DNA of 64,000 nucleotides, from contig NZ_JAHCMU010000003.1 in assembly GCF_018449435.1 (NCBI RefSeq), positions 124,001-188,000 on the forward strand, written 5' to 3'. The position numbers and the translations under genes were made by a program. The number at the start of each line of letters is the position of its first letter. Positions within the stretch are counted from its first letter, which is position 1. The notes beneath the pieces were generated by a model. The model was not told where the DNA came from. It searched no databases and saw only the letters and a program-made list of their open reading frames with translations. The DNA comes from Flagellimonas sp. 389. Its GTDB lineage: Bacteria > Bacteroidota > Bacteroidia > Flavobacteriales > Flavobacteriaceae. Below, piece by piece: positions 1 through 64,000 of the stretch.

Positions 1-257
1 GCGGAATCATGTTTGAATTACCAATAATTATTTATTTTTTGACCAAAGTTGGTTTGGTAACTCCAGAAATTCTGAGAAAATATAGGAAAATAGCACTAGT
101 TGTGGTGCTTATCCTATCTGCAGTAATAACACCGCCAGATGTTGCCAGTCAAATAGTAGTTTCAGTTCCCGTTCTAATTTTATACCAGATAAGTATATAT
201 ATTTCTAAAGTTGTTGTAAAAAACGAAGCTAAAAGAGCTAAAAGAAATGCAAAATAA
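1..257 (+). CDS. tatC: Sec-independent protein translocase TatC, C-terminal part
   Basis: The reading frame is open from the left edge of the window (codons in phase from base 3) and has no start here, so only about the last 84 residues of TatC are visible. TatC is the multispanning inner-membrane receptor that binds twin-arginine signal peptides. The visible part begins with GIMFELP, which in TatC precedes a membrane helix, then shows a periplasmic turn, the characteristic AVITPPD stretch, a further helix and a lysine/arginine-rich cytoplasmic tail. The stop overlaps the next gene by 11 bp, suggesting translational coupling. The missing N-terminal two thirds lies upstream of the window. Confidence 0.9.
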   Translation, partial: GIMFELPIIIYFLTKVGLVTPEILRKYRKIALVVVLILSAVITPPDVASQIVVSVPVLILYQISIYISKVVVKNEAKRAKRNAK

Positions 258-597
258 AGTAGAAGAGTTCAATGCATATCGTGCCAAAATGAACGATCAG
301 CTATTGGCTGAAAACAACAAACTCATCAAACGTATTTTTAATCTAGACACCAATGCATATATGGCGGGTGCTCTAGATGTAAAAACAAAGGAACTATTAG
401 GCCTTGTGGCCTCTGCTGTCCTTCGCTGTGATGATTGTGTAAAATATCATTTAGAAAGTTCCAAAAAAGAGGGAGCAACCAAAGAAGAGGTTATGGAAAC
501 TTTGGGAATCGCAACTTTGGTCGGTGGCACAATAGTAGTACCCCATTTGCGAAGGGCATATGAGTTTTGGGAGGCATTGGAAGAAAACGATGCTTAA
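247..597 (+). CDS. carboxymuconolactone decarboxylase / AhpD-like protein
   Basis: A protein of 116 residues with the AhpD/CMD fold signature: an alpha-helical segment with a CxxC pair (C61, C64) followed by H68, then the LGIATLVGGTIVVPH helix typical of the family. In AhpD the CxxC pair and nearby histidine carry out peroxidase-linked disulfide exchange, so a small thiol-disulfide oxidoreductase role is likely, but the substrate is unknown. It overlaps the end of tatC by 11 bp and is followed 57 bp later by lptB on the same strand. I recall tatC, this gene and lptB as a common order in flavobacteria, which supports the assignment. Confidence 0.85.
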   Translation: MQNKVEEFNAYRAKMNDQLLAENNKLIKRIFNLDTNAYMAGALDVKTKELLGLVASAVLRCDDCVKYHLESSKKEGATKEEVMETLGIATLVGGTIVVPHLRRAYEFWEALEENDA

Positions 598-636
598 AAA
601 AATCCCAACGAGCCTTATCCAGAAAAAGAATATGTT

Positions 637-644
637 TAGTTTTG
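637..644 (+). promoter_or_regulatory. candidate Bacteroidota -7 element for lptB
   Basis: TAGTTTTG matches the flavobacterial -7 consensus TAnnTTTG and lies 10 bp before the lptB ATG, so the transcript would have a very short leader. Nineteen bases upstream (615-617) is TTA, a two-of-three match to the -33 TTG. Confidence 0.4.
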
Positions 645-654
645 GCAAGTTCGT

Positions 655-1395
655 ATGAAATTAAGAGCTGATAATATAATGAAGGCCTACCGTGGCCGAA
701 AAGTGGTAAAAGGAATTTCCCTTGAGGTAAACCAAGGTGAAATTGTTGGTCTATTAGGACCTAACGGTGCTGGCAAAACCACTTCCTTCTATATGATCGT
801 TGGACTCATTAAGCCCAATGGTGGTAATATTTATTTGGATGACATGGAGATTACTAATTTCCCCATGTACAAAAGAGCCCAAAACGGTATTGGGTACCTG
901 GCCCAAGAAGCTTCTGTTTTTCGTAAGTTGAGTATAGAAAAAAATATTCTTAGTGTGCTGCAACTTACCAAGTTGAGCAAGAAGGAACAGCACATGAAAA
1001 TGGAATCCCTAATCGATGAGTTTGGCCTAGGGCATATTCGTAAAAATAGAGGTGATTTGTTGTCTGGTGGTGAGCGAAGACGCACAGAAATTGCCCGCGC
1101 ACTTGCCACCGACCCAAAGTTCATACTCCTGGATGAACCGTTTGCAGGTGTGGACCCCGTAGCTGTTGAAGATATTCAACGTATCGTAGCGCAACTTAAA
1201 AACAAAAACATAGGTATTTTGATTACTGACCATAACGTTCAAGAAACCTTGGCCATAACCGAACGTTCCTACCTAATGTTTGAAGGAGGTATCTTAAAAG
1301 CTGGAATTCCAGAAGATTTGGCAAAAGATGAAATGGTACGTAAAGTTTACCTTGGCCAAAACTTTGAACTTCGTAAGAAAAAATTAGATTTTTAA
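655..1395 (+). CDS. lptB: LPS export ABC transporter ATP-binding protein LptB
   Basis: This 246-residue ABC ATPase powers extraction of lipopolysaccharide from the inner membrane by LptFG and its passage along the Lpt bridge. Visible motifs are Walker A GPNGAGKT at residues 35-42, the signature LSGGER at 136-141, Walker B FILLDEP at 156-162 and the H-loop histidine at 193. The LSGGERRRTEIARALA signature and the FAGVDPVAV sequence after Walker B are typical of LptB rather than of other ABC ATPases. It is downstream of the AhpD-like gene and converges with the DUF4198 gene across only 4 bp. Length agrees with the family. Confidence 0.95.
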   Translation: MKLRADNIMKAYRGRKVVKGISLEVNQGEIVGLLGPNGAGKTTSFYMIVGLIKPNGGNIYLDDMEITNFPMYKRAQNGIGYLAQEASVFRKLSIEKNILSVLQLTKLSKKEQHMKMESLIDEFGLGHIRKNRGDLLSGGERRRTEIARALATDPKFILLDEPFAGVDPVAVEDIQRIVAQLKNKNIGILITDHNVQETLAITERSYLMFEGGILKAGIPEDLAKDEMVRKVYLGQNFELRKKKLDF

Positions 1396-1399
1396 ATCC

Positions 1400-2206
1400 T
1401 TACTTCACTGCAAAGGTCAACGTAGTCCAGTTAGATTCATAATCAACACCTTTTTCATCGCTTTTAACCATATGTATGGTTGCCACATACCATTTACCGG
1501 CTTGGGTAGGTGTCATTTTCACGATTCCATTGTTATCTGTCTTAGTGGAGTTTTCACTTTCGTGGGCATCTTTTCCGGGTACCGAAGTACTATAGTGCAC
1601 CGTATGATTGGTCAATGGTTCTCCCCCACTTAAAAGTTTGAACGATATACTTTCTCCTGCCTTAGCCTCATATGGATTCTCAAGTGGAACAAATTCTATC
1701 GGAAAACCATGAACAGTATTAAAATGGCTTGTTCTTTCCTCACCGACCTGAAAAAGCATCTTTACATGTTTAGAATACTTCTCCCTTGCTCCCGAGCTAA
1801 AAGAGCCTTCTTTTTTTCGTTGTTCGATGACATCTTCCAAACCTTCATGATCAAGGTATTCATTAAATTTATCAGCATCCAATTCTATCATTCTGGGCAA
1901 GGTAGATATCCCAGCGGCATAGGTGCCTTCGCCACCTGAAGTAAACTTGAGATACGTGATATTTTCCTTGTCATAATAATCCTCTTCGTTAACATTCATT
2001 TCGTAATCAGGACCTATAATTCTTGCATCGGAAATTCTATCTCTTGTAATCGTATTTTCGCTCTTATCAAATGTCCCGTTGAAGAGGTACAGCTCACTGG
2101 CTTGTCCTGAATCTAAAAAGTAAGCATCTGACTTTAAAAACAGCTCATGTGAAGAAAAAACTATTAAAAGTGTTGCCAAAAAAAACATAAAAATCCCTCT
2201 TTTCAT
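1400..2206 (-). CDS. DUF4198-family exported protein
   Basis: A 268-residue protein with an N-terminal hydrophobic stretch (about residues 5-19) that acts as a signal peptide or anchor. Mature sequence begins with HELFLKSDAYFL, matching the HExW start of DUF4198/NikK-like periplasmic proteins, some of which are linked to nickel or cobalt uptake. The C-terminal third (GKDAHESENSTKTDNNGIVKM and onward) looks like an Ig-like beta domain. No metal transporter genes lie beside it, so metal handling is only a family-level guess. It has its own promoter candidate and runs convergent to lptB. Confidence 0.75.
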   Translation of the reverse strand: MKRGIFMFFLATLLIVFSSHELFLKSDAYFLDSGQASELYLFNGTFDKSENTITRDRISDARIIGPDYEMNVNEEDYYDKENITYLKFTSGGEGTYAAGISTLPRMIELDADKFNEYLDHEGLEDVIEQRKKEGSFSSGAREKYSKHVKMLFQVGEERTSHFNTVHGFPIEFVPLENPYEAKAGESISFKLLSGGEPLTNHTVHYSTSVPGKDAHESENSTKTDNNGIVKMTPTQAGKWYVATIHMVKSDEKGVDYESNWTTLTFAVK

Positions 2207-2237
2207 ACTAGTACATTTTGTATTTCCACTACTTACG

Positions 2238-2267
2238 CAAAAATAGCCATGAGGGTTTTCTTCTTAA
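2238..2267 (-). promoter_or_regulatory. candidate promoter for the DUF4198 gene
   Basis: On the minus strand TATTTTTG (2238-2245) fits TAnnTTTG and is preceded after exactly 19 bp by TTA (2265-2267), one base off the -33 TTG. The predicted start of transcription lies about 25 bp before the ATG at 2206. Confidence 0.5.
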
Positions 2268-2278
2268 AACAAAATCTG

Positions 2279-3001
2279 TTAATCTTTCTTTGATAAAAAT
2301 GAAGTGGCAATGTATAGGAAAATAATAATAGGTATTGCCAAAAACCGTAACGTAAACAATAAAACCAAACTACCTATCAAAAAAAGGTACCGAACGGCAT
2401 TATCCCTAAAACTCCAGTTCTTGAACTTTAAAGCAAAGAGTTCAATCTTGGAATTAAGCAAAAAAGCACTCAAACAAGTGAGGCCTATCAAAAACCACTC
2501 GTTTAAAATAATAGTATTGAGTACATTATTATTGTGATAGAGCAAAATCAAGGGCAAGGATAGAATTAAAAGGGCATTTGCTGGAGTGGGCAGGCCAATG
2601 AAAGAAGAAACCTGATTTTCATCTATGTTGAATTTTGCCAAGCGATATGCCGAACCCAGCGTAATAATAAACCCGACGAAAGGAAGTGCTGTCATATCAG
2701 TTTCATGGCCCATAAATCCTAAATTCCATCCACCAGTCTCCGACATTTGCAATAACTGAAACATTACGATTCCAGGAACCAATCCGCTTGTGACCATATC
2801 CGCCAAAGAATCCAACTGAATTCCAACTTCGCTCTGTACATTTAAAACCCTGGCGGCCAAACCATCAAAAAAATCAAAAAGAATCCCAAGAGAAACAAAG
2901 AGCGCCGCTAGTTCTAGGTGGTTGAGAACGGCATAAACCGCAGCTACACAACCACTAAAAAGATTGAGCAAGGTGATAAAATTGGGAATGTATTGTTTCA
3001 T
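2279..3001 (-). CDS. pssA: CDP-diacylglycerol--serine O-phosphatidyltransferase
   Basis: An integral membrane enzyme of 240 residues that makes phosphatidylserine from CDP-diacylglycerol and serine, the first step to phosphatidylethanolamine. The CDP-alcohol phosphatidyltransferase motif DGxxARx8Gx3Dx3D is complete: D46, G47, A50, R51, G60, D64 and D68. About seven hydrophobic segments follow. An upstream in-frame codon at 3034 is possible, but MKQYIPNFITLLNLFSG at 3001 is the normal family start. The phosphatidylserine decarboxylase is not in the window. Confidence 0.92.
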   Translation of the reverse strand: MKQYIPNFITLLNLFSGCVAAVYAVLNHLELAALFVSLGILFDFFDGLAARVLNVQSEVGIQLDSLADMVTSGLVPGIVMFQLLQMSETGGWNLGFMGHETDMTALPFVGFIITLGSAYRLAKFNIDENQVSSFIGLPTPANALLILSLPLILLYHNNNVLNTIILNEWFLIGLTCLSAFLLNSKIELFALKFKNWSFRDNAVRYLFLIGSLVLLFTLRFLAIPIIIFLYIATSFLSKKD

Positions 3002-3196
3002 ACGGCCAGATTTTTGTAAACAACCTCGGGACAAGTCCGCAAGGCATTAAAAGGAAATTCAACATAGATTTCAATGCAAGCATCGAAGCATTTAAATCTC
3101 GATTGTCAAGTAAAAATAAGCTAAAAAACAAAGTGTTGAATTTTCAAATTCTACCATGTAGTATTTATTCTGATATTTGTGCTGATAAATTTAAGA

Positions 3197-4366
3197 ATGA
3201 AGCAAAGGATCTTCTTTTTGTTGGTGCTGTTTTTGGTAGGGAAAAAATTGTTTTCGCAAGTTCCTACCCTTACCGAAAAATCCACGATAAGTCTACTCAC
3301 ATGCGCTGCTGGCGACGAACTTTATTATGCGTTTGGCCATAGCGCGTTTCGTGTACAAGACCCAAATCTAGGAATAGACGTCGTATACAACTACGGTACT
3401 TTTGACTTTGACAGGCCCAATTTTTATCTAAATTTTGTAAAAGGAAAATTGATCTATTCGCTTTCTAGAAGAACTTTTGACATTTTTCTTTACGAGTATG
3501 AACTCGAAAAAAGATGGGTAAAAGAACAAATTTTGGACTTAACACTTGAAGAACGTAGAAAACTGCTTGTTTTTTTTGAAAATAATTTTTTACCTGAAAA
3601 TAGGGACTATTTATACGATCCTTTATTGAACAACTGTTCCAGTATTACCGGGGATATTTTAGTACAGCAGTATGGTGATGCCATCGTTTTCAAAGATTCA
3701 CATTTAGAGAAAAAATATACGTTCAGGGAATTGGTGCGCCAACATCTAAATCTAAATTCTTGGGATATGTTTGGGATTGATCTGGCCTTTGGCTCCGTAG
3801 TCGATCGCAAAGCAACCACACAAGAGCATATGTTTCTGCCCTACTACGCCATGGAACAGATACGGAATACCACAAAAGATGGAAAACCATTATTAAAAAG
3901 GGAACGCAGTGTCCTGGACTATGAAGAGCGAACCAGAAATGGATTCTTTCCTGCATCCCCAATATTTTGGTTTACACTATTGCTATTATTTACCGGGGTT
4001 GTGACCTATCTAGATAATAAGCACCGAACACGAAGTCTTTGGTTGGATTTTTCTCTTTTTTTGATAACGGGACTTATTGGGACTTTGATGCTTTTACTCT
4101 GGCTTGCCACAGACCATACCTCTACTCCAAACAATTTTAATGTGCTATGGGCACTCCCATTTAATCTAATAGTTGCTTTTGTTTTTACAGGGAAAAGTAC
4201 ATTACCAAAGTGGCTGCCAAAATACCTATGGTCAGCTCTTGCATTGTTTGGAATATTGGTAATTCTATGGATTGTAAGGGTTCAGTTATTTTCACCAGTA
4301 CTGATTCCCATACTTTTGACCTTGGCCTTACGGTATGGGTATCTCCTTAAATTTTCAAAGCTGTAA
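3197..4366 (+). CDS. DUF4105 domain membrane protein
   Basis: A 389-residue protein with a signal peptide (MKQRIFFLLVLFLVGKKLFSQ), an extracytoplasmic DUF4105 domain over roughly residues 22-250 (CAAGDELYYAFGHSAFRV, NNCSSITGDILVQQYG) and four to five membrane helices in the last 130 residues. The NNCSS block with C and the earlier YxxFGHSAFR block are conserved family features; no activity is established. The ATG at 3197 was preferred to 3179 because it directly precedes the signal peptide. It is divergent from pssA and 22 bp upstream of the ABC-F gene. Confidence 0.8.
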   Translation: MKQRIFFLLVLFLVGKKLFSQVPTLTEKSTISLLTCAAGDELYYAFGHSAFRVQDPNLGIDVVYNYGTFDFDRPNFYLNFVKGKLIYSLSRRTFDIFLYEYELEKRWVKEQILDLTLEERRKLLVFFENNFLPENRDYLYDPLLNNCSSITGDILVQQYGDAIVFKDSHLEKKYTFRELVRQHLNLNSWDMFGIDLAFGSVVDRKATTQEHMFLPYYAMEQIRNTTKDGKPLLKRERSVLDYEERTRNGFFPASPIFWFTLLLLFTGVVTYLDNKHRTRSLWLDFSLFLITGLIGTLMLLLWLATDHTSTPNNFNVLWALPFNLIVAFVFTGKSTLPKWLPKYLWSALALFGILVILWIVRVQLFSPVLIPILLTLALRYGYLLKFSKL

Positions 4367-4388
4367 CTTGACACCCTAAAATCATCAC

Positions 4389-6266
4389 ATGAATCTGCTA
4401 ACGGTAGAGAACATATCCAAATCTTATGGTGAACTGGTTCTTTTTTCGGATATCTCCTTCGGAATAAATAAAGACCAGAAAATTGCCTTAATCGCTAAAA
4501 ACGGTAGTGGAAAGACGTCGATATTAAACATCATTTCAGGTAAGGACACTTCAGAAACCGGACAGGTAACTACCAGAAAAGGAATCAAAATCGCTTTTTT
4601 AGAACAGGAACCCGATTTGAATCCTAACTTAACCATTGAAGAAACAATTTTTGTAACGGATAATGAAATTTTAAAGGTCATAGCCAATTACGAAAGTGCC
4701 GTACAAAATCCAGATGATGCCGAAGCCTATCAAAAAGCGTTCGAGGCTATGGAAAGGCTAAATGCCTGGGACTTTGAAACACAGTACAAGCAGATTCTTT
4801 TCAAACTTCACCTAAATCAACTCAATTTAAAAGTAAGCAAGCTTTCAGGAGGACAAAAAAAACGTTTGGCCTTGGCCAACGTATTACTGAATAAGCCTGA
4901 CCTACTCATTCTTGATGAGCCTACGAACCATTTGGATTTAGAAATGATAGAATGGCTCGAAGCGTATTTTACCAAAGAGAACATCACACTTTTTATGGTA
5001 ACGCACGACCGTTACTTTCTAGAGCGTGTGTGCAATGAGATTATAGAACTGGACAACAATCAGTTGTACAATTACAAAGGAAACTATTCGTATTACTTGC
5101 GCGAAAAAGAGGCGCGTATGGAGCGAGAAGCTGTGGAACAACATAAATCCAAACTACTCTTTAAAAAAGAATTGGATTGGATGCGCAGGCAGCCCAAAGC
5201 GCGAACCACCAAATCCAAGTCCAGAATTGACGATTTTAAGGAAATAAAACACAAAGCCCATCAAAGAAGGGTCGAGCACCAAGTACAGTTAGAACTGAAC
5301 ATGGAACGCTTGGGAAGTAAGATTTTGGAACTTCACAATATTTCCAAATCGTTTGGCGACAAAGTGATTTTGGAAAAATTCGATTACAATTTTACCAAAG
5401 GGGAGCGTGTTGGGATAATCGGCCAGAATGGAACGGGGAAATCCACCTTCTTGAACATCATTACCCAAAAAGAGGAAGTGGACGGAGGTAAAGTTGTTGT
5501 TGGAGATACATTAAAGTTTGGCTATTACACCCAAAAAGGAATTTCTGCAAAAGAAGGACAGAAGGTCATTGATGTAATCCGCGAATTTGGGGATTACATT
5601 CCGCTAAAAAAAGGAAAGCAAATTTCTGCGCAACAATTATTGGAACGTTTCCTGTTTGATAGAAAGAAACAGTACGACTTTGTAGAAAAACTAAGTGGCG
5701 GGGAACGCAAGCGGCTGTATTTATGCACAGTACTGATTCAAAACCCCAATTTTCTTATTTTGGACGAACCCACAAACGATTTGGATATTGTTACTTTGAA
5801 CGTTCTGGAAAGCTTTCTGTTGGATTTTCCGGGGTGTTTAATGGTGGTATCCCACGACCGCTACTTTATGGATAAAATAGTGGACCACTTGTTCATTTTT
5901 AAGGGAGAGGGCACCATTGAGGATTTTCCGGGGAACTATTCAGACTACAGAGCCTATGAAAACAGTAAAGTCCAAGCAGAGCGTGAAGCCAAAAACAATG
6001 GTCAGGAGAAAATTGAAAAGACCCATTGGAAAGAGAAGGACACAACCCAAAAACTATCCTATTCAGAACAAAAAGAACATAGTAGACTAGAGAAAGAAAT
6101 CCAAAAATTGGAAGAACAAAAGGCACTAGTACAAAATAAATTTACCGACCTTAATTTAAATGGTGAAGAAATAGCAAAATTGTCCATTGAGCTAAAAGAA
6201 ATTTCAGATACGATAGAAGAAAAAACAGAACGTTGGTTTGAGCTTTCGGCAATTTTGGAGGGATAA
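4389..6266 (+). CDS. ABC-F family ATPase (Uup-like)
   Basis: A soluble 625-residue protein with two ABC ATPase domains and no membrane segments, as in ABC-F proteins that act on ribosomes. Domain one has Walker A AKNGSGKT at residues 36-43 and signature LSGGQKKR near 153; domain two has GQNGTGKS near 350 and LSGGERKR near 437. The linker between them carries the basic RRQPKARTTKSKSRIDDF segment typical of Uup. The C-terminal 100 residues are a charged coiled coil, also Uup-like. Exact ribosomal role is unproven. It is followed after 2 bp by the methyltransferase relic. Confidence 0.92.
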   Translation: MNLLTVENISKSYGELVLFSDISFGINKDQKIALIAKNGSGKTSILNIISGKDTSETGQVTTRKGIKIAFLEQEPDLNPNLTIEETIFVTDNEILKVIANYESAVQNPDDAEAYQKAFEAMERLNAWDFETQYKQILFKLHLNQLNLKVSKLSGGQKKRLALANVLLNKPDLLILDEPTNHLDLEMIEWLEAYFTKENITLFMVTHDRYFLERVCNEIIELDNNQLYNYKGNYSYYLREKEARMEREAVEQHKSKLLFKKELDWMRRQPKARTTKSKSRIDDFKEIKHKAHQRRVEHQVQLELNMERLGSKILELHNISKSFGDKVILEKFDYNFTKGERVGIIGQNGTGKSTFLNIITQKEEVDGGKVVVGDTLKFGYYTQKGISAKEGQKVIDVIREFGDYIPLKKGKQISAQQLLERFLFDRKKQYDFVEKLSGGERKRLYLCTVLIQNPNFLILDEPTNDLDIVTLNVLESFLLDFPGCLMVVSHDRYFMDKIVDHLFIFKGEGTIEDFPGNYSDYRAYENSKVQAEREAKNNGQEKIEKTHWKEKDTTQKLSYSEQKEHSRLEKEIQKLEEQKALVQNKFTDLNLNGEEIAKLSIELKEISDTIEEKTERWFELSAILEG

Positions 6267-6268
6267 AA

Positions 6269-6769
6269 ATGTGGTTCAGAATCGTCTCATATATAAAGTT
6301 CCTACTGAACTCCACCGATCAGCACGGTGTTCATTCCCCGTTTGTATTCAATTATGTGACCAAATGTTTATATGCCTCTAAAAAGCTATCCAATAAAAAG
6401 TCGCAAAATGTGCTTCTAAAAAGTATTGGTTATTTTGAATTTGAAAAAATAGCTATTTCCGACATGCAAGATGTATCAGGACAGGTTCAAAAATTGTATC
6501 CAAAATCAAGATCGAATACAAAATCAGTAGACATCCTGTACACGGAAAAATTAAGTCAGGAGAAATTAAAAGAAATGCTGGTTCAAGGAAAACTCCACAA
6601 CGACAGCCTGATACTTATCAATTCCATTCATAAAAATCCCCAAAAGAAACAATGCTGGGAAAAACTTATCACTTTACCCGATATCACTGTGAGTATAGAT
6701 ATGTTCCATATAGGGGCCTTGTTCATACGAAAAGAACAAGAAAAGGAACATTTCACTATCCGGATTTAA
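6269..6769 (+). CDS. remnant of an O-methyltransferase-like protein lacking the SAM-binding core
   Basis: A 166-residue ORF whose ends match, from my knowledge of flavobacterial proteins, a class I SAM-dependent methyltransferase normally about 230-250 residues long and also found after an ABC-F gene. The N-terminal QHGVHSPFVFNYVTKCLY (18-35) and the C-terminal ITVSIDMFHIGALFIRKEQ...EHFTIR (139-165) are preserved. The glycine-rich SAM-binding strand (usually like LEIGTSLG) is absent, and the usual IFDDIHWS acidic motif reads LINSIHKN (116-123). The frame is nevertheless intact and starts 2 bp after the ABC-F stop. It is either a decaying enzyme or one reshaped for a non-catalytic role. Confidence 0.65.
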   Translation: MWFRIVSYIKFLLNSTDQHGVHSPFVFNYVTKCLYASKKLSNKKSQNVLLKSIGYFEFEKIAISDMQDVSGQVQKLYPKSRSNTKSVDILYTEKLSQEKLKEMLVQGKLHNDSLILINSIHKNPQKKQCWEKLITLPDITVSIDMFHIGALFIRKEQEKEHFTIRI

Positions 6770-6802
6770 AGAAGTAATTTTAAATATCAAATCATTTCTC
6801 AA

Positions 6803-6943
6803 ATGGACAATACTATTTATTACGTTTTAGGGGTTTTGGCCATCATTTATCTCATTATTCTGTTTAAGAACAAAAGAAACGCAAGAGATAGAAAATCAAG
6901 AAAGTTTATGGACGGTAAGCGTAAGCACAAAGATTCTCATTGA
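6803..6943 (+). CDS. small single-pass membrane protein
   Basis: An ORF of 46 residues beginning MDNTIYYVLG. Residues 5-21 form one hydrophobic helix, followed by a strongly basic tail (KNKRNARDRKSRK and beyond), which predicts an N-out/C-in inner-membrane topology by the positive-inside rule. It starts 33 bp after the preceding gene on the same strand. I do not recognise a named family. The helix-plus-basic-tail layout and good codon usage argue against chance. Confidence 0.55.
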   Translation: MDNTIYYVLGVLAIIYLIILFKNKRNARDRKSRKFMDGKRKHKDSH

Positions 6944-6992
6944 AGAGTTAAGAGTGAACATTACAAAAGCAATAGCCACTGTACCAATTACC

Positions 6993-7023
6993 GACTACTG
7001 ACTACTGACTACTGACTACTGAC
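6993..7023. repeat. tandem heptamer array, 4.4 copies
   Basis: Four perfect copies of GACTACT (6993-7020) followed by GAC, directly upstream of the cobalamin adenosyltransferase start at 7035. In rotated phase the unit reads ACTGACT. A second, degenerate heptamer array of similar consensus lies upstream of meaB at 23104-23138. Confidence 0.9.
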
Positions 7024-7034
7024 GATAAAAAATT

Positions 7035-7592
7035 ATGAAAATATACACTAAGACAGGCGATAAAGCCACTACGGCACTTTTTACGGGCAAGCGGGTACCT
7101 AAGCACCATATCCGAATAGAAAGTTATGGCACCATAGACGAGCTAAACTCGTACCTGGGTTTGTTAAGAGACCAAAAAATCGATTTAAAATCTAAGGAAA
7201 TTCTTGCGTTGACACAGAACAAACTTTTTACGGTCGGAGCCATTTTGGCCACCGAACCCAATAAAGACAATCGCTTAAAGATTCCAAGGATTAAGGCAGC
7301 TGATGTTGAATTATTGGAACAAGAAATGGATAGAATGAACGAGGAGCTTCCAGAAATGACCCATTTTATTTTACCAGGTGGGCATACTACCGTGTCATAC
7401 TGTCATATTGCCAGAACGGTTTGTCGTAGGGCCGAACGCATGATATCCTATCTACATGAACATGAACCTGTACCAGAAGGTGTTTTAATGTATGTAAACC
7501 GTCTCTCGGACTATCTGTTTGTATTGGCACGAAAGTTGTCAAAAGACTTACAAGCGGACGAGATAAAATGGATTCCTGAGAAATTAGACTAA
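7035..7592 (+). CDS. cob(I)yrinic acid a,c-diamide adenosyltransferase, PduO type
   Basis: This 185-residue enzyme transfers the adenosyl group of ATP to cob(I)alamin, forming adenosylcobalamin. PduO-type hallmarks are the N-terminal ATP-binding TKTGDKATTALF (about residues 5-16), RIESYGTIDELNSYLG, the CRRAER motif near 135-140 and VNRLSDYLFVLAR near the C-terminus. The usual GG after LF reads TG, a small deviation. Length is standard. It is preceded by a heptamer repeat array. Its product is the cofactor of methylmalonyl-CoA mutase, whose chaperone MeaB is encoded at 23.3 kb. Confidence 0.92.
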   Translation: MKIYTKTGDKATTALFTGKRVPKHHIRIESYGTIDELNSYLGLLRDQKIDLKSKEILALTQNKLFTVGAILATEPNKDNRLKIPRIKAADVELLEQEMDRMNEELPEMTHFILPGGHTTVSYCHIARTVCRRAERMISYLHEHEPVPEGVLMYVNRLSDYLFVLARKLSKDLQADEIKWIPEKLD

Positions 7593-7661
7593 TAAATTTC
7601 ACTTTTCTGCGTTACAGATTAACATATTGAAAAATATTTTTTTAAATAAAGTCGATTTTAC

Positions 7662-7691
7662 TTGACTAATTGAGTTTAAAAATTATTTTTG
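7662..7691 (+). promoter_or_regulatory. exact Bacteroidota promoter of the DUF2795 gene
   Basis: TTG at 7662-7664, a spacer of exactly 19 bp, and TATTTTTG at 7684-7691 give a full match to the flavobacterial consensus TTG-N19-TAnnTTTG. Transcription should begin near 7698, leaving a leader of about 20 bases before the ATG at 7719. Confidence 0.75.
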
Positions 7692-7718
7692 CAAAAAATT
7701 TAAAATCAAACCGTTACT

Positions 7719-7943
7719 ATGTACTGGACATTAGAACTAGCTTCATATTTAAGTGATGCGCCTTGGCCAGCCACCAAAGACGAATTAATAGATTATGCCA
7801 TCCGTACCGGAGCACCGTTGGAAGTTGTAGAAAACCTACAATCAATGGAAGAGGAAGGTGGCGAAATTTACGAATCCATCGAGGAAATTTGGCCCGATTA
7901 TCCCACAGAGGAAGATTACCTCTGGAATGAGGATGAGTATTAA
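7719..7943 (+). CDS. DUF2795 domain protein
   Basis: A 74-residue acidic protein (WTLELASYLSDAPWPATKDELIDYAIRTGAP...) that matches the short flavobacterial DUF2795 family. The first 45 residues form the conserved helical domain; the last 25 are rich in glutamate and aspartate. Function is unknown. It stands alone between a very good promoter and a hairpin terminator, so it is a monocistronic and probably well-expressed gene. Confidence 0.85.
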   Translation: MYWTLELASYLSDAPWPATKDELIDYAIRTGAPLEVVENLQSMEEEGGEIYESIEEIWPDYPTEEDYLWNEDEY

Positions 7944-7968
7944 TTTGACACGAACAAACAAAACTAAA

Positions 7969-7992
7969 AAGTCTCTTATGAGGCTTTTTTTT
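7969..7992 (+). terminator. rho-independent terminator after the DUF2795 gene
   Basis: AAGTCTC, loop TTAT, GAGGCTT (7-bp stem with one G-U pair) followed by a run of T residues (7985-7992). Located 26 bp after the stop codon. Confidence 0.8.
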
Positions 7993-8075
7993 ATGTAATT
8001 TTGACAGCCTTGCAGAAGCTTTTGCCCTATGCCAAACAATGGAACAGCTTTTGCGACCCAAAAGAAAAATAATTC

Positions 8076-11000
8076 ATGAGCTTTATTAATTCCGTACTTA
8101 AGGTTTTTGTTGGGGATAAATCCGAAAAGGATGTAAAATCCCTACAACCTTTAGTAAAAGAGATACGATCCTTTGAACAACAGCTTGAAGGATTGACACA
8201 CGATGAACTGAGAGAAAAAACAGTTTCATTTAAATCTAAAATACAGCAGGATTGCAAAGAAATCAATGACCAAATAGCATCCTTACAAGAAGAAGTACTT
8301 AATTCAACAGATATTGACCGAAACGAGGAGATTTATTCAGAAATTGATAAACTCGATGAAGAAGCCTACAAAATATCTGAAAATACACTGAACACCATTC
8401 TTCCCGAAGCATTCGCTGTGGTAAAGGAAACTGCAAAGCGTTTTGCTTCAAACGAGACCATTACCGTTACCGCTACAGAATTCGACAGGAGCATATCTGG
8501 ATCTAAGGATTATGTTACATTGGAGGCCGACAAAGCAATTTGGAAAAACTCATGGGATGCCGCAGGAAAAGAGGTGACTTGGGATATGGTGCACTATGAC
8601 GTACAGCTCATAGGCGGTATCGCACTTCACCAAGGAAAAATTGCAGAAATGCAAACCGGGGAAGGTAAAACATTGGTCGCCACGCTCCCACTCTATCTAA
8701 ATGCACTCTCGGGAAAAGGTGCACATTTGGTCACCGTAAACGATTATCTGGCAAAAAGGGATAGTGCTTGGATGGCTCCGATATTTGAGTTCCATGGACT
8801 TTCTGTTGAATGTATAGACAAACATCAGCCGAATTCGGATGGCAGAAGGGCAGCATACAATGCCGATATCACATATGGAACCAATAACGAGTTTGGTTTT
8901 GATTACCTAAGGGATAATATGGCACATACCCCTGGAGACTTGGTACAGCGTCCGCACCACTATGCCATAGTGGATGAGGTGGATTCCGTGTTGGTCGACG
9001 ATGCCCGTACACCTCTAATTATTTCGGGGCCTGTTCCCGAAGGAGACCGTCATGAGTTCAATGAGTTAAAACCAAATGTTTCTGATATAGTCCAAAAACA
9101 ACGTCAGCATTTAACAGGCGTTTTGGCAGAAGCTAAAAAACTGATAAAAGAAGGTGATACCAAAGAAGGCGGATTTTTGTTACTTCGTGTTTATAGAGGG
9201 TTGCCAAAAAATAAAGCCTTAATAAAGTTTTTAAGTGAAGAAGGTGTAAAACAGTTACTACAAAAAACCGAAAACTTCTACATGCAGGACAACAATAGGG
9301 AAATGCCTAAGGTAGATGCTGACCTATTGTTCACAATTGAAGAAAAAAACAATCAAATCGAACTTACGGACAAAGGAGTCGATTATCTTTCTGGAGATGA
9401 AAACAAGGACTTTTTTGTGATGCCGGATATTGGTGGGGAAATCGCTAAGATTGAAGCCCAAAATTTGGAAATTGAAAAAGAAGCTGAGCTCAAAGAAGAA
9501 CTTTTCAAGGAATTTGCGGTCAAGAGTGAGCGTATCCATACCATGAGCCAATTGTTAAAAGCATACACATTGTTTGAGAAAGATGTGGAATATGTGGTCA
9601 TGGACAACAAGGTAATGATCGTTGATGAGCAAACAGGCCGTATTATGGACGGGCGACGATATTCTGATGGTCTTCACCAAGCTATTGAAGCAAAGGAGAA
9701 CGTAAAGATTGAGGCAATGACCCAAACCTTTGCTACTGTAACGCTTCAAAACTACTTTAGAATGTACAATAAGCTGTCCGGTATGACCGGTACGGCAGTA
9801 ACCGAAGCAGGGGAATTCTGGGAAATCTACAAACTGGATGTTATGGAAATTCCCACGAACAGGCCAATTGCCCGTGATGACAGACAAGACCTTATATACA
9901 AGACCAAGCGAGAAAAATACAATGCAATCATCGATGAGGTCACACAATTGTCCAAATCGGGAAGACCCGTCCTTATCGGTACAACATCCGTAGAAATATC
10001 AGAATTGCTTTCCAAGTTATTGAGCGTTAGAAAGGTGCCACATAATGTATTGAACGCAAAACTGCATAAAAAAGAAGCGGATATCGTTGCCGAAGCAGGT
10101 AATGCAGGTATCGTCACTATTGCCACAAACATGGCGGGTCGTGGTACAGATATTAAATTATCGGCAGAAGTTAAAGCTGCTGGCGGATTGGCCATTGTAG
10201 GTACGGAACGTCACGATTCCAGACGTGTGGACAGACAGCTTCGTGGTCGTTCAGGACGTCAGGGAGATCCTGGAAGTTCACAATTCTATGTTTCATTAGA
10301 AGATAACCTAATGCGCCTATTTGGCTCTGATAGGGTAGCAAAGATGATGGACAGAATGGGCTTGGAAGAAGGAGAGGTCATTCAACATTCCATGATGACC
10401 AAATCCATAGAGCGTGCACAAAAGAAAGTCGAAGAGAATAACTTTGGTATACGTAAACGCCTTTTAGAGTATGATGATGTTATGAACGCCCAGCGAGAGG
10501 TGGTTTACAAAAGACGTAAGCATGCATTACAGGGCGAACGTTTGAAAGTGGACATTGCCAATATGATCTATGACACCTGCGAGGTCATTGCGGATACGAA
10601 CAAAGCAGCGGAAGATTATAAAAACTTCGAATTCGAACTCATTAAATACTTTTCCATCACTTCACCAGTGACCGAAGATGAATTTAAGAAAATGAGTTTT
10701 CAGGATATCGCCAATGTGGTTTACAAGGCTGCTTACGACTTCTATCAGCAAAAAATGGAGCGTAGTGCCACTGTGGCATTTCAGGTCATTAAAAAGGTTT
10801 ATGAGGACCAATCCAATAAGTTTGAACGGATTGTAGTTCCATTTACAGATGGCATTAAGACATTGAACGTAGTCACTAATCTTGAAGGAGCTTACACCAG
10901 TGATGGCAAACAGCTGATTACGGATTTTGAGAAAAATATTTCTCTTGCCATTATCGATGATTCCTGGAAGACGCATTTGCGTAAAATGGATGAATTGAAA

Positions 11001-11438
11001 CAATCCGTACAATTAGCGGTACACGAGCAAAAAGACCCCCTTCTTATTTATAAGTTTGAAGCTTTCGAACTTTTTAAAGAAATGATCGACAAAGTGAACA
11101 AGGAAGTAATTTCATTCTTGTTCAAGGGAGAACTGCCAACGGAAAACACCAATCAAATTCAAGAAGCAAGAAACGTTAGAAGACCTAAGGAAAAATTACA
11201 GACCACGAAGGAAGAAATTCCAAATAGCGATGAAATGGCGGCACAAAATAGGGCTGCTGGACAGACACAAGGTGGAAGACCTCAGGTAACCGAAACCATT
11301 GTAAGAGATAAGCCTAAAATTGGTAGAAATGAAAGAGTTACCATAAAAAATGTAATGTCCGGAGAGAGTAAAACGGTTAAATTCAAACAAGCTGAACCAC
11401 TACTGGATAAAGGTGAATGGGTATTGACCGAAGATTAA
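8076..11438 (+). CDS. secA: preprotein translocase subunit SecA
   Basis: The motor ATPase of Sec export, 1120 residues, somewhat longer than the roughly 900 of proteobacterial SecA; extra length is normal for Bacteroidota and lies in the insert around residues 330-480. Walker A is within MQTGEGKT at residues 192-199, the DEAD-like box DEVDSVLVDDART is near 305, and the NMAGRGTDIKL, GTERHDSRRVDRQLRGRSGRQGDPG region forms motifs of NBD2. The C-terminus lacks the cysteine zinc-binding tail of E. coli SecA, as is usual in this phylum. It is monocistronic with a strong terminator. Confidence 0.97.
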   Translation: MSFINSVLKVFVGDKSEKDVKSLQPLVKEIRSFEQQLEGLTHDELREKTVSFKSKIQQDCKEINDQIASLQEEVLNSTDIDRNEEIYSEIDKLDEEAYKISENTLNTILPEAFAVVKETAKRFASNETITVTATEFDRSISGSKDYVTLEADKAIWKNSWDAAGKEVTWDMVHYDVQLIGGIALHQGKIAEMQTGEGKTLVATLPLYLNALSGKGAHLVTVNDYLAKRDSAWMAPIFEFHGLSVECIDKHQPNSDGRRAAYNADITYGTNNEFGFDYLRDNMAHTPGDLVQRPHHYAIVDEVDSVLVDDARTPLIISGPVPEGDRHEFNELKPNVSDIVQKQRQHLTGVLAEAKKLIKEGDTKEGGFLLLRVYRGLPKNKALIKFLSEEGVKQLLQKTENFYMQDNNREMPKVDADLLFTIEEKNNQIELTDKGVDYLSGDENKDFFVMPDIGGEIAKIEAQNLEIEKEAELKEELFKEFAVKSERIHTMSQLLKAYTLFEKDVEYVVMDNKVMIVDEQTGRIMDGRRYSDGLHQAIEAKENVKIEAMTQTFATVTLQNYFRMYNKLSGMTGTAVTEAGEFWEIYKLDVMEIPTNRPIARDDRQDLIYKTKREKYNAIIDEVTQLSKSGRPVLIGTTSVEISELLSKLLSVRKVPHNVLNAKLHKKEADIVAEAGNAGIVTIATNMAGRGTDIKLSAEVKAAGGLAIVGTERHDSRRVDRQLRGRSGRQGDPGSSQFYVSLEDNLMRLFGSDRVAKMMDRMGLEEGEVIQHSMMTKSIERAQKKVEENNFGIRKRLLEYDDVMNAQREVVYKRRKHALQGERLKVDIANMIYDTCEVIADTNKAAEDYKNFEFELIKYFSITSPVTEDEFKKMSFQDIANVVYKAAYDFYQQKMERSATVAFQVIKKVYEDQSNKFERIVVPFTDGIKTLNVVTNLEGAYTSDGKQLITDFEKNISLAIIDDSWKTHLRKMDELKQSVQLAVHEQKDPLLIYKFEAFELFKEMIDKVNKEVISFLFKGELPTENTNQIQEARNVRRPKEKLQTTKEEIPNSDEMAAQNRAAGQTQGGRPQVTETIVRDKPKIGRNERVTIKNVMSGESKTVKFKQAEPLLDKGEWVLTED

Positions 11439-11463
11439 TCCAAGCATACATGCATAAAGATAG

Positions 11464-11496
11464 AATGACAGTCGAAAATGGCTGTCATTTTTGTTT
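11464..11496 (+). terminator. rho-independent terminator of secA
   Basis: AATGACAGTC, loop GAAAAT, GGCTGTCATT: a 10-bp stem with one G-U pair, followed by TTTTGTTT. It lies 26 bp after the secA stop. Confidence 0.85.
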
Positions 11497-11604
11497 ATAT
11501 GAAAAACATGTTTAGATTTACAGGAGAAAAGCCCCATAAAAAGCCAAATTTACCTCCTTCAGACCCCGTTTAAGAGTAAATAGCTGAATAACCAAACGTA
11601 GCAT

Positions 11605-12822
11605 ATGAAAATTCCTGTCAAGGATAAATATCGTTTACAAGACAAGATTGATTTGGTACTTAAGGTTAATTATAGTTCTTCTCTTTTCGCAGTCGTATTT
11701 GGCGCTATCTGCTATTTCTTTTTAGACATAAAGGAAATCATTCCGCTGACTTGTTTGAGCTACGCAGTTCTCAACATATTGAACACCATACTGTACCAAA
11801 AGCACAAAACCATACTTTTAACCTATAACATAACTTCCATGTTATCCTTGGTAGGTGCTATTGTAGTGACATTGTGCAGTGGAGGGATACAAAGCCCTTT
11901 TATTTTTGTTTTAGCGATTATCGTTTTTGCTGGATACGTGACTACACAGATTTACGGCCACTTTTACTTGATAATCAATTTGGTCATCCTCGTTATGCTC
12001 TTTCTTTATGATTTAGGGGATTTCCGAATTTTATCAAATGTTATTCCACTTAAATCAGAAAGTTGGTTTGCGTTTTTTAGTTTGATTTTTGCCGTGTATT
12101 TGCTGGGGGGTGTTTTTGGTAAAAATCTATTGAAAGCCCATCACAAATTATATAAATCCCGTAAAGAGATTCTAGAGCGTATAGATGAAAAAGAAACCTT
12201 ATTAAAAGAGGTGCATCATCGGGTCAAGAACAATCTGCAGACCGTTTCCAGTTTGTTGAGCTTACAATCAAGAGCTATTGCCGATGATAAAATCAGTAGT
12301 ATCATCAAGAGCAGTCAAAACAGGGTCGTATCCATGGCCATGGTTCATGAAATGCTGTACAAACGGGATGATTATCTATCCAAAATTGAATTAAGTCCCT
12401 ATGTCAAAGAATTGTGTGAATATCTGGTACGTTCCGTTAAAGGCAACACCAATGAAATCAAAATGAATCTTGACATTCATAACAACAAGTTGAGCATTGA
12501 TACTGTAATCCCACTTGGACTTATCATCAACGAAACCATAACGAACGCTCTCAAATACGGTATTTCTGAGGGTGAAGGAGGAGAAATCACCATTTCACTT
12601 AAAAACTTGCCCGATAATCGGTACGAATTATATCTTGGTGACAATGGGAAAGGCTATGCGGATAATTTTGATCCTAAAAATTCAAAATCCCTGGGATTAA
12701 AACTAATTTACAATCTTACAAGACAATTACGCGGCACCATTGCAAGGGACATGTCCAAAAAGGGCACTTATTACCGAATTGAATTTGAAGAAATAATCGA
12801 AGAATTCAATTCTGTTGATTAA
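11605..12822 (+). CDS. membrane sensor histidine kinase, HisKA_2 type
   Basis: A 405-residue kinase with about six membrane helices in residues 25-175, a short linker helix, then the HisKA_2 dimerisation/phosphoacceptor box KEVHHRVKNNLQTVSSLLSLQ with the histidine at 204/205. The HATPase domain shows IINETITNALKYG (N box), LGDNGKGY (G1) and a C-terminal G2-like LGLKLIYNLTRQL. There is no periplasmic sensor domain, so the membrane region itself may sense. No response regulator is adjacent, so it is an orphan. Kinases of this type often pair with LytTR or receiver-only regulators elsewhere. Confidence 0.88.
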   Translation: MKIPVKDKYRLQDKIDLVLKVNYSSSLFAVVFGAICYFFLDIKEIIPLTCLSYAVLNILNTILYQKHKTILLTYNITSMLSLVGAIVVTLCSGGIQSPFIFVLAIIVFAGYVTTQIYGHFYLIINLVILVMLFLYDLGDFRILSNVIPLKSESWFAFFSLIFAVYLLGGVFGKNLLKAHHKLYKSRKEILERIDEKETLLKEVHHRVKNNLQTVSSLLSLQSRAIADDKISSIIKSSQNRVVSMAMVHEMLYKRDDYLSKIELSPYVKELCEYLVRSVKGNTNEIKMNLDIHNNKLSIDTVIPLGLIINETITNALKYGISEGEGGEITISLKNLPDNRYELYLGDNGKGYADNFDPKNSKSLGLKLIYNLTRQLRGTIARDMSKKGTYYRIEFEEIIEEFNSVD

Positions 12823-12864
12823 AACGTTTTCCTATCTTTAGAAGATTAACCAATCTTCGTATAC

Positions 12865-15381
12865 ATGTTGAAAAAATTACTCCTTGGCGTGCTTTTTATA
12901 AGTAGTTCCATTTCAGCACAAGACTATTTCTACAAAAAATTTCATCCTTTTGATTCAAACGTACCCTCTCCTGAAGAATTCTTGGGCTATGGTATTGGTG
13001 AGAGACATACAAGGCATGATCTTATTGTAAGTTACTTTACCAAGCTTTCCGAAGTTTCGGATAGAGCAAACCTTTACGAGTACGGAAAAACTCATGAAGG
13101 CAGAAAATTGATCATGCTTACCGTGACCACTCCAGAAAACCTAAAAAATATAGATGGGCTAAAAACACAACATCTTAAGTTTACGGATCCTGCACAAAAC
13201 CCTTCAAACTATGATGAAGTGCCCATTTTTGTAAATCTGGCATACAATGTACACGGCAACGAGCCTTCAAGTTCTGAAGCGGCCTTACTCACGGCCTATA
13301 CTTTAGTGGCTTCCAACAATCCAGAAATACTGAATTATTTGAAAAATGGCGTCATGTTCATCGACCCAACTATAAATCCGGACGGTAGGGACCGACATAC
13401 CCAATGGGCAAATATGTACCAGGGCAACCCTTTGGTGGCAGACCCACAAGATGCGGAACATAACGAATACTGGCCTATGGGCAGAACCAATCATTATTGG
13501 TTTGATTTAAACCGGGATTGGCTATTGGGAATACACCCAGAAAGCCGTGGTAAACTAAAGTGGTACCATGAATGGTATCCCAATGTGGTTACCGATTTTC
13601 ATGAAATGGGCAGTCAAAGTTCGTACTTTTTTGAACCGATGAAGGACAATGGTTCACTCAATCCAATCATGCCAAAAGAGAACTATGTGGATTTGAACAA
13701 CCTTTTTGGGGATTACTACGCTGAAGCACTGGACAGCATTGGCTCTTTTTATTTTACAAAGGAAGTTTTTGATGGTACTTATCCCGGTTATGGCTCCTCC
13801 TATCCCGATTTACAAGGCGGATTGGGCCTACTGTTCGAACAGGCAAGTTCCAGAGGACATAAGCAAACTACTGCCTTTGGTGAAATTACATTTCCGTTCA
13901 CCATACGTAATCAGTACACATCGAGTATAACGACCGTTAAAGCGGCAGTGGAGAATAAAGCGTACCTACGAAAATACCAACAGAAGTTCTTTAAAAGTGG
14001 GTTGGATAATGCTTCAAAAAGCAGAATTAAAGGATATACTTTTAAAGATGGGAAAGATGCTAATCGCGTAAAGGCATTTGTAGACAAGCTTTTATTGCAT
14101 AAAATCGATGTATACAAATCTGGTGGTGGATTTGTTGTACCAACAAAACAACCACAGTATAGAATGGTGCAAACCATGTTCGAAACCTATGAAAAGTATC
14201 GAGATAGTGTCTATTACGATGCATCTGCTTGGTCCCTGGCGAACTTCTACAATATGAAGTACAAACCTACGACCTCTTTGGATTTTGGTGAAAAAGTGAC
14301 TTCCCTAGAAGGTTTGGTCAAAACTACCCCGGTTCAAAAAACAGCATACGCTTACATCATCGATTACAACGATTACAATGCGGTTGCGGCACTAAATCAT
14401 CTTCAATCTAACGGATTGGTCATTTCTTCATCTTCCAAACCTTTCACGGCAAAAACAGGAGAAGGGAATAAAAACTTCGGTTACGGTGCTCTTGTAATTC
14501 CCGTGAGCCTTCAGGAAAAGAATGAAAATCAAGTATTTGAATTGGTACAACAGGCACGAGAAAAATATCATGTGCCCATATACGCTGTCAATTCAGGATA
14601 TAACGTAGAAGGCATTGATTTGGGAAGCCGATGGATATCACCATTGAGAACTCCCAAAGCAGCAATGCTAATCGGTGACGGGGTTCGCTCCTACGAAGCT
14701 GGTGAAGTCTGGCATTTGTTGGACACTAGAGTACACATGCCCATAACCAAAATACCGATTCGAAACTTTGGAAGGGCTGATTTTGATAAGTACAATACCT
14801 TAGTAATGGTTTCTGGAAGCTACAATTTCACAAAAAAGCAACAGGAAAAACTAAAAGCTTGGGTAAGCAAGGGCAATACGTTGATTACTATAGGCAGTGC
14901 AACCAAATGGATTATCGATAAAAAAATAGTATCGGAAAAATTAACCAAATCAGAAGAAAAGGACTCAACGAGTATTGTAGAGCGCAAACCATACGTTAAT
15001 GCGCCAGAAAACATTGGGAAAGAAAGCGTTGGAGGTGCTATTTTTAAGGTTGATTTGGATATAACCCATCCTCTGGCCTTTGGGTATACCGATGACACTA
15101 TTCCAGTTTACAAAAACAATTCCGTTTGGTTGGCACCTAGTAAGAACGAATATGCCACTGTCGCAAAATACGCTAAAGATCCACATATTGATGGCTTTAT
15201 AACCAAAAAGAATATGGAAGAAAACCTAAAGCCTTCAGCCTCTCTAGTGGTAAGTAAACTAGGAAGCGGTAGAGTTGTCCTTTTTGCGGATAACCCCAAT
15301 TTTAGGGGGTCATGGTACGGAACCAACCGACTATTTTTGAATGCAATTTTTTTAGGGGATAAAATTAGAATTCCAGAATAA
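12865..15381 (+). CDS. secreted M14-family zinc carboxypeptidase
   Basis: An 838-residue protein with a signal peptide (cleavage after SISAQ, about residue 19). The M14 zinc ligands are visible as HGNE (H130, E133) and the histidine in VVTDFHEMG near residue 252; the general-base glutamate is likely in LLFEQASS near 330. The catalytic domain covers about residues 40-370 and is followed by a long C-terminal part including a glutamine-amidotransferase-like segment (DFDKYNTLVMVSGSYNF) near 640. It probably trims peptides outside the cytoplasm. The amidohydrolase gene follows after 9 bp, indicating an operon. Confidence 0.88.
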   Translation: MLKKLLLGVLFISSSISAQDYFYKKFHPFDSNVPSPEEFLGYGIGERHTRHDLIVSYFTKLSEVSDRANLYEYGKTHEGRKLIMLTVTTPENLKNIDGLKTQHLKFTDPAQNPSNYDEVPIFVNLAYNVHGNEPSSSEAALLTAYTLVASNNPEILNYLKNGVMFIDPTINPDGRDRHTQWANMYQGNPLVADPQDAEHNEYWPMGRTNHYWFDLNRDWLLGIHPESRGKLKWYHEWYPNVVTDFHEMGSQSSYFFEPMKDNGSLNPIMPKENYVDLNNLFGDYYAEALDSIGSFYFTKEVFDGTYPGYGSSYPDLQGGLGLLFEQASSRGHKQTTAFGEITFPFTIRNQYTSSITTVKAAVENKAYLRKYQQKFFKSGLDNASKSRIKGYTFKDGKDANRVKAFVDKLLLHKIDVYKSGGGFVVPTKQPQYRMVQTMFETYEKYRDSVYYDASAWSLANFYNMKYKPTTSLDFGEKVTSLEGLVKTTPVQKTAYAYIIDYNDYNAVAALNHLQSNGLVISSSSKPFTAKTGEGNKNFGYGALVIPVSLQEKNENQVFELVQQAREKYHVPIYAVNSGYNVEGIDLGSRWISPLRTPKAAMLIGDGVRSYEAGEVWHLLDTRVHMPITKIPIRNFGRADFDKYNTLVMVSGSYNFTKKQQEKLKAWVSKGNTLITIGSATKWIIDKKIVSEKLTKSEEKDSTSIVERKPYVNAPENIGKESVGGAIFKVDLDITHPLAFGYTDDTIPVYKNNSVWLAPSKNEYATVAKYAKDPHIDGFITKKNMEENLKPSASLVVSKLGSGRVVLFADNPNFRGSWYGTNRLFLNAIFLGDKIRIPE

Positions 15382-15390
15382 GATCATATC

Positions 15391-16947
15391 ATGAAAAAAC
15401 TACTCCTTCTTTCACTGCTATTTCAACTTATAACAGTCTACGGACAGGAAAAAATGAGCGAAGGACCATTTTCTCAGCTCATTATAAGGGGCGTCACCCT
15501 TATCAATGGTAATGGTGCCCCACCAAGGGGTCCTATCGATATTGTTGTGGAAAACAATAAAATTGTGGACATACAAGTGGTTGGATATCCTGGTGTTAAA
15601 ATCGATGCTTCCAAAAGGCCAAAATTAAAAGCCGGAGGAAAAGAACTTAATTGCAGTGGCATGTACCTTTTACCTGGATTTGTAGATATGCATGGACACA
15701 TAGGAGGTGTTTCACAAGGTGCCGATTACGATTATGTCTTTAAACTTTGGATGGCCCATGGAATTACTACGGTTAGAGAGCCAAGTGGGCGAGGTATCGA
15801 TTGGGCATTGGATTTAAAACGAAAAAGTAAAAAAAATGAAATCATTGCCCCAAGAGTATTTGCATACACCGGTTTTGGTCAAGGCAGTGACAAACCTATC
15901 AGTACTCCAGAAATGGCGAGGGAATGGGTTCGAGAAAACGCAAAAAAGGGTGCGGATGGTATTAAGTTCTTCGGTGCACCACCAGAAATAATGGCAGCAG
16001 CTTTGGATGAGAATAAAAAACTGGGACTGCGCTCTGCTTGCCACCACGCTCAAATGGATGTTTCGCGTTGGAATGTGTTAAATTCCGCAAGAGCTGGTCT
16101 CACAAGCATGGAGCATTGGTATGGACTTCCAGAAGCATTGTTTGAAGATAGAACGGTACAGGATTATCCTTTAGATTATAACTATCAGAACGAACAACAC
16201 CGCTTTGAGGAAGCTGGAAAACTTTGGACACAAGCTGCCAAACCCTATTCCGAGCATTGGAACAACGTAATGGACGAGCTCATTGAACTGGATTTTACGC
16301 TAGACCCTACGTTCAATATTTATGAGGCCAGTAGGGATTTACATCGTGCAAGACGTGCAGAATGGCACGAAGATTATACACTACCGTCACTTTGGAAATT
16401 TTATCAACCTAGCAAAATATCCCACGGTTCGTATTGGCATGATTGGGGTACCGAGCAAGAGGTTGCATGGCGAAAAAACTATCAATTATGGATGACCTTT
16501 GTAAATGAATATAAAAATCGAGGCGGCAGGGTAACCACTGGCTCCGATTCTGGTTTTATATTTCAATTATACGGTTTTGCCTATATACGGGAAATGGAAC
16601 TGCTCCGTGAAGCTGGATTTCATCCTTTGGAAATCATTAGGTCCGCTACCCTAAATGGCGCTGAAGCTTTGGGCATGTCCGATAAGATCGGTACCGTTGA
16701 GGTAGGTAAGCTTGCTGATTTTGTAATCGTTGGTGAAAATCCGTTAAAAAACTTAAAGGTGCTATACGGTACGGGTGCAATAAAATTGACCGATGATAAC
16801 GAAGTTGTACGTGTAGGCGGAGTAACCTATACTATAAAAGATGGGGTCGTTTACGACGCAAAGGCACTTTTACAAGACGTAAAGTCAACAGTACAGCGGC
16901 AGAAACAAAAATTAAACTACAAAATAAAGCAGCCAGGATTAAAATAG
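15391..16947 (+). CDS. exported amidohydrolase-family protein
   Basis: A 518-residue metal-dependent hydrolase with a signal peptide (MKKLLLLSLLFQLITVYGQ). The metal-binding HxH is in LLPGFVDMHGHIGG (H101, H103); further candidate ligands are the histidines in SACHHAQMD and SMEHWYG, and the aspartate in TTGSDSGF near residue 387. The C-terminal GTVEVGKLADFVIVGENPL is the usual return to the small beta domain. Family members include imidazolonepropionase-like and prolidase-like enzymes; the substrate is not evident. Co-transcription with the M14 peptidase suggests peptide or dipeptide breakdown. Confidence 0.85.
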   Translation: MKKLLLLSLLFQLITVYGQEKMSEGPFSQLIIRGVTLINGNGAPPRGPIDIVVENNKIVDIQVVGYPGVKIDASKRPKLKAGGKELNCSGMYLLPGFVDMHGHIGGVSQGADYDYVFKLWMAHGITTVREPSGRGIDWALDLKRKSKKNEIIAPRVFAYTGFGQGSDKPISTPEMAREWVRENAKKGADGIKFFGAPPEIMAAALDENKKLGLRSACHHAQMDVSRWNVLNSARAGLTSMEHWYGLPEALFEDRTVQDYPLDYNYQNEQHRFEEAGKLWTQAAKPYSEHWNNVMDELIELDFTLDPTFNIYEASRDLHRARRAEWHEDYTLPSLWKFYQPSKISHGSYWHDWGTEQEVAWRKNYQLWMTFVNEYKNRGGRVTTGSDSGFIFQLYGFAYIREMELLREAGFHPLEIIRSATLNGAEALGMSDKIGTVEVGKLADFVIVGENPLKNLKVLYGTGAIKLTDDNEVVRVGGVTYTIKDGVVYDAKALLQDVKSTVQRQKQKLNYKIKQPGLK

Positions 16948-17011
16948 CGTACATAGGCTATGATATTTATTGGGGTTTAAGTTGTGCAAAAATAATTTAT
17001 CGGATTTATTG

Positions 17012-17045
17012 CCTACTTTTCTAATCGGTAGGATGCTTTTTTTTT
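17012..17045 (+). terminator. weak terminator after the M14/amidohydrolase operon
   Basis: CCTAC (17012-17016) pairs with GTAGG (17028-17032), followed by ATGC and nine T residues. The stem is only five pairs, so this is a moderate call. Confidence 0.45.
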
Positions 17046-17057
17046 CGATTAACTGTA

Positions 17058-17183
17058 TTATAAGAAAAATCTTATTTTATTTTTGTGTGGATTCTTCGGT
17101 TTTTTCCTCCTAAATGAGAAAGCTATCGATGCGATAACAAATGCTACGCTAAAAAATAAAGCTACTGGAATTGCGATTCCCAT
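17058..17183 (-). CDS. candidate 41-residue membrane protein
   Basis: A minus-strand ORF of 41 residues (MGIAIPVALFFSVAFVIAS...) made of one hydrophobic helix over residues 3-23 and a basic tail (RRKKPKNPHKNK). It starts 9 bp after the stop of the small exported protein at 17193-17429 and is on the same strand, so it could be the second gene of a two-gene operon. No family is recognised. Membrane-helix-plus-basic-tail organisation supports it; short length weakens it. Confidence 0.35.
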   Translation of the reverse strand: MGIAIPVALFFSVAFVIASIAFSFRRKKPKNPHKNKIRFFL

Positions 17184-17192
17184 TTTTTAAGA

Positions 17193-17429
17193 TTAAGCCA
17201 ATTTAGATTTGTTTCTTTTGGTTCTAAAAGAAAGAGCTTTTTTAACTCTAGAGTTTTTGAACTTGTATAATCTAGCAACACTAGTTTCTTTTTTAACCTC
17301 TTCTTGAATTTCGATATTCAATTCAACAGCAACTGAAGTAGTTTCTACTTTAACTTCTTTAGAAACATCCTGAGCCATACCTAAAGTTGAGAAGAAAATT
17401 ACTGCGATAAGAGTTAAAATAGCTTTCAT
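17193..17429 (-). CDS. small exported basic protein
   Basis: A 78-residue protein with a clear signal peptide (MKAILTLIAVIFFSTLGMAQ, cleavage about residue 20). The mature part starts acidic/valine-rich (DVSKEVKVETTSVAVELNIE) and ends strongly basic (KNSRVKKALSFRTKRNKSKLA). I recognise no domain; similar short exported proteins are common in flavobacteria. The start is well placed, with an AT-rich leader upstream (17430-17611) that carries nothing else I can identify. Confidence 0.7.
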   Translation of the reverse strand: MKAILTLIAVIFFSTLGMAQDVSKEVKVETTSVAVELNIEIQEEVKKETSVARLYKFKNSRVKKALSFRTKRNKSKLA

Positions 17430-17611
17430 GATTTGGGTTTTTATTACATTGTAAATGTACCCTCACATGCTACCCAGCCCTGATTTAACTCGCCTAACTC
17501 CCTACTTTTTTCGGTGTGGGAATCTTTTTCGGCTGAAGTGTATTTTATCCTCGACAAACGTTTTTTAGCTCAAAAACAGTCCACCGATTCACTGTGCATT
17601 TCATCGATGTT

Positions 17612-18289
17612 TTAAAAATCCATTCGCAACAAACTATTGGGATTTGGACAGTTTTTTTTGTAAAAATCCAGATTATTCCAAGAAGACACACCGGGATAAT
17701 CGCCATAATATCCCTCTAAATCCAATATCACCTGAAAATGTAAATGGGGTGCATAGTTCACGTTGATATCTGGAGTACCTAAAGTTCCAAGAACTTCTCC
17801 CCTATCAAAATAAGCGCCTATTTCTATTTCATGTATGGATTCTAAGGACAAGTGTCCGTAAAGCGTATAAAAAGTAACATCCCCAATTTGGTGCTCTAAA
17901 AGTATTGTTGGTCCGTAGTTGCCCACATCATCATTATTTTTAAAACTGTGTACTTTACCTTCTAACGGAACTATCACTTTTGTGCCCGCTTTGCACCAAA
18001 AATCCATTCCTAAATGAATATTACGCTGCCCAGCTTCCAAAAAGCGTTCAGATTTAGCATACAGGGCACGTTTTTCCAGATATCCCCCAAAAGCAACTTT
18101 GGCATTATTTAATCCCAAAATGTCATCTATATATTGTTGACATAAATCTGGTGAGGTGATGTCGATACCTTTTAAAGTTTCATTTGTGGTGGATAGGTCA
18201 ATTTTACAATATGCCGATAAAGGAATTTTCGAATCAAGGATTTGAATCGCTCCAGTGCTTTGCGTCTTTAAAAGTGTTTCTAAGTTCAT
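17612..18289 (-). CDS. M23-type metallopeptidase without signal peptide
   Basis: A 225-residue protein with the LytM/M23 zinc motifs: H92xxxD96 in NIHLGMDFW and H182xH184 in APHLHFQ, with the additional catalytic histidine H146 in LYGHLS. M23 enzymes normally cut peptidoglycan cross-bridges in the periplasm, yet this protein has neither a signal peptide nor a membrane helix. Its HLGMDFW...PNSLL pattern resembles, as I recall, M23 domains fused to aminotransferases in some bacteria, which may act in the cytosol. The ATG at 18289 was chosen over 18331 because MNLETLLKT begins the folded sequence. Confidence 0.75.
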   Translation of the reverse strand: MNLETLLKTQSTGAIQILDSKIPLSAYCKIDLSTTNETLKGIDITSPDLCQQYIDDILGLNNAKVAFGGYLEKRALYAKSERFLEAGQRNIHLGMDFWCKAGTKVIVPLEGKVHSFKNNDDVGNYGPTILLEHQIGDVTFYTLYGHLSLESIHEIEIGAYFDRGEVLGTLGTPDINVNYAPHLHFQVILDLEGYYGDYPGVSSWNNLDFYKKNCPNPNSLLRMDF

Positions 18290-18376
18290 AATGGCAATAC
18301 CGAATGGATTAACAATTTTTAACAACAACATCAGTAATACTTAGTATATTGATACTACTAAACAGTAAAACCGAAA

Positions 18377-19060
18377 ATGAAGATAACAAGAATTACGATT
18401 TTAGCATTTGTTTTATTGGTCTCCGTCAATTGCCAACCTAAAAATACTTCCAAGAAACAAGAAGTCGCCGAACAAGTAACCATGGAGAAAGTAATACTTT
18501 CCGATGAGGCGCTCCAACAATACGAAACGGCTTATTTTGCAAGCGGTTGCTTTTGGTGCGTAGAAGCCATTTTTGAAAGCGTAGAAGGCGTAAAAGAGGT
18601 ATATTCAGGGTATTCTGGGGGAACCGAAAAGAATCCTACCTATGAAGATGTTGCTTATGGCCGTACCACACATGCCGAAGCTGTTGAGGTATATTATGAC
18701 CCAGAGGTAATATCTTTTGATAAATTGGTTCAAGTGTTCTTTGGTTCGCATGATCCCACATCCTTGAACAGACAAGGGCCAGACAGAGGAGCGCAATACC
18801 GTTCCATTGCTTTCTATAAAAATGAAGCGCAGGAAAAGGCCATCAGGGATTACATTGCACTTTTAGAATCTAAAAATGCCTATGACCGTCCTATCGTAAC
18901 TCAAATAGAAGCGTTCGAAACATTTTATAAAGCTGAGGGATATCATCAGGATTATGAAAGAAAAAATCCGAACAACTCGTATATAAGGAATGTTTCAATC
19001 CCCAGGTTGAACAAATTCAAGGAAAACTTCGGTGATTATTTGAAAGAAGAATCCCATTAG
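18377..19060 (+). CDS. msrA: peptide-methionine (S)-S-oxide reductase MsrA, lipoprotein
   Basis: The 227-residue enzyme reduces the S-epimer of methionine sulfoxide in damaged proteins. The catalytic GCFWC motif is at residues 57-61 (nucleophile C58), followed by EAIFESVEGVKEVYSGYSGG and the HAEAVEVYYDP region. A lipobox ending at C19 (LLVSVNC) shows that the protein is exported and lipid-anchored, so it repairs periplasmic or surface proteins. The two resolving cysteines sometimes present at the C-terminus are missing. It is divergent from the M23 gene. Confidence 0.93.
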   Translation: MKITRITILAFVLLVSVNCQPKNTSKKQEVAEQVTMEKVILSDEALQQYETAYFASGCFWCVEAIFESVEGVKEVYSGYSGGTEKNPTYEDVAYGRTTHAEAVEVYYDPEVISFDKLVQVFFGSHDPTSLNRQGPDRGAQYRSIAFYKNEAQEKAIRDYIALLESKNAYDRPIVTQIEAFETFYKAEGYHQDYERKNPNNSYIRNVSIPRLNKFKENFGDYLKEESH

Positions 19061-19098
19061 TTTCCATAGGAATTTTTTAAAATAACTATCTTAGGGCC

Positions 19099-19830
19099 AT
19101 GCAAAAATATATGTGCGTGGCTCTTTTTTTGGTTATTACAGCTTGTTCTTCCCTTAAAAAAGAGGACCACCAAGTAATAGTCGTAAACAAAGCCCAAAAA
19201 AGTCCCGTTATAGATGGTCAGGCTTTAGATGCTTGTTGGGGCAATGCAAAATGGCTCGCATTGGACCAGCTTTGGCTTGGTGATTCTTACACTAATGATG
19301 ATTTTAGTGGTAGGTATAAAGTAAGCTGGGATGAGGATGCCCTCTATCTTTTGGTCGAGATTACGGACGATATTCTTTTTGACCAAAATAAAGACCCCTT
19401 AAAATTTTGGTGGGACGATGATTGTGTGGAGATATTTGTAGATGAAGACAATTCTGGGGGCGAACATCAATTCTCTCACAACGCATTCGCTTACCACGTG
19501 GCCTTAGATGGAAATGTTGTAGATCTTGCACCAGACGAAAAACCGAGGCTTTATAATGAACATGTCACTTCAAAACATGTTACAGATGACAAGACCACCA
19601 CTTGGGAAATTGCGGTAAAGCTTTTTTCTGATGATTTTAAAGATGGAAAAGAAAATAAACCCGTAAGCCTATCTAAAAATAAAAAAGTTGGATTTGCACT
19701 TGCCTATTGCGACAATGATAACAGTAAAGAGCGGGAGAATTTTATAGGATCTGTCTTTGTGCCAGGAGAAGATAAAAATCAAGGCTGGATAAATGCCGAT
19801 GTATTTGGGACTTTAATACTTAAAAAATAA
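19099..19830 (+). CDS. lipoprotein with CBM9-like sugar-binding domain
   Basis: A 243-residue lipoprotein (lipobox LVITACSS, lipidated C16). The rest is one carbohydrate-binding CBM9-like domain: VIDGQALDACWGNAKW, YKVSWDEDALYLLVEITDD and FWWDDDCVEIFVDEDNSGG are the family's conserved strands. Such stand-alone domains bind the ends of glycans on the surface of Bacteroidota. It lies 38 bp downstream of msrA on the same strand and converges with the surface protein of the ECF operon across 2 bp. Confidence 0.83.
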   Translation: MQKYMCVALFLVITACSSLKKEDHQVIVVNKAQKSPVIDGQALDACWGNAKWLALDQLWLGDSYTNDDFSGRYKVSWDEDALYLLVEITDDILFDQNKDPLKFWWDDDCVEIFVDEDNSGGEHQFSHNAFAYHVALDGNVVDLAPDEKPRLYNEHVTSKHVTDDKTTTWEIAVKLFSDDFKDGKENKPVSLSKNKKVGFALAYCDNDNSKERENFIGSVFVPGEDKNQGWINADVFGTLILKK

Positions 19831-19832
19831 TA

Positions 19833-21251
19833 TTATTGCTTTAGCACCACTTCGCTATATCTTGAGTTGATGTTTATGGCTTTATGATTTTTAGTATCGA
19901 TATGATACCCTTTATGCACATTGGAGCCACGACTTTTAGAAGATTCCATGATAAACGTTTTTGGGAATTCCAATTCTGAAAGTGTTTCGTTTACATAAAC
20001 AAAGAAAGGTACAGAAGGAATTTTACAAACAACCTCACCATTTTCTACCGTGATATCAATGGTTGAAAAATCGTTGCCCACTGAATTTATATGCAATTCG
20101 CTCAGATTATTTTTCACAAAAGCTTTACCTGTTAGCCGTTCAATGACCACATTTGAAGATACGGTACTCAATTGCAGCTCCCCTACTTCTTTTAAATCTA
20201 CCCTATCTGAATAATCTGTTTTTAATTGCCCATAATTCCAGTTTTGTACGACCACAGGCGAGTATGATGCCCTAATATCTGTTCGATCACCATCAATTGT
20301 AGAGGCAAGCAAGCTTGCGTATGACAAGCTTGCATTTATATTTTTGGCATTCTCTGCCAACTTCACCTCTCCGTGTCTAACGTTCATTTTGAGTTTGATG
20401 GATTTTGGCATCTTTATTTTAATATACTTTTTTACCTTAAAGCGTTTACTTTCTCCTCCCGATGAAAAATAAAATGTATCTGAATCATCGCCACGATTGA
20501 TTCTGTACACCCTTTTTGCCTTGATCTTGCGTTTTTCATTACGTTCTTTTAATGCTTGATTCCTTTTTTCATGTGCCTCTTCTCTCAGTTCGTTTCGTTT
20601 TTCCAAAAGCTCTTTTCTCCTTTGCTCCTGCTCCTCTATTCTTTCCGCTTTTTTCTCTGCCATCTCCTTAACCCTATTTCCCCATGCTTCAAAGCGTTCC
20701 TTATATTCTTCATCAAAGCTTTCATCAAAATCTTTTTTCCATTCTTTCATATAAGCATCTCCATCTCGCTTATAGGCATCATAATCAAATTGAATATTGG
20801 GCACAGGAGGCACGGGTGGCATATCAGGAAGTACAATAACTTCAGGTAACTCTGGAATCGCTATACTTTCAAATAAAGGCTCTATAAAAGACATGTCCGG
20901 TATATCTATATTCATGCCCCTTACGTTGAACCTATCTCCAAAACCTTGTTCCTTGGTACTTACTTCAATCTCCCTACTGTTTCCCATAATCTTTACAACC
21001 TCCTTATCAAAATAAGATTTGGCCTCTTCGTCTGTTGCATCTTCTATTTCAACAATAGCGGTAATCTCAACTTGATTTTTGTTCCAAGTTTCAAATTCAA
21101 TATCGGTGTGGCTGGTATTGAGATTCAATTCCGCATCACTGTCTACGTTGAAAGTTTCTTTGTACGTTTTTGATTTTTCCTGACCATAGCAGGCAATGCC
21201 TACCAAGAACATGAGAAAAACATTAAATAGTATTTGATGATTCCTGTTCAT
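19833..21251 (-). CDS. exported DUF4097-like beta-repeat protein with coiled-coil insert
   Basis: A 472-residue protein with a signal peptide (to about residue 23, ACYGQ). Residues 30-110 and 260-470 show the strand-rich pattern of DUF4097-type putative adhesins (LNTSHTDIEFETWNKNQVEI, MNVRHGEVKLAENAKNI). Between them sits a proline-rich stretch (LPDMPPVPPVPN) and then about 100 residues of highly charged helix rich in E, K and R (190-255), probably a coiled coil. It is the last gene of an ECF sigma operon, so it is probably the effector of an envelope response. The first gene pair overlaps, and this gene overlaps its upstream neighbour by 29 bp. Confidence 0.65.
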   Translation of the reverse strand: MNRNHQILFNVFLMFLVGIACYGQEKSKTYKETFNVDSDAELNLNTSHTDIEFETWNKNQVEITAIVEIEDATDEEAKSYFDKEVVKIMGNSREIEVSTKEQGFGDRFNVRGMNIDIPDMSFIEPLFESIAIPELPEVIVLPDMPPVPPVPNIQFDYDAYKRDGDAYMKEWKKDFDESFDEEYKERFEAWGNRVKEMAEKKAERIEEQEQRRKELLEKRNELREEAHEKRNQALKERNEKRKIKAKRVYRINRGDDSDTFYFSSGGESKRFKVKKYIKIKMPKSIKLKMNVRHGEVKLAENAKNINASLSYASLLASTIDGDRTDIRASYSPVVVQNWNYGQLKTDYSDRVDLKEVGELQLSTVSSNVVIERLTGKAFVKNNLSELHINSVGNDFSTIDITVENGEVVCKIPSVPFFVYVNETLSELEFPKTFIMESSKSRGSNVHKGYHIDTKNHKAININSRYSEVVLKQ

Positions 21252-21822
21252 TTTTTGATGATTTTAATTGATTTAACTTTGTTTTTAACTTCTGCAACAA
21301 TTGTAGTCTTAATTGAAGATTTTTGACCAAGGCGGTTATCGTTTGGTCGTTGGGCCCAATCTCGTTTAACTCTACATTCAATTTGCTGTACTCCTTGTCC
21401 AATTCGGCAAGGCGTTCCATATAGCCATCGACCACTATCTTGTTTTCGCCCGTATAATCAAGATCGGACAACTGTATATTGATATTGGTAACGTAATAGC
21501 TTTCAATTTTTTTCAAATCTGGTGAAAGGTCTCCCAACGAAATTGTTTTCAGATCTTCGTCTTCTTTTCCATTCTCAACAATAGTCGATGTCGAATTTGA
21601 ATCTACAGTATTCGATACAGAAAAAAAGTAAACTCCCAAACCAAAAATAATTGTAAGGGATGCCGCTATTCCCAACCAAAAGATTGAAGGGAATCTCTTC
21701 TGTACTGAATTGCCCGGCAATTCTTCCTCCAATTTGGATAAAAAACGGGCCTCGTGCCCCTTTTTCATGATATAGGTTTTCTCCCTTTCCTTTGCGAACA
21801 AATCCCTAATGTCCTGTGCCAT
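21223..21822 (-). CDS. single-pass membrane protein of ECF operon, probable anti-sigma factor
   Basis: A 199-residue protein starting MAQDIRDLFAKEREKTYIMKKGHEARFLSKLEEEL. A cytoplasmic N-terminal segment of about 40 residues is followed by one membrane helix (FWLGIAASLTIIFGLGVYFF) and a helical extracytoplasmic part. This arrangement next to an ECF sigma gene is that of an anti-sigma factor, although no zinc-binding ZAS motif is seen. The ATG at 21822 was chosen over 21903 because it overlaps the sigma gene end by 17 bp and begins a typical sequence. Confidence 0.6.
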   Translation of the reverse strand: MAQDIRDLFAKEREKTYIMKKGHEARFLSKLEEELPGNSVQKRFPSIFWLGIAASLTIIFGLGVYFFSVSNTVDSNSTSTIVENGKEDEDLKTISLGDLSPDLKKIESYYVTNINIQLSDLDYTGENKIVVDGYMERLAELDKEYSKLNVELNEIGPNDQTITALVKNLQLRLQLLQKLKTKLNQLKSSKNEQESSNTI

Positions 21823-22348
21823 AAGAAATATCTTTAAGTTTTTCCTGTAATTGTGCTTTGCCACGTAATAATCTGGTTCTTGAAGCAGTTCCGCTAATCC
21901 CAAGAATCTGTGCTATTTCGTTGTGATCATATCCTTCAACAAGAAACAACTGAACCACATATCTGTATTTTTCGGGTAACTCCTCCATAGCTGCCTTAAT
22001 TTTCACCAGCGAGACTCCATCACTAACTGTCCAATCATCATCTTCGACCACGTGCATGTAACTCTCGTTCAATTCTATTGTTCTTTGGTGCTTCGACTTT
22101 AAAAAATCGATACTACCGTTTACAACTATTCTTTTTAACCAAGCTCCAAAAGTGACCTCCCCTTTAAATTGATGTATCCTTTGAAATGCTTTTATAAAAG
22201 ACTCTTGCAGCACATCTTCGGCATCATCCGGGTTTTTCAAAAAACGCATGGCGACATTGTACATCCCGTCACAATATTGCCTATACAGCTTTAATTGTGC
22301 TTTACGGTCGTTTGCCTTGCATTGTTCTACCAGTTCAATTTGAAACAT
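21806..22348 (-). CDS. ECF-type RNA polymerase sigma factor
   Basis: A 180-residue sigma-70 family factor with only regions 2 and 4. Region 2 is seen in YNVAMRFLKNPDDAEDVLQESFIKAF and region 4 in MEELPEKYRYVVQLFLVEGYDHNEIAQILGIS, a helix-turn-helix. It directs RNA polymerase to a small regulon, usually including its own operon. The longer ORF from 22444 was rejected since MFQIELVEQCKANDR at 22348 is the family start. Overlap with the membrane regulator gene downstream indicates coupled expression. Confidence 0.9.
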   Translation of the reverse strand: MFQIELVEQCKANDRKAQLKLYRQYCDGMYNVAMRFLKNPDDAEDVLQESFIKAFQRIHQFKGEVTFGAWLKRIVVNGSIDFLKSKHQRTIELNESYMHVVEDDDWTVSDGVSLVKIKAAMEELPEKYRYVVQLFLVEGYDHNEIAQILGISGTASRTRLLRGKAQLQEKLKDISYGTGH

Positions 22349-22440
22349 GGTCGTTGGTTCTCTTTGGTTTTTTAGTTGTTCGATATAAAGACGATACAAA
22401 AAAGACAGTGTTGCAAAAAATGTTGTCCTTTTCGATTTTA

Positions 22441-22473
22441 ACAAAAAAATCCCGTTGAAGGCTCAACGGGATT
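22441..22473 (-). terminator. rho-independent terminator of ohr
   Basis: Read on the minus strand, AATCCCGTTGA, loop GCCT, TCAACGGGATT (11-bp perfect stem) is followed by a T run (plus-strand A residues 22443-22449). It lies 25 bp past the ohr stop and separates ohr from the sigma operon. Confidence 0.85.
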
Positions 22474-22497
22474 CCTATATTTTGAATCGTTATTTTA

Positions 22498-22923
22498 CTA
22501 CTCGTCCATCAACAAGTTTAAATGTACGGTAATATTATCCCTTGTAGCTTTGCTGTAAGGACATATCTCATGAGCCGCATTGATCAGTTTTTCACCGGTC
22601 TCCTTATCTACCGTAGGTAAGTATGCATCCAATGTGGCTTCAAGAAAAAAGCCTTCCTCCTCTTTATTGAACGACACCATGGCGGTAACACTAAAATCTC
22701 CTAAATCATCAACGCCATGTTCTTTGGACACCGCTTGTATAGCTCCGGCAAAGCAGGTGGAATAAGCAGCTGCAAAAAGTTCTTCAGGATTGGTCGATTT
22801 AGCGTTTGGTTTTCCACTGGAAGTTGGCATACTAATATCAAAATCCAATACGCCATCCTCGCTTTGTACATGTCCGGCTCTACCTCCCATGTTGGTAGCT
22901 TTACTTTCAAAAATAGTTTTCAT
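22498..22923 (-). CDS. ohr: organic hydroperoxide resistance protein, OsmC/Ohr family
   Basis: A 141-residue thiol peroxidase. Ohr hallmarks are the reactive cysteine C57 in AAYSTCFAGA, the second cysteine C121 in HEICPYSKATR, R15 in GGRAG and E48 in NPEELF. It reduces organic hydroperoxides using lipoylated or small-molecule thiols. It is a single gene with its own terminator. OhrR-like repressor genes are not nearby. An OsmC subclass is less likely given the CPYSKATR motif of Ohr. Confidence 0.9.
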   Translation of the reverse strand: MKTIFESKATNMGGRAGHVQSEDGVLDFDISMPTSSGKPNAKSTNPEELFAAAYSTCFAGAIQAVSKEHGVDDLGDFSVTAMVSFNKEEEGFFLEATLDAYLPTVDKETGEKLINAAHEICPYSKATRDNITVHLNLLMDE

Positions 22924-23282
22924 CCGTAATTATTTATGTTTAATTCTTATACCCCACTGACCAAGCAGCACCTAGCAACGAGGCAATTTCTTATTTAATA
23001 CCAGAAGTTACTATTTGTAAGTGGATACCATCGTATATGCATTATTAAATTTTTGTGAAATACCGTTTATCTATTGTTAGCTTCGACTGCACTCAGCATA
23101 AGCATTGTTCACTGTTCATTGTTTATTGTTTATTGTTTTTCCCATCCTATGACAATTGTCCAACAAAAACACCTGAAAACTTTTTACCTTCGTATACTAT
23201 GTAATGAGCTTAACTTTTGCTCATTAAAAAAACGATACTCATAGCTTCAATTTCCAAAATAAAGCAACTTAGAAAACAGGAC
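22924..23282. other. 359-bp intergenic region between ohr and meaB
   Basis: This divergent region contains a TTCGACTGCACTCAGC element (23082-23097) of the type I recall as scattered in Bacteroidota intergenic DNA, the heptamer array at 23104-23138, and a 7-bp inverted repeat AATGAGC/GCTCATT (23203-23225) just before meaB. No gene is visible. Confidence 0.6.
23104..23138. repeat. degenerate tandem heptamer array, 5 copies
   Basis: Five consecutive heptamers ATTGTTC, ACTGTTC, ATTGTTT, ATTGTTT, ATTGTTT. In the same phase the array at 6993-7023 reads ACTGACT repeated, so both fit AYTGWYY. Confidence 0.85.
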
Positions 23283-24263
23283 ATGTCCACAGCTACACTT
23301 GTTGAAGGTATTTTTGAGGGCAACAAAGCTATTTTGGCGAGGGCCATTACGCTTCTTGAAAGTTCCAAACCCGAACATTTTGAAAAAGCAAACGCCATTA
23401 TTGAAAAATGCCTTGTTAAACCCGTTAAAAGCATCCGTATAGGAATTACTGGGGTACCTGGTGTTGGTAAAAGCTCATTTATAGAAGTATTTGGTAAGAC
23501 CCTTACCGATCTTGGTAAAAAAGTAGCGGTACTCGCCGTCGACCCAACAAGTACTTTAAGTAAAGGAAGTATCCTAGGCGACAAAACCAGAATGGAAACA
23601 CTTGCAAAAGACCCAAATGCTTTTATTAGACCCTCTCCTTCGGGCGAATCTTTGGGAGGTGTCGCAAGAAAAACACGGGAAAGCATTATTTTTTGCGAAG
23701 CAGCAGGTTATGATGTAATTCTTGTAGAAACCGTTGGGGTTGGACAAAGCGAGACCGTGGTCCATAGTATGGTCGATTTTTTTCTATTATTAAAATTATC
23801 AGGTGCAGGAGATGAACTACAGGGAATAAAACGGGGAATCATGGAAATGGCAGATGCCATAGCTATTAATAAGGCCGATGGCGATAATTTGAAAAGAGCT
23901 AAACTGGCAGAAACTGAATTTGCAAGGGCATTACATCTATATCCGCCCAAAGAAAATGGCTGGACTCCAAAAGTGTTGAGCTGTTCGGCCACGGAAAATA
24001 ACGGAATCATAGAAATCTGGAAAATGATTCAAGATTTCATAGCACAGAATTTGGAAAACGGTCACTTTGAAAAAAACAGGGAGATTCAGAACAAAAATTG
24101 GTTTCTTCAAGCTGTGGATGAACAGATAAAGCAATTATTTCATCAAAAAAAGTCTTTTAAAACCATGCAGCAAAAAATGTTAACTGCTGTAGGGCAAAAT
24201 AAGATATCACCTTTCTATGCCGCCAAAACACTCTTGGACAACATCGCTAAGGAACTTAAATAA
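23283..24263 (+). CDS. meaB: methylmalonyl-CoA mutase-associated GTPase MeaB
   Basis: A 326-residue G3E GTPase that guards and reloads adenosylcobalamin in methylmalonyl-CoA mutase. Walker A GVPGVGKS is at residues 57-64, the switch region VETVGVGQSE near 155-164 and the base-specificity NKAD near 193-196. The ATG at 23283 starts the usual helical N-arm (MSTATLVEGIFEGNKAILAR); the extension from 23217 is discarded. The mutase genes themselves are outside the window, unlike in many genomes where they adjoin meaB. Confidence 0.92.
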   Translation: MSTATLVEGIFEGNKAILARAITLLESSKPEHFEKANAIIEKCLVKPVKSIRIGITGVPGVGKSSFIEVFGKTLTDLGKKVAVLAVDPTSTLSKGSILGDKTRMETLAKDPNAFIRPSPSGESLGGVARKTRESIIFCEAAGYDVILVETVGVGQSETVVHSMVDFFLLLKLSGAGDELQGIKRGIMEMADAIAINKADGDNLKRAKLAETEFARALHLYPPKENGWTPKVLSCSATENNGIIEIWKMIQDFIAQNLENGHFEKNREIQNKNWFLQAVDEQIKQLFHQKKSFKTMQQKMLTAVGQNKISPFYAAKTLLDNIAKELK

Positions 24264-24269
24264 AAAAAG

Positions 24270-24277
24270 TAAATTTG
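24270..24277 (+). promoter_or_regulatory. candidate -7 element for the GT2 gene
   Basis: TAAATTTG matches TAnnTTTG and lies 20 bp before the ATG at 24298. The position of the -33 box reads TAA, so support is from the -7 element only. Confidence 0.4.
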
Positions 24278-24297
24278 CCCAGACTTTAAGCCAATAG

Positions 24298-25260
24298 ATG
24301 AGCAGTATAACAAACTCCCTTTTATCCATAGTCGTTCCCCTATACAATGAAGAGGACAATGTGGTGTTATTGACCCAAAAAATACATGAGAGCCTAGAGG
24401 GGTATCAATACCAGATAATCTATATTGATGATTTTTCAACGGACAAAACTCGGGTAAAGGTGAAACAAATGGATGATGAAAAAGTCCATCTCATCGAATT
24501 GAAAAAGAACTATGGCCAAAGTCTCGCATTGGCTGCTGGAATTGATTATGCCGAAGGAGAATACATTATTACCATGGATGGCGATCTACAAAACGACCCT
24601 TCGGACATACCACAAATGCTTGAACATGCCATCACCGAAGAATTTGATTTAATAACGGGCATACGTCAAAAAAGAAAGGATTCCTTAGTTAAAAAAATAC
24701 CGTCCAAAATTGCTAATTTTTTGGTTCGAAGGGTGACAAAATTGGATATAAAGGATAATGGATGTGCATTAAAAGTATTTACCAAGGATATTGCCAAAGG
24801 CCTTAATCTTTATGGTGAAATGCACCGCTTTATAACCTTATTAGCGCATTTAGAAGGTGCTCAAATAAAACAGGTCCCCGTAAAACACCACGCCCGCCAT
24901 GCGGGAGTATCCAAGTACGGACTAGAAAGGGTTTTTAAGGTAGTGGCCGATATGATGCTATTACTATTTATTAGAAAGTACTTTCAGCGGCCCATACACC
25001 TTTTTGGGATTTTTGGCGTATTGTTGATCATCTTGGGAATCTTTATTAATATTTATCTGCTTATCGTAAAGCTGGGCTTTGGGGAGGATATTGGTAGTAG
25101 ACCTTTACTCATTTTCGGAATGATGTTCATCTTGGGGGGAATTCAGTTGTTTACCATAGGTATTGTGATGGAACTGCTTATTCGTACGTACTATGAATCA
25201 CAGCAAAAAAGACCATATCGTGTTAAAAAAATTACCATAGGTGACGGAAAAGCTGCGTAA
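24298..25260 (+). CDS. GT2 glycosyltransferase, polyprenyl-phosphate type (DPM1/GtrB-like)
   Basis: A 320-residue enzyme with a cytoplasmic GT-A domain and two C-terminal membrane helices (about 232-255 and 268-290), the layout of GtrB/DPM1 proteins that move a sugar from a nucleotide donor to polyprenyl phosphate. Visible are SIVVPLYNEEDNV at the N-terminus, IIYIDDFSTDKT and the metal-binding MDGDLQNDP. HARHAGVSKYG near 205 is also typical. The following flippase-like gene overlaps by 20 bp, so both probably serve one lipid-carrier pathway, with the convergent GT39 gene as likely user. Confidence 0.88.
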   Translation: MSSITNSLLSIVVPLYNEEDNVVLLTQKIHESLEGYQYQIIYIDDFSTDKTRVKVKQMDDEKVHLIELKKNYGQSLALAAGIDYAEGEYIITMDGDLQNDPSDIPQMLEHAITEEFDLITGIRQKRKDSLVKKIPSKIANFLVRRVTKLDIKDNGCALKVFTKDIAKGLNLYGEMHRFITLLAHLEGAQIKQVPVKHHARHAGVSKYGLERVFKVVADMMLLLFIRKYFQRPIHLFGIFGVLLIILGIFINIYLLIVKLGFGEDIGSRPLLIFGMMFILGGIQLFTIGIVMELLIRTYYESQQKRPYRVKKITIGDGKAA

Positions 25261-26116
25261 AAAGCTCATAACTGTCTTAAAGATTGGCATCAGTGCAGCT
25301 TTAATCTACTTTATTTTCACTAAAATCGATTTTAAAGAGGTAGCTGCCACTTTAGAAAAAAGTAATCCTTTTTATTTAATACTTGGCGTTTTGCTAGTCG
25401 CGATTTCCAAGGTCTTGGCATCTTTTAGACTCAATCTCTATTTTCATCAGATAGGCGTTAAGATAACCCAGTTGAGCAATCTTAAACTCTATCTTTTGGG
25501 GATGTTCTACAATCTATTTCTCCCAGGTGGTATTGGCGGTGATGCCTATAAAGGTTATGTAATTCAAAAACAATATAAATCTGGAACAAAAAAGGTGGTT
25601 TCCGTATTGTTGTTGGATAGATTGAGCGGTATGCTACTGATTTTCATTTACGCTTGTATCTGTACACTTTTCATTAATAACCCAATTTTCACTGATTTCA
25701 TCTGGATATTTATTTTAGGAATCCCTTTGAGTATTGGTGTATTTTGGTTTCTCCATAAAAGATTCTTTTCCTATACATTACCTATTTTTTGGAAATCCAT
25801 AGGATACTCAGCACTTGTACAGTTTTCACAACTTGTCTGTATACTATGTATTTTAAAGTCTTTGTCTATTGATTTGGACACATTCGAATATCTCTTTGTC
25901 TTTCTCATTTCTTCCATAGTTTCTGTAGTACCATTGACAATTGGTGGAATTGGAAGCCGGGAGATTACATTTTTATATGGAGCAAAATGGTTAGGGTTGG
26001 AGGTAAACACCTCTATTGGTATAAGCCTTACCTTTTTTCTTATCACCGCCTTGATATCCTTTTTTGGCGTGTTTTACCATTTTAAAAAGCCTAAACTAGA
26101 AGTGACCAAAGATTAA
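25241..26116 (+). CDS. lysylphosphatidylglycerol synthase TM-region / flippase-like membrane protein
   Basis: A 291-residue membrane protein with seven to eight helices of the LPG_synthase_TM (UPF0104) family: SKVLASFRLNLYF, LPGGIGGDAYKGYVI and PLTIGGIGSREITFLYG are the conserved loops. It lacks the cytosolic lysyl-transferase domain of MprF, so a lipid translocation role is likely. Overlap with the upstream GT2 gene by 20 bp and convergence by 4 bp with the GT39 gene suggest movement of a polyprenyl-linked sugar. Confidence 0.83.
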   Translation: MTEKLRKKLITVLKIGISAALIYFIFTKIDFKEVAATLEKSNPFYLILGVLLVAISKVLASFRLNLYFHQIGVKITQLSNLKLYLLGMFYNLFLPGGIGGDAYKGYVIQKQYKSGTKKVVSVLLLDRLSGMLLIFIYACICTLFINNPIFTDFIWIFILGIPLSIGVFWFLHKRFFSYTLPIFWKSIGYSALVQFSQLVCILCILKSLSIDLDTFEYLFVFLISSIVSVVPLTIGGIGSREITFLYGAKWLGLEVNTSIGISLTFFLITALISFFGVFYHFKKPKLEVTKD

Positions 26117-27771
26117 TCAAGATGCAGCAAATGCATATGATTTAACTTTTTATGCCGTGTCTGGGGGTTTAAAAATTTAAGCTGTAACCTAGTTATCCGA
26201 AACTGGTCTACCGTTATCTGTTCTTTCCAATTGATTCCAGAATCCCGAAGTTCCTGTAGTTCATTATCATCCACATACACCCAAGAATCCTTCAGGTTTT
26301 TTAATGCTGATTTGGTGATGATTTGTACCGGTTGTTCATTATAGAAATCCAAAGCCCAAGTAAATCGCTTTGAAATTTTATAAATATTGTCTGTGGCTAT
26401 TTCATGTTCCGATACTTTTTCGGCCATAGTGGACCCTGCTTGGTATTCCAGCAATGTTGGATAAAAGTGGGTATTGAGTACACCATTGAGCAGTAATGAA
26501 CTATATACCGACAAGGTGATGATACGCATATAGTATGCCTCTCGCTTTAGACAGAAATATGTTATAACCGCTAAGACAGCGACCAATACGATATAAGAAT
26601 AAATTGACTGAAATTTAAAAACATGAAAACATACCAGAAGCGAAAAGATAAAAACCAGGCTAAGAATAAAATATTGCACTCCCAACAATCCTTTGATTAC
26701 TGCACTTTTTGAATGCCTATTCAAGCTGTGCAAGTATGATGCCGATAAAATGGCATACAAAGGCATTAAAATATTAATATAATGAGGAAGCTTAAATTGT
26801 GCGAGACTTATCAGAAAAAACAAGATAGTAATTCCACCCAAAGTTAAAAACTCATATTGTGACCTATACTTAAAACGCAGCTTCCAAAATGTTCGGATTC
26901 GATACCAATATGCTATTAAAGCTAGCACTGTCCAAGGTAAAAACACCCATAAAAATGTATGAAAAAAGAAAAAGAAATCGTTACTGTTCTTCCCTACTCC
27001 CTCACCACTAAGTCTCTCGAAACTTTGTTCCCAAAAAATAAAGAAGATACCGCTCCGGTTATTTTTTCCCCTTATCACTTTTTCAGGATGTAGATCAAAC
27101 TGTAAATAATATGCGTAGAGCATTGGTGTTATCGTAATTCCAAAAACCAATAGGGCTACAAAAAACTTCCAATTGAACAATCGCTCCCATTTTCTAGTAT
27201 ACGCCAAATGACATAGGATTGAAATGCTTATCACCACTAATGCAATCTGTCCTTTTGTTGAAAAAGCGATTCCCGCCCCAAACGCACCAAGAACAATATT
27301 CCAGATTGTATTTTTTTCAACATAACTTACCAATTGCCAGATTGCAAAAATGGTAAACCCGGTCAAAACAGCATCTGTACGCACATCAATAGTCGATAAC
27401 ACAATGGTCTGGGCAGTCATGAAAATAAGTGCAGAAAACTTACCAATATCCTTATTGTAGAGTAGTTTTCCCAGTCCATAACAACTGTAAGCTCCTAGTA
27501 ACGTCGCCAAAATACCCGGAATTCTATAGGCCCAATCATGAATACCGAAGATTTTGAAGGACAAAGCCGCCAACCAATAATGCATATGTGGTTTATCCAA
27601 ATACTCTTCAGTTCCTTTTATAAGGGTAAAGAAATCGTTTTCTTGCACCATTCGCATGGCCATCGCCGCAAATTGTGCGGAATCGTTCTCAAAAAGGGTC
27701 ACAAACATTCCGGTGATGTACACCAGAACAACAAGGAAAAGTAAAAACCAATATCTTAAAGATGATATCAT
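26113..27771 (-). CDS. GT39/ArnT-like membrane glycosyltransferase
   Basis: A 552-residue membrane protein with about eleven helices. The first extracytoplasmic loop has ENDSAQFAAMAMRM, corresponding to the acidic catalytic loop of ArnT/PMT enzymes, and EEYLDKPHMHYWLAA is the next conserved block. Such enzymes take a sugar from polyprenyl phosphate and attach it to lipid A or another acceptor outside the membrane. Its gene overlaps the PAP2 gene by 4 bp on the same strand; PAP2 could recycle the carrier phosphate. Acceptor and sugar are not known. Confidence 0.85.
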   Translation of the reverse strand: MISSLRYWFLLFLVVLVYITGMFVTLFENDSAQFAAMAMRMVQENDFFTLIKGTEEYLDKPHMHYWLAALSFKIFGIHDWAYRIPGILATLLGAYSCYGLGKLLYNKDIGKFSALIFMTAQTIVLSTIDVRTDAVLTGFTIFAIWQLVSYVEKNTIWNIVLGAFGAGIAFSTKGQIALVVISISILCHLAYTRKWERLFNWKFFVALLVFGITITPMLYAYYLQFDLHPEKVIRGKNNRSGIFFIFWEQSFERLSGEGVGKNSNDFFFFFHTFLWVFLPWTVLALIAYWYRIRTFWKLRFKYRSQYEFLTLGGITILFFLISLAQFKLPHYINILMPLYAILSASYLHSLNRHSKSAVIKGLLGVQYFILSLVFIFSLLVCFHVFKFQSIYSYIVLVAVLAVITYFCLKREAYYMRIITLSVYSSLLLNGVLNTHFYPTLLEYQAGSTMAEKVSEHEIATDNIYKISKRFTWALDFYNEQPVQIITKSALKNLKDSWVYVDDNELQELRDSGINWKEQITVDQFRITRLQLKFLNPQTRHKKLNHMHLLHLD

Positions 27772-28337
27772 GGCCCCAATTTTTGGAATGCAAATATAGC
27801 TAACTTGGCAAATAACCAGCCAAAAATAGCACCTATTGAAATTCCAGTAAGAACATCTAGAGGAAAGTGGACACCTATGTAGATTCTACTATACCCTACC
27901 AGAATGGCCCAAACAATTAAAAACATGGCTAAATACTTTATTCTAGAACCCAAAAGCACCGAGAAAAAGGATGCCAAAGCCATGGCATTGGAAGCATGTG
28001 CCGAAAAATAGCCAAACTTACCCCCACAGGATTTTTTAACCAATCTAACCATCATGTTTATGTCCTCATCATGACATGGCCGTAGTCGCTGAACACCGTA
28101 CTTAAAGAAATTGGCCAACTGATCAGTTGCCGTAATCAATAGTGCCACGGAAACTAGTACGATCAAGGTTCTTTTGGTCCCAAAATATTTGAAGGTTAAA
28201 AACAGTAATAAAGCATATAGCGGAATTGCGCTCAACTTATGGGTAATAAATAACCAAAAGCCATCCCATGTCTGTGTCCCCAATCCGTTTAGGAACAAAA
28301 ATATTTCTTTATCCTGTCTTATGATTTCTTCCAACAT
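27768..28337 (-). CDS. PAP2-family membrane phosphatase
   Basis: A protein of 189 residues with five to six membrane helices and the three acid-phosphatase motifs: KYGVQRLRP, YFSAHASNA and SRIYIGVHFPLDV, giving the catalytic histidines and arginine. It probably dephosphorylates undecaprenyl pyrophosphate or a lipid phosphate. An in-frame GTG at 28343 would overlap the upstream stop by 4 bp; the ATG at 28337 is preferred but the choice is open. It is transcribed with the GT39 gene. Confidence 0.88.
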   Translation of the reverse strand: MLEEIIRQDKEIFLFLNGLGTQTWDGFWLFITHKLSAIPLYALLLFLTFKYFGTKRTLIVLVSVALLITATDQLANFFKYGVQRLRPCHDEDINMMVRLVKKSCGGKFGYFSAHASNAMALASFFSVLLGSRIKYLAMFLIVWAILVGYSRIYIGVHFPLDVLTGISIGAIFGWLFAKLAIFAFQKLGP

Positions 28338-28339
28338 GA

Positions 28340-28567
28340 TCACTCGTCATATCTGGAAACTTCCCTATCGTAAAATGCCGTAGCAGCTTCAATCAAGTTT
28401 TCCGCTTCTTCGGCCAACTCCTTTTCGTCCTCTTTAGAGAACTCTTCCAACCATTCCACTTCATCATTTTCAAGGTTGATGATAAAGCGTGGATATTCCG
28501 TGTGGACAATAAAAATTGAGCTTGGGTGATCTGTATTGTCGCCTAAAAGAAATTTAGGTAATTCCAT
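28340..28567 (-). CDS. conserved flavobacterial hypothetical protein, 75 residues
   Basis: An acidic protein beginning MELPKFLLGDNTDHPSSIFIVHTEYPRFIINLENDEVEWLE, followed by a glutamate-rich helix (FSKEDEKELAEEAENLIEAATAFYDREVS). I recall this as a common small protein of flavobacteria without known function. It lies 3 bp downstream of the MATE pump gene and touches the PAP2 gene, so the four minus-strand genes are likely one operon. Confidence 0.72.
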   Translation of the reverse strand: MELPKFLLGDNTDHPSSIFIVHTEYPRFIINLENDEVEWLEEFSKEDEKELAEEAENLIEAATAFYDREVSRYDE

Positions 28568-28570
28568 TTG

Positions 28571-29971
28571 TTATGTGTTGGATTCCAATACGCTGGAATC
28601 TTGTTTATTTTGAATTAGCTTTTTTGTAAGGTATTTAAATCGAATATACAACATTACGGCAGATGCGGTAAGGCCTAATAATAATCCCATCCAGATGCCC
28701 ACACTTTTGAACTCGGTGAACAATCCAAAGTAATAACTAACGGGAAAGCCGATCAACCAATACGCTACAAAGGTGATAAGTGTTGGAATCTTGACATCTT
28801 GAAGGCCTCGTAAAGCTCCAAGTACCACAACTTGTATTCCGTCCGAAATTTGGAAAAAAGCAGCTACGAACAACAGCTTGGCGGCTATAATGATTACCTC
28901 TGTGTTATCCATTTGATTTACAACATCATCTACATCCAAATAAACGGTGGGCAACCAATATCTTCCAATAAGAAAGAGAGCAGCAAAAACAATTTCCAGT
29001 AAGAACGTTAGAAAAAATATAGATTCCGCAATCCTCCTAAGTTCTTTAAAATCTTGCAATCCTTTTTGGTTGCCCACCCTTACCATCGCAGCGACACTTA
29101 GTCCCATACCCACCATAAAGGTCATACTACTAAGGTTTAAAGCGATTTGGTTGGCAGCTTGCGCATTTTTACCTAAAACACCACTCAACCAGATTGCAGC
29201 GGTAAAAATGGCCACTTCGAAAAACATTTGTAGCGCGGAAGGAAAACCAAGGCTGATAATTTTTTTGATTACTGTCTTTTCTATACGCTTAAAATTGAAT
29301 CCGGTAACGTAGGTCTGGAATTTTTCTTTCCGTTTCAACAAAAACCAAATATAACCGACCATAATAAAGCGAGAGGCCAACGTGCCGATAGCTGCACCAA
29401 CGATGCCTAGTTTTGGAAATCCAAAAGAACCAAATATCAACAGGTAATTGAGCGTAATATTTATCACATTTGCCAAAATGGTAGCGTACATGGGATATTT
29501 TGTTTGGGAAAGTCCCTCAGAAAATTGTTTGAACGCCTGAAATATAATCAACGGAACCAAAGAAAAAGCTACCAACTCTAAATAGGGAATAGCCAATTCC
29601 ACCACTTCAGCCGGTTGTTTCATGTAATGCAGGAGCGGCTTGCAAAGCAAGATTATTCCAAATAACGAAAGCCCAAGAAGCGTACATAGCACTAGACCGT
29701 GTTTCAATGCACTTTTCCCATCCGCTTTATTGCCAGCACCATCCGCTTCGGCAACCAAAGGTGTAATCGCTGTTGAAAAACCAATTCCCAGTGACATTGC
29801 TATGAAAACAAAACTATTGCCCAAAGAAACGGCCGCCAATTCTGCCGTTCCTAATTGCCCAACCATAATGTTATCGGCAAATGCCACAAAAGTATGGCCC
29901 AGCATTCCCAAAATTACTGGATATGCCAACCGGAGGTTATATACAAACTCTTTTGTGTACTGTTGAAACAA
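28571..29971 (-). CDS. MATE family efflux transporter
   Basis: A 466-residue transporter with twelve predicted helices. The first repeat starts LAYPVILGMLGHTFVAFADNIMVGQLGTAELAAVSLGN, a classical MATE sequence, and the second resembles it around residues 240-270 (GFPSALQMFFEVAIF). It exports cationic compounds in exchange for sodium or protons. It heads a minus-strand group with the 75-residue protein, PAP2 and GT39. TATCTTTA at 29992-29999 upstream is a near match to the -7 consensus. Confidence 0.92.
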   Translation of the reverse strand: MFQQYTKEFVYNLRLAYPVILGMLGHTFVAFADNIMVGQLGTAELAAVSLGNSFVFIAMSLGIGFSTAITPLVAEADGAGNKADGKSALKHGLVLCTLLGLSLFGIILLCKPLLHYMKQPAEVVELAIPYLELVAFSLVPLIIFQAFKQFSEGLSQTKYPMYATILANVINITLNYLLIFGSFGFPKLGIVGAAIGTLASRFIMVGYIWFLLKRKEKFQTYVTGFNFKRIEKTVIKKIISLGFPSALQMFFEVAIFTAAIWLSGVLGKNAQAANQIALNLSSMTFMVGMGLSVAAMVRVGNQKGLQDFKELRRIAESIFFLTFLLEIVFAALFLIGRYWLPTVYLDVDDVVNQMDNTEVIIIAAKLLFVAAFFQISDGIQVVVLGALRGLQDVKIPTLITFVAYWLIGFPVSYYFGLFTEFKSVGIWMGLLLGLTASAVMLYIRFKYLTKKLIQNKQDSSVLESNT

Positions 29972-30056
29972 TTTGGAATTTTAAAAGCGCGTAAAGATAA
30001 TTGGATTAGAGAGATATTAAATGTTTGAAGCAAAGTACTTTTTGAAAAAAATCAGA

Positions 30057-30830
30057 CTATAGCAGTTTCGCTTCTTCCCAAAAAATATCCATTTCAGCCA
30101 GGGTCATATCCTTCAAAGATTTCTGGGCTTCCTTTGCTTTCGCTTCCAGATACTGAAATCTTTTCATGAATTTTTTATTGGTTCTTTCCAATGCGTTTTC
30201 TGGATTGATGTTCAAAAAACGGGCATAATTGACAAGGGAAAATAGTACATCTCCAAATTCTGCCTCTATCTTATCCTGATCCTCCTGTTTTATTTCCTCC
30301 TTTAGCTCAGAAAACTCTTCTTTTACCTTTTCAAAAACTTGTTCTGGTCGTTCCCAATCAAAGCCGACGCCAGCCACTTTTTCTTGAATTCTACTTGCCT
30401 TGACCAAAGCAGGAAGACTGTTTGGTACTCCTTGCAATACACTCTTTTTCCCCTCCTTTAGTTTTATGTTCTCCCAGTTTTGTTTTACCTCATCCTCGCT
30501 ATCAACTTTAATATCACCATAAATATGTGGATGCCTATTGACTAGTTTATCACAAATTTCATTGACAACATCGGCAATATCAAAATCATTTGTTTCAGAA
30601 CCGATTTTTGCATAGAAAACAATATGTAATAGTAAGTCTCCGAGTTCTTTTTTCACCTCTACCAAATCATTCTCCAAAATGGCGTCTCCAAGTTCATACG
30701 TTTCTTCTATTGTTAAGTGACGAAGTGTTTGCATGGTCTGCTTTTTATCCCAGGGGCACTGTGACCTCAATTCATCCATAATCGTTAAGAGACGGTCAAA
30801 AGCTTCTAATTGTTCTGGTCTAGAATTCAT
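30057..30830 (-). CDS. mazG: nucleoside triphosphate pyrophosphohydrolase MazG
   Basis: A 257-residue enzyme with two MazG domains, which hydrolyses NTPs to NMP and pyrophosphate and cleans the nucleotide pool. The first domain has the metal motif EETYELGDAI...EVKKELGDLLLH (about residues 43-70); the second repeats it as KEEFSELKEEI...EAEFGDVLFSLVNY (about 170-200). Both ExxE...ExxD motifs look intact. It is a single gene, divergent from the GH3 operon. Confidence 0.93.
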   Translation of the reverse strand: MNSRPEQLEAFDRLLTIMDELRSQCPWDKKQTMQTLRHLTIEETYELGDAILENDLVEVKKELGDLLLHIVFYAKIGSETNDFDIADVVNEICDKLVNRHPHIYGDIKVDSEDEVKQNWENIKLKEGKKSVLQGVPNSLPALVKASRIQEKVAGVGFDWERPEQVFEKVKEEFSELKEEIKQEDQDKIEAEFGDVLFSLVNYARFLNINPENALERTNKKFMKRFQYLEAKAKEAQKSLKDMTLAEMDIFWEEAKLL

Positions 30831-30894
30831 CGATTAAATTTTTGGCTAAAAGTACAAAGACACAATACTAGCGCATTATGGTTTTTTGGTTTAA

Positions 30895-31107
30895 TTTCGA
30901 ATACTATCAATGATTTTTCAACATTTGAGCGTATAAATGAAACAACCAATAAAAAATTTTGTGTTATTTCTCTTTATTTTGCACCTATCAATTACACCAC
31001 TTTCGAATACTATCAGCTATTTTTCAATATTTAAGCGTACAAATGAAACACTCAATAAAAGTTCTTTGCATAATTTGCCTTTATTTTGCAGCCATGAACA
31101 ACACCAC
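30895..31107 (+). repeat. 106-bp near-tandem duplication of leader and signal-peptide start
   Basis: Bases 30895-31000 and 31001-31107 align along their whole length with moderate divergence and a single-base indel. Each copy has TTTCGAATACTATCA at its left end, an ATG (30937 and 31043, 106 bp apart) and a run encoding a hydrophobic signal-like stretch (MKQPIKNFVLFLFILHLS and MKHSIKVLCIICLYFA). Only the second copy is in frame with the GH3 enzyme; 106 is not a multiple of three. Confidence 0.85.
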
Positions 31108-33298
31108 TATGGCGCAAGAGAATACCACCGACCAAAAAGTAGATTCTTTATTAAGCTTGATGACCTTAGAAGAGAAGGTTGGGCAAATGAACCAGTATAA
31201 CGGTTTTTGGGATGTTACCGGTCCCGCTCCGCAAGGAGGCAATGCAGCAACAAAATACGAACACTTAAAAAAAGGACTTGTAGGCTCCATGCTCAACGTA
31301 GTGGGTGCCGAAGAAGTACGGAAATTACAAAAATTAGTAGTTGAGGAAACGCGACTTGGTATACCGTTAATTTTTGGTTACGATGTTATACATGGTCACA
31401 AAACTTTAGCTCCAATCCCTCTTGCCGAGTCTGCTAGCTGGGACTTAGAGGCTATTGAAAAATCTGCGAGAATTGCAGCAACGGAAGCTTCCGCAGTAGG
31501 TCTAAATTGGACATTTGCCCCAATGGTGGATATCTCTAGAGACCCACGTTGGGGAAGAGTCATGGAAGGTGCTGGAGAAGACACCTACTTGGGGGCACAA
31601 GTTGCTAAGGCACGTGTGAAAGGTTTCCAAGGGGATGATTTATCCCAACCCAATACTATAGCAGCATGTGCCAAGCATTTTGCTGCTTATGGATTTGCCG
31701 AAGCTGGTAAGGAATATAATACTGTGGACATAGGAACCTCCACGCTGTTCAATACTGTTTTGCCACCTTTTAAAGCAGCAGCGGATGCAGGTGTAAGAAC
31801 TTTTATGAACGGATTTAATATTCTCAACGGAATCCCCGTTACAGGTGATACATTTTTACAAAGAGATATTTTAAAAGGAAAGTGGGAATTTGATGGATTC
31901 GTGGTATCCGATTGGGCTTCTATTGGCGAAATGGTACCTCATGGCTTTGCAAACAACCTGAAGCATTCTGCCGAACTGGGGGCAAAAGCGGGTTCCGACA
32001 TGGATATGGAGTCCTACGCCTATGTCAACCATTTAGTAGCAAATGTAAAAGAAGGAAAGGTCGATGAAAAAATCATAGATGATGCTGTCCGTCGTATTTT
32101 ACGAGTAAAGTTTGAGCTAGGATTGTTCGATGACCCTTATCGCTATTGTGATGAGGAAAGGGAGAATGAATTACTGTACCACAAAGACCATCAAGCAGGG
32201 GTTTTAGATATGGCACTGAAATCACTCGTTCTTTTGAAAAACGAAGGTGATTTGCTCCCGCTGCAAAAAAATCAACAGAAAATAGCCGTGATAGGTGAAT
32301 TGGCAGATGATAAAAACAGTCCTTTGGGGAGTTGGAGGCTTGGTTCTGATAACAACACAGCTGTTTCGGTACTGGAAGGATTAACAGGATTGGGTATAGA
32401 CTTCAAATATAGTAAAGGACCCAAAGTGTTCAACAAGGACGCCAACTTCTTGAATGAGGTCGAAGTAAATGAAACTGATACTTCTGGTATGGAAGAAGCT
32501 GTTGCATTGGCAAAAGAATCCGAAGTGGTCCTTATGGTTTTAGGAGAACACGGTTTTCAAAGTGGTGAAGGCCGAAGTCGAACCAAACTGGGGATACCGG
32601 GATTGCAATTACAACTTTTAAAGGAGGTTTACAAAGTAAACCAAAATATTGTACTGATTTTGATGAATGGTCGACCGTTGACCATAGACTGGGAAGCCGA
32701 AAACATCCCTTCTATTTTGGAGGCATGGCAATTGGGAACCCAAACAGGTAATGCTATTGCCAAAACCCTGTTTGGTGAAAACAACCCAAGCGGAAAGCTG
32801 CCCATGACGTTTCCAAGAAGTGTTGGGCAGATACCAATTTATTATAATCATTTTAGTACGGGTAGGCCAAACCCAGAGCCAAACGTGTTTTGGTCACATT
32901 ATGGTGATGAGAAAAACGAGCCTTTATTTCCCTTTGGCCATGGTTTAAGTTATACGACTTTCGAATATTCGAATTTAGAAATTGACACAGCGGACCAGAA
33001 AAATGTTACGGTATCCGTTATGGTAAAAAATAGTGGAGAGTCAGATGGCGAAGAAGTTGTACAACTCTACATACATGACAAGGTTGCGAGCGTAACGAGA
33101 CCCGTAAAAGAGCTAAAAGGCTTCGAGAAAGTAAGTTTAGCAGCAGGTGAGACAAAAAAAATAACACTGGTCTTGACCGAAGCAGAATTAGGATTTTACA
33201 ATCATTCTTATGATTTTTTGGTTGAACCCGGAGAGTTTGGAGTACTGGTGGGAACTAATTCTCAAAAAGGACTTACTGGAACATTTACGATAGATTAA
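31043..33298 (+). CDS. exported glycoside hydrolase family 3 (beta-glucosidase-like)
   Basis: A 751-residue enzyme with a signal peptide (cleavage after TTMAQ, about residue 25). The GH3 N-domain runs to about residue 370 with the nucleophile D290 in GFVVSDWAS; KHFAAYG near 213 is another signature. The C-domain (about 390-620) has the VVLMVLGEHGFQSGEGRSR loop, and a fibronectin-like domain closes the protein (from about 640). BglX-like beta-glucosidase or xylosidase activity is likely. Upstream ATGs lie in the duplicated leader; 31043 starts the best signal peptide. SGNH and GH20 genes follow in an operon. Confidence 0.92.
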   Translation: MKHSIKVLCIICLYFAAMNNTTMAQENTTDQKVDSLLSLMTLEEKVGQMNQYNGFWDVTGPAPQGGNAATKYEHLKKGLVGSMLNVVGAEEVRKLQKLVVEETRLGIPLIFGYDVIHGHKTLAPIPLAESASWDLEAIEKSARIAATEASAVGLNWTFAPMVDISRDPRWGRVMEGAGEDTYLGAQVAKARVKGFQGDDLSQPNTIAACAKHFAAYGFAEAGKEYNTVDIGTSTLFNTVLPPFKAAADAGVRTFMNGFNILNGIPVTGDTFLQRDILKGKWEFDGFVVSDWASIGEMVPHGFANNLKHSAELGAKAGSDMDMESYAYVNHLVANVKEGKVDEKIIDDAVRRILRVKFELGLFDDPYRYCDEERENELLYHKDHQAGVLDMALKSLVLLKNEGDLLPLQKNQQKIAVIGELADDKNSPLGSWRLGSDNNTAVSVLEGLTGLGIDFKYSKGPKVFNKDANFLNEVEVNETDTSGMEEAVALAKESEVVLMVLGEHGFQSGEGRSRTKLGIPGLQLQLLKEVYKVNQNIVLILMNGRPLTIDWEAENIPSILEAWQLGTQTGNAIAKTLFGENNPSGKLPMTFPRSVGQIPIYYNHFSTGRPNPEPNVFWSHYGDEKNEPLFPFGHGLSYTTFEYSNLEIDTADQKNVTVSVMVKNSGESDGEEVVQLYIHDKVASVTRPVKELKGFEKVSLAAGETKKITLVLTEAELGFYNHSYDFLVEPGEFGVLVGTNSQKGLTGTFTID

Positions 33299-33309
33299 TT
33301 CCCGAAAAA

Positions 33310-33963
33310 ATGAAGTTTTTCCTTATTGCACTGTTATCTCTTTTTACTGTTAATGCGCAGCAAAACTTTCCATTTGCAGATGAGGTTAGGGAAATCAGCA
33401 AAAAAACAGATTCTATATGGGATTCCGAAAGGGAAACCATTGTCTTTACGGGCAGTTCCAGTATTCGCTTTTGGAAAGACCTTCAGGAACGGTTTCCTGA
33501 AAAACAAATCCTGAATACCGGATTTGGTGGATCACAGTCATCCGATTTAGAACATTATTTAAATGAATTGGTTTTAGATTATAATCCAACACAGGTCTTT
33601 ATTTATGAAGGTGACAATGATATCAATGCCAAAAAAAAACCTAAAAATATACTCGCTACGATTACCAACATTACCAACAGCCTCAAACAAAGAAATCCAC
33701 AAATGGAAATTGTTTTGATTTCTGCTAAACCCAGCATTTCTAGATGGCACTTAAGGGGAAAATATAAACGTTTGAACAGAAGGATGCACCGATATGCCAT
33801 TGACACGAAAGGTATCTATTTTGCGGATGTCTGGAACACGATGCTCAATAATAGGAGGTTAAAGAAGGACCTCTTCATTTCGGACGGACTACACATGAAC
33901 TCAAAAGGATATGATATCTGGTACGAAGTCATCAAAAATCATATTTATAAAACAAACCCCTAG
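33310..33963 (+). CDS. exported SGNH/GDSL-family hydrolase
   Basis: A 217-residue protein with a signal peptide (ending near VNAQ, residue 17). The catalytic serine is in GSSSIRFW (residues 48-55, probably S50), with block III GDNDIN and block V SDGLHMNSKGY carrying the aspartate and histidine. The sequence resembles platelet-activating-factor acetylhydrolase-like esterases that remove acyl groups from sugars. It lies 11 bp after the GH3 gene and 1 bp before the GH20 gene, so deacylation of the same glycan is likely. Confidence 0.87.
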   Translation: MKFFLIALLSLFTVNAQQNFPFADEVREISKKTDSIWDSERETIVFTGSSSIRFWKDLQERFPEKQILNTGFGGSQSSDLEHYLNELVLDYNPTQVFIYEGDNDINAKKKPKNILATITNITNSLKQRNPQMEIVLISAKPSISRWHLRGKYKRLNRRMHRYAIDTKGIYFADVWNTMLNNRRLKKDLFISDGLHMNSKGYDIWYEVIKNHIYKTNP

Positions 33964-33964
33964 C

Positions 33965-35539
33965 ATGTTATCAAAAGCCTTGTTGATTTTAAGTGTAGTC
34001 ACTTTTATAGCTGCATGCCAACCACAGAAAGAAGAAATCAATTTTCCCAAAACGGACCTTGCGGTAAACGCATTGATTCCAAAACCCTTAAAAGTTGTTC
34101 CGACCCATACAGCTTTTGGACTATCAAAAAATACGGTCATATTAACTTCTTCTGCCAACACCGAACTTGAAGAAGTGGGTCTTTTTTTATCAAACAAGAT
34201 AAAATCCAAGATTGGTTTGGATATCGATGTCAATATCCAGGACAGTGAAAAGCAGTTTGAGCAATTCATTTATATCAATTTGTCCGATAGTGTTGATTTA
34301 GATTCTCCTGAATCATATCAGCTCTATATAAAAAAGGATTCCATATTTCTTAATGCGAAAACGGTTTCCGGTGCTTTTAGGGGAGTACAGACCATAAGGC
34401 AACTTATCCCAGAAAAAAGTAACGACACGCTTACGGATTACCCACTATGGCCAGTTCCATCAGGGAAAATCTGGGACAAACCAAAATTTGAATACCGAGG
34501 TGCCATGTTAGATGTTGCCAGACATTTTTTTAGTGTAGAAGACGTTAAAAAATATATGGACATTTTGGCGTACTATAAATATAACGTGCTACACCTACAT
34601 CTTTCTGACGACCAAGGTTGGCGCATTGAAATAAAATCTTGGCCCAAGCTTACCCAAATTGGAAGCAAAACGGAAGTTGGCGGTGGAAAAGGTGGTTTTT
34701 ATACGCAAGAAAATTATAAGGAATTGGTAAAGTACGCTGCCGAACGATTTATTACAATTATTCCAGAAATAGATATGCCAGGCCATACCAACGCCGCTTC
34801 TGTGAGTTATCCTTTTTTAAACGGAAACGGAAAAAAGATAAAACCATACACGGGTATGCGGGTGGGTTTTAGCACTTTTGATACTCGAAAAGATACCGTT
34901 TATTCATTTTTGGATGATGTAATCGGTGAAATAGCCAATATTACCCCAGGTCCTTATTTTCATATTGGTGGCGACGAGAGTTTTGTCACAAAAAAAAGGG
35001 ATTATAACTACTTTATTGAAAGAGTTGAGGATATCGTTCAAAAGCATGGAAAGCAAATGATAGGTTGGGACGAAATTGCACATTCCAAAATTGATTCGAC
35101 CACCATAGCACAGCATTGGAGAACAGCATCCAATGCGCTAAAGGCCTCCAAAAATAACAGTAAAGTGATTCTATCCCCTGGCAAAAAGGCGTATTTGGAC
35201 ATGAAGTACGATTCCCTTTCTAAATATGGTTTGGATTGGGCAGGACATATTCCAGTTGATGTTGCTTACAACTGGAACCCCGAAACCTATGTGCCAGGAC
35301 TTCCAAAAGAGGCCATTTTAGGTATTGAGGCACCTCTCTGGTCAGAAACCATTTCTACTATTGAAGAGTTGGAGTATTTGGCGTTCCCCAGAGCCATTGG
35401 CTATGCGGAACTCGGATGGTCAACTTCAGAGTATTTAAACTGGGAAGATTATAAAGAGCGATTGGCTAAACAATTACCCTTTTTAGATATGATGAACGTA
35501 AAATACTACCCTACTAAACTTGTGGATTGGGAAAAATAG
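33965..35539 (+). CDS. GH20 beta-N-acetylhexosaminidase lipoprotein
   Basis: A 524-residue enzyme with a lipobox (FIAACQ, lipidated cysteine about residue 18), placing it on the cell surface or periplasmic face. An N-terminal GH20b domain (to about 150) is followed by the catalytic barrel: YRGAMLDVARHFF, HLHLSDDQGWRIEI and the catalytic pair D337-E338 in HIGGDES. GH20 enzymes remove terminal GlcNAc or GalNAc by substrate-assisted catalysis, which needs that pair. The ATG at 33965, one base after the previous stop, fits the lipobox. With GH3 and the esterase it forms an operon for amino-sugar-containing glycans. Confidence 0.92.
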   Translation: MLSKALLILSVVTFIAACQPQKEEINFPKTDLAVNALIPKPLKVVPTHTAFGLSKNTVILTSSANTELEEVGLFLSNKIKSKIGLDIDVNIQDSEKQFEQFIYINLSDSVDLDSPESYQLYIKKDSIFLNAKTVSGAFRGVQTIRQLIPEKSNDTLTDYPLWPVPSGKIWDKPKFEYRGAMLDVARHFFSVEDVKKYMDILAYYKYNVLHLHLSDDQGWRIEIKSWPKLTQIGSKTEVGGGKGGFYTQENYKELVKYAAERFITIIPEIDMPGHTNAASVSYPFLNGNGKKIKPYTGMRVGFSTFDTRKDTVYSFLDDVIGEIANITPGPYFHIGGDESFVTKKRDYNYFIERVEDIVQKHGKQMIGWDEIAHSKIDSTTIAQHWRTASNALKASKNNSKVILSPGKKAYLDMKYDSLSKYGLDWAGHIPVDVAYNWNPETYVPGLPKEAILGIEAPLWSETISTIEELEYLAFPRAIGYAELGWSTSEYLNWEDYKERLAKQLPFLDMMNVKYYPTKLVDWEK

Positions 35540-35974
35540 CTATTCTTCCTCATCGGAATTAACGAGCACGTCCTCTTTATCCTTAGAAGAAAAATCATCT
35601 ATTTTATTATCAACAAGAATATTGTACCATTGAATAATCTTCTTTATATCACTGGCATATACCCTATCCTCATCGTAATTTGGCAATACTTCAAAGAAAT
35701 ATTCCTCAAGTGCAATCTTTTCGGCTTTATGGCTGATGCTTGTTTTTTTTCCTTCTTCCTTGTCCTTCATTTTTTGAAAGACCTCTCTTAGCGGTATTTC
35801 TTCTTCCAGGGTATAAATGGCTATTTCGGAAAGGACACTTACATTGCTGCGCATTCCAACGGTAACCCGTTTTCCGTCTAGTAGCGATTCCCCAACAAAA
35901 CCGGTTCTAGTTTGGGTCAACAACTTAAAAAGTCCAGGTTTACCACCAATCGATAAAATCTTGTCCAATGCCAT
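35540..35974 (-). CDS. DUF5606 family protein
   Basis: A 144-residue protein opening MALDKILSIGGKPGLFKLLTQTRTGFVGESLLDGKR, the standard start of this Bacteroidota family. Region 1-60 is strand-rich and could be a small beta-barrel; 80-130 is helical. Function unknown. It adjoins the GH20 gene with no gap in convergent orientation and is downstream of def in a minus-strand group with def and ruvX, suggesting a housekeeping task. Confidence 0.85.
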   Translation of the reverse strand: MALDKILSIGGKPGLFKLLTQTRTGFVGESLLDGKRVTVGMRSNVSVLSEIAIYTLEEEIPLREVFQKMKDKEEGKKTSISHKAEKIALEEYFFEVLPNYDEDRVYASDIKKIIQWYNILVDNKIDDFSSKDKEDVLVNSDEEE

Positions 35975-36028
35975 GTATAATTATTTTATGGGCGCAAAAT
36001 TATACTTTTATACCAAACGTAAATTTTT

Positions 36029-36619
36029 TTAACGTGCTTTTTTTATGCTTGGAAAACGCATTCTATATTCTATATTGATTTTTCCTTTGGAAATCTTGTC
36101 CAACCTACTTTTTAAAAGTCGCTTTTTTAGTGAAGAAAGCTTATCCGTAAAGAGAATACCTTCAATATGGTCATACTCATGTTGAATTACCCTTGCCAAT
36201 AATCCATCGTAAGTTTCGGTATGTGCTTTGAAGTTCTCATCAAGATAGCTTATCCTAATTTGTGGTTTGCGTTTTACATCTTCACGAATGTCGGGAATAC
36301 TTAGGCATCCCTCGTTAAAGTCCCACTCATCCCCAGTTTCTTCTTCAATTTTTGCATTGATGAATACTTTTTTAAACCCGTCCAATGCTTTTTGTTCTTC
36401 CGCACTTAAATCTTCGTCATCAGAAAAAGGTGTCGTATCCACCAAAAATAAGCGGATAGGCAATCCTATCTGGGGAGCCGCCAAACCCACACCACGGGCA
36501 TTGTACATGGTCTCCCACATATTTTCGACCAACTCGTTCAGTTTTGGATGGTCTTGCGTTATATCTTTTGCGACTTTCCGTAAAACGGGATCTCCGTAAG
36601 CAACTATGGATAAAATCAT
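36029..36619 (-). CDS. def: peptide deformylase
   Basis: A 196-residue metalloenzyme that removes the formyl group from new proteins. All three motifs are present: GVGLAAPQIG (about 43-52), EGCLS with the metal cysteine (about 103-107), and HEYDH with the two metal histidines and catalytic glutamate (about 147-151). Type 1 spacing. It lies 4 bp downstream of ruvX on the same strand. Confidence 0.96.
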   Translation of the reverse strand: MILSIVAYGDPVLRKVAKDITQDHPKLNELVENMWETMYNARGVGLAAPQIGLPIRLFLVDTTPFSDDEDLSAEEQKALDGFKKVFINAKIEEETGDEWDFNEGCLSIPDIREDVKRKPQIRISYLDENFKAHTETYDGLLARVIQHEYDHIEGILFTDKLSSLKKRLLKSRLDKISKGKINIEYRMRFPSIKKAR

Positions 36620-36623
36620 AAAA

Positions 36624-37034
36624 TTAAATTCTGTTTAGATACGCTTGTAATATCAGCGTCGCACTTATTTCATCGACTAAGGCCTTATTTTGCCGCTTCT
36701 TCTTTTTCATTCCGCTGTCCAACATGGATTGGAATGCCATTTTAGAGGTAAACCGCTCATCTTGACGTTCCACTTTTATTTTTGGGAATCTCGCTGATAG
36801 TTTGTTTAAAAAAACTTGAATAAGCTCTTCGGATTCGGAAGGCGTATTGTCCATTTGTTTAGGTAATCCCACGACAAAACCTTCAACGACTTCATGTTCT
36901 AAATAATCAGCAAGAAATGGAATTAAATTTTTGGTTTCAACAGTGGTCAAACCCGAAGCAATCAACTGAAGTTCATCAGTAACCGCTATACCCGTCCTAA
37001 CCTTTCCATAATCCAAAGCAACGATTCTGGCCAA
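36624..37034 (-). CDS. ruvX: Holliday junction resolvase-like protein RuvX/YqgF
   Basis: A 136-residue RNase H-fold nuclease involved in pre-16S rRNA end processing and possibly recombination. The first acidic residue is in IVALDYGKVRTGIAV (D8); later come VVGLPKQMDNTPSES, ERFTSKMAF and the final DEISATLILQAYL aspartate. Length agrees with the family. On the minus strand, TATTTTTG at 37049-37056 is a good -7 element 15 bp upstream. Confidence 0.9.
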   Translation of the reverse strand: MARIVALDYGKVRTGIAVTDELQLIASGLTTVETKNLIPFLADYLEHEVVEGFVVGLPKQMDNTPSESEELIQVFLNKLSARFPKIKVERQDERFTSKMAFQSMLDSGMKKKKRQNKALVDEISATLILQAYLNRI

Positions 37035-37109
37035 ATCTAAAATTTTGGCAAAAATAAACCTAAAAATGTTATAGACTTAAATTAGGTGCCATTATTCTGA
37101 TGAGCCGAT

Positions 37110-37117
37110 TATCTTTG
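37110..37117 (+). promoter_or_regulatory. candidate -7 element for dapD
   Basis: TATCTTTG is a strong match to TAnnTTTG and lies 18 bp before the ATG at 37136. It also argues that translation starts at 37136 rather than at 37100. No convincing -33 box. Confidence 0.5.
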
Positions 37118-37135
37118 TCAAAATTTTTCATAAAA

Positions 37136-37951
37136 ATGAATCAATTAAGGTCAATCATAGAAAAGGCTTGGGACGATAGGGAATTGTTGAAAGAAGCAAA
37201 CATACAAGATACAATTAGAGAAGTTATCAGTCTAATAGATTTAGGAAAGTTGCGTTGTGCAGAACCAAGCGATACCGGTTGGCAGATTAATGAATGGGTC
37301 AAAAAAGCTGTCGTACTTTATTTTCCCATACAGAAAATGGAAGTTTTAGAGGCAGGTATCTTCGAATACCATGATAAAATCCCACTAAAAAGAGGCTATC
37401 AAGAAAAAGGCGTTCGTGTTGTTCCACACGCCGTAGCAAGGCACGGTGCTTATATTTCAAAAGGAACCATTTTAATGCCGAGTTATGTAAATATAGGTGC
37501 TTATGTGGATGAGGGGACCATGGTCGATACTTGGGCAACCGTAGGAAGTTGTGCGCAAATTGGAAAAAATGTACACTTAAGCGGTGGTGTTGGTATTGGT
37601 GGTGTCCTAGAACCTTTGCAAGCAGCTCCTGTAATTATAGAGGACAATGCCTTTATTGGTTCCAGATGCATTGTTGTTGAAGGTGTACGTGTTGAAAAAG
37701 AAGCTGTTCTGGGTGCCAATGTGGTACTGACCGCATCGACAAAAATAATTGATGTAACGGGTAAAGAGGCTATTGAACTTAAAGGTAGAGTACCTGCAAG
37801 ATCGGTTGTAATCCCTGGGAGCTATACCAAAAAATTCACTGCTGGAGAATATCAGGTACCGTGTGCCTTGATCATTGGTAAACGCAAAGAGAGTACCGAT
37901 AAGAAAACTTCGCTCAACAATGCACTTAGAGAACATGATGTTGCTGTTTAA
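37136..37951 (+). CDS. dapD: tetrahydrodipicolinate N-succinyltransferase
   Basis: A 271-residue enzyme of the succinylase branch of lysine/diaminopimelate synthesis; it succinylates tetrahydrodipicolinate. An N-terminal helical domain is followed by left-handed beta-helix hexapeptides (ILMPSYVNIGAYVDEGTMVDTWATVGSCAQIGKN) and GGVGIGGVLEPLQAAP, the active-site loop. It is isolated from lysA, which is at 58.6 kb. The product ends in the peptidoglycan precursor meso-diaminopimelate. Confidence 0.95.
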   Translation: MNQLRSIIEKAWDDRELLKEANIQDTIREVISLIDLGKLRCAEPSDTGWQINEWVKKAVVLYFPIQKMEVLEAGIFEYHDKIPLKRGYQEKGVRVVPHAVARHGAYISKGTILMPSYVNIGAYVDEGTMVDTWATVGSCAQIGKNVHLSGGVGIGGVLEPLQAAPVIIEDNAFIGSRCIVVEGVRVEKEAVLGANVVLTASTKIIDVTGKEAIELKGRVPARSVVIPGSYTKKFTAGEYQVPCALIIGKRKESTDKKTSLNNALREHDVAV

Positions 37952-37977
37952 AATAGCCTATAATACCAAGGTTAAAA

Positions 37978-39030
37978 TTAAGTATTGTCAAAGTGAAGCT
38001 GCAAGACTTTTTCCATTGCAGCTTTCAAATAATGACCTTCGGCTATTTTGGTTCTGGCAATTTTTACATTTTTAATGATTTTTGAATAGTCCTCATTGGA
38101 TAGTTGATTCAGAGTGCTTTCCAAATCACTTAAGGAATCTATAGTAAGCCCTAGGTTTTCTTTCTCTATGAACTTGGCCATTGCCGCTTTTTTCCAGATG
38201 ATTACCGGCAACCCACAGAGCAAATACAATGATGTCTTGTGCGGGTTATTGTATTGTAAATATTTACCAAATTCGCCAGAGCACCCATCAATCGAATTAC
38301 CATTCCATACCAAGCCAAAAGATCCTGATATTTCGCTAATGACCTTATCTGGGGAGAATACACCTTGATACGACAAAATCGAAGAACTTGAGTCAACGGC
38401 TTCCTTGTTGAAACCACCTCCATATAGTTTTAGGACATAATTTTTATGTCCTAAATTATCCGCACTGTATAAAAACTCGCTTTTTTCTTTCCCCAAACCT
38501 CCTGCGAAAACAACTTCAGTGGGTGTTGTGTCATTTTGGTGAATCTCTTTGGTCATTGTATGTATGTAGTCAAAAATATCATTTGTTACCATTCTTGCTT
38601 TGCAAGCATTCTCTTCAAACCATTTCTTCATGGATTCATTATGCACTATCAAATAATCTGCTTTATTAAATTTTCTTATTTCACCAGCTGCATCTTTTCT
38701 TTTCCCCATCAAGAATTTAACATCATGAACAATAATAATAAGAGTACATTTTTTTAGAGAAGCAAAAAAAACTACCAGATTAAAAAATTTGCTCAGCGGA
38801 TACTGCATACAAAAGACCGACCTATTAGGCAATCGAATAAGGCCTTTCATAATACCAAAAAAACTTATAACGGCACCAATAGCAGAACTAGGGTGGTTAC
38901 TTTGTTTGAACCCTAAGTTTTTAAAGCCCATTTTGGTCAAAACAGTTTCACAATCCATTTTTGGTTTGGAAGCGGCATTTCTAGAAAACTTATAATTTCT
39001 TGAAATGTAGAAAAGATTTTTAGATTGCAT
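37978..39030 (-). CDS. probable galactofuranosyltransferase
   Basis: A 350-residue GT-B type glycosyltransferase without membrane helices. IIIVHDVKFLMGK (about 98-110), DYLIVHNESMKKWF and GSFGLVWNGNSIDGCSGEFGKYLQYNNPHKTSLYLLCGLPVIIW resemble bacterial beta-1,6-galactofuranosyltransferases. The strongest support is context: the divergent neighbour is UDP-galactopyranose mutase, which makes the Galf donor. It converges on dapD. TATATTTG (39062-39069) is its candidate promoter. Confidence 0.78.
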   Translation of the reverse strand: MQSKNLFYISRNYKFSRNAASKPKMDCETVLTKMGFKNLGFKQSNHPSSAIGAVISFFGIMKGLIRLPNRSVFCMQYPLSKFFNLVVFFASLKKCTLIIIVHDVKFLMGKRKDAAGEIRKFNKADYLIVHNESMKKWFEENACKARMVTNDIFDYIHTMTKEIHQNDTTPTEVVFAGGLGKEKSEFLYSADNLGHKNYVLKLYGGGFNKEAVDSSSSILSYQGVFSPDKVISEISGSFGLVWNGNSIDGCSGEFGKYLQYNNPHKTSLYLLCGLPVIIWKKAAMAKFIEKENLGLTIDSLSDLESTLNQLSNEDYSKIIKNVKIARTKIAEGHYLKAAMEKVLQLHFDNT

Positions 39031-39061
39031 TATGATTGATGATTAAGCTAGTTTGCTTTTG

Positions 39062-39069
39062 CAAATATA
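39062..39069 (-). promoter_or_regulatory. candidate -7 element for the galactofuranosyltransferase gene
   Basis: On the minus strand TATATTTG matches TAnnTTTG, 31 bp before the ATG at 39030. No clear -33 box. It is back-to-back with the glf promoter. Confidence 0.45.
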
Positions 39070-39104
39070 TCTCTTTTAAGGTATCATCATTAGTCATAAA
39101 ATAC

Positions 39105-39134
39105 TTCTCATTTTTCATCAACATCCTATCTTTG
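39105..39134 (+). promoter_or_regulatory. candidate promoter of glf
   Basis: TATCTTTG at 39127-39134 with TTC (39105-39107) after an exact 19-bp spacer, one base from TTG. The predicted start is about 10 bp before the ATG at 39151. Confidence 0.55.
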
Positions 39135-39150
39135 GTAAAATTTGTTTTGC

Positions 39151-40260
39151 ATGTCCAAAAATCGAGAATACGACTATCTAATTATTGGTGCTGGGCTTTT
39201 TGGAGCTGTTTTTGCCCATGAAGCAACCAAGAAAAATAAAAGGTGTTTAGTAATTGATAAACGTAATCATCTCGGTGGAAATACCTATTGTGAAAATATT
39301 GAAGGTATAAACGTACATAAATACGGAGCTCATATATTCCATACAAATGACAAGTTCATATGGGATTACGTAAATAGTTTCGTCCCTTTCAACAGGTATA
39401 CAAACTCTCCTTTGGCCAACTACAAAGGAGAGCTCTACAATCTACCGTTCAACATGAACACTTTTCACCAACTTTGGAACGTTAAAACACCAGATGAAGC
39501 CAAAGCAATAATTGACAAACAAACCAAAGAACACAAAACAAAACGACCAACCAATCTTGAAGAACAGGCACTTTCCTTGGTTGGAAAAGATATTTATGAG
39601 AAACTGATAAAGGGATACACAGAAAAGCAGTGGGGAAGAAAGGCAACACAGCTTCCCGCTTTTATTATTAAAAGGTTGCCCCTGCGTTTTACGTTCGACA
39701 ATAATTATTTTAACGACACCTACCAAGGCATACCCATTGGCGGATATAATATGCTTACAAATGGACTATTAAATGGAATTGAATGCAGAACTGGAATTGA
39801 TTTTTTTGAGGATAGAGAAAACCTGAGTGACTTAGCAGACAATATTGTCTTTACTGGAAAAATAGATGAATTCTATGATTATTCCCTTGGCAGATTAGAA
39901 TATAGAAGTTTGGAGTTTAAACATAAGATTTTGAGAAAATCTAATTTTCAAGGGAATGCAGTTGTAAATTATACTGCTGCCAATATTCCTTATACACGGA
40001 TTTTAGAACATAAGCATTTTGAGTTTGGCAATCAGGAAAATACCATTATCACAGAAGAATACCCTTTGGAGGCTTCAATAAAAAATGAGCCTTATTATCC
40101 AATTAACGATACTAAAAACACCAATTTATACAAAGCCTATAAAGAAATGTCAGAACAAGATCAAATTATCTTTGGAGGTAGGCTAGCTGAATATAAGTAT
40201 TATGATATGCATCAAATAATCGGAGCCGCCCTGGCCCGGGCCAAAAAATTGCTCAGTTAA
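39151..40260 (+). CDS. glf: UDP-galactopyranose mutase
   Basis: A 369-residue flavoenzyme that interconverts UDP-galactopyranose and UDP-galactofuranose. The FAD-binding IIGAGLFGAVFAHE is at residues 11-24, followed by RNHLGGNTYCENIEGINVHKYGAHIFHT, the family's active-site histidine region, and YTEKQWGRKATQLP. The C-terminal ILEHKHFE...TEEYP and GRLAEYKYYDMHQIIGAAL are also standard. A TTG at 39142 gives a three-residue extension; the ATG at 39151 is better. Galf must therefore occur in this organism's surface glycans. Confidence 0.96.
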   Translation: MSKNREYDYLIIGAGLFGAVFAHEATKKNKRCLVIDKRNHLGGNTYCENIEGINVHKYGAHIFHTNDKFIWDYVNSFVPFNRYTNSPLANYKGELYNLPFNMNTFHQLWNVKTPDEAKAIIDKQTKEHKTKRPTNLEEQALSLVGKDIYEKLIKGYTEKQWGRKATQLPAFIIKRLPLRFTFDNNYFNDTYQGIPIGGYNMLTNGLLNGIECRTGIDFFEDRENLSDLADNIVFTGKIDEFYDYSLGRLEYRSLEFKHKILRKSNFQGNAVVNYTAANIPYTRILEHKHFEFGNQENTIITEEYPLEASIKNEPYYPINDTKNTNLYKAYKEMSEQDQIIFGGRLAEYKYYDMHQIIGAALARAKKLLS

Positions 40261-40455
40261 GCATATTAAAAACCTGATTTTCCTTTGCTTGGTGCGCAAC
40301 CTTATGTTCATTTTTCATCTCATTAATAGCAGACGACTTAAACCAAAAATAAACAGCTTAAATGTTAAAATTTATTCAACAAAGTAGGAGTTTGACATTT
40401 TCGATTGTTGTAAGAAAATAATACGATAAACAATTTTTACCCCATTATTTTGTTA

Positions 40456-40463
40456 TAATTTTG
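40456..40463 (+). promoter_or_regulatory. candidate -7 element for the WaaE-like gene
   Basis: TAATTTTG, 14 bp before the ATG at 40477, with TTT at the -33 position after 19 bp (40434-40436). Confidence 0.45.
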
Positions 40464-40476
40464 TAATAGTTCACCA

Positions 40477-41286
40477 ATGAATAAATTTGAATTGAGCAAC
40501 CCAGAGCAAAAACTATCGGCATTAATCATTACTTATAATGAAATGGGATATATCGAAAGATGTTTGGATTCCATATCATTTGCCGATGAAATAATTGTCG
40601 TTGATTCTTATAGTACGGATGGAACCTATGAGTTTTTAACCAATCATCCCAAAGTAAAGGTTATCCAAAATCCATTCGAGAATTTTACAGCACAAAAATC
40701 CTTTGCCCTTAAGCAAGCTACAAACGATTGGATACTGTTTGTGGATGCTGATGAAGTCGTTACCGATAAACTTGAAAAAGAAATTTTAGATACTATAAAT
40801 GACCCAAATGCCCATGAAGCTTATTGGTTCTACCGCAAATTTATGTTTCAAAACACTCCATTAAATTATAGTGGTTGGCAAACGGATAAAAACCATAGGT
40901 TATTTAAAAAAAGTAAAGCGCATTTTACGGATAAAAAGATTGTCCATGAAACCTTGGAAGTGGATGGAACTTCTGGTATTCTAAAAGAACGACTAACACA
41001 CTATTGCTACAAAGATTATAATGATTACAAGGGGAAAATGCTTCGTTATGGCCAGTTAAAGGCTAAAGAAGCTTTTTATAAAGAAAAAAAATTCAGTTAT
41101 ATTGCCATGATTTTTAAACCCTTATGGAAATTCTTTAACCATTATTTTTTAAGACTTGGATTCTTGGATGGGAAAAGAGGGTTTACGATTTCTTATTTGA
41201 ATGCTTTAGGAGTTCTAGAAAGATTTAGAGAATTGAAGAGACTGGAGAAGAAAAATGAGCTTACCTATTATTTAGTAATGCCATGA
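40477..41286 (+). CDS. GT2 glycosyltransferase, WaaE/KdtX-like
   Basis: A 269-residue GT-A enzyme: LSALIITYNEMGYIERCLDSI, DEIIVVDSYSTDGT and the DADEVV metal motif near residues 89-94. The arrangement ITYNE...FADEIIVVDS...QKSFALKQA...FVDADE is that of WaaE-type lipopolysaccharide-core transferases. The C-terminal helix (YIAMIFKPLWKFFNHYFLRLGFLDG) is amphipathic and probably membrane-associated. It overlaps the next, convergent glycosyltransferase gene by 19 bp. Confidence 0.88.
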   Translation: MNKFELSNPEQKLSALIITYNEMGYIERCLDSISFADEIIVVDSYSTDGTYEFLTNHPKVKVIQNPFENFTAQKSFALKQATNDWILFVDADEVVTDKLEKEILDTINDPNAHEAYWFYRKFMFQNTPLNYSGWQTDKNHRLFKKSKAHFTDKKIVHETLEVDGTSGILKERLTHYCYKDYNDYKGKMLRYGQLKAKEAFYKEKKFSYIAMIFKPLWKFFNHYFLRLGFLDGKRGFTISYLNALGVLERFRELKRLEKKNELTYYLVMP

Positions 41287-42101
41287 TGGCTCCACACTAA
41301 TTTCTTATTTCTAGTTTCTTTACGAATAGCTACATTCTTTTTGATAGATTCGGGTGTCTTATAACCCCTTTTGTGGTCTAAATGTACGCAAACCGCACTA
41401 TATCGCAATTGTTTTGATTTTAATCCAAAATTGAACAGGCGTTCCCCCAACTCTCTATCTTGACCGCCATATTGCATACGCTCATCAAAACCATTTACAT
41501 TTAAAATATCTTTCTTCCATCCAGAAGAATTGTGTCCGTTCCAACTGGCGTTTGTCGGAGTAAATGTATTTAAGAAATTGGAAATCAAACCTTTAGCTGT
41601 CAACTTGTTGTTTTTAAAGGTTTTTGGGATGCCTTTCTCTTTCAGCCAATTGATATTAAAACAATTTTGTTTCTCAATATCTTCTTTGCTAATCATTTTG
41701 GAAATATTCATGGGCAACATATAATACCCTCCAGAAATAAAATAACCTTTCTCCTTATTGATATAATGAACTTCAACAAAATCTTCCCTTGGAATGCAAT
41801 CCCCATCGGTCATAATGATGTAATCGGCATTACACGCCTCTACCGACTTGTTAAGAATTCTTGATTTCTGAAAACCTTCATCTTTTTGCCAAACATGTAT
41901 TATGTTATAAAAAACCTCTTTGGTCATTGCCTCCAACAACGCCTTAGTTTTAGGTCCAGAGCCGTCATCTGCAATAACAACTTCAAAATCCTTAAAAATT
42001 TGACAGTTGAAACCCCATAGCACTTTCTCTAACCATTCTTCAGAATTGTACGTACTGACAATAATCGATATTTTGGGAGCTTCTTTCTCTTCTAGGTTCA
42101 T
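41268..42101 (-). CDS. GT2 glycosyltransferase with GT7C-like C-terminal part
   Basis: A 277-residue enzyme starting SIIVSTYNSEEWLEKVLWGF, with VVIADDGSGPKT and metal-binding MTDGDCIPREDF. The C-terminal WKKDILNVNGFDERMQYGGQDRELGERL resembles the galactosyltransferase (GT7C) region that binds the acceptor sugar. It is oriented against its neighbours and overlaps the preceding plus-strand gene tail. It probably adds a hexose or HexNAc to the surface glycan. Confidence 0.88.
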   Translation of the reverse strand: MNLEEKEAPKISIIVSTYNSEEWLEKVLWGFNCQIFKDFEVVIADDGSGPKTKALLEAMTKEVFYNIIHVWQKDEGFQKSRILNKSVEACNADYIIMTDGDCIPREDFVEVHYINKEKGYFISGGYYMLPMNISKMISKEDIEKQNCFNINWLKEKGIPKTFKNNKLTAKGLISNFLNTFTPTNASWNGHNSSGWKKDILNVNGFDERMQYGGQDRELGERLFNFGLKSKQLRYSAVCVHLDHKRGYKTPESIKKNVAIRKETRNKKLVWSHHGITK

Positions 42102-42106
42102 CTTGA

Positions 42107-42114
42107 CAAAAATA
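42107..42114 (-). promoter_or_regulatory. candidate -7 element, nearly leaderless transcript
   Basis: On the minus strand TATTTTTG ends 5 bp before the ATG at 42101, so transcription would start at or next to the initiation codon. Confidence 0.45.
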
Positions 42115-42136
42115 GTAAAGTCTATAATTTAAAAGA

Positions 42137-42144
42137 TAACTTTG
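42137..42144 (+). promoter_or_regulatory. candidate -7 element for the 42.2-kb glycosyltransferase
   Basis: TAACTTTG matches TAnnTTTG, 29 bp before the ATG at 42174, placed back-to-back with the minus-strand element at 42107. No clear -33 box. Confidence 0.45.
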
Positions 42145-42173
42145 CTATACGATTTCATTGTTCCTATTAATCT

Positions 42174-43244
42174 ATGAAAAAAGTTGCTCTTATTGAATTT
42201 AACGCGTATCATGATGAGTGTATCTACTCTCAGATTAAATTTTTGAAGGAATCGCAATACTTGATCACGCTTATCGTGAGTCCCCAAATTCTAGAAAGGT
42301 CCAATGAATATTTGCATCTAGTTGAAAAAAGTGTTGTTTACGATGGGAAATCAACTAAGAACATTCTTGAAAGAATTAATAAAATTTTTAAGCTATCAGA
42401 GTATCTTTCAAAAAACAAAGTAGAAACCGTTGTCTTTAATACGGCAAGTTCAAGATTAGAGGTAATAGTTTTGAGTAATCTCCTAAAAGGAAAAGCTAAT
42501 CTTTTTGGTATTCTTCACAATTTGAAAAAGGTAAATGATAGTCTATCTCAAAAACTGATCAATAGAGCTATAAAAAAATTCTTTGTCTTGAACGACTTTT
42601 TATTGGATTCGATTGATTTAAAAAATCAATCAATAGAATTGGGTAGTTTTTACCCCATTTTTTTTCCTGAATATACTACTTCAAGCATTTCAAAACCCAA
42701 GAAAGAAATCTGGATAAACGTACCTGGAAAACTAGATTTTAATCGAAGGGATTACGACATACTAACCGACGCACTTTTACAAATAAAACCAGTTGAAAAT
42801 ATAAAAATCCTGATTCTCGGCAAAACCAATGGGTCAGAAGAAAAAAACAAACAATTTCTAGAAAAAATAAAGTCAAATGGCGTACGAGATAACTTCATTC
42901 TTTTCGATTCCTTTATTGAGAATGCCCTTTTTCATGAATATATTTCCAAGTCAGATTATGTTTTGCTTCCACTAAAACATGTTGGGGAAAACTATTCCAA
43001 ATACAAAATAATGGGTAGTTATAATTTGGCTTTTGCTTACAGAAAAAATTTGATTTCTCCTAAAGGACTAAGTCATATTGAAGATTTCAACTTACATGCT
43101 GTTTTTTATAATGATGTTGGGGAACTGGCCAAAGTTTTAAAAAATATTTGCAAAAACTCTGAGAAATATAAACAACCTTACGACGGTGAAAAGTGGAATT
43201 TTGAAGCACAGAAAAACAAGTATATCAATTTTTTGGAAAAGTAA
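42174..43244 (+). CDS. probable GT-B glycosyltransferase
   Basis: A 356-residue protein without membrane segments, starting MKKVALIEFNAYHDECIYSQIKFL. The C-terminal half has KLDFNRRDYDILTDALLQI, KILILGKTNG and FHEYISKSDYVLLPL, in the positions of the donor-binding domain of GT4-like enzymes. No exact family is recognised. Composition is more A/T- and lysine-rich than neighbours, as often seen in surface-glycan genes. Its place next to glf and two GT2 genes supports a role in the same polymer. Confidence 0.65.
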   Translation: MKKVALIEFNAYHDECIYSQIKFLKESQYLITLIVSPQILERSNEYLHLVEKSVVYDGKSTKNILERINKIFKLSEYLSKNKVETVVFNTASSRLEVIVLSNLLKGKANLFGILHNLKKVNDSLSQKLINRAIKKFFVLNDFLLDSIDLKNQSIELGSFYPIFFPEYTTSSISKPKKEIWINVPGKLDFNRRDYDILTDALLQIKPVENIKILILGKTNGSEEKNKQFLEKIKSNGVRDNFILFDSFIENALFHEYISKSDYVLLPLKHVGENYSKYKIMGSYNLAFAYRKNLISPKGLSHIEDFNLHAVFYNDVGELAKVLKNICKNSEKYKQPYDGEKWNFEAQKNKYINFLEK

Positions 43245-43258
43245 CAGTAATTCTTAAT

Positions 43259-43819
43259 ATGGTTGAAGAAATCAATAACTGCATAAAAGTTCTAAAAGAA
43301 GGAGACTCAATCCTTTTCCCCGCTGAAACCGGATGGCGTATAGGCTGTGATGCTACAAATGAAAAAGCTGTCGAAAAAATCTATGAACTTATAAAAAGTG
43401 TGGATTCCCATCAATTTGTTTGCTTAGTTTCCAGCCAGGCTATGGTAGAACGTCATGTGACCGAAGTACCTGAGGCTGCCTATGACATCATGGATTTAGC
43501 CAATAAACCCACGACCATAATTTTTGACAGGCCCAAAGGAATAGCAAAAAAACTTGTTGCACAAGATAACACGCTATCCATTAGAGTTGTTTCAGATAAA
43601 TTCTGCCAATACTTGATCAACAAGTTTCGGAAACCTATAGTTTCTGCATCTATAGAAATCTTAGGTGCTCCGACACCTAATCTTGCAAAAGAGATCTACC
43701 CAGAAATTTTAAAAGGAGTCGACTATGTGGTAAATTTGCAACTAGAAAAAGAAAATCCTTCTCCCTCATCCATAATTAAGCTTAGTAATGATGGTCAGGT
43801 CAAGGTAATCAGGGTATAG
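43259..43819 (+). CDS. Sua5/YrdC/TsaC-like protein with altered active-site motifs
   Basis: A 186-residue YrdC-fold protein. YrdC proteins make threonylcarbamoyl-AMP for the tRNA t6A modification. The fold is recognisable ([54 protein letters not shown]), but three functional motifs differ from the family: P-T-D/E-T-x-x-G reads PAETGWR (21-27), the KxR of IxxKxR reads IKSVDS (45-50), and S-x-S-A-N reads SASIE (129-133). It may be a paralogue with another task, or a decaying copy. cca starts 1 bp later, so it is in a tRNA-related operon. Confidence 0.75.
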
Positions 43820-43820
43820 A

Positions 43821-45251
43821 ATGACGCAGGAATTCCATAAAGAGGCCATCCGCAACGCCGTTTTTTCGCTTATCGGAAATACCGCAGATGAATTGAAGAT
43901 TGACACTTACGTGATAGGCGGATTTGTTAGGGACTTTTTTTTAAATAGAAAGACTCCGAAGGATATAGATATCGTGGCCGTAGGCAGCGGAATTGAACTG
44001 GCCCAAAAAGTAGCGGCCCAATTACAGGGTAAGCCCAAGGTATCCGTGTTCAAGAATTTTGGCACTGCAATGATCAAACACCAAGAGTTAGAACTGGAAT
44101 TTGTGGGAGCCAGAAAAGAAAGCTACAATCGCGATAGCAGAAAACCATTAGTAGAAGATGGTTCCCTGGAAGATGATCAGAATCGCCGGGATTTTACAAT
44201 CAATGCCATGGCTTTTGCGTTAAACCAAAGAAATTTTGGACAACTCCTTGACCCTTTCAATGGCAAAAAAGATTTAGAAGATAAGATTTTAAGGACCCCT
44301 CTTGATCCCGCTATTACGTATTCCGATGATCCATTGCGCATGATGCGTGCCATTAGGTTTGCCACCCAGCTAAATTTTAATATCGAAACACAATCCCTAA
44401 AGGCCATATCCGAGCATAAGGAACGTATTAAAATTGTTTCAAAAGAGCGAATTGTTGATGAACTCCATAAAATAATCTTAAGCAAAAAGCCTTCAATAGG
44501 TTTTAAGTTAATGCATCAGACCGGGCTCTTACCCATTATTCTGCCAGAACTCAAAGCACTACAGGGTATTGAAGAAATTGAAGGACAACGCCATAAAGAT
44601 AATTTTTGGCACACGTTGGAGGTGGTGGATAATATTGCAGAAAACACAGATGATCTATGGTTACGCTGGGCTGCCTTATTGCATGATATTGGCAAAGCTC
44701 CTACAAAACGTTTCCATAAAAAAATTGGTTGGACATTTCATGCACATGAGTTTGTAGGCTCAAAAATGGTCTACAAGCTTTTTAAGAGACTGAAAATGCC
44801 TCTTAATGATAAGATGAAGTTTGTACAAAAAATGGTATTGATGAGTTCTAGACCAATTGTGCTTTCAGAGGAGCATGTAACCGACTCGGCCGTTCGTAGA
44901 TTGGTATTTGACGCTGGAGACTACGTAGATGACCTTATGACACTTTGTGAGGCCGACATCACCACAAAAAATCCAAAGAAACAAAAGAAATACAGGAACA
45001 ACTTTAAGATTGTTCGCCAGAAAATTGTTGAAGTCGAAGAAAGAGATCATATCCGGAATTTTCAACCCCCCGTTACCGGAGAAGAAATCATGAAAGTCTT
45101 TGGCTTAAAGCCTTCCAAAGAAATAGGTATCATCAAAGATGCCATAAAAGAAGCCATTCTAGAAGGCGAAATTCCCAATGAACATGAAGCGGCCTATCAG
45201 TTTATGCTTGAAAAAGGAAAGTATTTGGGTTTAAAACCTAGCACCACATGA
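43821..45251 (+). CDS. cca: CCA tRNA nucleotidyltransferase with HD domain
   Basis: A 476-residue enzyme that adds or repairs the 3' CCA of tRNA. The nucleotidyltransferase head has [23 protein letters not shown] (about residues 32-54) with the two metal aspartates in [14 protein letters not shown] and [18 protein letters not shown] are class II signatures. An HD-type domain begins at about 255 ([18 protein letters not shown]). It is coupled by 1 bp to the Sua5-like gene and by an ATGA overlap to ctaA. Confidence 0.93.
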
Positions 45252-46282
45252 AAATGACTTTTAGAAAAATTGCAAAAATCACCTTGATCTTAGTCTATTT
45301 GGTCATCATCGCGGGAGCGGTCGTTCGTATGACCGGAAGTGGTATGGGATGCCCCGACTGGCCTAAATGTTTTGGATACTATATACCCCCTACAGATGAA
45401 GCAGTGTTAAAATGGCAACCCGATAGGGAATTCAAAAAAGGTCAAGTAATTATTGTTGACGAAACTTTGCAAATAGCACAATCAGATTTTAGTACCAAGG
45501 ACACCTATAATAGTGAAAATTGGCAACCCTATACCAAACATGATTATGCTATATTCAATGTTTGGCATACTTGGATTGAATACATAAATAGATTGCTTGG
45601 AGCACTGGCGGGGCTAGCTACCTTGATTCTGGCCGTTTATTCCATTAGGTTTTGGAATACGGACAAAAGCATCACACTTCTTTCATGGTTGACCGTATTT
45701 GGCATGGGATTTCAGGCATGGCTTGGAGCCACTGTCGTATACTCGCTTTTGGCACCCGTTAGAATTACCCTTCACATGGTAATGGCTCTGGTAATTGTAG
45801 CGTTTCTTCTCTATATCATTCACAGAACTAAACCTGATAAGAAAGTGGAAAATACGTTTCTACCGCTTAATTATCTTTTGGTGGCAACCTTAATACTAAC
45901 ACTAATTCAAATAGTATTGGGTACTCAAGTGAGGCAATTTGTGGACGAGCAAATTGGAATCGTAGGGGAAAATGCAAAAAATCTATGGCTGTTAGACCCA
46001 ACTTTTCAATTTTATGTTCACCGTTCATTGTCTGTTTTAGTGCTGTTGACAAATGGTTATTTGTGGTTCATCATAAAGAAAAAGAAGCTCAATCTTCCTA
46101 AAATAAATTGGGTCGTTGCCCTGATCGGATTCGAAATTTTAACTGGGATGGCCATGTATTATATTGATTTCCCCTTCGGAAGTCAACCAGCACATTTGGT
46201 CTTGGCATCATTACTTTTTGGTGTTCAATTCTATTTGATTTTGGAAACGATAAATATAAAGAGAAGCCCTAAAACTTCGTAA
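45248..46282 (+). CDS. ctaA: heme A synthase, COX15/CtaA family
   Basis: A 344-residue membrane protein with about eight helices that oxidises heme O to heme A for cytochrome oxidase. [17 protein letters not shown] near the N-terminus is the family hallmark, and heme-coordinating histidines are expected in [30 protein letters not shown] and [10 protein letters not shown]. It overlaps cca by 4 bp (ATGA); an alternative start is at 45254. The terminal oxidase itself is outside the window, though a COX1-like fragment is at 63.7 kb. Confidence 0.92.
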
Positions 46283-46287
46283 CTTTG
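46280..46287 (+). promoter_or_regulatory. candidate -7 element for the pRiA4b ORF-3 gene
   Basis: TAACTTTG, followed by CCCCC, matches the flavobacterial -7 element; the ATG lies 22 bp downstream at 46310. It overlaps the ctaA stop. No -33 box. Confidence 0.5.
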
Positions 46288-46309
46288 CCCCCATTCTAAA
46301 AATTTTTGG

Positions 46310-46804
46310 ATGATTTATAAAATCAGGATAATTCTTGATGCAGAGGAAGATATCTTTAGGGATATTGAGATTGAGGATTCCAGCACATTGGAAGAATTCC
46401 ACAATGCAATTACACAAGCCTTTGGCTTTGGTGGTAGCGAAATGGCCTCTTTTTATACCTGTGACGAAGAATGGAACCAAGACGAGGAAATTGCTCTTTT
46501 TGATATGAGCGAGACCGGTGCGGACGTTCGATTGATGAATGAGACCAATGTGGACGATGTACTTACTGAACAAAGTCCAAAAATGATTTATGTATACGAT
46601 TTTTTCAGCATGTGGACCTTTTTTGTTGAACTGGCAGACATTACGGAGAAAGAAGATAACAGATCATATCCCAATGTGTTGTTCAGTTTTGGCGAATTAC
46701 CGGATTCACCTCCTGAAAAAAAGTTTGAATCAAAACCTTCGGTCGATTTTGATGATTCCTTTGACAACTATGATGACCTGGATTTTGATGAAAACTGGAA
46801 TTAG
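46310..46804 (+). CDS. plasmid pRiA4b ORF-3 family protein
   Basis: A 164-residue protein with the pRiA4b ORF-3-like fold: MIYKIRIILDAEEDIFRDIEIEDSSTLEEFHNAITQAFGF is the conserved start and MIYVYDFFSMWTFFVEL the second block. The C-terminal 45 residues are acidic and low in complexity (DFDDSFDNYDDLDFDENWN). The family is widespread in Bacteroidota chromosomes despite its plasmid name; function unknown. Confidence 0.8.
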   Translation: MIYKIRIILDAEEDIFRDIEIEDSSTLEEFHNAITQAFGFGGSEMASFYTCDEEWNQDEEIALFDMSETGADVRLMNETNVDDVLTEQSPKMIYVYDFFSMWTFFVELADITEKEDNRSYPNVLFSFGELPDSPPEKKFESKPSVDFDDSFDNYDDLDFDENWN

Positions 46805-46851
46805 ACCGTATTCACTTTATATTTAACCAAAACTTTAAGCAAAACGTAACG

Positions 46852-47910
46852 ATGCTGAACCTATATCCTGCCCAAATTGAAAGTGTTTCATTACATAGCG
46901 TTGGTAATAAAAACAAAAGTGAACCTATCTTTTTATCCGCAGAGCCCTTTTCATTAAATGACGAAATGTCCGGGTTGCTCAAAGAATACTTTTTTAAACC
47001 TTTTAGGGAAAAAGAAGAGAACTACTTTCGGTTTTCCAATGAGGTCGATTTAGAATTCAATGCGATTTTTAAATCTGTAGCTGAACTTTTTGAAGATTCA
47101 TCAAAAGCACATTCCATTTCCAAAAAGATAACCACACATCTTTATGAACAGTCAAACCATCCACATATAAAGAGCGGAGAGGTTTATGTTGTTCATTTTT
47201 CGGACATGGTAATCGACAATGAAAAGACCGAAGCTGTAGGTATTTTTAAGAGTGAACTAAAACACGACTTCTTGCAGTTTAAGGAGAATGAGCAAAATCT
47301 AGAAATTCTGATTCGCCAAGGCATCAATATCAATAAACTGGATAAAGGATGTATTGTTTTCAATTTAAATAAGGAGGACGGCTATAAAGTGTTGTCCGTG
47401 GATAGCAATCGTTATGATGCCAAGTATTGGCTAGAGAATTTTCTTGGACTGGTGCCATTGACAGATGAGAACTTTTACACTAAAAACTATTTGAAATTTT
47501 GCCAGAACTTTGCAAAAGATGTGGTGTTACCCGCCGAGGACAAGCAACAAGAGGTGATGTTCATGAACAGGGCCGTAAACCATTTTGCCAAAAATGATGA
47601 ATTTGAGGAAAGTAGTTTTTTGAACGAGGTATTGGAAAACCCAGAATTGATACCAGAATTTAAACACTATAAAGTCGAAAAAGGTCCAAAATATAGTATC
47701 GAAGATGTTTCAAATTTTGATATTGCCAACAAAGCGGTATCCGATGCGCGCAAGAAAATAAAGAATGTTATCAACTTGGATACCAATATTCAGATAAAAA
47801 TGGATTTTATCAATCCTGAATCGGCAGAAAAGTTTGTTGAAAAGGGGTGGGATGAAGAAAAGCAGATGTACTATTATCTGGTATATTTCAATAAAGAGCA
47901 GAAATCTTAG
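46852..47910 (+). CDS. nucleoid-associated protein, NdpA/YejK family
   Basis: A 352-residue protein of the 37-kDa nucleoid-associated family. Features are the N-terminal LYPAQIESVSLHSVGNKNK (helping dimer formation), DLEFNAIFKSVAELFED, SGEVYVVHFSDMVIDNEKTEAVGIFKSE and FLNEVLENPELIPEFKHYK. It is predicted to bind DNA or RNA as part of the nucleoid. It converges on the kinase-like gene across 1 bp. Confidence 0.85.
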   Translation: MLNLYPAQIESVSLHSVGNKNKSEPIFLSAEPFSLNDEMSGLLKEYFFKPFREKEENYFRFSNEVDLEFNAIFKSVAELFEDSSKAHSISKKITTHLYEQSNHPHIKSGEVYVVHFSDMVIDNEKTEAVGIFKSELKHDFLQFKENEQNLEILIRQGININKLDKGCIVFNLNKEDGYKVLSVDSNRYDAKYWLENFLGLVPLTDENFYTKNYLKFCQNFAKDVVLPAEDKQQEVMFMNRAVNHFAKNDEFEESSFLNEVLENPELIPEFKHYKVEKGPKYSIEDVSNFDIANKAVSDARKKIKNVINLDTNIQIKMDFINPESAEKFVEKGWDEEKQMYYYLVYFNKEQKS

Positions 47911-47911
47911 T

Positions 47912-48988
47912 TCAAAACTTTTTTTCGATTATCTGCCTCATGCTCACGTCTTCGTAATTGCGCCGGACAAAATCCAGTGCCTCAGATAGTATCTGTCCCA
48001 TAGTCTCACACTTCTTAAAGCCAACGTCCATGGTAAAATCGTGCAGTTCTTCTTTTAAGCGCTTAACATTATCGGGCAAGGATATCACATCTGTTTTTAC
48101 ACAGCTAACTAATCTTCTGATTCTATTTCCTGAGCTTATGATTCGTTTTGCAACTATAGAACGTTCTTCTATTTTGTATTGGTCTACGGAATATTCCTGT
48201 AATTTAGAGCTTACCAACTCTACCATTTTTAGGTTTTCCTTAAAAAACTGCGGCAGATACACCTTAAACTTACCTTCAAAACATTGCTGATCAAAATCTA
48301 TGGCACGTATACGGTATACCACATGATCAAAATCATGGACAGGTATTATCACATAATTGTAAGAGCGCATATCGCCAAGTAAGCGTATCATACAACGTTC
48401 ATTGAATTTCACAAACTCCTTGGCCAATTGTGCCTGTTCCCTTTCACTACAATTGGGTAAAATATCCTTGATGAAAACATCACCTGGTATTCCTGGGATA
48501 TGTTCTTCTATCAACGTGTCTTTATACACCAAAAAATTCAAGTTATACGGGGAGAGCATGTGTTCCAACTCAAGCCCATATACCCGTGAAGCATCTGTTT
48601 TCTTTACGTAGAAATGCGTGTAGTTATCATTGAGAATGTTACGCACTTTTATTCGAAAGGGTTTGGAATTTCCAAAGGTGCAATAGTCCACGGCATCAAC
48701 GTTCAAATACTCCAAAATACGTTCACTACCGTCTGAATGCAATATAGAGTACACCTTCTTCAGGCTCAAATCAATTTCGTCCCTATCAAATTCTGAGTAG
48801 TATACCCTGATCCACAACGTGTCATCCCCATTATCGTCATAAACTGCAACGGAACCTGCAAAACGCAATAAATCATCGTAAAAAATAGGAATCTCAATTT
48901 TTCTATTGTATTTCGCCAGATAGCTATCCAATTTTTTATGTACTGGATATGCTGGCTTTTTCTTGGACATTAATTTTTCCTCGGACAT
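47912..48988 (-). CDS. conserved unknown with kinase-like motifs
   Basis: A 358-residue protein not assigned to a named family. It begins MSEEKLMSKKKPAYPVHKKLDSYLAKYN. In the middle DTLIEEHIPGIPGDVFI resembles a kinase hinge, followed by RLLGDMRSYNYVIIP, comparable to the catalytic-loop pattern GDxxxxN, and 20 residues later RIRAIDFDQQ, comparable to the metal-binding DFG/DFD. This order suggests an atypical kinase fold. The C-terminal 130 residues are helical. Starts at 49009 and 48970 are possible; the ATG at 48988 has the purine stretch AGGGAAAG in front. Confidence 0.55.
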   Translation of the reverse strand: MSEEKLMSKKKPAYPVHKKLDSYLAKYNRKIEIPIFYDDLLRFAGSVAVYDDNGDDTLWIRVYYSEFDRDEIDLSLKKVYSILHSDGSERILEYLNVDAVDYCTFGNSKPFRIKVRNILNDNYTHFYVKKTDASRVYGLELEHMLSPYNLNFLVYKDTLIEEHIPGIPGDVFIKDILPNCSEREQAQLAKEFVKFNERCMIRLLGDMRSYNYVIIPVHDFDHVVYRIRAIDFDQQCFEGKFKVYLPQFFKENLKMVELVSSKLQEYSVDQYKIEERSIVAKRIISSGNRIRRLVSCVKTDVISLPDNVKRLKEELHDFTMDVGFKKCETMGQILSEALDFVRRNYEDVSMRQIIEKKF

Positions 48989-49062
48989 TCTTTCCCTATT
49001 TTGTAACAAATTTGATAATACTTCGTCAAGTTACTATAAACAAATCAAAAAACGATTCCCAC

Positions 49063-49959
49063 TTGGAGACAATACTCACCGTTAACAACCTGACCAAGAA
49101 ATTTGGTTATTTAACTGCCGTAAAAGATTTATCGTTTACCATAGAAAAAGGAAATGTCTATGGTATTCTTGGGCCTAACGGCAGCGGAAAATCCACCACT
49201 TTGGGGATTATTTTAAACGTGGTCAACAGGACATCTGGAGAGTTTAGTTGGTTCGATGGCAACACATCTACACACGAAGCCCTAAAGAAAGTTGGAGCCA
49301 TCATTGAGCGACCCAACTTTTATCCCTACATGACGGCCATCCAAAATCTAAAATTGGTCTGTAAAATAAAAGAAGTTTCAGATACGAAGATTCAGGAAAA
49401 ACTGGAATTGGTCGGGTTATGGGATAGGAAGGACAGTAAATTTAGAACGTATTCCCTGGGAATGAAACAACGTTTGGCCATAGCCTCTGCCCTATTGAAC
49501 GACCCTGAAATTCTCATTCTTGATGAGCCTACTAACGGACTAGATCCACAAGGCATCCATCAAATACGGGAAATCATTAAAAAAATCACAAGCCAAGGAA
49601 CCACTATCTTGCTTGCTTCCCATTTGTTGGACGAGGTGGAAAAAGTCTGCTCCCATGTGGTCATTCTCAGAAAAGGCAAAAAGCTATATTCCGGTCCGGT
49701 GGACAGTATGCTTGCCAGCCATGGTTTCTTTGAGTTACGGACCACTGATATGGAAAAGCTCCAATCACTTTTGGAAAACCATGCAAGCTTTGGAAAAATA
49801 ACTCGAGAGAACGGCATTTTGACCGCTTTCTTAAAAGAAGAAATGAATGCAGAGGAACTTAACAAAATGTTGTTTAAGGATGGTATGGTATTATCACATC
49901 TTGTGAAACGAAAAGAAAGTCTTGAAGAGCAATTTTTAACCTTGACCAAAAACAACTAA
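49063..49959 (+). CDS. ABC-2 type exporter ATP-binding protein, TTG start
   Basis: An ATPase of 298 residues with Walker A LGPNGSGKST (about 38-47), signature YSLGMKQRLAIASAL (about 131-145) and Walker B ILILDEPTNGLDPQG. The conserved beginning METILTVNNLTKKFG requires the TTG at 49063; the only upstream ATG is at 48949 and would lie inside the divergent gene. The permease gene follows after 6 bp. The family includes transporters for antimicrobial peptides or unknown substrates. Confidence 0.88.
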   Translation: METILTVNNLTKKFGYLTAVKDLSFTIEKGNVYGILGPNGSGKSTTLGIILNVVNRTSGEFSWFDGNTSTHEALKKVGAIIERPNFYPYMTAIQNLKLVCKIKEVSDTKIQEKLELVGLWDRKDSKFRTYSLGMKQRLAIASALLNDPEILILDEPTNGLDPQGIHQIREIIKKITSQGTTILLASHLLDEVEKVCSHVVILRKGKKLYSGPVDSMLASHGFFELRTTDMEKLQSLLENHASFGKITRENGILTAFLKEEMNAEELNKMLFKDGMVLSHLVKRKESLEEQFLTLTKNN

Positions 49960-49965
49960 AAAGAA

Positions 49966-50799
49966 ATGGTACGATTACTTCACATAGAATTTATAAAACT
50001 TTGGAACAATAGGGCAAGCAAAATATTGATAACATCGTATTTTTTCCTATTGACTTCCATAGCCCTTGTCGCCGCCATCAAATTTGATATTGGCCCAATT
50101 AAGTTCCATTTAGCCGAAATTGGTATTTTCAATTTTCCTTACATATGGCATTTCAATACTTTCGTGACCGCTTTTTTCAAGTTGTTCTTGGCAATTGTCA
50201 TTGTATCCATGATGGCAAACGAATACAGTAATAAGACCATTAAGCAGAATCTAATTGATGGCCTGTCCAAAAAGGAGTTCATTCTCTCAAAATTCCTTAC
50301 CGTGATTTCCTTTGCCTTGGTATCCACTGTTTTTGTTTTTGTGGTTTCACTTGTTTTAGGATCTATCTATTCAGATTATGACGAAATCTCCATCATATTT
50401 TCAGATTTAGAGTTTTTGGTAGCATTTTTTGTAAAATTAGTAGGCTTCTTTTCGTTCTGTTTGTTTTTGGGGATTCTGGTAAAACGTTCTGCTTTTTCAT
50501 TAGGCTTTCTGGTCATCTGGCAAATTTTGGAAGGGATTATTAATGGGTTGATACGATGGAAATTATTTGACAAAGAGACCACAGAAATTGTTATGGGCTT
50601 CTTTCCCTTGCAATCCATGTATAATCTTATAAAAGAGCCTATTACTAGATTGGAAGCTGTACAAACCGTAGCTGATCAGGTAGGAGAAAGCATTAGTTTG
50701 GACTATCAAGTACAGTTGCACGAAATTCTTATTGTTCTCGGTTGGACAGCTATTTTCGTCTATTTATCCTATGCCTTGTTGAAAAAGCGTGATTTATAG
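49966..50799 (+). CDS. ABC-2 type transporter permease
   Basis: A 277-residue membrane protein with six helices, starting MVRLLHIEFIKLWNNRASKILI. ANEYSNKTIKQNLIDGLSKKEFILSKFL is the conserved E-loop of ABC-2 permeases of the bacitracin/gliding type. It is coupled to the ATP-binding protein gene and forms the exporter with it. It does not contain the GldF/GldG pattern that would assign it to gliding. Confidence 0.85.
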   Translation: MVRLLHIEFIKLWNNRASKILITSYFFLLTSIALVAAIKFDIGPIKFHLAEIGIFNFPYIWHFNTFVTAFFKLFLAIVIVSMMANEYSNKTIKQNLIDGLSKKEFILSKFLTVISFALVSTVFVFVVSLVLGSIYSDYDEISIIFSDLEFLVAFFVKLVGFFSFCLFLGILVKRSAFSLGFLVIWQILEGIINGLIRWKLFDKETTEIVMGFFPLQSMYNLIKEPITRLEAVQTVADQVGESISLDYQVQLHEILIVLGWTAIFVYLSYALLKKRDL

Positions 50800-50826
50800 T
50801 ATCTTGTAGTGTTTGATTTTTGTCAA

Positions 50827-52569
50827 ATGCTAAAAAAATTGCTTTACATAGGGTTATTTCTAATCCCAATACTTGCTTTTTCCCAGCGCTGTCCATCCCT
50901 CCTTAATCCATTGGAAGGAGCAACTGGTGTTCCGGTAGAAACAGTGATATCCTGGGAAGAAATACCTGGTGTTGCAGGTTATTCCATAACAATAGGTACA
51001 ACCGTAGGTGGTCAAGATATTCAATCAGAGCGAAATGTAGGTAGTGCAAATTTCTTCACTCCACCTGTTGGGCTTCCTAATAACACGCAGGTTCACATAA
51101 CAATTACATTATTGTTTTTCGATGGGACTGCAAGCATTGTATGTCCCAGCAAATCCTTTACGACAGAAAACGTTAGCATCGTACCAGATTGTACAACATT
51201 AAGAAATCCTATTGATGGTGAAATCGATATAAATTTCAGATCCAACATAAGATGGAATTACGCTCCAAAAGCCACAGACTATAGATTGAGCATAGGAACA
51301 AGTATGGGAGGTTCTGAAATTTTTGGACCACAAAATGTAGGTAATGTGTTAACTTTTAACCCTCCCAATGATTTTCCGCTCAATACCGAAATCTTTGTCA
51401 CAATAATACCTTTTAATATTGTTGGGGATGCAACGAGTTGTACTGTTCAATCATTTACAACGCAAGATATACAAACAAACTTGGGATGCACAAGGCTTAT
51501 TTCTCCCCAAAATGGAGATTCAGATGTACCATTGACGGTAATATTGCAATGGGAGCCCGTATCTGGTGCACGGAGCTATTTGGTAAGTCTTGGAACTACT
51601 CCCGATGGAAGGGAGATATTACGTGAAAGAGAAGTATTTGACACAATGTTGCCTGTTTTAGAATTTGAAGCAAATCGTTCTATTTTCATTACTATTATCC
51701 CTAAAAATGAATTAGGGGAAGCACTAAATTGTCAACAAGAAGTGTTTTCAACTGCTTTGGGCTGTGGACCTTTTTTGGATAGGACAACAGGAGAAATTGT
51801 CACCCTATTTCCAGAATTGGATGTTGAAGGGACCATTGTAATTTGCGAAAATTCCCCTCCAATCATTTTATCCACAAACGCCATAGCCGAAACCTACAGA
51901 TGGGCAAGCATTACATCGGGTGGAACAGAGATTGAATTATTATCCGAAACCTCAGAAGTTGAAATATCAGAAGGCGGCCTTTATCGATTGGATGTCACCA
52001 ATTTCGCCGATCCTAATGGAAACAATATTCCCTGTACTTCTTCGCAAGAATTTACGGTTGATGTTATACCTGGACCTAATATTAATTCCATAGATGTAGA
52101 AAGAGATGGCGATAATCTGAGATTGACCGTAAATGTTTCTGGAAACAGCGAGTATGATTTTGCGCTAAATGATATAAGTGGACCTTATCAAGACAGCAAC
52201 GTTTTCACCAACGTACCTATCGGAAACAATACGGTTTATGTTAGGGATAAAAATGAAGATGGTTGCATACTTTCAGAAGAAGTTGAACAAGATCTCATCT
52301 CCGAAGGATTTCCAAAATTCTTCACCCCAAATGGAGATGGCATCAATGATTTTTGGCAATTCGCGCTCCCACCAAATATTGAAGATTTTGAAATAGTCTC
52401 CATTTCAATATTCGATAGATACGGAACTCTTATTTCACAGATCACTTCGGATTCCATTGGTTGGGACGGTCTGTTGAACGGACGTCCGTTACCCTCTTCT
52501 GATTACTGGTATAGTGCAATTGGCATTGACAATAGAGAATTTAAAGGACATTTCGCATTAAGGCGTTAG
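50827..52569 (+). CDS. T9SS type B cargo protein with three Ig/Fn3-like repeats
   Basis: A 580-residue protein with a signal peptide (MLKKLLYIGLFLIPILAFSQ). Three repeats of about 100 residues begin with C-P-S-L-L-N-P / C-T-T-L-R-N-P / C-T-R-L-I-S-P and share the SxGTxxGG pattern, so each is probably a beta-sandwich. A PKD-like part follows. The C-terminal 90 residues (FPKFFTPNGDGINDFWQF ... SIFDRYG) are the gliding-motility-associated type B sorting domain that directs proteins through the type IX system. The ATG at 50827 sits directly before the signal peptide. Confidence 0.93.
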   Translation: MLKKLLYIGLFLIPILAFSQRCPSLLNPLEGATGVPVETVISWEEIPGVAGYSITIGTTVGGQDIQSERNVGSANFFTPPVGLPNNTQVHITITLLFFDGTASIVCPSKSFTTENVSIVPDCTTLRNPIDGEIDINFRSNIRWNYAPKATDYRLSIGTSMGGSEIFGPQNVGNVLTFNPPNDFPLNTEIFVTIIPFNIVGDATSCTVQSFTTQDIQTNLGCTRLISPQNGDSDVPLTVILQWEPVSGARSYLVSLGTTPDGREILREREVFDTMLPVLEFEANRSIFITIIPKNELGEALNCQQEVFSTALGCGPFLDRTTGEIVTLFPELDVEGTIVICENSPPIILSTNAIAETYRWASITSGGTEIELLSETSEVEISEGGLYRLDVTNFADPNGNNIPCTSSQEFTVDVIPGPNINSIDVERDGDNLRLTVNVSGNSEYDFALNDISGPYQDSNVFTNVPIGNNTVYVRDKNEDGCILSEEVEQDLISEGFPKFFTPNGDGINDFWQFALPPNIEDFEIVSISIFDRYGTLISQITSDSIGWDGLLNGRPLPSSDYWYSAIGIDNREFKGHFALRR

Positions 52570-52609
52570 ATTTTTTTTACAGTAGCCATTTGCTTCGTAA
52601 TTTTAAAAA

Positions 52610-54598
52610 ATGAAGTTTCAAGTAGTATCCGATTTTAGCCCAACTGGTGACCAACCCCAAGCCATAAAACAATTGGTAGATGGTATAAAAGAAAAAGAAC
52701 CACACCAAACACTACTGGGTGTGACGGGTTCTGGTAAAACATTTACAGTAGCCAATGTGGTGGAAAAAGTACAGCGTCCCACACTTGTATTAGCACATAA
52801 CAAAACACTCGCCGCCCAACTGTATTCCGAATTCAAACAGTTTTTTCCCAATAATGCCATTGAATACTTTGTATCCTATTACGATTATTACCAACCCGAA
52901 GCCTACATTCCAACCAGTGGATTGTATATTGAAAAAGATCTGTCCATTAATGAAGACATCGAAAAACTAAGGTTAAGTTCAACTTCATCTTTATTATCAG
53001 GTCGTAGAGATGTTTTGGTCGTGGCATCGGTATCTTGTTTGTATGGTATCGGAAATCCAATAGAATTTCAAAAAAATGTAATTTCAATTCACAGAGACCA
53101 AGTCATATCGAGAACCAAGTTCTTAAAACAATTGGTACAGAGCCTCTATTCAAGAACTACCGCCGATTTTAGAAATGGGAATTTCAGGGTCAAGGGAGAC
53201 GTTGTGGATGTATTCCCCGGATATGCCGACCATGCATTCCGTATTCACTTTTTTGGAGATGAAATTGAGGAAATAGAGGCATTGGACCCGTTTAACAATA
53301 ATGTCATAGAGGTCTATGATTCCCTGAATATTTACCCTGCTAACATGTTCGTTACCTCACCGGATATACTTCAAAACGCCATTCATCAAATTCAGGATGA
53401 TTTGGTAAAACAGATAGATTACTTTAAAGAAGTCGGGAGGCCCCTTGAAGCAAAACGTTTGGAAGAGCGTACCAACTTTGATTTGGAAATGATACGCGAA
53501 CTGGGTTACTGCTCAGGAATCGAAAACTATTCCAGGTATTTAGATGGCAGGGAGCCTGGTACGCGACCGTTCTGCCTGTTGGATTACTTTCCGGACGATT
53601 ATCTAATGATCATTGATGAAAGTCACGTAACCATACCACAAGTACATGCCATGTACGGTGGTGACCGCTCAAGAAAAGAGAATCTTGTGGAGTACGGATT
53701 TCGGTTACCGGCAGCAATGGACAACAGACCACTCAAGTTTGAAGAATTCGAAGCATTACAAAATCAAGTAATCTATGTGAGTGCCACGCCTGCGGACTAT
53801 GAATTACAGCTAAGCCAAGGGGTTTACGTAGAACAGGTAATCAGGCCAACGGGTTTATTGGATCCCATTATCGAAGTACGGCCAAGCTTAAACCAAATTG
53901 ATAATCTCGTAGAGGAAATTCAGCAACGGGTAGAGAAAGATGAGCGAACTTTGGTAACGACCCTGACCAAACGAATGGCGGAGGAACTAGCAAAATATTT
54001 GACGCGAATCGATGTACGTTGTCGCTATATCCATAGTGATGTGGATACGCTTGAACGTGTAGAGATCATGCAAGATTTGAGAAAAGGTATTTTTGATGTT
54101 TTGATTGGGGTCAACCTGTTACGGGAAGGTCTGGATTTACCAGAGGTTTCACTTGTAGCTATCCTAGATGCGGACAAAGAAGGTTTTTTACGGAGCAATC
54201 GCTCCTTGACCCAAACCGTGGGACGTGCTGCCCGTAACTTAAATGGAAAAGCTATCATGTATGCCGACACCATAACAGAAAGTATGAAGAAAACAATAGA
54301 TGAGACGAACTATCGTAGAGAGAAACAAATGACCTACAACAAAGACAACAATCTTGTTCCCAAAGCTTTAAATAAGAGTCTGGACAGTGCTTTGGCCAAA
54401 AATTCAGTTTCCACCTATCATTTTCATAAAGAAGAGTTACGCGCTGCGGAACCAGAATTGGAATATCTTACTCCAGACCAAAAAGAGAAGATGGTTCGTG
54501 AAAAACGCAAAGCCATGGAAAAAGCGGCCAAAGAACTCAATTTTATGGAGGCCGCAAAGCTTAGGGACGAGATAAAGGTTTTACAAGAGAGTGAATAA
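52610..54598 (+). CDS. uvrB: excinuclease ABC subunit B
   Basis: A 662-residue helicase-like subunit of nucleotide excision repair. Walker A GVTGSGKT is at residues 37-44, the beta-hairpin YYDYYQPEAYIP near 92-103, the DESH box in IIDESHVT near 336-343 and the UVR motif (helical, contacts UvrA/UvrC) in the final 40 residues. Length is as expected. The gene is followed by the terminator of the convergent hsp20. Confidence 0.97.
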   Translation: MKFQVVSDFSPTGDQPQAIKQLVDGIKEKEPHQTLLGVTGSGKTFTVANVVEKVQRPTLVLAHNKTLAAQLYSEFKQFFPNNAIEYFVSYYDYYQPEAYIPTSGLYIEKDLSINEDIEKLRLSSTSSLLSGRRDVLVVASVSCLYGIGNPIEFQKNVISIHRDQVISRTKFLKQLVQSLYSRTTADFRNGNFRVKGDVVDVFPGYADHAFRIHFFGDEIEEIEALDPFNNNVIEVYDSLNIYPANMFVTSPDILQNAIHQIQDDLVKQIDYFKEVGRPLEAKRLEERTNFDLEMIRELGYCSGIENYSRYLDGREPGTRPFCLLDYFPDDYLMIIDESHVTIPQVHAMYGGDRSRKENLVEYGFRLPAAMDNRPLKFEEFEALQNQVIYVSATPADYELQLSQGVYVEQVIRPTGLLDPIIEVRPSLNQIDNLVEEIQQRVEKDERTLVTTLTKRMAEELAKYLTRIDVRCRYIHSDVDTLERVEIMQDLRKGIFDVLIGVNLLREGLDLPEVSLVAILDADKEGFLRSNRSLTQTVGRAARNLNGKAIMYADTITESMKKTIDETNYRREKQMTYNKDNNLVPKALNKSLDSALAKNSVSTYHFHKEELRAAEPELEYLTPDQKEKMVREKRKAMEKAAKELNFMEAAKLRDEIKVLQESE

Positions 54599-54644
54599 AA
54601 AAGAAAGCGCGCTCACAACACTATGAATGTGCAGAAACGCGCTT
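54599..54644 (-). terminator. terminator of hsp20
   Basis: On the minus strand AAGCGCG (54638-54644) pairs with CGCGCTT (54605-54611), with a 26-base loop that contains its own CACA/TGTG stem. It is followed by TCTTTTTT. It faces the end of uvrB. Confidence 0.6.
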
Positions 54645-54713
54645 CCAAACTAACTAACCAACTAAACCAATCATCATGAAACACCTAAATGGTGCGTTCT
54701 TCTTCTTTTGTAA

Positions 54714-55139
54714 TTATCCTATAGAAATCAATCTTTTAGGCCTTGGTAATGCCTCTTCTTTTTTAGGAAGTGTCAATTTTAAAATTCCATCTTCGTAGTT
54801 GGCATCAATTTTATTGCCATCTACTGTTTCTGGTAAAGTGAAGGCTCTTTTAAAGGAAGAAAAAGAAAATTCCTTCCTTGTGTAATTATCGTTTGTTTCT
54901 TCGTTTTCGGACTTTGTCTCGCTCGAAATTGTCAAAACATCATTATCGACCTCTACCTTAAAATCTTCTTTTTTGAAACCGGGAACAGCCAGTTCCAATT
55001 CAAATGCTTCCGTGTTGTCCTTAATATTTACTGAAGGAACAAAGTTTTTTTGGTTCTCAATTCCTCCAAACCAATCTGGTCCAAAAACATCGTTCATTAA
55101 TGATGGGAAAAACACGTTATTTCTTTTTACTATACTCAT
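54714..55139 (-). CDS. Hsp20/alpha-crystallin small heat shock protein
   Basis: A 141-residue chaperone. The alpha-crystallin domain runs from FVPSVNIKDNTEAFELELAVPGFKKEDFKVEVDNDVLTIS to the C-terminal GILKLTLPK (A-x-x-x-x-G-V-L motif variant DGILKLTLPK), and the tail RPKRLISIG has the I-x-I motif used for oligomer formation. The start at 55139 replaces an upstream ATG at 55172. Two palindromic boxes upstream (55210-55254) probably control it under stress. Confidence 0.93.
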   Translation of the reverse strand: MSIVKRNNVFFPSLMNDVFGPDWFGGIENQKNFVPSVNIKDNTEAFELELAVPGFKKEDFKVEVDNDVLTISSETKSENEETNDNYTRKEFSFSSFKRAFTLPETVDGNKIDANYEDGILKLTLPKKEEALPRPKRLISIG

Positions 55140-55209
55140 GGTGATACATTTTATATTAAACATTAAAATCACCTAACCATAGTCAAATCCCATACCACTA
55201 CAATAAATA

Positions 55210-55254
55210 TGTCATTTTGACATTTTATTAACAAATTATAATGTCAAAATGGCA
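55210..55254 (-). promoter_or_regulatory. paired TGTCA palindromes upstream of hsp20
   Basis: TGTCATTTTGACA (55210-55222) and TGTCAAAATGGCA (55242-55254) are two similar palindromes whose centres are 32 bp apart, close to three helix turns. They lie between the TerB-like stop and hsp20 and look like operator pairs for a stress regulator. Confidence 0.6.
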
Positions 55255-55656
55255 TTAATTGTAATGTGCCTTGAAAATATTGATGAGTACGTCTACTGGA
55301 ATAATGTTATCGGGATACTTGTGCATTACCTCCAAAACCTGCCCAATGGCAGATGGTGGCAGTCCCATCGCGAGCCCTATGTTATGAAGTGTGCTGATTT
55401 CCTTGTCGTGCTGTTCTTTATCCACATTCATGAGCAGCAACAACCTATGGAACTGCACGATTCGCTCAGCTTGTGTTTTAAGAACAACTTTTGGCGATTT
55501 TTTTTTGAGAAGTTTATTGAACGTTTCCTTGTCTACTCCCAAATTGGAAGCAACACCAAGTAAAAATTGATATTCTGATTGTTTCAGCGAATAATCTACC
55601 CTTGCAAAGGCAATCATCTCAGAAAGAATACTCAATTTCTCTTTATACGTTCCCAT
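55255..55656 (-). CDS. TerB-like helical protein
   Basis: A 133-residue all-helical protein resembling the TerB/tellurite-resistance fold: KLSILSEMIAFARVDYSLKQSEYQFLLGVASNLGV and the later ERIVQFHRLLLLMNVDKEQHDKEISTLHNIGLAMGLP show the two helix-pair repeats with acidic metal-binding positions. It may bind metal ions or act in stress signalling. The ATG at 55656 gives the compact family start. It is followed directly by the hsp20 operator pair. Confidence 0.7.
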   Translation of the reverse strand: MGTYKEKLSILSEMIAFARVDYSLKQSEYQFLLGVASNLGVDKETFNKLLKKKSPKVVLKTQAERIVQFHRLLLLMNVDKEQHDKEISTLHNIGLAMGLPPSAIGQVLEVMHKYPDNIIPVDVLINIFKAHYN

Positions 55657-55716
55657 TATTTTGGAGTTGACATGTAATGCTAAGTACATAACTCCAAAAC
55701 ACCTGACTTTAGTGTA

Positions 55717-55745
55717 TAAAAAAATCCCGGAAGTCTCCGGGATTT
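55717..55745 (-). terminator. terminator of the 55.8-kb gene
   Basis: Minus-strand hairpin AATCCCGGA, loop GACT, TCCGGGATT (perfect 9-bp stem) with a T run after it (plus-strand A residues 55718-55724). It is 28 bp past the stop at 55774. Confidence 0.85.
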
Positions 55746-55773
55746 CTCAACTAATTCAAATACTACCAGCTAA

Positions 55774-56145
55774 TTAGGTTGTAATCTTTACAGGAATCGT
55801 ATATATTTTTCCCTCAATTACGTTTCCAACCGTTACTTTTTTATAGTTCAACCGTCCCTTGACAAATCCCTCCAACATATCGTTTTCAGTATAGACGGAC
55901 AACACTACAATTTCACCTTCCTTGTTAATGGTGAAACGTACTTTGGCGGCCATCAATTCATTTTCAGCTAACTGAAAAGAATTGTTTTTCAATAGCATCT
56001 GAATTTGTATTGAAAGATTCTCTGAAGGATCGATTGTATTGTCTCTGTTTGCAAGAATATTTCCAGAGATACATAAACAAAAGATAACTAAAGCAATATG
56101 GGTTCTTTTGATGATATTTTTTTGATTTCTATTCAATGATTTCAT
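55774..56145 (-). CDS. exported hypothetical protein, 123 residues
   Basis: A protein with a long positively charged n-region (MKSLNRNQKNIIKR) and a hydrophobic core to about residue 32 (LCISGNILAN), so it is exported. The mature part VRFTINKEGEIVVLSVYTENDMLEGFVKGRLNYKKV resembles the small beta-alpha fold of TonB C-terminal regions, but no TonB box or helix is attached. It is a single gene with a clear terminator. Function unknown. Confidence 0.65.
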   Translation of the reverse strand: MKSLNRNQKNIIKRTHIALVIFCLCISGNILANRDNTIDPSENLSIQIQMLLKNNSFQLAENELMAAKVRFTINKEGEIVVLSVYTENDMLEGFVKGRLNYKKVTVGNVIEGKIYTIPVKITT

Positions 56146-56259
56146 ATAAATCTGTTTTACAGCTATTTATTCAAAATTTGAAGAACGTTTCTTTGCAAAG
56201 ACATGGCAAAATTAAGTTCTATTTTCAGAAAAACTTTACACAAAAACTTGATTTAACCC

Positions 56260-56403
56260 ATGCTTAAATTCAATAACACTTACCTAATATTGGAGCTTTT
56301 TTTAGCTAAGAACCGTATGCTAAGAATCTTTCATTGGAACCTTCCAAAAGCAGAAAAACTTGTTATGCAATTAGAAAGATTACTGAAGATTTATGAAACC
56401 TGA
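56260..56403 (+). CDS. possible 47-residue ORF
   Basis: A plus-strand ORF MLKFNNTYLILELFLAKNRML followed by amphipathic helix sequence. It sits alone between two minus-strand genes, with no clear promoter, so it may be chance. Confidence 0.2.
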   Translation: MLKFNNTYLILELFLAKNRMLRIFHWNLPKAEKLVMQLERLLKIYET

Positions 56404-56423
56404 GCCTAAACTTTTAGCGATAC

Positions 56424-56455
56424 AAAAAAAGGGCAACGTTAACTAAACGTTGCCC
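56424..56455 (-). terminator. terminator of sucC
   Basis: Minus-strand GGGCAACGTT, loop TAGTT, AACGTTGCCC (perfect 10-bp stem, 56431-56455) followed by seven T residues. It is 32 bp past the sucC stop. Confidence 0.9.
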
Positions 56456-56487
56456 TAAGTATTATCGGGATTGTGTGAGGTAGACTT

Positions 56488-57681
56488 CTAACCCAGCACT
56501 TCTTTGACTTTATCCGCAGCTTCTTGAAATTGAACAGCTGAATGTACCGCTAATCCAGAATTATCGATAATCTCTTTTGCCAGTTCTGCATTGGTACCCT
56601 GTAATCGAACTATGATAGGCACTTTAATGGCATCTCCCATATTTTTATAGGCATCTACCACCCCTTGCGCAACTCTATCACAACGGACGATTCCCCCAAA
56701 AATATTGATAAGTATCGCTTTTACGTTGGGGTCTTTCAAAATGATTCGGAAAGCTTCTTCCACCCTTTTGGCATCTGCCGTACCACCTACATCCAAAAAG
56801 TTGGCCGGTTCACCACCTGCCATCTTGATCAAATCCATAGTTGCCATGGCAAGTCCGGCACCGTTGACCATACAGCCTACATTACCGTCCAAATCCACGT
56901 AATTCAATCCTACTTCGCGCGCCTCGACTTCAATTGGGTTTTCTTCACGCAAATCCCGCATTTCGGCATAAGCCTTTCTTCGATATAAAGAATTATCATC
57001 AATAGAAACCTTGGCATCCACAGCCATTATTTTATCATCAGAAGTTTTTAAGACCGGATTTATCTCGAACATACTGGAATCACTTTCCACATATGCCCTG
57101 TAAAGTGATGAAACAAACTTTGTCATTTCTTTGAAAGCGGTTCCTGAAAGTCCAAGATTAAAGGCAATCTTTCTTGCTTGGAATGGAAGTAATCCCGTAG
57201 CTGGATCAATCTCTTCGGTAAATATCAAATGAGGTGTCTTTTCAGCAACTTCTTCAATATCCATACCCCCTTCGGTCGAGTACATTACCATGTTTCTTCC
57301 AGTTCCCCTGTTCAATAGAACGGACATGTAAAATTCGCTCGTTTCGCTATCTCCCGGGTAGTAAACATCTTCAGCAATAAGCACTTGGTGCACTTTTTTT
57401 CCTTCTGCGGAGGTCTGTGGCGTAATAAGGTTCATACCTATAATGTTTCCCGCAATCTCTTCTACTTCTTTCAAGTTTTTTGCCAACTTAACACCACCGC
57501 CTTTACCACGGCCACCAGCGTGAACCTGGGCCTTTACTACATGCCATCCCGTTCCTGTTTCTTGTGTAAGCTGCTTGGCTGCATCCACTGCTTGTTTGGC
57601 ATTACGTGCAACTATTCCGCGTTGGATTCTAACTCCAAAACTTGCTAAAATTTCTTTACCTTGATATTCGTGAAGATTCAT
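56488..57681 (-). CDS. sucC: succinate-CoA ligase (ADP-forming) subunit beta
   Basis: A 397-residue subunit of the citric-acid-cycle enzyme that forms succinate and ATP from succinyl-CoA. The ATP-grasp domain begins MNLHEYQGKEILASFGV; VKAQVHAGGRGKGGGVKLA is the nucleotide-binding loop, NPVLKTSD and DAKVSIDDN the metal-binding region, and NIFGGIVRCDRVAQGVV the C-terminal power-helix region. The alpha subunit sucD is not beside it, a common arrangement in Bacteroidota. TATTTTTG at 57707-57714 is its promoter element. Confidence 0.97.
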   Translation of the reverse strand: MNLHEYQGKEILASFGVRIQRGIVARNAKQAVDAAKQLTQETGTGWHVVKAQVHAGGRGKGGGVKLAKNLKEVEEIAGNIIGMNLITPQTSAEGKKVHQVLIAEDVYYPGDSETSEFYMSVLLNRGTGRNMVMYSTEGGMDIEEVAEKTPHLIFTEEIDPATGLLPFQARKIAFNLGLSGTAFKEMTKFVSSLYRAYVESDSSMFEINPVLKTSDDKIMAVDAKVSIDDNSLYRRKAYAEMRDLREENPIEVEAREVGLNYVDLDGNVGCMVNGAGLAMATMDLIKMAGGEPANFLDVGGTADAKRVEEAFRIILKDPNVKAILINIFGGIVRCDRVAQGVVDAYKNMGDAIKVPIIVRLQGTNAELAKEIIDNSGLAVHSAVQFQEAADKVKEVLG

Positions 57682-57706
57682 CTATACTTTACTTTTGTTC
57701 GTACTA

Positions 57707-57714
57707 CAAAAATA
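57707..57714 (-). promoter_or_regulatory. candidate -7 element of sucC
   Basis: On the minus strand TATTTTTG matches TAnnTTTG, 25 bp before the ATG. The -33 position is TTC with a 20-bp spacer. Confidence 0.5.
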
Positions 57715-57823
57715 GAAAACGACATTGACAAATTGAAGGGGAAAAAGGAATAAATGATGGCTAAATTGATACTATGGATGTTTTGATTTTTTTGTTCATC
57801 GAAAAGTGTGCAAAGAGAGGTGA

Positions 57824-58462
57824 TCAAATCTTAAAGTCAGTAAAATCCAACGGGTCAAAATTTTTAAAATGTCCGTTCATTTCTATGATTCCTTTGGTAC
57901 GTTTAACTTCATTCAATACCGAAGTCGTATTCTCCAAATGGGTTTTGATAAAATACAGTCTATCGGTCTCATTCGAAATTTGCAACAGCTCGTATTCCTG
58001 TTCAAAGGAAAGTCCCATTTTGTGTGCAAGCGAATAACTATTGAACTGTTTTGGGGATGTTTTGGTAAAGGGTACATCCATTAAACCGTACAATTCTTCC
58101 ACACGCTCCAATACTTCTTTTCTAAGTTCTTCGCTGGCGTCATTTTCCATATCCAAAAATTGTACATCTCCTCCGGCATAGGGCTTTCCCTCAATTTGAT
58201 TTTCGAATGAAAGCACCTTAAAGACCTGCCGGGCAATACAAACTACATCCATTTCACCGCTCTCATAGGTGGTAACCACTTCTACCAACTGCACCTCGGT
58301 ACCGTAGGAAATGGTATTATTGATAAAGACAGGAATGCCAAAAGTCACTGCTTCTTTCCTGCAATCCAGAATCAATTGCTTGTACCTTTCTTCAAAAATA
58401 TGTAACGGTACGGTTTCTCCCGGAAAGAAAACTGACTGCAATGGGAATAGGGGTAATTTCAT
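57824..58462 (-). CDS. LON-substrate-binding-domain protein
   Basis: A 212-residue protein equal to the N-terminal domain of Lon protease: MKLPLFPLQSVFFPGETVPLHIFEERYKQLI is the family start. The ATPase and protease domains are missing, as in the free-standing family. It may deliver substrates or act independently. The ATG at 58462 was chosen over 58522 because the family begins MKLPLFPL. It is divergent from lysA. Confidence 0.88.
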   Translation of the reverse strand: MKLPLFPLQSVFFPGETVPLHIFEERYKQLILDCRKEAVTFGIPVFINNTISYGTEVQLVEVVTTYESGEMDVVCIARQVFKVLSFENQIEGKPYAGGDVQFLDMENDASEELRKEVLERVEELYGLMDVPFTKTSPKQFNSYSLAHKMGLSFEQEYELLQISNETDRLYFIKTHLENTTSVLNEVKRTKGIIEMNGHFKNFDPLDFTDFKI

Positions 58463-58576
58463 CCTAATAATTTGCCCTAAATTTACAATGACAAGTTTAA
58501 AAGGGCAAACACCTTTACGCAATAATTGTTATTTTTAAAACAAATTGTTATATATTTACTTTTTCTTAAAATAATC

Positions 58577-58607
58577 TTGTGCAACTAGTCTGCAACCTTT
58601 AGATTTG
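58577..58607 (+). promoter_or_regulatory. promoter of lysA
   Basis: TTG (58577-58579), a 20-bp spacer and TAGATTTG (58600-58607), near-exact to TTG-N19-TAnnTTTG. Predicted start about 13 bp before the ATG at 58627. Confidence 0.65.
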
Positions 58608-58626
58608 TCACAAATAACGTTAGCTT

Positions 58627-59865
58627 ATGAACTCCCAAGATTTACTGAACATTACAAAGGAATTTGGAGCTCCCCTGTATGTTTATGATGCTGAAAAAAT
58701 AGCCTCTCAATTTCAACGTTTAACAAATGCTTTCAAGGGTGTTGGAAACCTTAGGCTCAATTATGCTGCAAAAGCACTTTCCAATGTTTCCATTCTCCGT
58801 TTAATGAATCATTTGGGGAGCGGTCTGGACACCGTTTCCATTCAAGAGGTAAAGCTGGGTCTTATGGCAGGGTTTCAGCCTGAGTCCATTATTTACACAC
58901 CAAACGGTGTTTCCTTGGAAGAAATTGAAGAAGCTGCGGCATTAGGCGTTCAAATCAATATAGATAACCTATCGGTTCTGGAACAATTTGGGAGCAAACA
59001 TCCAAACGTACCGGTATGTATTCGTATAAATCCACATGTGATGGCAGGGGGCAACTCCAATATTTCTGTGGGCCATATCGATTCTAAGTTTGGAATCAGT
59101 ATTCACCAGATTCCACATTTGTTACGTATCGTGGACCTTACCCAAATGAACATCAATGGTATCCACATGCATACCGGTAGCGATATTCTGGATATCGATG
59201 TTTTTCTATATGCTTCTGAGATTTTGTTCGAAACGGCCAAAAACTTTAGGGATTTGGATTTTATAGACTTTGGCAGTGGGTTTAAGGTACCCTACAAAAC
59301 CGGAGATATAGAGACCAATGTTGAGGAATTGGGGAAAAAGCTCACCAGTCGCTTCAATAAGTTCTGTAAGGAGTATGGCAAGGAACTGACCCTGGCCTTT
59401 GAACCGGGGAAGTTTTTGGTAAGCGAAGCAGGTTACTTTTTGGCAAAGGTGAACGTGGTCAAACAAACAACTTCCACAGTTTTTGCAAGTATCGATTCTG
59501 GATTTAATCACTTGATAAGACCTATGCTCTATGGGTCCTCGCATGAAATCATCAATATATCCAATACCAACGGAAGGGAACGTTATTACTCTGTAGTTGG
59601 CTACATTTGCGAGACGGATACGTTTGGCAGCAACCGCAGGATCAACGAAATTTCTGAAGGGGATATTTTGTGTTTTAAGAATGCTGGCGCCTACTGTTTT
59701 ACCATGGCGAGCAATTACAATTCCAGATTTAGGCCGGCAGAGGTACTTTGGCACAACGGAAAAGCCCATTTAATCAGAAAACAGGAAACATTTGATGATA
59801 TTCTTAGGAACCAAGTGGATGTAAAAGAACTGTTCGGATCTCCTGAAAAGGCAGTAGCTGAATAG
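58627..59865 (+). CDS. lysA: diaminopimelate decarboxylase
   Basis: A 412-residue PLP enzyme that converts meso-diaminopimelate to lysine. The PLP lysine is K49 in NYAAKALSN; HVMAGGNSNISVGHIDSKFGI, HMHTGSDI and the phosphate-binding GSGFKV follow, as does EPGKFLVSEAGYFLAKV. The active-site cysteine is in GYICETDTFG (the C-E-S/T-x-D pattern). It is the last core-genome gene before the cassette-like region. Confidence 0.95.
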   Translation: MNSQDLLNITKEFGAPLYVYDAEKIASQFQRLTNAFKGVGNLRLNYAAKALSNVSILRLMNHLGSGLDTVSIQEVKLGLMAGFQPESIIYTPNGVSLEEIEEAAALGVQINIDNLSVLEQFGSKHPNVPVCIRINPHVMAGGNSNISVGHIDSKFGISIHQIPHLLRIVDLTQMNINGIHMHTGSDILDIDVFLYASEILFETAKNFRDLDFIDFGSGFKVPYKTGDIETNVEELGKKLTSRFNKFCKEYGKELTLAFEPGKFLVSEAGYFLAKVNVVKQTTSTVFASIDSGFNHLIRPMLYGSSHEIINISNTNGRERYYSVVGYICETDTFGSNRRINEISEGDILCFKNAGAYCFTMASNYNSRFRPAEVLWHNGKAHLIRKQETFDDILRNQVDVKELFGSPEKAVAE

Positions 59866-60328
59866 CAAGTACAACTATCCTTCTTAGTAGTTTTTTGATA
59901 TACCGACATAGCTACAAAACGAGCAACATACTATATGCCCGTGCACACATATATTATTCAAGGCTTTAATAAAAAGTGTTCAACCGTTCCTAGATTATTC
60001 ACATCACCCTCAATGCATTAAATTTATGCTGTGATTTTTTGAGAGGTGTCCATAACGAAACTATAATAGGTTATTAAAACAATACCCAAAGGTGTTACAT
60101 AACCAACATTTCGTTTTGGATATGCTTACTTTTATAGTAAAGTGTATATATCCAACCGTTGGTGGCAATGAGCAAAAGTATAGCCACCAACAACGTGTAT
60201 AACACAAAGCCCGTAGTGCGTAAAAAGCCAACCAAAGAGTATACGATATTCGAAAATCTGTATAAGGAGTCAAATCTACTTCCACCCGACCTTTGTCTTA
60301 TTCTTTTAATCTATAAAAAATAGACAAA
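59866..60328. other. 463-bp structured intergenic region
   Basis: This is the border between core genome and accessory tail. It holds a weak hairpin after lysA (59873-59896, AACTA/TAGTT plus T run), a TTACT/AGTAA hairpin near 60126, the perfect GTTGGTGGC/GCCACCAAC inverted repeat and a GTGTATAACAC string. No convincing gene is seen on either strand. Confidence 0.6.
60158..60191. repeat. 9-bp perfect inverted repeat at the cassette border
   Basis: GTTGGTGGC (60158-60166) and GCCACCAAC (60183-60191) with a 16-base loop. It is followed by AACGTGTATAACAC, which resembles the GTRTAA start of the downstream cassette repeats. Confidence 0.75.
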
Positions 60329-61279
60329 ATGAATACAAATCAATTTGGTAAAAAAGGTTGGACACCAGACAGCATTGGAAATCTAAATGGCAAAACATTC
60401 GTCATTACAGGTACTACAAGCGGAACAGGTTTTGAAGCAACAAAAATATTGCTTTCAAAAGGTGCAAAGGTGGTAATGCTTAATAGAAACCCAAAGAAAG
60501 TAGAAGACACCATTGCTTCATTGAAACAAGAATTGGGTAACGATATTGATGTTACTAACATTCAAATGGACTTATCCAAGCAAGCCTCTATAAAAAAAGC
60601 AGTTGCAGAAGTTTTAAAAATGGTTCCTCAAATTAATGCACTTATCTGTAACGCCGCAATTGCCCAAGTACCTAAACAAACGCTAACAGTAGACGGTTGG
60701 GAAAGTCAAATGGGAACGAACTACTATGGCAATTTTACGCTTCAAGCTTTACTATTTCCATTAATAGAAAAATCTAAAGGACGAATTGTAACTGTAGGAA
60801 GTATGGGATATGATATGGGAATTAAAACCATCAAATTTGACGATTTGAATTGGGATAAAGATTACACCCCTAACAATGCTTATAGTCAAAGTAAATTGGC
60901 ACAGATTATGACTATTTATGAACTACAGGATAGATTGGCAGCAGTAGGTAAAACAGACGTTAAAGCATATGCTTGCCATCCTGGTTCTTCAAGAACCAAC
61001 TTGATAAATACAAGTGGTAGTTTTATGATGAAATTCATCTTTAATCTCATGAAACTATCCCCATTAACACAATCGGCCGAAAAAGGTGCGTATCCCCAAT
61101 TGATGTGTGCAACGGAGCCAAATCTTGACCAAAAGGGTTTTTACGGCCCAACAGGAACAAGCAATTGGGTAGGTCCAGTTGGAGCACACAAAATAGAGCC
61201 ACACGCTAAAGATAAAGCTGTTGCTAAAAAACTATGGGAACTTTCGGAAAATGAGACAGGTGTAAAATGGAATATCTAA
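60329..61279 (+). CDS. short-chain dehydrogenase/reductase
   Basis: A 316-residue SDR enzyme. The nucleotide-binding TGTTSGTGFE is at residues 27-36, NAAI near 109-112 (usual NNAG/CNAA position), and the catalytic YSQSK near 190-194, with the serine in VGSMG. The length and the C-terminal LYxGxx-free tail resemble protochlorophyllide-reductase/WW-oxidoreductase-like SDRs. The substrate is unknown. It is followed after 9 bp by an AraC-type regulator that probably controls it, and then by a membrane protein. Confidence 0.87.
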   Translation: MNTNQFGKKGWTPDSIGNLNGKTFVITGTTSGTGFEATKILLSKGAKVVMLNRNPKKVEDTIASLKQELGNDIDVTNIQMDLSKQASIKKAVAEVLKMVPQINALICNAAIAQVPKQTLTVDGWESQMGTNYYGNFTLQALLFPLIEKSKGRIVTVGSMGYDMGIKTIKFDDLNWDKDYTPNNAYSQSKLAQIMTIYELQDRLAAVGKTDVKAYACHPGSSRTNLINTSGSFMMKFIFNLMKLSPLTQSAEKGAYPQLMCATEPNLDQKGFYGPTGTSNWVGPVGAHKIEPHAKDKAVAKKLWELSENETGVKWNI

Positions 61280-61288
61280 ATTGGAAAT

Positions 61289-62200
61289 ATGAAACACTTT
61301 AAAAAATTGTCATCTTATTTAGATTATTTAGGACTGCCTCGACCAGAGCATCCAATGTTTAGTGTTTTTAACTCAAAAGGCGATGGTTATCTACCTTGTC
61401 CGCGAGAAAGTTCGCCACCAATTACCAATGATTGCTATTCCATTAGTTTTAAAAAATACGTAAAAGGTAATTTAAACTATGGGCGAACGAAATATGATTT
61501 CACCAATGGGGCTTTAATTTTCATTGCTCCAAGACAAGTTTTACAATGGGATAATAGCGTTGTTTTTGAGCAAAAAGGCTTTTCAATTAATTTCCACGAA
61601 GATTTTTTGAAAGGGACAGCATTAGCCCAACAAATAAAGAAATACGGTTTCTTTTCTTATTCAGTAAACGAAGCATTACATCTTTCACCTAAAGAAGAAA
61701 AGCAAATAGAATCGATAGTAGAAACGATTGAAATTGAATATCAAAATAATCAAGATGTCTATAGCAAAGAAATCATAATTTCTCAATTGGACACCCTGTT
61801 AAAATATGCCAATCGTTTTTATGAAAGACAGTTTTTAAACAGAAAAGAAATATCAAACGATTTGTTGGAACAATTTAATCAACATTTAACTGAATATTTT
61901 GAATCAGGTCAATTGCAAGAAAAAGGCATTCCAAGTATAGAACAAATCACAGATAAAATGTCCGTTTCGCAACGTTACTTAAGTGATACTCTAAAAAAAG
62001 AAACAGGTAAAACCACAACCGAACACTTACACTTACACCTGATTGATGAAGCAAAAAATATACTATTACAACCAAATAAGAGTATTTCAGAAGTGGCGTA
62101 TGAATTAGGGTTTGAATATCCACCCTATTTTTCGAGATTATTCAAAAAGAAAGAAGGCATAAGTCCAACCGAGTATAGAGAAAAATATAAACTAAACTAA
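61289..62200 (+). CDS. AraC-family transcriptional regulator
   Basis: A 303-residue protein with an N-terminal cupin-like sensing domain (about 30-160) and a C-terminal pair of helix-turn-helix motifs: MSVSQRYLSDTLKKETGKT and SISEVAYELGFEYPPYFSRLFKKKEGISPTEYR. It presumably regulates the SDR gene and itself. The 9-bp and 1-bp spacings on either side mean a three-gene operon. Confidence 0.92.
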   Translation: MKHFKKLSSYLDYLGLPRPEHPMFSVFNSKGDGYLPCPRESSPPITNDCYSISFKKYVKGNLNYGRTKYDFTNGALIFIAPRQVLQWDNSVVFEQKGFSINFHEDFLKGTALAQQIKKYGFFSYSVNEALHLSPKEEKQIESIVETIEIEYQNNQDVYSKEIIISQLDTLLKYANRFYERQFLNRKEISNDLLEQFNQHLTEYFESGQLQEKGIPSIEQITDKMSVSQRYLSDTLKKETGKTTTEHLHLHLIDEAKNILLQPNKSISEVAYELGFEYPPYFSRLFKKKEGISPTEYREKYKLN

Positions 62201-62201
62201 A

Positions 62202-62717
62202 ATGGAATTATTAAAATTAGCCACAGAATGGGCAAAGTCTGAAGTATTTTCAACACGTTTCTTCATCTTCTTTGCCATTTTATTTTTAATCGCAAGTATT
62301 GGGTTTTGGCAGTTGGGAAAAACGGACTTAGCAAAGGCTTACATCATTCCAACCTTGGTAGCAGGTTTATTACTTATGACCATAGGACTTGGTTTATTTT
62401 ACACCAACAAATCAAGAATTACCCAATTTAAAAAAGCGTTCAATAGCGATACACCAGCCTTTTTTCTGTCCGAAATTGAACGTTCCGAAAGCACATTAAA
62501 AGAATACACAGTCGTATTTAAGGCAATTCCAATTTTAATTATTGTAGCAGCATTACTAATTCTATTTATTAATACGCCAACTTGGAGAGCAGTTAGCATA
62601 ACAACGATTGCGATGCTGATAGTTATCTTATTAGTTGACGGAACTGCCTATGCGAGAATTGAAGCCTACCGTAAAGAATTGAAATTGGTGCATATAGAAA
62701 ATAAAATCATAAAATAA
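62202..62717 (+). CDS. four-helix membrane protein of the SDR/AraC cassette
   Basis: A 171-residue protein with four hydrophobic helices (about 19-37, 45-67, 107-126 and 132-150), joined by a short charged cytoplasmic loop (NKSRITQFKKAFNSD...EIERSES). No family is recognised. It is 1 bp after the regulator gene and so belongs to that operon. It may be a sensor or transport partner. Confidence 0.7.
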   Translation: MELLKLATEWAKSEVFSTRFFIFFAILFLIASIGFWQLGKTDLAKAYIIPTLVAGLLLMTIGLGLFYTNKSRITQFKKAFNSDTPAFFLSEIERSESTLKEYTVVFKAIPILIIVAALLILFINTPTWRAVSITTIAMLIVILLVDGTAYARIEAYRKELKLVHIENKIIK

Positions 62718-63092
62718 CCACACACAACAAAGAATATAAAGCATAGCTAGTAAGTGCTAATTCGCAAGGTTCTTACTCTTGAGTAAGTTCGTCGGATCTA
62801 TGATAGTGAACTGGAGCGAAAAGTAGAAGTTGTATTAGAAAAATGAAAATAAGAAAATGGTATATAACCACCGTATAAAAATGCATTGAAACGAATTTTA
62901 CACTAAATGTTCAAGTTAATGCTGCGCTGCGCATCAACTCGAATGACGCAGGCGGCTACCCCAATCTGAACTGCACACAACGCAGCGCAAACCAAAACTG
63001 ACCGCTTAGTACATTTCACTTCAAGCAAGATATTCCATACCTTGTTGCTGGAAAGCGGACCATTGCCATCCACGTCATTAGCATCAATAAAA
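62718..63092. other. 375-bp structured region between cassettes
   Basis: Contains a perfect CTTACTC-TT-GAGTAAG hairpin (62772-62787), a vestigial 11-codon ORF ending in GTATAA (62844-62879), repeat copy A, and the TGCGCTGCG/CGCAGCGCA inverted repeat (62923-62931 and 62981-62989). This looks like recombination-related structure, not coding DNA. Confidence 0.6.
62873..62958. repeat. cassette-border repeat, copy A
   Basis: 86 bp beginning GTATAAAAATGCATT, with a hairpin formed by AGTTAATGC and GCATCAACT, then TCGAATGACGCAGGCGGCTA. It aligns over its full length with copy B at 63570-63660. Confidence 0.8.
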
Positions 63093-63575
63093 ATGGGAAT
63101 TGAATTAGAAATATTCTATTTGTATAAAATCACATCTGATGAGAATAAAGAGACAAATGTTCTTATTAGATGTACTCGTGAGGAATTCCCTAATTATAGC
63201 CAGACTAAGGAAAATCAAGTCAATAAAGATGTTGAATCTAAGAAGGATGTTTTGTTAAAAAGCTTCATAATTCAAAATTTAGTAGCTAATAAAGAAAATA
63301 CAAAAGTAGAATTTTTGGGTGAAATGCAAGTAAACACATTTGGAGACGAATTATATGAAATTGAAAATAAAGAATTGACCATATATGTTGCCGATACAGA
63401 GTATGGATTTCCTTGGATTACAATTGGGCAAGCAGATTCAAAAATGGATTTCACCAAAAAAATGAAAGATGATGAAATTTATGATTCCGAAATGGGAATA
63501 TTAAGCCTTAATCCCAAAGTTGAAACACTTAGAAAGCTAAAAATAGAATTAATAACAGAAGCTAACACTGTGTAA
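63093..63575 (+). CDS. orphan protein of unknown family between two repeats
   Basis: A 160-residue acidic protein starting MGIELEIFYLYKITSDENKE, with no signal peptide or membrane helix. Strands alternate with charged loops (VEFLGEMQVNTFGDELYEI, DTEYGFPWITIGQAD). I do not recognise a family. The ATG at 63093 is preferred over 63042, whose upstream sequence lies in the repeat-rich intergenic DNA. Its stop codon lies inside repeat copy B, so gene and repeat form one unit. Confidence 0.65.
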   Translation: MGIELEIFYLYKITSDENKETNVLIRCTREEFPNYSQTKENQVNKDVESKKDVLLKSFIIQNLVANKENTKVEFLGEMQVNTFGDELYEIENKELTIYVADTEYGFPWITIGQADSKMDFTKKMKDDEIYDSEMGILSLNPKVETLRKLKIELITEANTV

Positions 63576-63660
63576 AAATGCATTTTAATGCATTTTACTC
63601 AACCCGTTAGAGTTAATGCTCCGTTGCGTCCCGCCTCAACTCGAATAACACGGGCGGCTA
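63570..63660. repeat. cassette-border repeat, copy B
   Basis: 91 bp beginning GTGTAAAAATGCATT, with hairpin GAGTTAATGC / GCCTCAACTC and TCGAATAACACGGGCGGCTA; outer arms CGTTAG and CTAACG enclose it. It includes the stop codon (63573-63575) of the preceding ORF. Confidence 0.8.
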
Positions 63661-63674
63661 ACGCCACAAGTTGG

Positions 63675-64000
63675 ATGAATAAACTAATTGAAAAACCACA
63701 TCTGATTTTTTTACTGGCTATTCCAATAATACTATTGATTGGAATTTTGAGTGGAGATGCTGTATTGGACATCAATGTTCACGATACTTATTATGTAATT
63801 ACTTATTTGCATTCTGCAATAATGATTTCTGCATTCTTTGGAATAATCGGAACTGGATATTGGATCATGCAAAAAGTGGGCAGAAAATTATCAAAATGGT
63901 TAAATTGGATTCACATTGGACTGACTTTTGGCGGAACTATAGTTGTCTGGATTTTAACCAAGCTTTATCGGACTGACATTATGGAATATGAATTCAATAA
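63675..64000 (+). CDS. free-standing heme-copper oxidase subunit I fragment, 3' end beyond the window
   Basis: A 108-codon ORF, open at the window end. HDTYYVITYLH (residues 36-46) matches helix X of cytochrome oxidase subunit I (HDTYYVVAHFH), and WIHIGLTFGGT (78-88) matches helix XI (KIHFAIMFVG). By this alignment H36 and D37 correspond to the magnesium-site residues, H46 to the low-spin heme ligand, but the high-spin heme histidine is Y44. Three helices are visible. It cannot be a complete oxidase subunit. The preceding codons have a fresh start 14 bp after repeat B. Confidence 0.7.
   Translation, partial: MNKLIEKPHLIFLLAIPIILLIGILSGDAVLDINVHDTYYVITYLHSAIMISAFFGIIGTGYWIMQKVGRKLSKWLNWIHIGLTFGGTIVVWILTKLYRTDIMEYEFN

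Follow-up and report, generated by a model that had tools for sequence, protein, structure and literature searches.

A small membrane protein corresponding to the last third of a respiratory enzyme exists as a stand-alone gene in marine bacteria, and it seems to be kept there for something besides heme binding. The gene was found at the 3′ edge of a 64,000-nucleotide stretch of DNA from Flagellimonas sp. 389, which was analysed as a whole and is called here the window (G000:C23:124001-188000, part of a 4.16-Mb genome). Sequence comparisons indicate homology between its product and helices IX-XII of CtaD, the subunit I of the aa3 oxidase that the same genome encodes. Pieces of respiratory enzymes are, to our knowledge, seldom seen as free-standing, selected and mobile genes. 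A literature search, with most subscription papers and preprints outside its reach, returned no description of such a stand-alone COX1-fragment family.

A previous sequence-only reading of the window had described a COX1-like protein with its own start and had proposed completing its ORF. Once completed (L004:4676-5107), the frame was found to be open to its stop codon, 106 bases beyond the window, with no internal stops. An alternative in-frame ATG at 63588 would give 172 aa, but the start listed in Table 1 was preferred because relatives share a methionine at this position, several of them with a stop codon directly 5′ of it. From motif spacing and COX1 ligand assignments, we take H36-D37 to be the Mg-site pair, Y44 the position of the heme a3 ligand and H46 that of the heme a ligand, which agrees with the earlier assignment of tyrosine to the high-spin position, H46 to the low-spin position and a kept H36-D37.

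Table 1. Features at the 3′ edge of the window (positions of the window; all on the forward strand where a sign is given)
Feature	Position	Strand	Remarks
Repeat, first copy	62869..62958	+	75-81% identical to second copy
160-aa ORF	63093..63575	+	flanked by both repeats, in the manner of a cassette
Repeat, second copy	63566..63660	+	between the upstream ORF and the COX1-like gene
Stand-alone gene resembling the CtaD C-terminus	63675..64000 in the window, ending at 64106 beyond it	+	first 326 of 432 bases inside the window; product of 143 aa
Codons of residues 32-46, DINVHDTYYVITYLH	63768..63812	+	conserved loop D32, N34, H36, D37, T38, Y39, then former heme-ligand positions Y44 and H46; H36-D37 at 63780-63785, Y44 at 63804-63806, H46 at 63810-63812

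The helix X and XI signatures of COX1 recognised in the earlier reading held up in the profile searches that it had proposed, and the similarity is, by sequence scores, well above chance. The window protein matched Pfam PF00115 (COX1) at 1.4e-8, with 34.4 bits and thus just below the gathering score of 34.8, and the NCBIfam CtaD model TIGR02891 at 2e-12, with residues 12-141 aligned on profile positions 337-473 and a score of 46.6 bits against a cut-off of 670.75. BLASTP against the CtaD of the same genome, which is whole and comprises 609 aa (L001), gave 2e-13 and 42% across 66 aa, and the same-genus relative L038 reached 36% with this CtaD in a 140-column stretch that extends past the XI-XII loop to the C-terminus. 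PF00115 was matched by 18 of 20 relatives at E ≤ 0.01, and a PDB search with a profile built from the window fragment and 19 relatives recovered 33 distinct sequences at the same threshold, all of COX1 type (best 2.1e-11).

The fold was evaluated on a model of L112, a Winogradskyella protein 84% identical to the window protein (mean pLDDT 87.9, pTM 0.78). This model presented helices at 8-25, 44-67, 74-96, 105-125 and 128-138 and a loop with two strands, amounting to four membrane-length helical stretches, in contrast to the twelve or more helices of a functional CtaD. Foldseek returned no match for it at E ≤ 0.001. In a second structure comparison, the top eight matches belonged to the heme-copper oxidases and the quinol nitric oxide reductases, aligned in register on their helices IX-XII (Z 8.4-10.4, rmsd 4.2-5.5), with an unrelated entry next at Z 8.3. 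The fold evidence is therefore modest, and the claim of COX1 homology is carried by the sequence evidence. The loop charges, with no K/R and three D/E in the first loop and four K/R and no D/E in the second, fit the orientation of CtaD, in which the DxNxHDTY loop would lie outside. A match to PF15088 (complex I KFYI subunit) at residues 77-111, with 28.4 against a cut-off of 27, occurred in 2 of 20 members and was taken as a chance likeness of one helix; complex I KFYI chains also appeared in the single-sequence PDB search (best 4.4e-4).

The families of such short proteins in Bacteroidota that the earlier reading had suggested looking for do occur. Within the genus, 22 of 60 genomes contained a stand-alone gene whose open frame spans 141-194 aa, and the same search in 39 out-of-genus genomes gave matches of CtaD length or one of 193 aa beginning at a contig end. 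Among 397 Flavobacteriaceae genomes, at least 65 rows of stand-alone size were found in at least 61, and a search of 395 Bacteroidota genomes at E ≤ 1e-14 located stand-alone rows in Flavobacteriaceae and, outside it, in three genomes (G551, G638, G642) that belong to a single other family of the class. The best 80 of 533 relatives in the named collection fell cleanly into two length classes, 104-169 aa (23 proteins) and 461-630 aa (57 proteins), the named carriers of the short form including Winogradskyella, Hanstruepera, Flagellimonas, Mangrovimonas, Tamlana, Bizionia, Tenacibaculum, Aestuariibaculum, Maribacter, Flavobacterium and Aquimarina.

A quick tree was built from 84 stand-alones and 28 of the 57 CtaDs, and the two groups fell on opposite sides of one branch with an SH-aLRT of 100. 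Only this gross split was used, since 55 of the 108 inner branches remain open and long branches meet in places. The split indicates that the stand-alones are one old family, not the product of repeated truncation, and recent or repeated truncation of CtaD is disfavoured by it and by the substitution rates. The dN/dS ratio was 0.07-0.30 by NG86 in nine pairs of relatives and 0.18-0.47 by YN00 in seven, which points to a family kept by purifying selection; the closest pair, formed by the window gene and L034, had the highest values (0.30 and 0.47, respectively) and hence a weaker selection signal. Two fixed chromosomal places were recognised, one next to an rluB-like gene (13 loci) and the other next to tsaD- and rsmE-like genes (9 loci), the names of these neighbours being presumptive assignments from sequence. 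The tsaD-adjoining group forms one branch on the tree, and the rluB-adjoining group needs two changes.

Another part of the family seems to be borne by cassettes. The cassette test covered 16 rows with a start motif, which correspond to 13 distinct loci, since L116, L118 and L120 repeat L035, L065 and L086. In 9 of the 16 rows and 9 of the 13 distinct loci, a 3′ box was found to pair with the gene's own 5′ start at 9 of 10 positions, of which the pattern itself fixes three, against 3-7 of 10 bases for the pairing of the preceding site with the start in the eight cases with a candidate. The boxes are identical in eight of the nine paired relatives, which are not independent, and the telling case is the ninth, L058, in which the two boxes have changed in concert (GTTGCCC with GGGCAAC). 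At the remaining four distinct loci, there was no pairing or a box was missing. These boxes indicate that nine relatives in the clade of the window gene sit in cassettes of integron type. Like integron gene cassettes, these relatives consist of one ORF between a pairing GTT... start and ...AAC end, in tandem with other ORFs, and at one locus (L056) a recombinase lies just upstream.

The earlier reading was right about a mobile-looking setting. At the window, repeats flank the ORF upstream of the COX1-like gene. The leader GCCACAAGTTGG, after the second repeat, resembles GTTAGCCACAAGTTGA, the cassette start of relatives. A search of the genome for the repeat recovered only the two copies in Table 1, which were not clearly structured when folded as DNA (z of -1.9 and -0.2 on the forward strand and -1.9 and 0.0 on the other). 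The window copy, which was not among the 16 tested rows, presents an altered 5′ leader (GGCTAACGCCACAAGTTGG), and no 3′ box was seen. Unlike an integron cassette, it has no recognised 3′ site, and the recombinases of its genome stay below the integron cut-off: the best match to the integron integrase model TIGR02249 had 82 bits against a cut-off of 265, and no recombinase passed, the same model giving below-cut-off matches in all 14 controls. The window copy looks like a stranded cassette that retains only a worn 5′ frame. The 160-aa ORF had no Pfam match up to an E-value of 1, and it was also observed next to a stand-alone relative in another genome (G050). Further upstream, positions 62202-62717 encode a predicted 171-aa membrane protein with weak family matches, directly after a gene for an AraC-type regulator (61289-62200). 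In a search for RNA families, one Rfam match was obtained, with an E-value of 0.32 and below the gathering score.

Integrons have been reported in Bacteroidota (PMC8618304, PMC9668308). Two tyrosine recombinases, 388 and 376 aa long and extended at the N-terminus by ~100 aa, were observed close upstream of stand-alones in L056 (1279-2442, G403) and L080 (1255-2382, G207). The former, directly upstream of the cassette, scored 203 bits with the integron integrase model (cut-off 265) and 216 with a broader recombinase model (cut-off 220). The latter scored 204.5 bits with the integrase model and passed the broader recombinase/integron model with 223.4 against 220. Possibly, both belong to an integron-like system of Flavobacteriaceae that is missed by the standard model.

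Transfer between genera fits the divergence of the clade. The window gene and that of Winogradskyella L112 share 86.7% nucleotide identity with a dS of 0.42, in comparison to 75-76% for the CtaD genes of these genera, taken from other Winogradskyella isolates, with a dS of 2.75 in one pair and undefined in two, and protein identity was similar in both comparisons (84% and 86%). Since the stand-alone gene diverged less than CtaD between the same genera, its sequence fits a movement of the window's clade between them. A role as phage or plasmid cargo was discarded: there was no phage match, and none of the 144 viral-contig stretches that fit a search pattern encodes a relative; of 10 matched plasmid records, 8 are annotated as oxidase genes and 2 have no listed feature.

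The residues conserved in the family were counted in 79 members, in which Y39 was present in 79, Q126 in 78, T38 in 76, N34 in 73, D37 and F12 in 67 each, Y62 in 63, H80 in 62 and H36, D32 and N132 in 60 each. Fixed in the family are the periplasmic DxNxHDTY loop, the helix-XI histidine and the glutamine and asparagine of helix XII, which are also common to the 57 Bacteroidota CtaDs, the loop shared with them reading DINVHDTY, with F12, D32, I33, N34, H36, D37, T38, Y39, V41, G59, H80, Q126 and N132 as the columns kept in both. K7, G61 and Y62 are conserved in the family, unlike CtaD, although G61 and Y62 may reflect the alignment register. H36 and D37 occur together in 50 of the 79 members, so that the Mg site is not strictly kept.

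It is tentatively proposed, as the reading we favour, that the fragment is a membrane protein without a catalytic role, whose retained periplasmic DxNxHDTY loop serves to bind a partner. By sequence, the last four helices (IX-XII) of a Bacteroidota aa3 subunit I have become a free-standing family, old and under selection, which in the clade of the window gene has moved between genera. The fragment cannot be an oxidase by itself, with eight helices missing along with the copper ligands and the second heme a ligand, and with no conservation of its two remaining heme-ligand positions. In the oxidase, the DxNxHDTY loop is adjacent to the heme propionates and to the Mg site that is shared with subunit II, and for this reason the likeliest partner would be the oxidase itself, with subunit II or an intermediate of CtaD assembly as the point of contact. 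The fragment would stabilise this partner, act as its chaperone or hold it back, and the interference with oxidase assembly suggested in the earlier reading is thereby retained within the favoured proposal. The four-helix homology, the dN/dS values, the tree split, the kept loop columns, the orientation, the low divergence and the cassette boxes speak for loop binding. Against it, the neighbourhoods of the stand-alone loci show no recurring gene for the oxidase or its assembly, the commonest neighbours being rluB- and tsaD-like, and the conserved residues may serve only to maintain the fold. Little can be drawn from co-occurrence with CtaD, given some match in 383 of the 397 family genomes. 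The more specific proposal, that a cassette-borne fragment of subunit I uses the old Mg-site loop to dock on the host oxidase and modulates the assembly or activity of that enzyme, is rather unlikely; if it were true, a horizontally acquired gene could alter respiration. In any case, the family lets one ask whether mobile cassettes act on the host terminal oxidase, and, with its fixed-place lineages and its cassette-borne branch, it offers a clean case in which to study how a catalytic membrane domain loses its cofactors and is put to new use. The likeness to COX1 could also cause errors in annotation and in surveys of respiratory genes.

Nearly level with loop binding, which remains favoured, is the possibility that the four-helix scaffold was reused outside respiration as cassette cargo, for example in a membrane sensor, a stress response or a phage-related cassette function, with the kept residues preserving the fold. 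The fast divergence between subfamilies with long branches, the family-specific K7, G61 and Y62 (the last two perhaps by alignment register) and the want of oxidase neighbours would suit such a role, as would the cassette setting, given that membrane proteins are common in cassettes (PMC8618304). However, the best-conserved loop corresponds to a region of CtaD whose location, at the active site and subunit II, is known. A defence gene was also considered and rejected: 1 of 20 members matched a PADLOC defence model (PycTM, 4.8e-4) and two weakly matched phage families, which is not convincing.

Improbable is the suggestion of the earlier reading that the protein still binds one heme, which it would do through H46, either alone or as a homodimer. 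Histidine is found at position 46 in the window protein and in 39 of the 79 members, with aspartate in 13 and tyrosine in 10, and at position 44 in 9; both positions carry it in 2 members and neither in 33, and in comparison with the 57 CtaDs both heme positions are lost in the family. On the tree, the state of H46 changed at least 21 times among 77 scored rows, 37 of them with histidine. The other axial ligand of heme a is located on helix II of COX1, which the window protein does not have. As the heme-ligand histidines are not conserved, heme binding was rejected as a conserved role of the family. The protein also differs from a functional CtaD in that the pair of helix-X histidines is incomplete (Y44, H46) and in its lack of the copper ligands and the helix-II heme ligand, which in COX1 precede profile position 337 of CtaD, where the match begins. 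Relative to the 609-aa CtaD, the fragment lacks helices I-VIII, its heme-ligand positions are not conserved, and it is a separate gene with no CtaD neighbour, although helices IX-XII are homologous and the orientation is the same by loop charges. In L091 (2548-3453), two stand-alone members were observed in tandem, the second with histidine at both former heme-ligand positions.

It is more doubtful still that the gene is a decaying CtaD fragment without function. A stop was found inside the match in 5 of the 65 listed stand-alone rows of Flavobacteriaceae, the copy in L054 is split into two ORFs, and the window copy is without a recognised 3′ cassette site. Nevertheless, the frame of the window gene is intact with its own start, dN/dS was below 1 in all nine pairs, and the stand-alones are not nested among CtaDs; the gene does not look like the ordinary frameshifted COX1 pseudogene that the earlier reading had contemplated.

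Least credible of all is a split oxidase, with the N-terminal part of CtaD encoded by a separate gene and completed by the fragment: at 80 stand-alone loci, covering about 2.4-14 kb per side, no ORF was matched by the N-terminal 400 aa of the CtaD of the window genome (57 hits, all of them at L112 or higher-numbered loci), and this genome has a whole CtaD. A split COX1-like subunit is mentioned for the cbb3 oxidase of Midichloria (PMC4013037), where likewise part of subunit I is a separate protein, but the window genome keeps its whole CtaD and the heme-ligand positions of the fragment drift.

Within the stand-alones, a deeply split subfamily of 16 rows was observed on a branch of 2.56 (L030, L031:14052-14537, L032, L033, L069, L076, L080, L092, L098-L100, L102 and L104-L107). 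The DINVHDTY-like loop is kept in the rows inspected and the helix-XI histidine is not, and this subfamily may have a role of its own.
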